A DNA stretch of 29,575 bases, taken from a virus. The notes under the pieces were generated by a model that had not been told where the DNA came from, did no database searches, and saw only the letters and a program-made list of their open reading frames with translations. The stretch is from the IMG/VR virus record IMGVR_UViG_3300013093_005294, positions 1 to 29,575 of that record. The stretch is one strand, 5' to 3'. The number at the start of each line of letters is the position of its first letter. Position 1 is the first letter of the stretch. Positions 1-29,575 of this stretch are shown here, piece after piece. The translations under genes were made by a program, and so were the position numbers.

Positions 1-1120
1 CGGTGCTGCCGCGACCGCCGCCGGGTCCGCCGCCATCGCCGCCGCGACCGGACTGCACGTTCGCATCCGTTCCGAACGCGCCGCCGAAGTTGACATCACC
101 GCCCACCCCGCTGCCGCCGCCGGCACCCGCGCAGACGATCGCCGCCGTGCCGCCGACGCCGCCGCTGCCGCCCGTTGCGGAAACATAGGCGCCGAAACTG
201 GAGGTTCCGCCGGCGCCGCCCACCCCGGGGGTCGCCAGCGCCACGCCGGCGTTCCCGACCGTCACCGCGATCACGCTGCCCGGAACCAGGCCGGTCACGA
301 TCTTGATCGCCCGCCCACCGGCACCTCCGCCGCCGCCCGGCAGCGTCGCATGGGTTCCGCCGGCCCCACCACCGCCAATGACCGTCACCTTCGCCCGCGT
401 CACCCCATCCGGCACCGTGAAGCTGCCGGACGTCACATACGACACGAGCGACGAGAAGCCCGGCCGCAGCGCCGGCAGGCGATAGGGGATTGTCGCCCCC
501 GCCGGCACGCCGGTAATATTCCCCGCGGTCACCTGGGTTTGCCCATAGCTGACCAGGATGACGGCCAAGGCTGTCCATCCGGCATCGACCGGAGGCGGCA
601 ACTGCGCGCCCGTCGTCGCCGCGGCCCCCGCCTTCAGCTGCAACTGCACGCTCTGCCGCCGCAGCGTCGGCTGGGCAACCCCGCTGTTGCTGGCGCCAAG
701 AAACGGAACGGCGGGGTTGGCCGCATTGTAGTACGGCAGCACAACGGGATTGGTATCGGCCTCCTGGAAAGCCGCCTGCACCAGATACACCACCGACTGC
801 CCGCTCGTGGTCGGCGCGGTCAGCGCGAATGTAACGGGAGCGACATTGATGCCCATCTTCATCAGCGGATCGCCGCTATCGGCTGCCAGCGAGCCATAGG
901 CATTCTGATCGACCACCGAAAGCTGGGTGATGCTGCCCGGCTGCACCGCGACCGACAGCCCCGCCGGCACCGTGGGCACCACCGCGAGCCCATCGATCAC
1001 CGTCGATGTGCCGAGGGTCGCGCTGATCAGGGCGCCGAGCGCGACCATGGCGTTGCGGTTGGTTGCCAGGAGATCCGTATCCAGCGGAATGCCGCCGGGA
1101 TAGACGATGTTCCGGTCCAT
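1..1120 (-). CDS. Phage tail fibre / collar-type protein, 3' end outside window
   Basis: Last gene of the late operon and probably the receptor-contacting fibre. The frame is open from ATG at 1120 (MDRNIVYPGGIPLDTD) to the window edge, about 373 codons without a stop, so the C-terminus is missing. The first ~215 residues look like a virion-attachment region found in phage fibres (MDRNIVYPG.IP.DTDLL...NAMVALG). Residues ~225-373 are extremely glycine-rich (IGGGGAGG, PGGGGGAGG, GAGGGSGVGG), resembling the glycine-rich repeat domains of phage adhesins. It lies 48 bases after the gpI-like gene, the usual place for a fibre gene. The role follows from position and composition; the host-binding tip is not visible. 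A chaperone gene may follow beyond the edge. Confidence 0.75.
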   Translation of the reverse strand, partial: MDRNIVYPGGIPLDTDLLATNRNAMVALGALISATLGTSTVIDGLAVVPTVPAGLSVAVQPGSITQLSVVDQNAYGSLAADSGDPLMKMGINVAPVTFALTAPTTSGQSVVYLVQAAFQEADTNPVVLPYYNAANPAVPFLGASNSGVAQPTLRRQSVQLQLKAGAAATTGAQLPPPVDAGWTALAVILVSYGQTQVTAGNITGVPAGATIPYRLPALRPGFSSLVSYVTSGSFTVPDGVTRAKVTVIGGGGAGGTHATLPGGGGGAGGRAIKIVTGLVPGSVIAVTVGNAGVALATPGVGGAGGTSSFGAYVSATGGSGGVGGTAAIVCAGAGGGSGVGGDVNFGGAFGTDANVQSGRGGDGGGPGGGRGST

Positions 1121-1168
1121 TGATCCTCACTCTCGATTTCGGAAACGCCCAGTCGGTGGGCGCGAGAT

Positions 1169-1825
1169 TCAGCTTGCTATGCGCAGCCAGGCGATCGTCG
1201 CGGCCGGCATGAGGCCAGCGACCGCGGCGGCGATTTCAGCGTCCGTCACCTGCCCGGCGATCTGCGCGAGGCTGCCATATTCCACCGCACCCACGCCCCA
1301 GCCAGCGGCGCTCGCGCCCCAGCCGGCCACCACCCCGATGCCTTGCCCCGCAGGGCGATAGGCGGTGACGAAGCACTGCATCGGCAGCGCGAGGCTGCCC
1401 CATCGGCCGGCCTGCCCGTAGCCCACGCCGGCGCCCCAGCCTCCGGTATCCGCCGGCCGCGCCGGCTCGAACACCATCGGCGTCCGGCCGGTGAGATCCG
1501 TCAACGCGGCCACGATCGCCCGCCGCGTGCCGCGCTCGCGCAGCAGTTCGCGCTGGATGCGGCCACGGAACGCCGTGTCCGTCTCGAGAGACCTGCGCGG
1601 CAGGGACGATCCGAAGAAGTCCACCGCTATCATGTCGAGAAACGCATCCGTCGCGGTCGCGATCCGCGTTTGCAAACGCACCGCCTCGAGCTGTGCATAG
1701 AGCCGCGCCCAGACCTCCGCGACACCCGACAGGACGGCATCCAGCACCGGCGCCGAATCCGGAAACCACCGCGGCGGCAGCACGGCTTTCAGCCGCGCCA
1801 GCATGTCAGCTTGATCGCCGGTCAT
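1169..1825 (-). CDS. Baseplate/tail protein, P2 gpI-like
   Basis: A 218-aa protein placed directly after the baseplate J homologue with a 1-base gap, the position of P2 gene I and its Mu counterpart. The N-terminus (MLARLKAVLPPRWFPD) and the section with DAFLDMIAVDFFG and FRGRIQRELLRERGTRRAIVAAL are typical of this family, which connects the baseplate wedge to the fibres. The C-terminal third is rich in Gly and Trp (GWGAGVGYGQAGRWG; VVAGWGASAAGWG), a low-complexity stretch that may form the fibre-facing surface. Start ATG at 1825. Family assignment rests on gene order plus the helical core; moderately sure. Confidence 0.8.
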   Translation of the reverse strand: MTGDQADMLARLKAVLPPRWFPDSAPVLDAVLSGVAEVWARLYAQLEAVRLQTRIATATDAFLDMIAVDFFGSSLPRRSLETDTAFRGRIQRELLRERGTRRAIVAALTDLTGRTPMVFEPARPADTGGWGAGVGYGQAGRWGSLALPMQCFVTAYRPAGQGIGVVAGWGASAAGWGVGAVEYGSLAQIAGQVTDAEIAAAVAGLMPAATIAWLRIAS

Positions 1826-1826
1826 C

Positions 1827-2951
1827 TCAGTTCACCACCACCGCGCCGGCCTTGATCACCTGGCCGCTGCCCACCGCCACATCGGTCGTCCCGCCGTCCA
1901 GCAGCACCGCGGCGACATTGACCACCTCCGGCGCCGCCCCGTAGGCCACCTGCACAAGACGCGACCAGGCCAGCGGCGTGCCGAGCGGCAGGCTGTTGAT
2001 GAACGCCGTCACCGCCGCCGCCACCGCGGGCTTCACCGTCCCCGCGTTCGCGCCCGGCGCCAGCGTCACCGCCATCGAGACGTTGACGATCTGCACCGTC
2101 GGTGCGCGCACCGTGTAGGACGACCCCACCGGCCGCATCGCCTCCACCGCCGCCGTCACCGCCGCCAGCAGGCTCGCCGAGGGCGATCCGCTGCCGTCGT
2201 CGACCGTGACGACGAAGTTGCCGATCCGCGCGCTGCCGTCGGGCAGGGCATTCTCGGCGAGCGTGTAGTGCAGCCCCTGTTGCACGCCGGCGATCGCGTA
2301 GCCGATGGCCGCCGGCGTCGCCCGCGCCAGGCTCGCCATGAAGTGACTGAAGCGCGCCCGCAGCGCGTCGTCGTTCTCGCCATCCTGACCGCCGACCAGG
2401 GCGCCGGCGTTGCTGACCGTGTCAACGCCCGGCAATGCCGCCGCGATCAAACTGATAGCGTTGGCCTGCACATTTCCCGCCGCCCCCGCCGCCGAAGCCA
2501 CCACCGGAACCGTCACGGATGCCACTCCCGGGGCCAGCGGATAGCCACCGAGCGCCGCGCTGAAGCCAGGCACGGTGACGTCGCCGGCGACTGTGAAACT
2601 CTGCGTGCCGTCGCTGGTCCGCACCACCGTGCCCAGCGGCACCACGGCGCTGCCTGCGGCGACGAAGCGGCCGAACGTCACGCTCCCGACCGCCGCCACC
2701 GCCGGCAGCCGGCTTACCGAAAAATCCGCCATCCAGCTGTCGAGGTCCGCCGCGGCGCTGGTTGAAGCCCGCGTCGTCGACAGCACCTGCAGCGTCAGCC
2801 ACTGCATCCACAGCCCGATCGAGGCGCTCGCCTCCAGCATCGCCCGCAAGGTGGAGCCCACCGTGAGATCGATCAATTGCCTGGCCGAGCCCTGCACCGC
2901 GGCGGCCGCGGCGCCGACCAATCCCGCGAAACTCTGAAGCTGCAGCTGCAT
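1827..2951 (-). CDS. Baseplate J-like protein (P2 gpJ / T4 gp6 family)
   Basis: A 374-aa baseplate wedge protein. The first ~90 residues are helical (LIDLTVGSTLRAMLEASASIG), followed by a domain with GTVVRTSDGTQSFTV and VASAAGAAGNV, the common J-family arrangement in which a small beta domain precedes a core with DDALRARF (GENDDALRARFSHFM). The C-terminal part contains VTVDDGSGSPS and repeated valine-rich strands. In contractile tails the J protein forms the wedge ring around the gpD/gpV hub. It sits between the gp25/W-like and gpI-like genes, as in P2. ATG at 2951 is 6 bases after the preceding stop. Confidence 0.9.
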   Translation of the reverse strand: MQLQLQSFAGLVGAAAAAVQGSARQLIDLTVGSTLRAMLEASASIGLWMQWLTLQVLSTTRASTSAAADLDSWMADFSVSRLPAVAAVGSVTFGRFVAAGSAVVPLGTVVRTSDGTQSFTVAGDVTVPGFSAALGGYPLAPGVASVTVPVVASAAGAAGNVQANAISLIAAALPGVDTVSNAGALVGGQDGENDDALRARFSHFMASLARATPAAIGYAIAGVQQGLHYTLAENALPDGSARIGNFVVTVDDGSGSPSASLLAAVTAAVEAMRPVGSSYTVRAPTVQIVNVSMAVTLAPGANAGTVKPAVAAAVTAFINSLPLGTPLAWSRLVQVAYGAAPEVVNVAAVLLDGGTTDVAVGSGQVIKAGAVVVN

Positions 2952-2957
2952 GTGCGC

Positions 2958-3329
2958 TCACCCGTTGCTGACTGTAAAGGCCAAGGTCTGCGTCACTCCG
3001 GCTGCGGCGTCGGCGTAACGGATCTGCACCGCCACCTCGCCGGCCTGGTCGGACGCCACCTCGATCACCGGCTCCGGCGTCCGCGCCACGGCCGCCTCCT
3101 TGAACACCTGGCCGCGGACCACCGCGCGGATCCGCGCCGCATCGGCGGGCATGCCGACGAACTGCCCGAGCCCGGCGCCGTAGGACATATCCCATATATA
3201 GTCTCCAGGATTCGTCAGCAGCCGGCGCAGCAGCATCTGCTGGCCCAGCGTCGCCTCGGTCGCCACGGCGACATCCCCGGTTGGCCCGACCACGAGGTCG
3301 TTGCCATATTGATGCCATGCATCGGCCAT
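2958..3329 (-). CDS. Baseplate wedge protein, gp25/gpW-like
   Basis: A 123-aa protein with the gp25-like lysozyme-fold pattern: NDLVVGPTGDVAVATEA, then GQQMLLRRLLTNPGDYIWD and YGAGL. The LLTNPGDY...YGxGL signature marks the family that nucleates sheath polymerisation on the baseplate. Two adjacent ATGs (3332 and 3329) follow an AGGAG; the second has 6 bases of spacing against 3, so 3329 is chosen. It lies between the gpV-like spike protein and the J-like wedge, the canonical order. Family identity is secure; the exact start is not. Confidence 0.87.
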   Translation of the reverse strand: MADAWHQYGNDLVVGPTGDVAVATEATLGQQMLLRRLLTNPGDYIWDMSYGAGLGQFVGMPADAARIRAVVRGQVFKEAAVARTPEPVIEVASDQAGEVAVQIRYADAAAGVTQTLAFTVSNG

Positions 3330-3347
3330 CATGATCTCCTGCGCAAT

Positions 3348-3854
3348 TCAGTCCGGAGCCGATGTCGGCGCACCATTGGCGGCATGGACATGCGCGTCAT
3401 AATGCCCGCGCAGCCGCGCCAGCGAGCCGGCGCGATCGTAAACATCGCCATCCACGTGCAGATCGCCGGTAACCCGCACCGTGCCGTCGTTAAGTAACCG
3501 CAACGCTGCCCCTGAGGCATGCACCACCCATAATTCACCCGCCGGCGCCACCGGCGCGCGGGCGGCATCCGAGAAACTTCCGCCAATGATCACGCCATTT
3601 TCGGCATCGCCCTCCTGCGCGACCACCAGCACCTGGTCGCCCGGCGAGGGTGGGCAGACGAAGCCCCACCCCGCGCCCACCCAGGGCGAGACGATCGGCA
3701 GCCATCCCGTCAGTACGTCCTCCGGCATCAGCCGCACCCGCGCCGCGTAGCGCGCCGGATCGACGCTGGCCACCAGCGCGAACCGCGCCTGGCCCTGCAT
3801 CCGATCGAGCGCGGCCGCCTGCGCCTTCATCGCATTGAGGAATCGCTCCATCAC
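3348..3854 (-). CDS. Baseplate assembly / spike protein, gpV-like
   Basis: A 168-aa protein matching phage baseplate assembly protein V (Mu gp45/P2 gpV class), which forms the membrane-piercing spike under the hub. Residues ~20-95 form an OB-fold-like section (RFALVASVDPARYAARVRL, GWLPIVSPWVGAGWGF, PSPGDQVLVVAQEGD, NGVIIGG). The C-terminus (GTVRVTGDLHVDGDVYDRAGSL) is the short beta-prism/spike-type repeat, then HVHAANGAPTSAPD. The family often ends in a His-rich metal-binding tip; here HYDAHVH fits that. The start can be GTG 3854 (GTGA overlap with the hub gene) or ATG 3851 (TGATG). Confidence 0.87.
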   Translation of the reverse strand: MMERFLNAMKAQAAALDRMQGQARFALVASVDPARYAARVRLMPEDVLTGWLPIVSPWVGAGWGFVCPPSPGDQVLVVAQEGDAENGVIIGGSFSDAARAPVAPAGELWVVHASGAALRLLNDGTVRVTGDLHVDGDVYDRAGSLARLRGHYDAHVHAANGAPTSAPD

Positions 3855-4927
3855 GCCCCCGCATCCGGCGCCGGCGCCGGCGCCGTCACCTGGCTCGCGT
3901 CGTCGCCATTGCGCATATGCATCGTTTGCGTGAACCCATGCGCCGTCGAGACATGCCGTTCCACGCGATCCACCCGATACTCCTGGTCGAAATCGGTTCC
4001 AGTTCCCGCCAGCAGAATCCGCTGCCGCGGCATGATATCGAGCTCTCCCGGCATCTCCGCCGTCACCACGCGCTCGTGCTGCGTCAGCTCCGCCAGCCGC
4101 GCCTGCGCCAGCTTCAGCGCGTCATCGGGGGACAGATTGGGCACCACCAGCACGTAGCGCTGCAGCTTCCCGCGCGGCGAGGGAAACGCCCTCTTGCGCG
4201 CCGTCTGCACGAAGGCCGCTCCGCTGCGCGAATTCCAGCTCTTCACCACAACTTCGATATCGCAGGCCAGCGTCAGCGACCGCTCCAGCCGGAGCGCGGT
4301 GACATCGCCCGGCGTCATCCGCCCGGCCGCCTGCGCCGCCTCGCGGGCGCGAAAATGCAGCGTCGTCCCGCTGACCCACAGATCGAGCCCCTCGAGCTGC
4401 GCCAGCGTCACCAACAGGTCCCACTCCGTCGTCGCGCGGCTGAACTGGTCGAGCACGATCCGGTCGTGTTGCAACTGCCAATACCGGCCCACCGGCGTCG
4501 TCGTCGGCGTCACATCGGCGTCGAGCCCATGCCGCGCGGCCAGCAGCGTCGCGATTTCGCTCGCCGTGCGGTTGGAGAAGCTCTCCTGCGTCCGCGCCTC
4601 GATCAGCCGCGCCGAAAGATCGCGCCCCTCGAGCCGCAGTGTGCCGCCGATGGGATCGAGATCCACCAGATCCGCCTCGCCGGTCACCAGCGACACGTAG
4701 CCCGCGCCATCGCCGAGCGAGATCGCGACCTCGACGAGGATCCCGGCTTGTCCGACCAGGGCGCGGATGCCCGGCGGATCCGCCGAGACCGCCGCCGCCA
4801 GCGAGAACCTGTCCGCCGCGAAATGATTCGAGCTGACGATCCCCGCCGACATCACGCCGGCCATCGGCGCGCCGTTGGCCAGAACCGACAGCAGCGGCCA
4901 GCGCGCGCCCGGCAGCACCACGGCCAT
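3851..4927 (-). CDS. Baseplate hub protein, late control gpD-like
   Basis: A 358-aa protein of the gpD/gp27 hub family, which makes the central ring under the tail tube. Features include an N-terminal beta domain (RWPLLSVLANGAPM, FSLAAAVSADP), GEADLVDLDPIGGTLRLEGRDLSARLIEAR, and the conserved section NRTASEIATLLAARHGLD. Further on come WDLLVTLAQLEGLDLWVSG and a C-terminal region with YRVDRVERHVSTAHGFTQTM. It starts 5 bases after the gpX-like gene and overlaps the gpV-like gene. Order X-D-V-W-J-I reproduces the baseplate block of P2/Mu-type tails with the V gene after D. Confidence 0.88.
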   Translation of the reverse strand: MAVVLPGARWPLLSVLANGAPMAGVMSAGIVSSNHFAADRFSLAAAVSADPPGIRALVGQAGILVEVAISLGDGAGYVSLVTGEADLVDLDPIGGTLRLEGRDLSARLIEARTQESFSNRTASEIATLLAARHGLDADVTPTTTPVGRYWQLQHDRIVLDQFSRATTEWDLLVTLAQLEGLDLWVSGTTLHFRAREAAQAAGRMTPGDVTALRLERSLTLACDIEVVVKSWNSRSGAAFVQTARKRAFPSPRGKLQRYVLVVPNLSPDDALKLAQARLAELTQHERVVTAEMPGELDIMPRQRILLAGTGTDFDQEYRVDRVERHVSTAHGFTQTMHMRNGDDASQVTAPAPAPDAGA

Positions 4928-4931
4928 GCGC

Positions 4932-5093
4932 CTAGCCCCCCGTCCGCGCCGGGATTCGCAAAGTCATAACGCCGGTCAAGACCGGATCGGTGAGGCCGTT
5001 GAGTTCGGCGATGCGCTGCCACTGCGTCGCATCGCCAAGTTGTTCCGCCGCGATGCGAAACAAGGTTCCGCCCGCCACCGTGATCGTGCGCAT
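4932..5093 (-). CDS. Small tail protein X-like (LysM-type), 53 aa
   Basis: A small gene recovered from the gap between the gpN-like and gpD-like genes. ATG at 5093 follows GAGGAG with 5 bases of spacing; the stop TAG ends at 4932, five bases before the hub gene start. The 53-aa product begins MRTITVAGGTLFRIAAEQLG, followed by DATQWQRIAELNGLTDP and ends LRIPARTGG. The pattern (T.a.GdTL..IA...lGda..w..IaelNg..dP..L..G..L.IP) is the LysM-like fold of phage tail protein X. It probably sits at the hub/tube junction. Length fits the family. Confidence 0.85.
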   Translation of the reverse strand: MRTITVAGGTLFRIAAEQLGDATQWQRIAELNGLTDPVLTGVMTLRIPARTGG

Positions 5094-5102
5094 GGCCGCT
5101 CC

Positions 5103-5807
5103 TCAACTATCCGCATTTGTCAGGTTGACCGCCGCCCGCGCCGCATAGCCGCGGGCCTGCGTCGCATTGGCGAGCGCGCCGGCCGCCGTCACCGCCGCGG
5201 TCAGCGCGCCGGCATCACCGAGCCCCGCCTGCGCCACCTGCGCATCCGCCGCCAGCGCCGCGCGGGCCGCCGACGACGCCACCTGCGAGACCTCGCCCAT
5301 CGCCGCGCCATAGGCGTCGGTTCCGCGCTGCGCCGCGCCATCGGCGCCGAGCGCCAGCGTTGCCGCGCTCACATCAAGCCCCGATCCACCAGCAAGGCCG
5401 AGGTCGCCCAGCACATCGGAGGCCAGCGACAGCACGCTCTCCGTCAGGCCCTCCGCCTCGTCGCGCAACACCGTGCAGACGATCCGATACGGCAACCACC
5501 CCGCCCGCTCATACGAGACCGTGAAGGCCGAGATCACCACCGAATACAGGAAACTGTCCCAGCTCAGCGGCCACACGCCGCCCTCGGCGCGCATCAGGTC
5601 GAGCAGCCTGGCGCGCATCGCCGCATCCTCGCCGGCGAACACGCCGGACCACGCGATCGGCGCGTCATCGCGCCCCATCGCATCGATCACGCGCCCGCCG
5701 CCCGGCAGCTTGTGCACCGCCAGGCGTTGGCCGCCGCCCCAGGAAATCCGTTCCGGCAACTCGAAACTTTGGAACAGCACCGGCCCCAGCAGAAGATGCC
5801 CCGCCAT
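5103..5807 (-). CDS. Mu gpN-like tail/DNA circularization family protein
   Basis: A 234-aa protein whose N-terminal ~110 residues match the 'DNA circularization N-terminal' family (Mu gpN class): FQSFELPERISWGGGQRLAVHKLPGGGR, then APIAWSGVFAGEDAAMRARLLDLMR and WDSFLYSVVISAFTVSYER. In contractile phages this is a structural baseplate/tail component despite its historical name. The C-terminal half is Ala-rich and probably helical (AAMGEVSQVASSAARAALAADAQVA). Starts ATG 5807, three bases after the tape-measure candidate; this is the expected order. Confidence 0.85.
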   Translation of the reverse strand: MAGHLLLGPVLFQSFELPERISWGGGQRLAVHKLPGGGRVIDAMGRDDAPIAWSGVFAGEDAAMRARLLDLMRAEGGVWPLSWDSFLYSVVISAFTVSYERAGWLPYRIVCTVLRDEAEGLTESVLSLASDVLGDLGLAGGSGLDVSAATLALGADGAAQRGTDAYGAAMGEVSQVASSAARAALAADAQVAQAGLGDAGALTAAVTAAGALANATQARGYAARAAVNLTNADS

Positions 5808-5810
5808 CGC

Positions 5811-6614
5811 TCAGCCCCCTTGCAACGTGCCCGGATAGGCCGGACCCATGCGTCCATCGAACGCCGTGCCGCCGCCCTGCGGCCGTGACGCGGCCCGCGC
5901 CATGTGGTCGGCGATCCAACGGCCCATCCGGGCGCCATCGAGATACACATCGCCTCCCGTCGGCCCCTGGTCCCTCTCGACACTCCCCTGCGGCGCCGCC
6001 GAGGGCATCTGCCCGGCCGGCACCGGCGCCAGCGACGGCAGCGTCGTGACAGGCGCGGCGGACTCCGCGCGGCTCGCGGCGGGACGTTCAAGCGTCGCCC
6101 AGGCCGCACGCATCGGCGCGGCGTCGCGGGCGTTGTCCGGCGCAGGGTCGTGCGCCGCAACCGACGGAGCCGCCGGCGCGTTGTCCCGCGCCCGCACGGC
6201 CGATGGCATCAGCCGCACCACCAGCGGCGCGGCCTGCGCCCGCGGCGTCGCCGGCGCATCCACCTCGGCCGAGGACACCGGCGACGCCGGCGCGATCACC
6301 TGCGCGGCCGGTTCGTGCACAACGGCATCCCGCTCGGGCAGGGCCTGCGCCGCCGCGCGCGTGGGCAAGAACGTCGGCCCATGCTCGGAACTTGGCGACT
6401 CGCGGTCCGGCGCGGAGAGTGCATCCACCGCCCGCGCGGCCTCCGCCGCCGGCCGGCCGACCACCGCACCCAGCGCGCGGAACCGCTCGAGCCCAGCCAT
6501 GCCCGCCGCCGTCACCCGCTCCAGCGCCGCCATCTCCGCGCCCACCGCCGCGATCCCCGCCGAGACGCCATCCTCCAGCGCGAGGCGAACGCCCACCGTA
6601 TAGGCCTCCTCCAT
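5811..6614 (-). CDS. Short tape-measure-like tail protein
   Basis: The only candidate for a tail tape measure, but just 267 aa. Residues 1-55 (YTVGVRLALEDGVSAGIAAV, then AEMAALERVTAAGMAGLERFRAL) are an amphipathic helical start like those of tape-measure proteins. Residues ~65-205 are low-complexity, rich in Ala and Pro, and the C-terminal ~50 residues carry a conserved-looking block (GGDVYLDGARMGRWIADHMA, FDGRMGPAYPGTLQGG). Tape measures in comparable contractile phages are usually 500-900 aa. ATG 6614 overlaps the previous stop in TGATG; GTG 6617 is an alternative start. It may be a true short tape measure, a decayed one, or a different protein with the tape measure lost. Confidence 0.6.
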   Translation of the reverse strand: MEEAYTVGVRLALEDGVSAGIAAVGAEMAALERVTAAGMAGLERFRALGAVVGRPAAEAARAVDALSAPDRESPSSEHGPTFLPTRAAAQALPERDAVVHEPAAQVIAPASPVSSAEVDAPATPRAQAAPLVVRLMPSAVRARDNAPAAPSVAAHDPAPDNARDAAPMRAAWATLERPAASRAESAAPVTTLPSLAPVPAGQMPSAAPQGSVERDQGPTGGDVYLDGARMGRWIADHMARAASRPQGGGTAFDGRMGPAYPGTLQGG

Positions 6615-6916
6615 CACCGCCCCTCCACGGCATCGCCGACCGCGGCCGCAATCGCCGCGCTCTCCGCCGCGACCACCGGCCCAACCACCGGCCGCGGCGC
6701 GCCGCGCGCCGAGCCGAACTCCCGCGCCGCCAGCCCGCGTCCGGACACGCCGAGCACGGCACCCTCATCGCCGGCCAACACATCCACCCGCAGCGTCGGA
6801 TCGCTCGTGCGCAGCGCCTCGGCCAGCCGCTCGGCCTGGCCATGCAGCGCCGCCAGCGCCGCCGCCCGCGGATCGGCGAGCCGCCGGGCGAACCAGCATC
6901 CCCGGTTTGCCATCAT
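6614..6916 (-). CDS. Small phage tail/neck protein, unknown
   Basis: A 100-aa product between the chaperone frameshift region and the tape-measure candidate. ATG 6916 overlaps the -1 frame stop in an ATGA; a second ATG at 6913 has a better distance (7 bases) from GGGAGG. The sequence begins MMANRGCWFARRLADPRAAA and contains helical ALHGQAERLAEALRTSD, then AREFGSARGAPRP. The EFG...PRP element recalls the EFGT...P.RPF pattern near the C-terminus of HK97 gp10-type tail-completion proteins, a weak resemblance. No firm function. Confidence 0.6.
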   Translation of the reverse strand: MMANRGCWFARRLADPRAAALAALHGQAERLAEALRTSDPTLRVDVLAGDEGAVLGVSGRGLAAREFGSARGAPRPVVGPVVAAESAAIAAAVGDAVEGR

Positions 6917-7421
6917 CCCGCCTCCCGCCAGCGTAGTTGCGAAAAATCGAACTCCCGCCCGTCGAGCGTCCCGAGCGCGACCACAAAGGCCAGTCGCTCC
7001 TCCGCCCCCAGGCTGAACGCCACGTCGAATGGCACCCCGTTCCGGCACAGATACAGACAATCCACCAGATCGGGATGCCCACTCAGTTTTTTGCGATGTC
7101 CACGTCCACGTGCGTCCGGCCTGGATCGAGCGCCGCCGCCACCGCCGCGATGCCCTCATCGCCGAGCAGCTGCACCAGCGCCTCGATCTGCGCCTCCGTC
7201 GCCGGCGTCGGCACCGGCACCGCGTCGATCGCCACCACCGAGCATGCCAGCAGCGCCATCCCCAGCCAGGGCTGGTTCTGCGCCAGGCTCGGTCCGGCCG
7301 CCTTGAACAGCCGGAGCTTGTCGAGCGCCGTCAAACGACGCAGTTCCAGCCTGCGTCCCTTGCCATCCACCACCTCGCGCGCGGCCTCTGCCGCCGCGAT
7401 CAGCCGCGCCGCCGGCCCCAT
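6913..7421 (-). CDS. Tail assembly chaperone frameshift product (TAC-T), predicted -1 fusion
   Basis: Predicted read-through form of the tail assembly chaperone. In the zero frame, codons GCA AAA AAC TGA create the slippery heptamer A AAA AAC (7092-7086) directly before the stop. A -1 slip there continues through 57 codons (LSGHPDLVDCLYLCR..., ERLAFVVALG, GREFDFSQLRWREAG) to a TGA at 6915-6913. The total is 169 aa. Six bases after the heptamer, GGCATCCC (7079-7072) can pair with GGGGTGCC (7038-7031) to form an 8-bp stem with one G.U pair. The G/GT (lambda) and E/E' (P2) pairs use the same arrangement at the same genomic position. There is no ATG in the -1 frame segment, so it cannot easily be expressed otherwise. 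Confidence 0.75.
7083..7421 (-). CDS. Tail assembly chaperone (zero-frame form)
   Basis: A 112-aa protein directly after the tail tube gene (3-base gap), where tail assembly chaperones lie. It is helical: MGPAARLIAAAEAAREVVDG, LRRLTALDKLRLFKAAGP, PATEAQIEALVQLLGDEGIA, and ends DVDIAKN. The line RRLTALDKLRLFKA is similar to the start of many chaperones of this class, which coat the tape measure before the tube polymerises. The sequence immediately before the stop is a slippery heptamer, giving a second, longer product (separate entry). Confidence 0.78.
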   Translation of the reverse strand: MGPAARLIAAAEAAREVVDGKGRRLELRRLTALDKLRLFKAAGPSLAQNQPWLGMALLACSVVAIDAVPVPTPATEAQIEALVQLLGDEGIAAVAAALDPGRTHVDVDIAKN

Positions 7422-7423
7422 CG

Positions 7424-7852
7424 TCAGATGCGCCGACGGCCGGAGGCGAAGAAGTCGAGCTTCTGCCGCACGCTCTGGTCGCCGCGCCAGCTGCCCGCCT
7501 GGGTCAGCTTGAACACCACGCCGTCATACTGATAGGTCGAGGTTGATCCATCCGCTTCAGCAACATACTGGTAGAGCGTCCCCGTCCCCAGCTGCCGCCC
7601 GGCGTAGAACGCCGCTTCCACCCGCGCGATGAAATCATCCACCGCCGCCGAGCCGCGCTCGAGCTCGAAACTGCCGTCCCAGCCCTTCGGCAGCTCGGCC
7701 GCCAGCTGCGAGCCGTCGATGCGGTCCACCCGCACCGGCTGCGTCAGCTGCCGGCTCTCGAACCCCGTCACATGCGCCAGATCGATCCGCCCATAAGGCC
7801 CCATGACCACCAGCTGGCAGTCCCGCCCGACCGAAAATACGTTGTTGACCAC
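7424..7852 (-). CDS. Phage tail tube protein
   Basis: A 142-aa protein that forms the inner tube of the contractile tail. It follows the sheath gene with a 39-base gap and starts at GTG 7852, preceded by GGGAG at 8 bases. The beta-rich sequence (FSVGRDCQLVVMGPYGRIDL, VTGFESRQLTQPVRVDRIDG, DGSFELERGSAAVDDFI, TYQYDGVVFKLTQAG, SVRQKLDFFASGRRR) fits tube proteins of Mu/P2-like tails and related tailocins. Length is within the usual 110-170 aa range. Position between sheath and chaperone makes the call firm. Confidence 0.88.
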   Translation of the reverse strand: MVNNVFSVGRDCQLVVMGPYGRIDLAHVTGFESRQLTQPVRVDRIDGSQLAAELPKGWDGSFELERGSAAVDDFIARVEAAFYAGRQLGTGTLYQYVAEADGSTSTYQYDGVVFKLTQAGSWRGDQSVRQKLDFFASGRRRI

Positions 7853-7891
7853 TTCATCTTCTCCCGATTACCGTGCGTCCGCTGTCCGTGC

Positions 7892-9463
7892 CTAGGCCGC
7901 CAGCCCGCCCGGCGTCCCCGGCAGAGTCTGCCGCTGCACCTGCACGGTCTGGCCGCCTTCCATGTTGACGATGAACTTCTCGTTGATCGCCTGGTATTGC
8001 ACCTGCGCGTCCGACTGGACGTAGCCGAGCCCCGTCCGCGACAGCGGATTGTTCGAACCATCGCAGATCACGCTGAACGGCAGCGACCCGTCGCGGCTCC
8101 CGAGCAGCCCCTGCGAGAGCATGTTCTGCAGGAACGACAGCTGCGTCGCGCGGATGCGCTGAAACAGCTGCGCGTTGATCACCTGGCCGACATATTGCCC
8201 CATCCCCGCTGCAAGCGTTGCACCGATGTAGTTCGTCAGCCGCGTATAGTTGTCGCCATTCGTGGCCGCGTTGGACGAGGAGTTGTGCCCCCCGCGCACG
8301 CCCCAGAAGGCGCCGCCCGGCTGCGGATTGGCGATCACGTCGATCCCCGCCCCGAGCAGCACCGCGAGCTCCGCCGAGGAGTAGGTCGAGGCCTGCGCGC
8401 TGCCCGGCGCGCCCGACTTCTGCGTGCCCACCACGCCATACAGCGGCTTGTTCAGGCTCGACTGCTCCGGCGAGAGATTGGCCAGCCGGCCCGCGACAAA
8501 TCCCTGCGGGCTCACCAGCCGCAGCGCCTGGTTGACCGGATCGTTCCACCACACCCAGTCGCCGAACATCAGCTTGGCGGAATAGGAATCGAGGCCCGCC
8601 GTCGCCTTCGCCGACACCGCGTTGGTGACCGTATCGCCGGCCGGCCCGGTCAGGATCATGTAGATCCCCTCCGACAGCCCGAAGCCCGCCTGCGTCGTCC
8701 ACTGGCTCGCGTCGTCGGCGTCCGCCAGCACGCCGATCGTGCAGCCCTGCCCACGCAGCGCATACATGCCTCGCCGCGGCGCCGTGTCGCTGCCGACCAG
8801 CGTCGTGGTGGTCACGCCGCCGGCCCCGTCATTGCCGGGCGCGCCGAGGTTGAACCCCCAGGTGAACGCCACCGGCGCGCTGCTCGTCGTGCCGGCATTG
8901 GCCACCACGATCTGGCTCGGCCCGCGCTGCGGCCCCTGCCCGGTGTTGATCGCGCTCGCCACGCCCTGCCAGAAAGCCGAGCCGGTACCTGCGAGATTGT
9001 CGAACACCTCGGGCGCGAAGCCCGGCAGGCTCACGGTGAATTTCCAGGTGCCCGCCTTCGCCCCGCTCGCCATCGAAATAACGATCTGGTTGCCCAGCGT
9101 CCCCGTATAGAGCGCCGTCACCAGGAAGCTCGTGTTCGGCACCACGAACGCCGCCGCCGTGTCCGACCCGTCGCTGACGCGCACGCAGCGGAAGCTCTGC
9201 GCCCCCTGCTGCACCGCGCTGGCCACCTGCGTGCCCATGTCGTACTTCCGCGGCATCACCGGCCCGAAGCCGCGCGCATAGTCGCTCATCGTGGAAACGA
9301 TCACCGGCTGGCCCACCGGCCCCCAGCTCGCCGAGCCCACCACGCCGACGACATTCGTGGGCACCCCGTTCAGCACGAGGTTCTGCGGCGGCACGATCTG
9401 CACATACAGATCCGGCACCACCAGCGCCGTCGTATTGATCGATCCCTGTTGCACAATCGGCAT
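7892..9463 (-). CDS. Phage tail sheath protein
   Basis: A 523-aa contractile sheath subunit. The N-terminal region carries VPDLYVQIVPPQNLVLNG, followed by GVVGSASWGPVGQPV and DYARGFG, a hallmark of sheath proteins. The variable middle domain contains TGTLGNQIVISMASG. The C-terminal conserved domain contains ELAVLLGAGIDVI, FWGVRGGHNSSSN and RLTNYIGATLAAG, with terminal strands that link neighbouring subunits in known sheaths. Length is in the normal range (400-550). ATG at 9463 follows a GGGGGG stretch in the end of the 46-aa gene. It identifies the particle as a myovirus-type tail. Confidence 0.95.
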   Translation of the reverse strand: MPIVQQGSINTTALVVPDLYVQIVPPQNLVLNGVPTNVVGVVGSASWGPVGQPVIVSTMSDYARGFGPVMPRKYDMGTQVASAVQQGAQSFRCVRVSDGSDTAAAFVVPNTSFLVTALYTGTLGNQIVISMASGAKAGTWKFTVSLPGFAPEVFDNLAGTGSAFWQGVASAINTGQGPQRGPSQIVVANAGTTSSAPVAFTWGFNLGAPGNDGAGGVTTTTLVGSDTAPRRGMYALRGQGCTIGVLADADDASQWTTQAGFGLSEGIYMILTGPAGDTVTNAVSAKATAGLDSYSAKLMFGDWVWWNDPVNQALRLVSPQGFVAGRLANLSPEQSSLNKPLYGVVGTQKSGAPGSAQASTYSSAELAVLLGAGIDVIANPQPGGAFWGVRGGHNSSSNAATNGDNYTRLTNYIGATLAAGMGQYVGQVINAQLFQRIRATQLSFLQNMLSQGLLGSRDGSLPFSVICDGSNNPLSRTGLGYVQSDAQVQYQAINEKFIVNMEGGQTVQVQRQTLPGTPGGLAA

Positions 9464-9466
9464 GGT

Positions 9467-9607
9467 TCAGCCCCCCATCACGGCAATGCGCACCACATCC
9501 TGCGCGTTCTCGCCCGCCAGCACGGCCTCGATCTCGGCGGCGTCCGTGATCACGTCGCCCTTCGCGTGCGCCCCGAACGAGCGCACCACCATCAGATGGA
9601 ACTGCAT
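9467..9607 (-). CDS. Small conserved phage protein, 46 aa
   Basis: A small gene in the gap between the tail-completion gene and the sheath. ATG 9607 is preceded by GGGAG at 6-7 bases; the stop TGA (9469-9467) lies 3 bases before the sheath start. Product: MQFHLMVVRSFGAHAKGDVI, then TDAAEIEAVLAGENAQDVV and a short tail. The layout (beta strand, KGDVI turn, helix with DAAEIEAVL) recalls small ancillary proteins common in prophages immediately upstream of sheath genes. Function is unknown. Tight spacing on both sides and a good ribosome-binding site support it being real. Confidence 0.78.
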   Translation of the reverse strand: MQFHLMVVRSFGAHAKGDVITDAAEIEAVLAGENAQDVVRIAVMGG

Positions 9608-9619
9608 GAATTCTCCCGA

Positions 9620-10450
9620 TCAGCCCAACAGGCTTTGCACCGCGCCATCGCCGGCCGGAGCCAGCGTCGCATTTCCGAAAATCATCGACGGCAGCAGCGC
9701 GCTCACCGTCGTCGCATACTCGACCGCATAGACCAGGTCGCGCCGATACAAAGCCGCGTTCTGGCTCTGATCGAACACCATGGATGAGACGAAGCGCACC
9801 CGCCCCGAACTGCCATCGGGCAGGCCGATGAAGGCGCGCACCGACAGCGCCGCATCCACCGCCGCGCCCGCCGCGTCGCGCGTCTCCGGGTCCGGACACC
9901 ACACGCTGACGCGGAAATTCTGTTGCTGCCGCCGCGTCTCGCGCAGCGACGGCTGATCCGCCACCACCCGCCCGATCAGCCGCCCCACGCCCGGCACCTG
10001 GATCGTCGCCCCCGACACCAAGGCCACCCGCTGCGTCGAGATATACGCGCCCAGCACCGCCGCCACGCTCTCCGGCGTGTCGCCCGCCTCGGTGCGATGC
10101 ACCACCGCGAGGTCATCGACCAGCAGCCCGGCCACCTGGCCCGCATCGGCCGTTCCGCCCAGGCTCGCCGTCTCGCCGTCGGCCGATACCGTCAGGCGCG
10201 GCGCCGCGGGGGTCCCGGGAATATACATGTCCGGCCAGCGCGTCGTATTCCGTTGCATGCCCGCATCGGGGAACACCGTCACATTCACATGCCCCGCCGC
10301 CAGGTCGCGATCGAGCGCCGCCGAGCTCGGCCAGCCCCGATACACCCGCACCACCCGCCCGAGGATCGACGGCGCCGCCGTACCCTGCGGATACAGCGCG
10401 GCGCCGACCGCGCCCACCAGCACCGTCTCGATATCCGACTGATCGGCCAT
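9620..10450 (-). CDS. Phage neck / tail-completion protein (putative)
   Basis: A 276-aa protein starting MADQSDIETVLVGAVGAALY at ATG 10450, which has TAGGAG at 8 bases. The frame extends further upstream, but that extension is the shadow of the preceding gene. It contains VVRVYRGWPSSAALDRDLAAG, then NVTVFPDAGMQRNTTRWP and QQQNFRVSVWCPDPETRDAA. It lies where a tail terminator or tail-completion protein is expected, directly before the sheath block. The helical start and the later FRVSVWCPDP...AVDAAL...FIGLPDGSSGR section resemble tail-completion folds that cap the tube. Assignment is from position, not from a recognised motif. Confidence 0.65.
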   Translation of the reverse strand: MADQSDIETVLVGAVGAALYPQGTAAPSILGRVVRVYRGWPSSAALDRDLAAGHVNVTVFPDAGMQRNTTRWPDMYIPGTPAAPRLTVSADGETASLGGTADAGQVAGLLVDDLAVVHRTEAGDTPESVAAVLGAYISTQRVALVSGATIQVPGVGRLIGRVVADQPSLRETRRQQQNFRVSVWCPDPETRDAAGAAVDAALSVRAFIGLPDGSSGRVRFVSSMVFDQSQNAALYRRDLVYAVEYATTVSALLPSMIFGNATLAPAGDGAVQSLLG

Positions 10451-10461
10451 GCCCAAATCTC

Positions 10462-11124
10462 CTAGGTCGTCGCCTGCTTCACCTGCAGGCGCCACCCCAT
10501 CGCCGTCAGCTCCGCCGAGGTCACCACGCCGGACCGCCCGAGATCGTCGCTCACCAGGTCGCCGTTCAGCAGCGTCACGCCCGCCGCGGGGAGCAGCACC
10601 TGCCAGCTCCCCGCCGGCACGTCCGCCGGCAGGTCCGCCGGCGCCAGCCCCTGCCCGCCCGCGGCCAGCACGCTCGCCGGCCACTGGCTCAACAGCGCCA
10701 CCGCCGTCGTGCGCGCCACGCCACCATAGGAATTCACCCCTGACACCGTCGCCCCCGGCGGCCGCGCGATGTCGACCACCCGGCTCGCCCGCACGCACAG
10801 CACCGGCAGCATCGGCTCCTGCGCGGCGATGAACCACACGCCGCCATCGCCCGCCCCCGGCCGGCTCTCCCGCCGCACCAGATAGTCCCCCGGCCGCGTG
10901 TAGGCCGCGTCGAAACTGCCCCACCAGCCCGCGGCGCCATACTCCGGCGGATGCGCGCGCCGGCCCGGCGGCTCGAAGAAGGCCTGCAGCTTCATGAACC
11001 GGTTCGCCGCCGCCAAAGGCTGGTGCGGCCCGTCCGGCCGATACGCGTCGCACCAGGCACCAAGCGCGCTGCCCATCCGCCCCGCGCCCCGCCGCATCGC
11101 ATCCGCGATCGCCGCGCCGGTCAT
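10462..11124 (-). CDS. Phage structural protein, likely head-tail connector
   Basis: A 220-aa protein beginning MTGAAIADAMRRGAGRMGSA at ATG 11124, overlapping the previous stop by ATGA; the frame is open further upstream but the overlap decides the start. It has a helical N-terminus, then YRPDGPHQPLAAANRFMKLQ, and beta-rich sequence (DYLVRRESR, VWFIAAQEPMLPVLCVRASRVVD), ending with DLGRSGVVTSAELTAMGWRL. In this gene order it should be a stopper or neck protein joining the portal to the tail. No specific family is recognised. Pairing with the 125-aa adaptor candidate suggests the two form the connector. Confidence 0.6.
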   Translation of the reverse strand: MTGAAIADAMRRGAGRMGSALGAWCDAYRPDGPHQPLAAANRFMKLQAFFEPPGRRAHPPEYGAAGWWGSFDAAYTRPGDYLVRRESRPGAGDGGVWFIAAQEPMLPVLCVRASRVVDIARPPGATVSGVNSYGGVARTTAVALLSQWPASVLAAGGQGLAPADLPADVPAGSWQVLLPAAGVTLLNGDLVSDDLGRSGVVTSAELTAMGWRLQVKQATT

Positions 11125-11498
11125 ACCACCAGCCTCAGCCCGCCATCGCCCAGCGCCGCGCCAGGCGGCACGCCGAGAAAGCCGCACAGCCGCCGCCGCC
11201 AGTCATCCAGCAGCCGCGTCCGCTCGCCAACCTCGTTGCTGTTGCGCGCGAAGCCGCCGGCCGTTGCGATATCGAGCCCGCCCGCCGACGCCGCCAGCGC
11301 CATCTCCATTTCGCCCAGCGTCGCCAGATACCGCCGCACCACCGCCTCTTCCGAGCCGGTCAGCCAGTTCAGCCGGAACTCCAGCAACCCATAGGCCTGG
11401 TAGAACCGCCAGTTCTGGAATCCCTGCGTCCCCGCGCCAAACGCCGGATAGCCGCAGAACCGCCGCACATCCGTGCGCTCCTGTTCCGAAAACGCCAT
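11121..11498 (-). CDS. Head-tail adaptor-like protein (putative)
   Basis: A 125-aa, mostly helical protein downstream of the capsid gene: MAFSEQERTDVRRFCGYPAF, FYQAYGLLEFRLNWLTGSEE, VVRRYLATLGEMEMALAASA, RTRLLDDWRRRLCGFLGVPPG. ATG 11498 follows a strong GGAGG at 6 bases. Small helical proteins in this slot usually are ring-forming head-completion adaptors attached to the portal (gp6/gp15 class). Family membership cannot be shown from sequence alone. It overlaps the next gene by four bases. Confidence 0.65.
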   Translation of the reverse strand: MAFSEQERTDVRRFCGYPAFGAGTQGFQNWRFYQAYGLLEFRLNWLTGSEEAVVRRYLATLGEMEMALAASAGGLDIATAGGFARNSNEVGERTRLLDDWRRRLCGFLGVPPGAALGDGGLRLVV

Positions 11499-11520
11499 CG
11501 CCCACCTCCTGGAAGGAACC

Positions 11521-11549
11521 CCCCCGTCCCCGTCGCCGGGAACAGGGGG
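11521..11549 (-). other. GC-rich hairpin after the capsid gene
   Basis: On the minus strand CCCCCTGTTCCCG, a GCGA tetraloop and CGGGGACGGGGG form a long stem with one bulge and one G.U pair, between the capsid stop (11571) and the next ribosome-binding site. There is no T-tract, so it is not a classical terminator. It could protect the 3' end of the capsid message or attenuate downstream expression, which would help make capsid protein more abundant than the adaptor. Confidence 0.4.
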
Positions 11550-11570
11550 CAGCCGCCATCGGAAGCCGGA

Positions 11571-12893
11571 TCAGCCGATATGCTCGACGAGAACCGCGCG
11601 CTTGTAGGCCGCGCCATTCGCCGTCGGCACCGTCGAGGAGTTGGTCGTGATGTCCGACGGCGCGCAGAACCCGCCGATCCAATACCACGATTGCGCAATG
11701 ATCTGCTGCAGCCGGTCGATCGGCTCGCGCGTCACCATCGCGATCCCGTCAACCACCGACACGATCGCATCCGCCGGCGCCACGTCGGCCGACGCCATGC
11801 CGGCGAAATCGCCCTCGATCAGCGCCCCCTTGCCGCACACGATCGGCCGGCGGATATAGGCGCCGCCGATCGTCGGATGGCCCTGCACATAGGCTTCCGT
11901 GGTCGGAATGAACCGCAGGCCGAGGAAGTCGTTCACCATCCCCTCGCGGAACACCTGGTTGGCCGAGGTGGCGCCGGTGAACAGCTGGCGGAAGTCGTTG
12001 TCGGAAAACAGCTGCCGCGCCGAGATCGGATCGAGATAGCAGTTGTAGACACCATCGATCTCCGGCACCGCATTCTGCCGCAGCATCGCCACCGCGTTGA
12101 GCAGCGTGCCCATCGTCAGCGTGTCGCCCACCTGCAGCGCCGCCGCGGTCGTGCGCGCATTGGGGCGCTGGATCGGGCTCGCATTCGTCGCCACCGCCGC
12201 ATTGCCCGCCGTCCCGTCCGCCACCGTCACGTTGGCGGAGAAGGTCAGCACGCCGGAAATCCCGTTCGGCGCGGAAGACGCGTTGCTGCCATCCACCGCC
12301 ACACCGATCAGCGTGTACGAGTTGCTGCCGACATTGACCGTCAGCGTATTGCTGCCGCTCACCGCCGTCTGCACGCCGTTGACGAACCCATACTGGAAGC
12401 CCCGCACATCATCCACCGAGATGCTCGGCGCCGGCGAAGCCAGCGTGGTGCGCACGCGGGTGCTGCCGCCGAGATACGGCGCGAACAGCGCATTGCGCGC
12501 CAGCTCGTCAAGCGAGCGCGCCGCCTGCTCGCCATTGATCGCCGCATTCAGCAGAAACTGCGAGGCGATGCCAACGCGCGATGTGACCATGTTCAGGTCG
12601 GTCGTCGCGGCATAGTGGTTCAGCGTGATGGTGAACTGCTCCACCGAATACCCGCTCGGCGTCAGGCCGTTGTCGAGATTGGTGTTGCTCGCCGCCGACA
12701 ACGGCGTCGTCACCGACGGCTTCAGGCCGGCCCGCGTCTTGGTCAGCGTCTCACCGATGCCGACAGCGAACTCCATGCGATCGGCAACCGCACGATAGCC
12801 GAGCTTGGAATGCAGCGCCTGCTGGAACTCACGCTCCAGGAAACCCTGCTGGATGATCGGCTGCAGGGCGGCCGGAAAATTGGAAATGCCCAT
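11571..12893 (-). CDS. Major capsid protein (HK97-fold type)
   Basis: A 440-aa capsid subunit. It starts at ATG 12893 with GAGGA at 5 bases. The N-terminal arm (FLEREFQQALHSKLGYRAVA) is followed by a section with VEQFTITLNHYAATTDLNMV typical of capsid P-domains. Residues ~160-250 look like an inserted beta domain (SGSNTLTVNVGSNSYTLIGV, VLTFSANVTVADG). The C-terminal half contains LLNAVAMLRQNAVPEIDGVY, FLGLRFIPTTEAYVQGHP and IVCGKGALIEGD, patterns seen in N4-gp56/P22-type coat proteins. No protease gene is visible, so processing probably is absent. The call is firm by sequence and position; the exact subfamily is not. Confidence 0.87.
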   Translation of the reverse strand: MGISNFPAALQPIIQQGFLEREFQQALHSKLGYRAVADRMEFAVGIGETLTKTRAGLKPSVTTPLSAASNTNLDNGLTPSGYSVEQFTITLNHYAATTDLNMVTSRVGIASQFLLNAAINGEQAARSLDELARNALFAPYLGGSTRVRTTLASPAPSISVDDVRGFQYGFVNGVQTAVSGSNTLTVNVGSNSYTLIGVAVDGSNASSAPNGISGVLTFSANVTVADGTAGNAAVATNASPIQRPNARTTAAALQVGDTLTMGTLLNAVAMLRQNAVPEIDGVYNCYLDPISARQLFSDNDFRQLFTGATSANQVFREGMVNDFLGLRFIPTTEAYVQGHPTIGGAYIRRPIVCGKGALIEGDFAGMASADVAPADAIVSVVDGIAMVTREPIDRLQQIIAQSWYWIGGFCAPSDITTNSSTVPTANGAAYKRAVLVEHIG

Positions 12894-13256
12894 CTCTGTC
12901 CTCGCGATTTCGCAACGCCAACCGCCGGAGTTCCCCCCGGTGCCGCACGCCGCAGTTGTTGCAGATCAGCAGTAACCCCACGAAGCCCCGCCCGACGGCG
13001 GCGCGCAGGCAGGCAAGGCCAGGGCGCTGCCCTGGACCCGCCAGGAGCCAACGGCTCCTGGACCTGGCATCATTGAAGAGGGTTTGGTCTTGAGAGGGGG
13101 GCCTAGGTGGCCCGTGCAACCATCGGATTGGCCCCCCTCTCAAGACCAAACCAATCCTTTAACGGACGCCGGGTGCAGGGACCGCCGGTCCCTGCTGGGG
13201 TCCAGGGGCAAAGCCCCTGGCCTTGCCTCCCTACCCGCCCGCCACCGCGCGCGGCT
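12894..13256. other. Intergenic gap between scaffold and capsid genes
   Basis: The only sizeable gap in the morphogenesis block. No reading frame in it has supported coding features. It consists mainly of the 218-bp nested palindrome described separately, plus ~115 bases upstream of the capsid gene with its ribosome-binding site (GAGGA, near 12902). Confidence 0.6.
13011..13228. repeat. Nested palindromic element (218 bp) in the late operon
   Basis: The element reads as an inverted repeat at several levels. The outer arms aggcaaggcc/ggccttgcct (13011-13020, 13219-13228) enclose hairpins ccagggc-gct-gccctgg (13019-13035) and ccaggagcc-aac-ggctcctgg (13041-13061) on the left. On the right are gcagggacc-gcc-ggtccctgc (13175-13195) and ccaggggc-aaa-gcccctgg (13202-13220). 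In the centre is a perfect 23-bp inverted repeat (13081-13103 with 13130-13152) around a 26-base loop. The outer hairpins resemble other dispersed palindromes in this window, so this looks like a non-coding MITE- or BIME-like element inserted between phage genes. Confidence 0.75.
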
Positions 13257-13658
13257 TCATCGGCGTTTCAGCAGGTCCTGTCGGGCGGCCTGCCATTCGG
13301 CGTAGCTCATTTCGGTTGCCCGGCGTGTCTGGGCCGGCTGCGATGGTGGAGCGGCCGCGGTGCTGGACGAGCTGGCCCGTCCGAACAGCCAGGGCTTCTC
13401 GCGTTTCATCGCCGCCATCAGTTGAGCCGCGCCTTCCACTTCGCCGGCGGCGTTGAGGGCCAGCGGGGTGGGGTCGATGAGTTTCAGCCCATCGAGGTCC
13501 ACCATTCCCGCGCGCACCGCTTCCGCCTTCAGTTCGGCGCGGATCACCTGCGCCCGTGTGGCGGATTCCAGCTCGGCCAGCCGCGCCTCCAGTGCCGCGG
13601 CGCGGGCCGCGTCGTCGGGGGTGTCGGGATGGGCCAGGGCTCCGGTCTCTTCGGTCAT
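13257..13658 (-). CDS. Scaffolding-type protein (putative)
   Basis: A 133-aa protein overlapping the portal stop by ATGA. The first half is a charged coiled-coil candidate (DDAARAAALEARLAELESAT, RAQVIRAELKAEAVRAGMVD). After LDGLKLIDPTPLALNAAGEV, it has EGAAQLMAAMKREKPWLFG, then a Ser/Ala/Pro-rich linker and a basic end (ARQDLLKRR). The 'DLDGLKLID...G.V.G....M...KP.LF' pattern is characteristic of phage scaffold proteins between portal and capsid. It would direct procapsid assembly and then leave. No protease domain is fused to it. Confidence 0.75.
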   Translation of the reverse strand: MTEETGALAHPDTPDDAARAAALEARLAELESATRAQVIRAELKAEAVRAGMVDLDGLKLIDPTPLALNAAGEVEGAAQLMAAMKREKPWLFGRASSSSTAAAPPSQPAQTRRATEMSYAEWQAARQDLLKRR

Positions 13659-15046
13659 GTGGTCTCCTCTTCGGCGATGCGTTGCAATTCCGCATCAACA
13701 TCGGGAATGTCGTAGATATCGGCGATCGACTTCAGGGCCGTCATGCGCGAGATCTGCCCCGCGCCGCGCAGTGTCGCCAGCGTGCGCGCGTCGCGCTCGC
13801 GGTCTTCGGCCGTCGGTGTCTGCCAGCGCGGCCATTTCAGCGTCCAGCGGGCGGTGGGCGCGATCGGCGCCACCGCCTCGCCGAACACGTTCAGGCGATA
13901 CACGTTGCTCGCCAGCACGACCATGCGCGCCAGCTTGAGCAACGCATCGCCGTAGCTCACCCGGAGGTTGTCAGCCAGCCAGATCAGGCCCTGGTTCATC
14001 ATTTCCAAAGCACGGCCAGACTGAGCTGCCGACAGTTTCTCCGGGCTCGCGCGGTTGCCATGCACACCTTCGAGCGCGAACTCGCGGAGTGTGCGGACAT
14101 ACTCGATCACCGCGGCCGATGCCGTGCCGCCGATTTCCAGCAGCCTGGCATCGCCTTTTTCGCTCACCACCAGGGCATTCCCCGCGGTGCGCACCAGCTC
14201 ATGCTCCGAGCCCGCGGGTTCGCGGATCAGCAAGGTGGGATCGGAGGAATATTTCAATCCCCGCCCGGCCTGGCTGAGCTGGTAGTCGATTTCGATATTG
14301 ATCTCGACGGCGGCGCGAAAGGTGCAGGCGCCATCGATCGCGTCGCCGCCCGGCAGGTTGCGGATCCACACCATCGGCACGAAGCCGAGCCCGTGGCGCA
14401 CTGACCGTGCGGGGTCTTCCACCGGCCCGCCATTGCCCGCCGCCGGCCACGGCACATACCAGATCTCGCGCTCGTCATCCCAGCTTCGCATGAACCAGTA
14501 TGTCGCGCCAGGATCGGCAATCTCGTAGCCCTGGGCTACGAGTTCCGCGCCCCGCACCTTGAACCGTTCCGTTACCGACAGAAGCGCGCCGGGCTCCTCG
14601 GGGTCCCAGCTCGGGGTGAGGAACTGGCTCGGCAGCACCGAGAAGAACACCCGCCCACGCAGCACCCGCATGAGGACCGCGACGCTGCCGACGCTGCCGC
14701 GCAGCGCCGCCTCCTGCATCACCGCGTTCAGCCCCGCCTCGGCGATGACGTCGCGCAGCAACACCCGCGCCGCGTCATCCTCGCTGTCCAGCACTGGGAA
14801 ATGTCCCTCGCTGAACACCAGCGACAGCGCGTCGTCGACCACGATCCGCGCCAGCGGATAGCGCACCGAGGGCCGCCGCTTGCGGATCGGGATATACTCG
14901 TTGCTCGCATCGCGCTCGTCATGGAAGGCGAAGGGCAGCACGTCGTACAGCCGCCCCTCCAGGATCCGGTTCAGCACGTCGAGCCGCCACGCCCGCTCCG
15001 GATAGTCCGGGTCGCGCGGGATCAGTGTCGTAATGGTATCGAACAT
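13655..15046 (-). CDS. Phage portal protein
   Basis: A 463-aa portal subunit, the dodecameric DNA gate of the head. Order: an N-terminal region with YPERAWRLDVLNRILEG, ALSLVFSEGHFPVLDSED, clip/wing region with VLMRVLRGRVFFSVLPSQFL and YPLARIVVDD, then DYQLSQAGRGLKYSSDPTLL and GSEHELVRTAGNALVVSEKG. The C-terminal part has ALEGVHGNRASPEKLSAAQS, GRALEMMNQGLIWLADNLR, and MTALKSIADIYDIPDVDAEL. These match portal families related to SPP1 gp6. Placed between terminase and scaffold genes; 19 bases separate it from the terminase stop. Firm assignment. Confidence 0.88.
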   Translation of the reverse strand: MFDTITTLIPRDPDYPERAWRLDVLNRILEGRLYDVLPFAFHDERDASNEYIPIRKRRPSVRYPLARIVVDDALSLVFSEGHFPVLDSEDDAARVLLRDVIAEAGLNAVMQEAALRGSVGSVAVLMRVLRGRVFFSVLPSQFLTPSWDPEEPGALLSVTERFKVRGAELVAQGYEIADPGATYWFMRSWDDEREIWYVPWPAAGNGGPVEDPARSVRHGLGFVPMVWIRNLPGGDAIDGACTFRAAVEINIEIDYQLSQAGRGLKYSSDPTLLIREPAGSEHELVRTAGNALVVSEKGDARLLEIGGTASAAVIEYVRTLREFALEGVHGNRASPEKLSAAQSGRALEMMNQGLIWLADNLRVSYGDALLKLARMVVLASNVYRLNVFGEAVAPIAPTARWTLKWPRWQTPTAEDRERDARTLATLRGAGQISRMTALKSIADIYDIPDVDAELQRIAEEETT

Positions 15047-15065
15047 CGCAATCCCTTCGTGAAGC

Positions 15066-16562
15066 TCAGCGGTCCATCAGCGCGACATGCATCCGCCGCG
15101 CGCCGCCGGCGGCGGTCGCCAGCATCGCGAAGGCCCGGCTCAGCGCGTCCACCTGGTCGTCCTTGCGGCCCAGCGGAAATTCCGCGAGCTCATCGAGGAA
15201 CGCGCGGTTCCAGTCGCCGCGCAGCACCGCGAGGTTGCCGGTCTCGACCTGCGCCGCCACCGGCTGCGCCCGCAAACTCTTCGATCCCGTCTCGGGCGAT
15301 GCGGAGATCCGATGCCCCGCCAGCAGCCCGGCCAGCCAGGCCACCTGCTGCTTTCCCGCCTGGCCGGGATCCTGCGGCAGCCCGATCGCGACGCCCGTTC
15401 CGTCGCGCTCCGCCGTCGCCGTGATCGCCGCCGCCACCTCGTGCGGCCCGGCGCGCAGCCGCACCACGTCGACGACGACGAACCGCCCCGACTCCGCCCG
15501 GCCGAGCTTCAGCCCCACCGTCCAGTCGGGATCGCGTCCGGGCGCCGCCGCCGTCGCCGCCAGGTCCCAGGCCCGCACGCAGCGCAAGGTTTCTGGCCGG
15601 TGCTCGAGAATCTCGATCATCGCCGGGCGAAACAATGTCCCGCCTTCCTGCATCGGCCGCTGCTGATACAGCGATGCCCATGTGCGTTCGCCCAGCTGCA
15701 GCCGTTTGCGTTGCAGATCCGCAACGCCCTCCCATTCCGGCCACAGCGCCTCGCCTTCCGCGCGTCCCATCGGGTCGTCGGCCTCGGCGAGTGCCGGAAG
15801 TTGCAGCACCTGCCAGCGATCATCGCCGGCGAGCAGCCGCCCGGCGATGTCGTCGATATGCCAGCGCGTCATCACCAGCACCACCCGCCCGCCGGGCTTC
15901 AGCCGCGGCAGCAGTTCGCTGCGATACCAGTTCCATGCCTGATCCCGTTGCGCTGCCGTATCTGCTTCCACGGCGCTGCGCACGGGATCGTCGATCAGCA
16001 CCAGGTCGGCCCGCCGTCCGGCGATCGCCCCGCCCAGCCCGGTTGCGAAATAATGCCCGCGATTGTCGGTCGCGAAACGATGCGCCGCGTGGTTGTCCTT
16101 TACCAATTCGTAACCCAGCACATCGCAATGTTCCGCCACCAGGCCGCGCACCATCCGGCCAAACTGGGATGCCAACTCCGCCGTATGGCTGGCCGCGATG
16201 ACACTCGTGCCGGGATGGCGGTGGAACCACCATGCCGGGAACACCTGGCTGGCATAGGTCGATTTCGCGCTGCCCGGCGGCATCAGCACCAGCAGCCGGT
16301 CGCATTCGCCCGCCGCCACCTCCTCCAGCCGTCGCAGCAGCGCGATGTGATGCGCCGCCGGGCTATAGCCATAGGGCGCCACCGCGATGCGCGCGAAGTC
16401 CGCCAGCCCGATCTTCCCGCTCGTGCGGTGAGCCGCCTCCGAGCGCAACTCCGCCGGCCCGGACTCCACGGCGCTGGCCGCTCCGACCCGCTTCGCCATG
16501 CCCTTCCGGACCCCCCAAATGTTAACGGCGTGCCGGGTTTCCCCTGACACGCCGTCGATCAT
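15066..16562 (-). CDS. Phage terminase large subunit
   Basis: Packaging motor ATPase and nuclease, 498 aa from the furthest start. Walker A MPPGSAKST at residues 94-102; Walker B LVLIDDP at 187-193; coupling motif VLVMTRWH at 228-235. The RNase H-like nuclease has AWDLA (D333), the middle acidic site near GLPQDPGQAGK and the last motif KDDQVDALS at 467-475. All core residues are present, so the enzyme should be active. The start is ambiguous: ATG 16562, or ATG 16499 (MAKRVGAAS), 21 codons in; neither has an ideal ribosome-binding site. It is the first gene of the late module and heads away from the host-like genes to its right. Confidence 0.95.
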   Translation of the reverse strand: MIDGVSGETRHAVNIWGVRKGMAKRVGAASAVESGPAELRSEAAHRTSGKIGLADFARIAVAPYGYSPAAHHIALLRRLEEVAAGECDRLLVLMPPGSAKSTYASQVFPAWWFHRHPGTSVIAASHTAELASQFGRMVRGLVAEHCDVLGYELVKDNHAAHRFATDNRGHYFATGLGGAIAGRRADLVLIDDPVRSAVEADTAAQRDQAWNWYRSELLPRLKPGGRVVLVMTRWHIDDIAGRLLAGDDRWQVLQLPALAEADDPMGRAEGEALWPEWEGVADLQRKRLQLGERTWASLYQQRPMQEGGTLFRPAMIEILEHRPETLRCVRAWDLAATAAAPGRDPDWTVGLKLGRAESGRFVVVDVVRLRAGPHEVAAAITATAERDGTGVAIGLPQDPGQAGKQQVAWLAGLLAGHRISASPETGSKSLRAQPVAAQVETGNLAVLRGDWNRAFLDELAEFPLGRKDDQVDALSRAFAMLATAAGGARRMHVALMDR

Positions 16563-17034
16563 AGGTGTTTACCTACCCGAAACCGGGGCAGGTGGGCAAG
16601 GTTTTTTTTCAATCGTGCGTATTTTTTCCCAAATCGCGCGTCCGTGAGGCCCCCGATCTTGAAAACTGCAACAACCCCGTTGCCGAACCCGCGCGGTCCG
16701 GCGGACCCTCCGCCCGATTTCACGCCCTTGTCGCATTCGGAAATACTCCGTGATTTCAGTCGATTCCGCCAACAACTGAAAGCAACATCTTCGCGCGCTC
16801 CATAATCCCGACACAATCTGCCCCAGAACAGCCACAACAGGACACCGATTTCGGGGTTGATTCCCCCCCCTCGTATTGGCTCAAATCCGCTCGTCTGATC
16901 CGGGCTATTCCCCCTCGCCCCGGCTTCTCCGGACGAGATTCGGTCCCGGCCCCCGCCTACTTACGGGTCGGATCCGGACGATTGACCGCTCTGGGCCGCC
17001 TACCTGCCCGGACGAAATATGGATGGAGTTCGCA
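16563..17034. other. Divergent intergenic region between terminase and RlpA-like gene
   Basis: A 472-base gap that must hold promoters for the late operon (minus) and the RlpA-like gene (plus). It is less GC-rich than its surroundings, with two A/T runs (around 16600-16632). A 92-codon minus-strand frame (16837-16559) ends in an ATGA overlap with the terminase start but has atypical codon use and no recognisable domain. No small terminase is recognisable. Confidence 0.5.
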
Positions 17035-17544
17035 ATGTTCACTCGTGCCAGACATGCTCTTACTGGCATGGCCTTCGCCGCGCTGCTCGCCAGCCCGGCC
17101 TACGCCGAGCCTGCCAATAACCCCCCGCTCGCCGCCGCGCCGGCGGCAGCCGCCGCCAAGCCCGTCCGCGCCACCCGCACGGCCGCCCCGCAGCGCGCCC
17201 AGACCGCCGCCGAGCCCGCCGCCCCCATCCGCTCCGACAGCGACCAGGCGGTCGTCTGGCGCCAGACCGGCCTTGCCTCCTGGTATGGCGGCAACCGCTG
17301 GCAGGGCAAGGCCACCGCCTCCGGCATCCGCTACGACCAGAACAAGCTCACCGCCGCCCACGCCACCCTCCCCATCGGCACCAAGGTCCGCGTCACCCTC
17401 GAGGGCTCCGACCGCTCGGTCATCGTCCTCATCAACGATCGCCCCGGCACCCGCCGCCGCATCATCGACCTCAGCCGCCAGGCCGCCGCCGAGCTCGGCA
17501 TCGTCTCCCAGGGCCTCGCGGTCGTCACCCTCACGGCTCTCTAA
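17035..17544 (+). CDS. RlpA-like septal ring lytic transglycosylase family protein
   Basis: A 169-aa secreted protein. ATG 17035 has GGAG at 6 bases; the frame is open upstream but without support. Signal peptide at 1-24 (MFTRARHALTGMAFAALLAS, cleaved after AYA). A low-complexity Ala/Pro linker (25-75) precedes the double-psi beta-barrel domain: GLASWYGGNRWQGKATASG, LTAAHATLPIGTKVRV, VIVLINDRPGT, RIIDLSRQAAAELGI. No SPOR domain. The family cleaves denuded glycan strands at the septum. The conserved Glu after ASG (SGE.YD) is Ile98 here, while the conserved His109 and Asp135 are kept, so catalysis is doubtful. Appears to be a host gene. Confidence 0.85.
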   Translation: MFTRARHALTGMAFAALLASPAYAEPANNPPLAAAPAAAAAKPVRATRTAAPQRAQTAAEPAAPIRSDSDQAVVWRQTGLASWYGGNRWQGKATASGIRYDQNKLTAAHATLPIGTKVRVTLEGSDRSVIVLINDRPGTRRRIIDLSRQAAAELGIVSQGLAVVTLTAL

Positions 17545-17551
17545 TAAGGAA

Positions 17552-17595
17552 GAGCCTCCGGCGGCCAGGGGCCCCGGGTCCCTGGAGCCCCTCCC
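17552..17595. repeat. Dispersed palindrome, copy 1 (REP-like)
   Basis: The gcctccggcggcc lead is followed by ccaggg...ccctgg arms, directly after the RlpA-like stop. It belongs with the copies at 17773, 25870 and 27246; with 17773 it forms an inverted pair, as in BIME elements. It may also stabilise or end the RlpA transcript. Confidence 0.6.
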
Positions 17596-17772
17596 TTTCT
17601 CCAGGCGGTATGACCGGCCTGCAGGTGCTAATTCCGTCCTAAGCGCCGCAGGCAACAAGCCCTGGCGACCACTCACATGTTCGTGCGGTCGCAACGGCTG
17701 ACGGGCGTCGCCACGCGTCGCACCACGATCCCGCTGCTGGGCGCGAAGCCCCCTCCACACCAAGAAAGTGAA

Positions 17773-17815
17773 AGGGATCCAAGGGCGAAGCCCTTGGCCC
17801 GCGGAGCGCCTTCCT
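17773..17815. repeat. Dispersed palindrome, copy 2 (REP-like), inverted
   Basis: Palindrome ccaaggg-cgaag-cccttgg (17779-17797) followed by cccgcggagcgcc, the reverse complement layout of copy 1. It lies just upstream of the methyltransferase gene. The ~180 bases between the two copies hold no supported gene. Confidence 0.6.
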
Positions 17816-17845
17816 TCCTTCCTTCCCGTCTGCTACCTCACGGGC

Positions 17846-18805
17846 ATGAATATCGACGGCTACCAACTCATGGCCGACGCGGTCACGAAGTTCTTCAACA
17901 CCGTCCGCGTCTCCGGCTGGTTCCATCACCCCGACGACCGCCTGGTCAGCGTCGCCGTCGCCGGCGCCCCCGTCATCGGCTGCCTGTCCGAAACCGGGCA
18001 ACCGCATGGCGGCGTCCTCGCCCTCGGCCCCGACAAGGGGTTCACCATCCAGTTCCTTCGCGCCGAGGAACCGCTCAACGATGCGACCGCGCTCGTCTTC
18101 ACCACCGCGCGCGGCTGGTCCGCCACCATCCCCCTGCTCGACCTCGCCGCCGACCGCATCGCCCTCTATCCCGGCACCGCCCTGGTCCACCGCTTCCGCG
18201 ACGCCCTGCCCGCCAATGCCAGGCTGCTCGACATCGGCGGCCGCTCCCGCTCGCAGCTCGACCGCAGCCAGGATTTCCCCGGCGCCGACGTTACCGTCCT
18301 TGACATCCTCCCCGGCGCCAACGTCGACGTCGTCGCCGACGCCCATGCCATGGCCGCCGCCCTCCCCCCCGAAAGCTTCGACGCCGTCTTCTCCGTCTCC
18401 GTTTTCGAACACCTGATGATGCCCTGGGCCGTGGTGCCGCAGATGAACCGCATCATGAAGCCCGGCGCCATCGCCCTGATTTCCTCGCACCAGACCATCG
18501 GGATGCACGACATGCCCTGGGATTTCTGGCGCTTCTCCGATACCGCCTGGGACGCCCTGTTCAACCGCCACACCGGCTTCGAGATCATCGACCGCATGGT
18601 CGAATCCGAGCAGTTCGTCCTCCCCTTCGTCTACCGCCCGATCAAGGCCTGGGCCGAGCGCGCCGCCGGCTACGAAGGCTCCGCCGTCCTCCTGCGCAAA
18701 ACCGGCCCCTGCGCGATGGCCTGGCCGCTGACCCCCGCGGACCTCACCAGCACCATGTATCCCGCCGGCACCGAAGACCCCTACGCCCGGAAATCCGCCA
18801 CATGA
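17846..18805 (+). CDS. SAM-dependent class I methyltransferase
   Basis: A 319-aa protein; start MNIDGYQLMADAVTKFFNTV at ATG 17846, because the upstream in-frame segment is palindromic repeat. An N-terminal domain (1-120) of unknown function precedes a Rossmann methyltransferase: motif I ARLLDIGGRSRSQ (126-138), VTVLDILPGANVDVVADAH (binding-loop region) and FDAVFSVSVFEHLMMPW (178-194), then IMKPGAIALISSH and HDMPWDFWRFSDTAWDALF. This type often modifies glycans or secondary metabolites; the substrate is unknown. Its stop overlaps the next start by ATGA, so it is translationally coupled with the Hint-like protein. Confidence 0.85.
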   Translation: MNIDGYQLMADAVTKFFNTVRVSGWFHHPDDRLVSVAVAGAPVIGCLSETGQPHGGVLALGPDKGFTIQFLRAEEPLNDATALVFTTARGWSATIPLLDLAADRIALYPGTALVHRFRDALPANARLLDIGGRSRSQLDRSQDFPGADVTVLDILPGANVDVVADAHAMAAALPPESFDAVFSVSVFEHLMMPWAVVPQMNRIMKPGAIALISSHQTIGMHDMPWDFWRFSDTAWDALFNRHTGFEIIDRMVESEQFVLPFVYRPIKAWAERAAGYEGSAVLLRKTGPCAMAWPLTPADLTSTMYPAGTEDPYARKSAT

Positions 18806-19908
18806 GCGGCCGCAAGCCTCCGCGCCCCGCGAAGTCGGCCGCCCCCCTCTTCCCCACCGAGGGCGCCTTCCTGGCCGGAACCCTGCTCACCACCAGCGGC
18901 CCCGGCGGCGTTCAGGCGCAGGTTGCCGCCGAGGCCCTCTCGCCCGGTGAGACACTCCTCGCCCTCAGCGGCGCCACCGAGGAGGCCCGCCCCGTCCTCG
19001 CCGTCCACCGCCTCACCCTCGACCCCGCGGACCACCCGAACCCCGCCCTCGTCACCCCGATCCGCATCCGCGCCGACGCCCTCGCCCCCGGCATGCCCGC
19101 GCGTGATCTTCTCCTCCCCCCCGAAGCCCTGCTTCGCTTCCGCGACTCCGGCCCCGCCGACGCCCCCATCGGCCCCGGCGAGGACCCCGGCTACCTCGTC
19201 CCCGCCGCCGCCCTGCTCAACGGCACCTCGATCACCCGCGATTCCAGCCCCGGGCCGCACACCTGGTTCATCCCTGATCTCGGCGCGCATACGGTTCTCC
19301 TCGCCGAATCCAGCGCCGTCGGCAGCGCCCGCTTCCCCGCCCCCGATCGCCGCGCCACCCCGCGCCCACCGCTCGTGCCCCCCTGCGCGCCGATCCGCCC
19401 GACCGGCACCGCGCTCAACGCCCTGCGCACCCGCCTCGCCGCCCGCGCCAGCGACTCCGGCATCGCCCCGCCCGCGCCCCAGCCGCCCCAGCCGCCCGAG
19501 CCGCCACCTCCGGTCACCGGCAAACCGGCCGGCGACGCCCCGCCCCTCCTCGTCATCGCCGCCGGCGCCCCCATCAACCCCAGCGGATCGCCGGCCCCCC
19601 TCACCTTTCTCTACACCCTCCCCGCGCGCACCGGCCCGATCCGCCTGCGCTCCCGCCCCCGCCGCGCCGCGGACCCCGCCGAGGCCCGCCGCTTCGGCGT
19701 CTGCATCAGCGGCGTCACCCTCGACAATACCCCCCTCGCCTTCGACTCCCCCCATTTCGGCCCCGGATTCCACCCCGTCGAAACCGATACCCTCACCTCC
19801 TGGCGCTGGACCAACGGCGACGCCTGGCTCGTCCTGCCCTACAGCAGCGAGGTCCGGCAGCTCGTCATTTCCATCACCGACTGGCACAGCGCCCTCGCGA
19901 CGGCCTGA
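18802..19908 (+). CDS. Degenerate Hint-domain protein (catalytic Cys and His lost)
   Basis: A 368-aa protein whose first ~165 residues align with the Hint domain of the large protein at 27391 in this same window. Matches include GTLLTT (GTRITT), PIRIRADALAPGMPARDLLL (PIRIRAHAFGRNLPVRDLIL), LLNGTSI (YLTNGATI) and AHTVLLAE (THDIILAE). The nucleophile Cys aligns with Ala22 and the SPDHA histidine with Ala109, so autocleavage should be impossible. Residues ~200-260 are a Pro-rich linker. The C-terminal ~100 residues (IRLRSRPRR, RRFGVCISGVTLDNTP, WRWTNGDAWLVLP) form a second domain also found at the end of the larger Hint protein. Role unknown; coupling suggests it acts with the methyltransferase. 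Confidence 0.75.
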   Translation: MSGRKPPRPAKSAAPLFPTEGAFLAGTLLTTSGPGGVQAQVAAEALSPGETLLALSGATEEARPVLAVHRLTLDPADHPNPALVTPIRIRADALAPGMPARDLLLPPEALLRFRDSGPADAPIGPGEDPGYLVPAAALLNGTSITRDSSPGPHTWFIPDLGAHTVLLAESSAVGSARFPAPDRRATPRPPLVPPCAPIRPTGTALNALRTRLAARASDSGIAPPAPQPPQPPEPPPPVTGKPAGDAPPLLVIAAGAPINPSGSPAPLTFLYTLPARTGPIRLRSRPRRAADPAEARRFGVCISGVTLDNTPLAFDSPHFGPGFHPVETDTLTSWRWTNGDAWLVLPYSSEVRQLVISITDWHSALATA

Positions 19909-20017
19909 CGTCCCGGCCGTCAAGGCGGCCGCCGGCGCCGCCGTGCCGCTTCCCGCGTATCAATCACGCGTCCGCACGTCTTATTTTATTGGCCTGTTTG
20001 GTGGCGTGTCAGTCGAA

Positions 20018-20036
20018 TCGTGATTCGCCATCACGA
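20018..20036. promoter_or_regulatory. Inverted repeat upstream of the response regulator
   Basis: Perfect 7-bp arms TCGTGAT and ATCACGA around a 5-base loop, 62 bases before the regulator start, in a locally AT-rich gap. It is a candidate operator. A second small inverted repeat, TAACCC-GACA-GGGTTA (20072-20087), lies 10 bases before the ATG and could limit ribosome access. Confidence 0.35.
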
Positions 20037-20097
20037 AACGGTTATTCGCGCGTGACCTATATAGCCATTCTTAACCCGACAGGGTTATCCTCTGCTG

Positions 20098-20529
20098 ATG
20101 CAGTTTGCTCCTCCCAGTTTTTCGACCGGGCTTTTGGGCAATTCGTGGCCGCCGCGGATCATCGTGCTCGACGATGACCGCCTGGTGCTCGAAATCCTGT
20201 GCGAGGCCCTGTCGGTCACGGGCGCGATCGTCACGCCGGTCACCACGGCCGACGCGGCGCTGGATGCCATGGGCGAGCCGCCGCGGCCGAGCATGTTGAT
20301 CACCGACATCGATCTTGGTCCCGGCCCCGACGGTTTCGCCGTCGCCGAGCATGCCCGCATTCGCTGGCCGAACATGCCGATCTTTCTGATCAGCGGGCAC
20401 TACAACGGCAATGCCAAGCTCGAGGCCTCGTTGCGGGCGACCTTCTTTCCCAAGCCGCTGCGCCTTCGCCCCTTCATTGCCGCCGTCAGCGCCGCCCTTC
20501 CCGCCGAGCCCGCCCGCGCGTCGAGCTAG
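20098..20529 (+). CDS. Single-domain response regulator (CheY-like receiver)
   Basis: A 143-aa receiver domain without an output domain. The acidic pocket is DDD at 25-27, the phospho-acceptor is probably Asp70 in MLITDIDLG, the switch Ser is in FLISGHY (99) and the conserved Lys is in PKPL (119). It therefore should be phosphorylatable. No histidine kinase is adjacent, so its partner lies elsewhere. An ATG start at 20098 has no clear ribosome-binding site, and there is a small hairpin in front. Could act in a phosphorelay or chemotaxis-like system; the partner cannot be told from the sequence. Confidence 0.88.
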   Translation: MQFAPPSFSTGLLGNSWPPRIIVLDDDRLVLEILCEALSVTGAIVTPVTTADAALDAMGEPPRPSMLITDIDLGPGPDGFAVAEHARIRWPNMPIFLISGHYNGNAKLEASLRATFFPKPLRLRPFIAAVSAALPAEPARASS

Positions 20530-20719
20530 AGCGCGATCGCTTGAGGCCGATAGGCCGGAAAGCGTGACTCGCGCGCGTCCTGATCGGCTCGCCGGATCAT
20601 ACGCCTGATACCAAGGCTCGCTGATCGCGACCAATGGTCTCGGTCTTGGATCCCCGCGCCGGCATGGCCCGCAGTCCGCGTGCCGATATCGCTTCGTACG
20701 CTCTCGCCGCGGACAAACG

Positions 20720-20748
20720 AAAAAGGCCGGTGGGTCGCCCCACCGGCC
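20720..20748 (-). terminator. Rho-independent terminator of the surface protein gene
   Basis: On the minus strand GGCCGGTGGG, loop GCGA and CCCACCGGCC form a perfect 10-bp stem followed by TTTTT, 25 bases past the stop of the 490-aa gene. Stem, tetraloop and T-run make this a textbook intrinsic terminator. Confidence 0.9.
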
Positions 20749-20772
20749 GGATCTTCGTCCTCCCTGCCTGGA

Positions 20773-22245
20773 TTAGACCAGCAGCGAGCCAACCTGGGTG
20801 ATGTTGGAGGTGATGTTGTTGAAGTGGATGACCGTGCCGTCCGAGAGCGACGCGGTGTTGACGATCGAGCCGCCGACCGCGGAGAGGGTCGCCGTGTTGC
20901 TGCCGATGTCGAAGGTGTCGAACTTGAGGGTGCCGGCCGCGAGCGAGGACGGGATCCAGTCCACGATCGTGATGTTGCCGGCGCCACCAGCGCCCGTCGC
21001 CAGGTCCTTGTAGGTCGAGCCGACCAGCGACGGCGAGCCGTCATGGCCGCCGAAGATCTGGTAGGTGCCAGCGCCGGTGAAGTTGAAGGTGTTGTGGCCG
21101 ATGAAGGCGCCCTGCACCGTGCCGGAGCCGGCGCCGATGTTGAAGATGTCGCCCGTCGTGCCGGTCTTCACGCCCTGCGAGGCGTCGATGAAGGTGCCGG
21201 CGCCGTTGCCCGTGCCGAGGACGTCGCCCGGCGCGCGCACCAGGATCAGGTCGCCAGCGCCGCCGGCGATCATGGTGGCCGAGCCCGGGATCGTGCTGGT
21301 CTGCATGATGCTGCCGCCGGCCGAACCCGCCTCGAAGTAGCCCGAGCTGTTCAGCACGGTCGCCTTGCCGGTGAAGGCCGGCGCCGTCAGCGTCGTGCCG
21401 CCGATGACGCGGGTGCCGCCGAACAGGGTCGTCGAATTGCTCTGGCCGGGGTTCGGCTGGAACACGATGACGTTCGCCGCGCCCGGCTCGATGAACGAAC
21501 GGCCGCCCTGCGCGCCATAGATGATCTCGTCGCTGCCGGCGGCATCGCCGGAGAACGCCGTGATCGTCGTGATGCCCGAGGCGCCGCCAGCCACCGTCCC
21601 GTCGAAGATCGCGACCGTGCCGCCCTGCGCCACCAGCTTGTCCGTTCCGCCGCCCTTGAGGGCCACGAGCGCACCGCCGGTCAGCGTCGCGTTCACCGTG
21701 CCGCCGACGTGGTCGTCCAGGATCAGGGTCGAGGTGCCGAAGCCGCCATCGCCGTCCATCACCAGGTCAAGCTTGGAAATGCCCGCGAACGCGTTGGAAA
21801 TCACCGCCGCGCCGCCGCCCGCGCCGTCCGTGCCGCCGATGAAGGCCTTGCCGGCGGAGGAGGAGTTGATGAACAGCGTCGTCGCGTTGTTGCCGGCGAT
21901 CAGCGTCGTCTTGCCGAGGCCGCCGATCGCGGCGTTGATGCCCGAGCCATCGTTGGCGAACAGCGTGTAGCCCGCATCGAGCACACCGAAGTTCATGCTG
22001 GCGGACACCGTCGGGGCGATGGCGACGCCACCGAACAACCCGCTGGGCACGCCCGCATCGACCAGGCCGGTCGGCGTCGTATTGTCAGGCGTGAAGTAGC
22101 TGACGAACCCCGGCACCTTCGCCAGGGTGTTCAACCCGGAGCTCCCGTTCAGGACCCCCTGCACCAGCGCCGCGTTCGCAGCCGAAGTGAACGGGATCAG
22201 GATCGAGGTCGAAGCGCTCGTCAGAACGGTTACATTTGTCGACAT
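20773..22245 (-). CDS. Ala/Gly-rich surface-type beta-repeat protein
   Basis: A 490-aa acidic protein of Ala, Gly, Ser, Thr and Val without a single Cys and without an N-terminal signal peptide (MSTNVTVLTSASTSILIPFT). It has loosely repeated beta segments such as ATMIAGGAGDLILVRAPGD, GDIFNIGAGSGTVQGAFIG and TYQIFGGHDGSP, recalling beta-roll or parallel-beta secreted proteins. The terminus is hydrophobic (NITQVGSLLV), which fits type I secretion substrates and S-layer-like proteins. A strong terminator follows it and a long non-coding region precedes it, suggesting a well-expressed single gene. A specific family is not recognised; secretion route is an inference. Confidence 0.75.
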   Translation of the reverse strand: MSTNVTVLTSASTSILIPFTSAANAALVQGVLNGSSGLNTLAKVPGFVSYFTPDNTTPTGLVDAGVPSGLFGGVAIAPTVSASMNFGVLDAGYTLFANDGSGINAAIGGLGKTTLIAGNNATTLFINSSSAGKAFIGGTDGAGGGAAVISNAFAGISKLDLVMDGDGGFGTSTLILDDHVGGTVNATLTGGALVALKGGGTDKLVAQGGTVAIFDGTVAGGASGITTITAFSGDAAGSDEIIYGAQGGRSFIEPGAANVIVFQPNPGQSNSTTLFGGTRVIGGTTLTAPAFTGKATVLNSSGYFEAGSAGGSIMQTSTIPGSATMIAGGAGDLILVRAPGDVLGTGNGAGTFIDASQGVKTGTTGDIFNIGAGSGTVQGAFIGHNTFNFTGAGTYQIFGGHDGSPSLVGSTYKDLATGAGGAGNITIVDWIPSSLAAGTLKFDTFDIGSNTATLSAVGGSIVNTASLSDGTVIHFNNITSNITQVGSLLV

Positions 22246-22650
22246 AGGGAAGTAGCCCCCGGGCGGTTAAGGTCTATAGGCACTTTGTAGTTTGACCCGC
22301 GCCTTGATGGCAAGCGTGAAATTACCTTACGTAATAACAAATTTGAGATAGTCCCCGATTAGCGATCACGTGTCCCAGCGATGAGAACGGTGTCGCGCCG
22401 GAATTACAAAGCGTTGCAATCCGTGAGATGCCCAACCTCCTGTAAATACGTCGTTTTTTGCCGTCGCGCCGGACAAATTCGTGCCCAAGGCCGGCGCCGG
22501 CGCCATCCGAGCGGCAAAACGTGCTCACGGATATGTTTATCTCGGGGTCAAAGACGATCCGCCGCCGTCCCCATCCCAAAGGTCAGGGAAGCCCGGACAG
22601 CACCCGGCCGGGATCGCCGCCGGCATTAACGAAGTCGTGGATGGATCGTT

Positions 22651-22676
22651 AAAAAACGCCGGATTTCCGGCGTTTT
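22651..22676 (-). terminator. Intrinsic terminator downstream of the XRE gene
   Basis: Perfect 10-bp stem aaaacgccgg/ccggcgtttt with loop attt. On the minus strand the stem is followed by a run of T, ~200 bases beyond the XRE repressor stop, so it most likely ends that transcript. On the plus strand it also has TTTT and may work in both directions. Confidence 0.75.
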
Positions 22677-22816
22677 GCAAGACGATCGTAGTCACTTTGT
22701 GCACCGCAGCACGAATCACCCCGATTCCCGGCTCGCCCGCGGTCCGCCACACCGGCCGCCCCCCGGCGAAAACCGTCCGGCCGCCCGATGACGACCGCCC
22801 GGCCCCGCCCGGCCCC

Positions 22817-22860
22817 GCCAAGGCTCTGCCAAGGCCCTGCCAAGGCCCTGCCAAGGCCCC
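22817..22860. repeat. Tandem repeat, 4 x 11 bp
   Basis: Four head-to-tail copies of gccaaggccct (first copy has a t, last ends in cc), just past the XRE stop. No spacers separate the copies, so it is not a CRISPR. Variable-number behaviour is plausible. Confidence 0.8.
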
Positions 22861-22869
22861 GCCGCCGGA

Positions 22870-23223
22870 TCAGCCCGCCTCGCGGCTCGCCTGGCGCGAC
22901 AGCAGCACCGCGGTCCGCATCATGTAGGCCCGGTCCGCCTCGGTCATGCTGCGATACAGCCGCAGCAGCGCCAGCTCCTGCGCCGTCTCCGCCCCCGCGC
23001 TGCCCTCGGCACTGCCCTCGCCCGTAAGAAGGTACGCCGGCGAAACACCCAGCACCGAGGCGATCCGCGCCAGGTTCACCCCCACCTGCCCCGACCGGTC
23101 GGTCTCCCACTGCGCCACCGCGCTGCGCGACACCCCCACCGCCGCCGCCAGCCCGTCCTGCGTCAGCCCAACCGCCAGCCGCGCCGCCTTGATCCGCGCG
23201 CCCGATCCCAGATCACTCGTCAT
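22870..23223 (-). CDS. XRE-family transcriptional regulator
   Basis: A 117-aa repressor-type protein. The helix-turn-helix occupies residues ~10-65: GARIKAARLAVGLTQDGLAA, VGVSRSAVAQWETDRSGQ, LARIASVLGVSPAYLLTGEG, the Cro/C1 consensus. A short C-terminal helix region (ELALLRLYRSMTEADRAYMM) may mediate dimerisation. ATG 23223 is chosen over GTG 23232 because GAGGTG lies at 6 bases. It diverges from the helicase operon across a 131-base gap with repeated half-sites, so it most likely represses that operon and itself, like a phage immunity repressor. Confidence 0.88.
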   Translation of the reverse strand: MTSDLGSGARIKAARLAVGLTQDGLAAAVGVSRSAVAQWETDRSGQVGVNLARIASVLGVSPAYLLTGEGSAEGSAGAETAQELALLRLYRSMTEADRAYMMRTAVLLSRQASREAG

Positions 23224-23267
23224 GGTCACCACCTCACATTCACCCCCCCTCCCTACGTGACCTTTTC

Positions 23268-23317
23268 TAACCTTGTCCAGTTATTTTTCTTGACGCAATC
23301 CAGTTACCAGGGCTAAC
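23268..23317 (+). promoter_or_regulatory. Candidate promoter and operator for the helicase operon
   Basis: TTGACG (23290-23295) is a good -35, with GCTAAC (23312-23317) as a weak -10 at 16-base spacing. The octamer TCCAGTTA occurs twice (23276-23283 and 23299-23306, 23 bases apart), the second between -35 and -10. TAACCTTGTCCAGTTA (23268-23283) and GTTACCAGGGCTAAC (23303-23317) both are interrupted TAAC/GTTA palindromes. This arrangement would let the XRE protein block the promoter. Confidence 0.5.
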
Positions 23318-23354
23318 GTGCCTCCCAGCGCACTCCCGCGCCCGGAGAAACCCC

Positions 23355-23693
23355 ATGCACCCCCGCCACCGCTGGCTCCCCGCCGACGACGACATCATCC
23401 GCGCCATGCGCCACGACAACCGCTCGTGGGACGCCATCGCCGCCATGTTCGGCCTCAACCGCTCCGTCGTGCGCGAGCGCGGCCGCGCCATCGGCGCCGC
23501 CCGCCCGCCCCGCCCGACCATCGACCTCGAGGCCCTCGCCCTCGCCAACCCCGGCCGCGACAGCCTCCCCGCCGGCCACCCGCGCGCCTGGACGGTTCTC
23601 ACCGAAAACACCCTCCTCGCCGCCGCGCCCTACCCCTACCCCCCCTTCCGCGCCATCGACCCCGTGCGCGAACGCCGCCGGCGGCGCGCATGA
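23355..23693 (+). CDS. Small helix-turn-helix protein
   Basis: A 112-aa protein, first gene of the rightward operon. Residues 6-48 (WLPADDDIIRAMRHDNRSWD, AIAAMFGLNRSVVRERGRAIG) look like a GcrA- or SANT-like DNA-binding domain of the W.a.eD..ir....g.sw..IA...g.sR..V..R type. The remainder is Pro/Arg-rich with a basic tail (RERRRRRA). It has GGAG 10 bases before ATG 23355 and overlaps the helicase gene by ATGA. Likely an early regulator or replication accessory factor; no specific family name. Confidence 0.7.
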   Translation: MHPRHRWLPADDDIIRAMRHDNRSWDAIAAMFGLNRSVVRERGRAIGAARPPRPTIDLEALALANPGRDSLPAGHPRAWTVLTENTLLAAAPYPYPPFRAIDPVRERRRRRA

Positions 23694-25132
23694 TCCCACA
23701 CAAGCTCGACCCCAAGCCCGCCCACGCCGCCGCCGCCCTCTTCGGCCGCCTCGAGGCGCAGGGCCTGCTCAAGCCCGGCGAGGCCCAGTCCGCCCTCGCG
23801 GCCGCCGTCGAATCCTCAACCGGCGTCGACCCGCTCGGCCTCGCCACCCGCCTCAACCACACCCTCGCCGACACCCGTGCCGCCACCGCGCGCGACATCC
23901 TGCGCGAGGAACGTTTCGCCGCCGCCAGACCACCCGCCGCGCCGCCCCCGCCCCCCCTCACCGCCGTCGCCGCCAGCCTCCCCGATCCGGAAACTATTCC
24001 TCCGCGCGCCTGGCTCTACGGCAGCCGCCTGATCCACAAGTTCGTCACCGTGCTGGCCGCCCCCGGCGGCGTCGGCAAATCCGCCCTCGCCATCGGCCAG
24101 GCCATCTGCATCGCCACCGGCCGCCCCGTCCTCGGCGAACGCGTGCACCATTCCTGCCCGGTCTGGCTGATGAACCTCGAAGACCCCCTGGCCGAGATCG
24201 ACCGCCGCATCGCCGCCTTCCTCGCCCACCACGCCATCCCCCGCGACGCCCTCACCGGCCGCCTCTACCTCCACTCCGGCCGCGACCGCCGCGTGACCAT
24301 GGTCGACATCGCCCCGGACGGCACCACCGCCTTCCCCGACCGCGACCGCCTCATCGCCGCCGCCCAGGCCGCCGGCGTCGGCCTCATCGTCGTCGACCCC
24401 TTCGTCAAATCCCACCGCCTCGACGAAAACTCCAACCCCCACATGGACAGCGCCGCCACCGCCTGGGGCGAGGTCGCCGAAGCCACCGGCGCCGCCATCC
24501 TCCTCGTCCACCACACCCGCAAGGGCGCCACCTCCGACCTCGAATCCACCCGCGGCGCCAAGGCCCTCACCGACGCCGCCCGCGCGGCCGCCATCATGGC
24601 CCCCATGACCCCCGAGGAAGCCAACGCGCTCGGCGTCCCCGCCCGCGACCGCCGCTTCCTCGTCCGCCTCGACGACGCCAAGGCCAACCTCGCGCCCCTG
24701 CCCGACGCCGCCCGCTGGTTCCGCCTCGAATCGGTCCGCCTCAACAACGGCAACGACCTCTACCCCGAAGGCGACCGCGTCGGCGCCATCGCCATGTGGA
24801 AACCCATCAGCCCGCTCGCCGCCCTCGATCCCGCCGCCTGCAACGCGGCCCTCGACCTCATCGCCAAAGGCCCCGGCGACGGCAGCCTCTACACCGCCCA
24901 CCGCACCGGCCGCGCCGCCGGCCGCTGGGCCGGCCGCGTGCTGATGGACCGCTACGGCCTCGAGGAAGCCCCCGCGGCGGCCATCGTCAACGCCTGGCTG
25001 CGCAGCGGCCTGCTCACCGAATCCTCATACCGCGACCCGCTGCAACGAAAATCCCGCATCGGCGTCCGCGTCGACAACACCAAACGCCCCACCCTCAGCA
25101 AACCCACCCCCACCCCCGGAGACGCCGCATGA
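23690..25132 (+). CDS. RepA/KaiC-type AAA ATPase (replicative helicase-like)
   Basis: A 480-aa protein with a RecA/KaiC fold: Walker A APGGVGKSAL (124-133), WLMNLEDPLAEIDRRI (159-174), Walker B GLIVVDPFVKS (231-241) and the LLVHHTRKG element (271-279) typical of RSF1010 RepA-like hexameric helicases encoded by plasmids and phages. The N-terminal 100 residues are an extra helical region with a poly-Pro linker; the C-terminal ~120 residues contain a winged-helix-like section. ATG 23690 overlaps the stop of the HTH gene and its own stop overlaps the next gene. It should unwind DNA for element replication. The upstream open frame from 23318 is a shadow. Confidence 0.85.
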   Translation: MIPHKLDPKPAHAAAALFGRLEAQGLLKPGEAQSALAAAVESSTGVDPLGLATRLNHTLADTRAATARDILREERFAAARPPAAPPPPPLTAVAASLPDPETIPPRAWLYGSRLIHKFVTVLAAPGGVGKSALAIGQAICIATGRPVLGERVHHSCPVWLMNLEDPLAEIDRRIAAFLAHHAIPRDALTGRLYLHSGRDRRVTMVDIAPDGTTAFPDRDRLIAAAQAAGVGLIVVDPFVKSHRLDENSNPHMDSAATAWGEVAEATGAAILLVHHTRKGATSDLESTRGAKALTDAARAAAIMAPMTPEEANALGVPARDRRFLVRLDDAKANLAPLPDAARWFRLESVRLNNGNDLYPEGDRVGAIAMWKPISPLAALDPAACNAALDLIAKGPGDGSLYTAHRTGRAAGRWAGRVLMDRYGLEEAPAAAIVNAWLRSGLLTESSYRDPLQRKSRIGVRVDNTKRPTLSKPTPTPGDAA

Positions 25133-25869
25133 CCGAAACCACCCTCCGCCCCATCGCCGACCTCATCGCGCCCATCGCCGCGCGCACCGGCGCGCCCATT
25201 GGCGCCCCCAATGGCGCACCTAATGGCGCACCTAATGGCGCGGCGAATGGCGCACCGAATGGCGCAGCGAATGGCGCGGAGTCGCGCCGACATGCGCCAT
25301 ACCCCCTGGCAAAGCCAGGGGGGTATGGCGCTTTCGGCGCCGCAAACCGCCCCGCCCATGGCGCGCCCAATGGCGCAACCAAAGGCGCATCCGCGCCCAA
25401 CAGCGCCAATGGCGCAATTGGCGCAATTGGCGCATTCGGCGCAAACGGCGCACCCGACCGCGAAACCATCCTCCACCGCCTCGAGGAAGCCGGCCGAACC
25501 CTCCTCGCCCTCCCCCCCACCGGCTGGACCACCAAACTCCGCACCTCCAACATCGACGTCGTCCGCTCCGCCGCCGAAGCCTACGGCTACAACACCAGCG
25601 CCCGCCTCCGCCCCGCCATGCCCAACACCCAAACCATCACCCGCATGGACGAAGCCCTCACCTGGATCACCCTCATCCCCCGCGACCGCTACGTCCTCCG
25701 ACGCATCGTCGGCGCCCGCGCCCTCGTCTCCCCCACCACCGAACGACACCTCTACCCCTGGCGCCGCCTCGCCACCCTCCTCGGCGCCGACCACAAAGCC
25801 ATCCAACGCTGGCACACCCAAGGCATCCAAATCATCCACGACGAACTCAAACGCAAAGCCACGAGCTAA
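25129..25869 (+). CDS. Repeat-rich protein with C-terminal HTH-like domain (DUF6362-like)
   Basis: A 246-aa protein, third in the operon (ATGA overlap). Residues 20-108 are a low-complexity linker built from GAPN/GAAN repeats encoded by 12-bp tandem units. Residues 110-160 are helical. Residues 170-245 (MDEALTWITLIPRDRYVLRR, IVGARALVSPTTE, YPWRRLATLLGADHKAIQRW, HTQGIQIIHDEL) resemble DUF6362, an HTH-like domain often found in phage genomes near terminase genes. A role in DNA recognition is likely but unproven. A palindrome lies inside the linker coding sequence (25294-25331). Confidence 0.7.
   Translation: MTETTLRPIADLIAPIAARTGAPIGAPNGAPNGAPNGAANGAPNGAANGAESRRHAPYPLAKPGGYGAFGAANRPAHGAPNGATKGASAPNSANGAIGAIGAFGANGAPDRETILHRLEEAGRTLLALPPTGWTTKLRTSNIDVVRSAAEAYGYNTSARLRPAMPNTQTITRMDEALTWITLIPRDRYVLRRIVGARALVSPTTERHLYPWRRLATLLGADHKAIQRWHTQGIQIIHDELKRKATS
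25199..25275 (+). repeat. 12-bp tandem repeats coding for GAPN/GAAN
   Basis: About six imperfect copies of a 12-mer like ggcgcacctaat. Codons vary (cctaat, gcgaat, ccgaat), so selection seems to keep the protein repeat while the DNA diverges. Further looser GGCGCA repeats continue to 25450. Confidence 0.8.
25294..25331. repeat. In-frame palindrome inside the repeat-rich gene
   Basis: gcgccataccccctggc, loop aaa, gccaggggggtatggcgc: 17-18 bp arms with one bulged base. It encodes HAPYPLAKPGGYGAF within the low-complexity linker. Its ctggcaaagccag core resembles the intergenic ccaggggcaaagcccctgg hairpin at 13202, so it could be a coding insertion of a palindromic element. Confidence 0.6.
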
Positions 25870-25910
25870 AGAGCCTCCGGCGGGCAAGGGCCGAGAGGCC
25901 CTTGCAACCC
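25870..25910. repeat. Dispersed palindrome, copy 3 (REP-like)
   Basis: gagcctccggcgg followed by gcaagggcc-gaga-ggcccttgc (25884-25905), directly after the stop of the repeat-rich gene. With copy 4 at 27246 in opposite orientation, it encloses the low-GC block. Confidence 0.65.
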
Positions 25911-26083
25911 ACCCCATCTCTCGGCTGGAGAACCGACCTTCAGTTGATAACGCCTTCCTTGGCGCCGCAGGCCATCAATCTACGCAATCGCACAAACCTC
26001 AGTGCGATCGCATCGATATCATTGGCTTCGCCAGGGACCACCCGGAGATCGTGGCATAACCGACGCGATGGCGCTCATCCCGG

Positions 26084-26246
26084 CTAACTGCTCCAGCGCC
26101 CGATCCAGGCAAACAGACCGTAGAAGACGTAGAGGTCCCAAGACGGCAAGGTCAGAAGCATGCAAGTAGTACGTCGTCAGCCACCCGGTAACCTTCGAGA
26201 AGCGCCGCTCAAACGGATCAACCTCTCGGTCACATTTCAGCGCCGG
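26084..26246 (-). pseudogene. Possible frameshifted gene remnant
   Basis: Two minus-strand segments look coding but lie in different frames. The first (~26246-26165) reads ALKCDREVDPFERRFSKVTG, WLTTYYL. The second (26158-26084) reads MLLTLPSWDLYVFYGLFAWI, then GRWSS and a stop. Both have mostly C/G third positions, while the alternative frames do not. This suggests one former gene broken by a frameshift. No family is recognised, and the evidence is only codon use. Confidence 0.25.
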
Positions 26247-26443
26247 TTAATCCGTCTGTAAAATACCACCGCGTATACCGCGCCAAAGAACACCCAAAAG
26301 GTCATTGCGGCAAACATCGCTCCGGGCAGCTTATCTCTACGAATGTCGATCAACAGCGGCGCAATCTGAATTAGTCCAACGAAGGCTAAACCAGCTACGA
26401 CGGATCGCCCGAATACCAAGATTGCACGGGTGAGGTTATTCAT
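26237..26443 (-). CDS. Small two-helix membrane protein
   Basis: A 68-aa product from MNNLTRAILVFGRSVVAGLA (ATG 26443); longer starts reach 26473. It has two hydrophobic segments (AILVFGRSVVAGLAFVGLIQ, then FAAMTFWVFFGAVYAVVFYR) separated by a charged loop (DIRRDKLPG) and a basic end (RRINRR). Base composition is lower in GC than the neighbours, as for the next gene. Function unknown. Confidence 0.55.
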   Translation of the reverse strand: MNNLTRAILVFGRSVVAGLAFVGLIQIAPLLIDIRRDKLPGAMFAAMTFWVFFGAVYAVVFYRRINRR

Positions 26444-26491
26444 TGAACAGCCCATTTCTGGAGCGCCCACCATTTAAGGGGACACTCAGTT

Positions 26492-27094
26492 TCATTCCCC
26501 GGCGCCACCCGACGGAGCTTTCCGGTCGAATTGCAAGCGATTTGACAGGCAACCCAGAAACGAGAGAATCTGGTCAATGTCCTTCCTGCTGAATGGTTTC
26601 GTATTTATGACGATTACATCGTTAGACGTCGCAGAATGGACGATAATCGTATGCCCGAGTCGCCTGTTCGGTGGTGGCGACAGTCCGATATGAACCTCAA
26701 CGGCGCCAACATCAGCCCGCGCAATCTCCCGCGCTTTTTGGAAGGGGGCATTGTACGATAGGCGGTCTGCCGTAATGGAGACCCTGAAGCGCGAAAACCA
26801 CAAGAGGACCGCGCCAAACGCTCCAACTGCCAAGACGATACCCGGCCACTTTTGGACATCGTCCAGCGCATTGACGACAGCTACAACCACAGTGGCGAGG
26901 CCGATCGAACCCCACAGCGCGTAACTACTCCAGCACGCCCTGAAAGAAACCAGCGGCCCCCCACTATCCTGATTGCGGCCATTATCCTGCCAGCCGCGGA
27001 GGATCGCCGTCACGATGCCGGTCGAAACCCAACCACACCCCAACCAGAGCATCGCCACCAAGCAGATCGCGCAAACCACAACAGCGACAACCAC
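26492..27094 (-). CDS. Membrane protein with PH-like C-terminal domain
   Basis: A 200-aa protein with hydrophobic segments at ~1-32, 57-75 and 83-100, followed by a soluble domain (FRVSITADRLSYNAPFQKAR, ADVGAVEVHIG, HTIIVHSATSNDVIVINTKP, DIDQILSFLGCL) with the strand-helix order of bacterial PH-like domains. The first possible start is GTG 27094; ATG inside the first helix is an alternative. It is in the low-GC block, 18 bases or more upstream of the two-helix protein, so the two are likely co-transcribed. Function unknown. Confidence 0.6.
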   Translation of the reverse strand: MVVAVVVCAICLVAMLWLGCGWVSTGIVTAILRGWQDNGRNQDSGGPLVSFRACWSSYALWGSIGLATVVVAVVNALDDVQKWPGIVLAVGAFGAVLLWFSRFRVSITADRLSYNAPFQKAREIARADVGAVEVHIGLSPPPNRRLGHTIIVHSATSNDVIVINTKPFSRKDIDQILSFLGCLSNRLQFDRKAPSGGAGE

Positions 27095-27121
27095 CGTCGC
27101 GCACCCCTCTCGACCCTCACT

Positions 27122-27147
27122 CCATCCAACGCTGGCACACCCAGGCT
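27122..27147 (+). repeat. Copy of the 3' end of the repeat-rich gene
   Basis: The 22 bases from ccatccaacg to gctggcacaccca here also occur at 25799-25820, where they encode IQRWHT of the HTH-like domain. In this place they are in no gene. It looks like the residue of a second copy of that gene, or a recombination scar at the edge of the low-GC block. Confidence 0.6.
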
Positions 27148-27245
27148 ATCGGCGCCATCGTCGTAGCGATGACTGGCGTCGGCAGCGCCCCACCCGAGAA
27201 CATGGGATCCCAACCGAAGGCCTTATCCCCAGCCTCGAGCATGGA

Positions 27246-27294
27246 TGGGTTTCCAAAGGCCTCCAGGCCTTTGGCCGGCGGAGCCTTCCTGCGC
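27246..27294. repeat. Dispersed palindrome, copy 4 (REP-like), inverted
   Basis: ccaaaggcct-cc-aggcctttgg (27253-27274) followed by ccggcggagcc, the reverse complement layout of copy 3. It lies ~100 bases upstream of the large Hint protein gene. Confidence 0.65.
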
Positions 27295-27390
27295 TAAATC
27301 CCCATCAACACCCTTATTTAACACCCCCACCGCCTTGACCCTCACGTCCCGTCGTCGCCACGCTCCCCTCAAACCGGAGCACCAGGCTCA

Positions 27391-29575
27391 GTGGCCGATC
27401 TCGAATACAGTCCCGCCCTCGACGGTTTCGTCCCGTTCGGCACCGTCGCCACCGCGGCCTTCACCATCGACCCCACGATCGACGACGCCCTCTTCGTCCG
27501 CGCCACCTCGACCTGGACCGTCCCGCTCGGCCTCTCCTTCGCCACGCTCACCATCGGCGACGACACCCCGGGGGCCACCGACACGCCGCTGGTCATTCTT
27601 CCCCCCGGCCAGGTCATCACCCAGGACGTCACCATCGCCGCCCACGGCACGCTCCAGCTCGGCCCCGACCCCGCCACCGCCGACCCCAACAGCCTCGCCG
27701 TCCTCACCGGCGCGCTCACCATCGAGCCAGGCGCCACCGCCAGCATCACCGCCGGTCTCCTCGCCGGCCCCACCGTCGCCGACGGCCATCTCGACATCCA
27801 GGCCTATGCCACCTTCGCCGCCCCGCTGACCCTGCCGCCGACGCCCGACATCGCCAGCACGCCGACCAGCCTGCTCACACTGTCGACCGACCTCCCCACC
27901 GCCACCCTGCAATCCCTCCTCGCCCAGCCCGGCTTCACCGGCCAGCTCGTCATGTCCGGCACCCTCGACAACACCGCCACCACGCTCGACACCGCGGCCG
28001 TCCCCGCCCTCGCCTTCGCCGCCGCCACCATCTCCGGCGGCACGCTTTTCTCAGCCCCCGCCGTCATCTATGGCGGCAGCACCCTCGACAGCGTCACCCT
28101 CCACGGCACAATCGCCGCCGCCGCGTCCGACTACGTCGTCGCCACCGGCGCCATCGGCGGCGACGCCCTGCTGTCCATCGCCGGCTCCCTCGGCTTCTCC
28201 GCCACCACCACGCTCGACGGCCCCGCCGTCCTGCTCGGCGCCAACGCCCTGCTCTACGGCGCCGGCTTCACCGACACCACCATCGGCCCCGCCACCACCA
28301 TCGAGGTCACCGACGCCGCCAGCCTTTCCTTCCCCGCCGCCGGCGCCCATTTCCACCTCAAGGGCGCGCTCAACCTCGACGACAGCGTCTCCCCCTACGC
28401 CGTCACGCTCGCCGCCGATCTCGGCACCACCGTCATCGACACCACGGCGACGTTGCGCATCGGCGCCAACGCCGCCCTCACCCTCGATTCCACGCTGACC
28501 AACACCAGCACCATCCAGATCGCCGGCGGCACGCTCGAGCTCGTCCGATCGAGCCCCAGCCTCGGCAGCTTCGCCTTCACCGGCGCCGATTCAAAGCTCC
28601 GCCTCGACACCATCGGCCAGGTCGTCGCGCTGACCGACCTCGCCGACAGCGACCTCATCGTCCTCCCCGCCGCCAGCAAGGCCAGCCCCCACGTCGTGCT
28701 CAACGGCACCACGCTCGACGTCCTCTCCGGCACCAACAAGCTCGCCGCCCGCCTCATCCTCTCCCGCAGCGACACCCAGACCTACACCGCCGGCAACTTC
28801 ACCTTCACCACCGACGGCACCGCCCTTGCCCTCACCACATCAGGCATCGCCATCGCCGCCTGCTACGCCCGCGGCACCCGCATCACCACCCCCACCGGCC
28901 CCATCCCCATCGAACGCCTCCGCCCCGGCGACCTCGTCACCACCGCCGCCGGAACATCCCGTCCCATCATCTGGACCGGCCGCAGAACCATAAACCTCCG
29001 CCACCACCCCCGCCCGCACGACGCCACCCCCATCCGCATCCGCGCCCACGCCTTCGGCCGCAACCTCCCCGTCCGCGACCTCATCCTCTCCCCCGACCAC
29101 GCCATCCACGCCGAAGCCGCCCTCATCCCCATCCGCTACCTCACCAACGGCGCAACGATCCTGCAGGACCCCCGCCCCCACATCACCTGGCACCACCTCG
29201 AACTCCCAACCCACGACATCATCCTCGCCGAAAACCTCCCGGCCGAGAGCTACCTCGACACTGGAAATCGGGGGGCCTTCGCCGACTGCAACGACCCCGC
29301 CGAAACCTCCGGCGCCGCGCTGGCCATCTGGGCCAGCCGCGCCTGCGCCCCCCTCGTCACCACCGGCGACACCATCGCCCTGCTCCGCGCCACCCTCCAC
29401 GCCCAGGCCCTCACCCTCGGCCACCACCTCACCAACAACCCCGCCCCCCGCCTCCAACACACCCCAACCGGCCTCCACCTCCTCTCCCGCACCTTCACCC
29501 CCGCCCACCACGCCATCCCCGACCACCGAACCCTCGGCCTCCCCATCACCTCCCTCACCGTCGACAACACCCCCA
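27391..29575 (+). CDS. Large beta-repeat protein with intact Hint domain, 3' end outside window
   Basis: At least 728 codons, starting at GTG 27391 (first start after a stop; GGAG lies at 11 bases). Residues 1-485 are a Thr/Ala/Gly-rich beta repeat of the parallel-helix (autotransporter passenger-like) kind. The Hint domain begins at Cys491 (CYARGTRITTPTG), with RLRPGDLV, the conserved HHPRP, PIRIRAHAFG and SPDHA (His570), then LAENLPAESYLDTGNR. All catalytic elements seem present. The last visible segment (LLSRTFTPAHHAIPDHRTLG, then TVDNTP) matches the C-terminal domain of the 18802 gene. By that alignment, about 65 residues are missing beyond the edge. Probably surface or secreted; autoprocessing is an inference from the family. 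Confidence 0.82.
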   Translation, partial: MADLEYSPALDGFVPFGTVATAAFTIDPTIDDALFVRATSTWTVPLGLSFATLTIGDDTPGATDTPLVILPPGQVITQDVTIAAHGTLQLGPDPATADPNSLAVLTGALTIEPGATASITAGLLAGPTVADGHLDIQAYATFAAPLTLPPTPDIASTPTSLLTLSTDLPTATLQSLLAQPGFTGQLVMSGTLDNTATTLDTAAVPALAFAAATISGGTLFSAPAVIYGGSTLDSVTLHGTIAAAASDYVVATGAIGGDALLSIAGSLGFSATTTLDGPAVLLGANALLYGAGFTDTTIGPATTIEVTDAASLSFPAAGAHFHLKGALNLDDSVSPYAVTLAADLGTTVIDTTATLRIGANAALTLDSTLTNTSTIQIAGGTLELVRSSPSLGSFAFTGADSKLRLDTIGQVVALTDLADSDLIVLPAASKASPHVVLNGTTLDVLSGTNKLAARLILSRSDTQTYTAGNFTFTTDGTALALTTSGIAIAACYARGTRITTPTGPIPIERLRPGDLVTTAAGTSRPIIWTGRRTINLRHHPRPHDATPIRIRAHAFGRNLPVRDLILSPDHAIHAEAALIPIRYLTNGATILQDPRPHITWHHLELPTHDIILAENLPAESYLDTGNRGAFADCNDPAETSGAALAIWASRACAPLVTTGDTIALLRATLHAQALTLGHHLTNNPAPRLQHTPTGLHLLSRTFTPAHHAIPDHRTLGLPITSLTVDNTP

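Follow-up and report, generated by a model that had tools for sequence, protein, structure and literature searches.

Gene arrangement of the window

The window, meaning the whole stretch of DNA analysed, is the 29,575-bp IMG/VR virus record IMGVR_UViG_3300013093_005294. The element described here is located on its minus strand, within a group of tail genes. A G-like tail assembly chaperone ORF of 112 residues (7083-7421, minus strand; hereafter G) was identified by ORF translation and is followed by a T-like extension in the -1 frame (6913-7086, minus strand; hereafter T), recognised from the sequence and its relatives. The sheath gene (7892-9463) was assigned by a profile match to phrog_23 (E 2.9e-46). 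Baseplate proteins, also identified by profile matches, flank G and T on the side away from the sheath, and the capsid, portal and terminase genes lie further upstream.

The upstream neighbour of G (7424-7852, minus strand) follows the sheath and matches phrog_12993, a family of unknown function; it was assigned as the probable tail tube from position alone. The same applies to the putative tape measure, a 268 aa Ala/Pro-rich protein (5811-6617, minus strand), which is preceded in the window by an extra ORF of 99 aa. In relatives, a median of 1349 nt separates T from the DNA-circularisation-like gene, room for ∼300-450 aa as a rule. Since the number of tape-measure residues usually scales with tail length, proteins of such sizes would predict a contractile tail that is unusually short.

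Several further features of the window were recorded. An RlpA-like lytic transglycosylase gene (16876-17544, plus strand; DPBB_1, E 3.5e-21) lies divergently beside the terminase and is possibly a lysis gene; it was matched in 34 fetched loci, again beside the terminase, and forms part of the phage neighbourhood. Genes for a Hint_2-domain protein (18802-19908, plus strand) and a methyltransferase (17768-18805, plus strand) are located between the structural and early modules, and relatives of both were found near the terminase of locus L228. A response regulator receiver domain protein (20098-20529, plus strand) had only a single weak match in the loci fetched. A 12-base tandem repeat of 7.4 copies (25189-25279, plus strand) falls within a DUF6362-domain ORF and, in one of its frames, encodes a repeat of the G-A-P-N type.

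Slippery heptamer and reading frames

The 112 aa ORF ends GCA AAA AAC TGA, corresponding to residues D I A K N followed by the stop. The heptamer A AAA AAC (7092-7086, minus strand) fits the X XXY YYZ register needed for -1 slippage, and the zero-frame UGA (7083-7085, minus strand) follows it directly. Reading after slippage would continue CTG AGT GGG CAT CCC and run to GGA TGA, adding 57 residues (7086-6916, minus strand; LSGHPDLVDCLYLCRNGVPFDVAFSLGAEERLAFVVALGTLDGREFDFSQLRWREAG) before the stop at 6915-6913, which overlaps the ATG of the next ORF at 6916. The fusion of the zero frame and the -1 frame is 169 aa in length. Upstream of the heptamer the -1 frame of the window is open for 21 codons, in which no ATG, GTG or TTG was found. 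The preliminary description had reported an in-register heptamer at the end of the 112 aa gene, and a -1 frame open for 57 more codons, lacking a start of its own and ending at the ATG of the next gene; both were seen in the sequence as described. It had also treated the window as a prophage, a status that the record used here, a virus record from IMG/VR, does not itself establish; relatives do sit in bacterial genome bins.

Conservation of the heptamer and both frames in relatives

Relatives were fetched at the protein level with the 169 aa fusion as the query, and not by RNA pattern, which gave 11 loci from bacterial genome bins and a further 80 from IMG/VR. The bin titles of the 11 bacterial loci read Acetobacteraceae, Rhodospirillales, Rhodopila or just Proteobacteria. 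Two truncated loci were excluded, leaving 89 intact loci with the window included. All 89 carry an in-register heptamer (G GGA AAC in 87 and A AAA AAC in two) with T in the -1 frame. A second sample was fetched with the large terminase, and thus picked without reference to the frameshift element; each of its 29 loci bearing T contains GGGAAAC or AAAAAAC. Within this sample, loci L275 and L281 gave overlapping upstream matches (CCCGGGAAAC and GGGGGGAAAC) and carry GGGAAAC 3 nt further on. The earlier proposal had named homologues lacking the heptamer, or with stops in the -1 frame, as grounds for rejection; the intact loci of both samples carry the heptamer together with T in the -1 frame.

In 71/89 loci the zero-frame stop comes immediately after the heptamer; the other 18 have it 18 nt further on. 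No ATG, GTG or TTG precedes the heptamer in the -1 frame in 75/89. T is 56-82% identical among relatives in the -1 frame, with residues L1, H4, P5, L11, L13 and G17 invariant; it is conserved as protein from residue 1, and outside the stem described below its residues are retained despite changes at third positions. The split into G and T frames is present in 89 of the 90 loci with both halves. The exception is L077 (positions 1210-1220), which reads GGGAAC and not GGGAAAC, a one-A deletion that fuses the G and T frames. This one-frame fusion may represent a sequencing error, a mutation or a natural frameshift-free variant, and is taken here as an error or mutation. An upstream Shine-Dalgarno-like stimulator was also sought in the distinct (non-redundant) sequences; no conserved match was obtained and 43/64 had no match of any kind.

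Downstream hairpin

A stem begins 6 nt 3′ of the heptamer. Its 5′ arm is GGCATCCCG (7071-7079, minus strand) and its 3′ arm is CGGGGTGCC (7031-7039, minus strand), which holds a Gly GGG and a Val GTG codon. The spacing of six bases given in the preliminary description was reproduced; its stem length of 8 bp was corrected to 9 bp, with 7079-7071 paired to 7039-7031, one U-G pair in the window and a loop of 31 nt. Folding of the 66-nt segment gave −32.3 kcal/mol against a mean of −20.7 kcal/mol for dinucleotide shuffles (z = −4.0). An inner helix was predicted in the window and in the isolated phage phiKX1, and only two further pairs were supported across the alignment.

All nine pairs are formed in 62 of the 64 distinct sequences. 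A covariation shuffle control was uninformative, so a synonymous-codon null was used instead, in which the codons of T were randomised from its first residue by the family's own synonymous usage. Over 2000 randomisations this null gave a mean of 0.74 complete stems and a maximum of 6. The Gly codon of the 3′ arm is GGG in 64/64 sequences (elsewhere in T, GGG makes up 21% of Gly codons) and the Val codon is GTG in 64/64 (elsewhere, 35% of Val codons); for the Pro codon that follows GGG-GTG all four codons are used among relatives. The low synonymous variation anticipated around the signal is therefore present, with the downstream stem under extreme synonymous constraint. Nearly all substitutions in the stem preserve pairing as G-U. 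No compensatory double changes were found in the stem, the stem being too invariant for a covariation test, and the case for pairing is for this reason made by synonymous constraint and G-U tolerance rather than by covariation.

An Rfam search at the element returned no family. IMG/VR was scanned with the exact pattern AAACTGA-N3-GGCACCCC-N15..45-GGGGTGCC, which was matched in at least 120 stretches. Among the matches listed there were 178 elements, all with a 59-base span and all in G/T homologues with G identities of ∼35-79%; no hairpin-heptamer element outside G/T homologues was present among the matches listed.

Identity of the G protein

G matched the profile of phrog_20383, a family of unknown function; 35/35 members did so, the window with E 1.7e-20. 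The match to the tail assembly chaperone family phrog_508 was weak, found in 19/35 members with a best E of 0.0026. Searches of the 35 members against Pfam, its tail assembly chaperone models included, gave no convincing match and none above the cut-off. An AlphaFold2 model of G was built from 48 relatives (pLDDT 85.5). Its top PDB match was the HK97 tail assembly chaperone (2ob9; E 0.14, probability 0.80), a moderate resemblance with a TM of 0.47 over 109 columns at 18% identity. Searches against BFVD returned several tail assembly chaperones, including that of Bacillus phage Gemini (E 3.3e-3) and Mu FS-gp41 (P0DJY4; E 0.062, TM 0.53). A fold search with a model of the 57 aa T part gave no meaningful match. 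The predicted fold of G and the gene order together support its identity as a probable tail assembly chaperone.

Interpretation and alternative explanations

The arrangement is almost certainly a programmed -1 ribosomal frameshift, by which a single mRNA would give both a G and a GT tail assembly chaperone. The sequence, the frame relation, the conservation of heptamer and stem, the coding constraint on the -1 frame, the fold and the gene order form the basis of this reading, and the proposal of the preliminary description is upheld by the homologues, the stem constraint, the fold and the gene order. That ribosomes slip in vivo, how often they do so and what G and T bind are inferred.

Separate expression of the -1 frame as a small gene, by internal initiation or coupled re-initiation at the GTG of the GVP motif or another downstream GTG, was considered. 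Phage operons commonly show re-initiation beside a stop codon, the GTG at T residue 18 is invariant (64/64), and GGAAC (as CGGAAC or AGGAAC) precedes it in most sequences. However, the -1 frame shows conservation over T residues 1-17, which precede this GTG, and this stretch must therefore be translated in that frame; the invariant GTG also belongs to the 3′ arm of the stem, no start lies upstream of the heptamer in the -1 frame of the window, and separate initiation would leave the invariant in-register heptamer unexplained. Such a separate gene is accordingly very improbable. Transcriptional slippage, in which mRNAs one base longer or shorter would give the fusion, is less credible still: the window does contain a run of six A, which is short for such slippage, but the heptamer in 87/89 relatives is G GGA AAC, which contains three A only, so that RNA polymerase slippage cannot be the mechanism of the family, and the fixed 6-nt spacing is explained by a stem acting on the ribosome.

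Least probable, to a negligible degree, is a chance or decaying frame overlap, or one gene broken in two by a sequencing error. The GGGAAC of L077 does join G and T in one frame; against this explanation, the split is found in 89/90 loci, whose sources include many metagenomes, several genome bins and phiKX1, an isolated phage, and both frames are under protein-level constraint. The homologues thus refute this explanation. A somewhat less remote, though still improbable, alternative concerns the hairpin only: the invariant GGCACCCCG/CGGGGTGCC could be kept for another DNA or RNA function, such as a protein-binding site or mRNA stability, and not as a frameshift stimulator. The sequence itself, beyond its pairing, is nearly invariant and lacks compensatory changes, as such a function would allow. 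This alternative is opposed by the constant distance of 6 nt from the heptamer, which is usual for stimulators, by stem changes that on one side produce G-U pairs in nearly every case, and by the lack of any Rfam family at the element.

Proposed mechanism

Under the frameshift reading, most ribosomes would decode A AAA AAC, terminate at the UGA and release the 112 aa G-like protein. The hairpin, positioned at the mRNA entry, would stall a minority of ribosomes while AAA and AAC occupy the decoding sites. Both tRNAs would then re-pair one base back on AAA AAA, and translation of 57 more codons would produce the 169 aa GT-like fusion. By analogy with lambda, G may coat the tape-measure protein and T may bring in the tube protein; G and GT would both have departed by the time the contractile tail is complete.

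Since a UGA follows the heptamer, some of the slippage may be in competition with release factor 2 (RF2). In a bacterial construct with the HIV site, a stop after the slippery site made slippage RF2-sensitive (PMC4373837). It is conceivable, if rather unlikely, that an RF2 stop after an Asn-type heptamer sets slippage against termination, so that RF2 activity tunes the G:GT ratio and with it tail building. Where the next T codon begins with A, 53/55 distinct sequences retain the adjacent stop, compared with 66% expected from leucine codon usage; this retention is no more than suggestive of the RF2 reading, the sequences being related to one another. The adjacent stop is lacking in 18/89 relatives. 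Two published observations count against efficient slippage at this site: in E. coli, A AAA AAC is reported to be far less shifty than A AAA AAG (PMC5009743), and in test systems frameshifting at the HIV site fell when the heptamer was followed by a UGA (PMC4373837).

Significance

A predicted function is assigned here to the unannotated phage family phrog_20383 and to a small -1-frame domain of the kind missed by gene callers. As judged from the sequences, the signal is highly conserved in this previously unannotated family, in apparent phages of acetic-acid-bacterium relatives. The relatives provide a uniform natural set of more than 100 frameshift signals with a fixed 6-nt spacing, a 31-nt loop and two heptamer types; with the stop either adjacent or 18 nt away, the set is suited to testing the effects of UGA and hairpin on -1 efficiency in bacteria.

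Comparison with known systems

The only annotated phage records that matched were phiKX1 and phiKX2 (LC644975 and LC644976), isolated phages of Komagataeibacter xylinus. They share a homologous sheath, tube-position protein, G and T with the window at 34-49% protein identity, and in phiKX1 the tube-position homologue is located directly upstream of G. The layout and spacing of heptamer, UGA and stem in phiKX1 are the same (AAAAAAC TGA GCA GGCACCCCG ... CGGGGTGCC), still kept at a G identity of about 34-35%. The protein in the tape-measure position is 742 aa in phiKX1 compared with 268 aa in the window. In the phiKX1 record G and T are entered as two hypothetical proteins and the frameshift was missed; the T part (L094:8342-8521, BCZ76064.1) is annotated as a separate hypothetical gene from an internal ATG.

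The tail-chaperone frameshift is described as conserved in long-tailed phages where PMC5009743 cites Xu, Hendrix and Duda (2004). The lambda proteins occur at ∼30 G per GT, with the tape measure as the binding partner of G and the tube protein as that of T (PMC5009743). The window family resembles lambda gpG/gpGT (G GGA AAG) in having one start and two predicted products, predicted -1 slippage late in the first ORF, a T extension without its own start and a site before the putative tape-measure gene. It differs from lambda in lacking any detectable sequence relation, in its contractile tail, in a heptamer that ends AAC, in a zero-frame stop that usually abuts the heptamer and in a strong conserved 9-bp hairpin. 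HK97, whose chaperone gave the top PDB fold match of G, is a siphophage. Mu has a contractile tail, and its FS-gp41, from the gp41/FS-gp41 pair, matched the G model structurally; the gene order of the window is Mu-like, running sheath, putative tube, chaperone, putative tape measure, DNA-circularisation-like protein and baseplate. In contrast to Mu, the window gave no Pfam sequence match above the cut-off, contains the extra 99 aa ORF and has a much shorter protein in the tape-measure position.

Other systems with a zero-frame stop directly after the slippery site involve unrelated genes, and two of them operate on eukaryotic ribosomes. A -1 frameshift between the tube and tape-measure genes is classic and the device is already known (PMC5009743). 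Asn-type heptamers, a stop that abuts the heptamer in 71/89 loci and an almost invariant hairpin are modest variant features, and the element is a well-conserved further example of a known device and not a new one.
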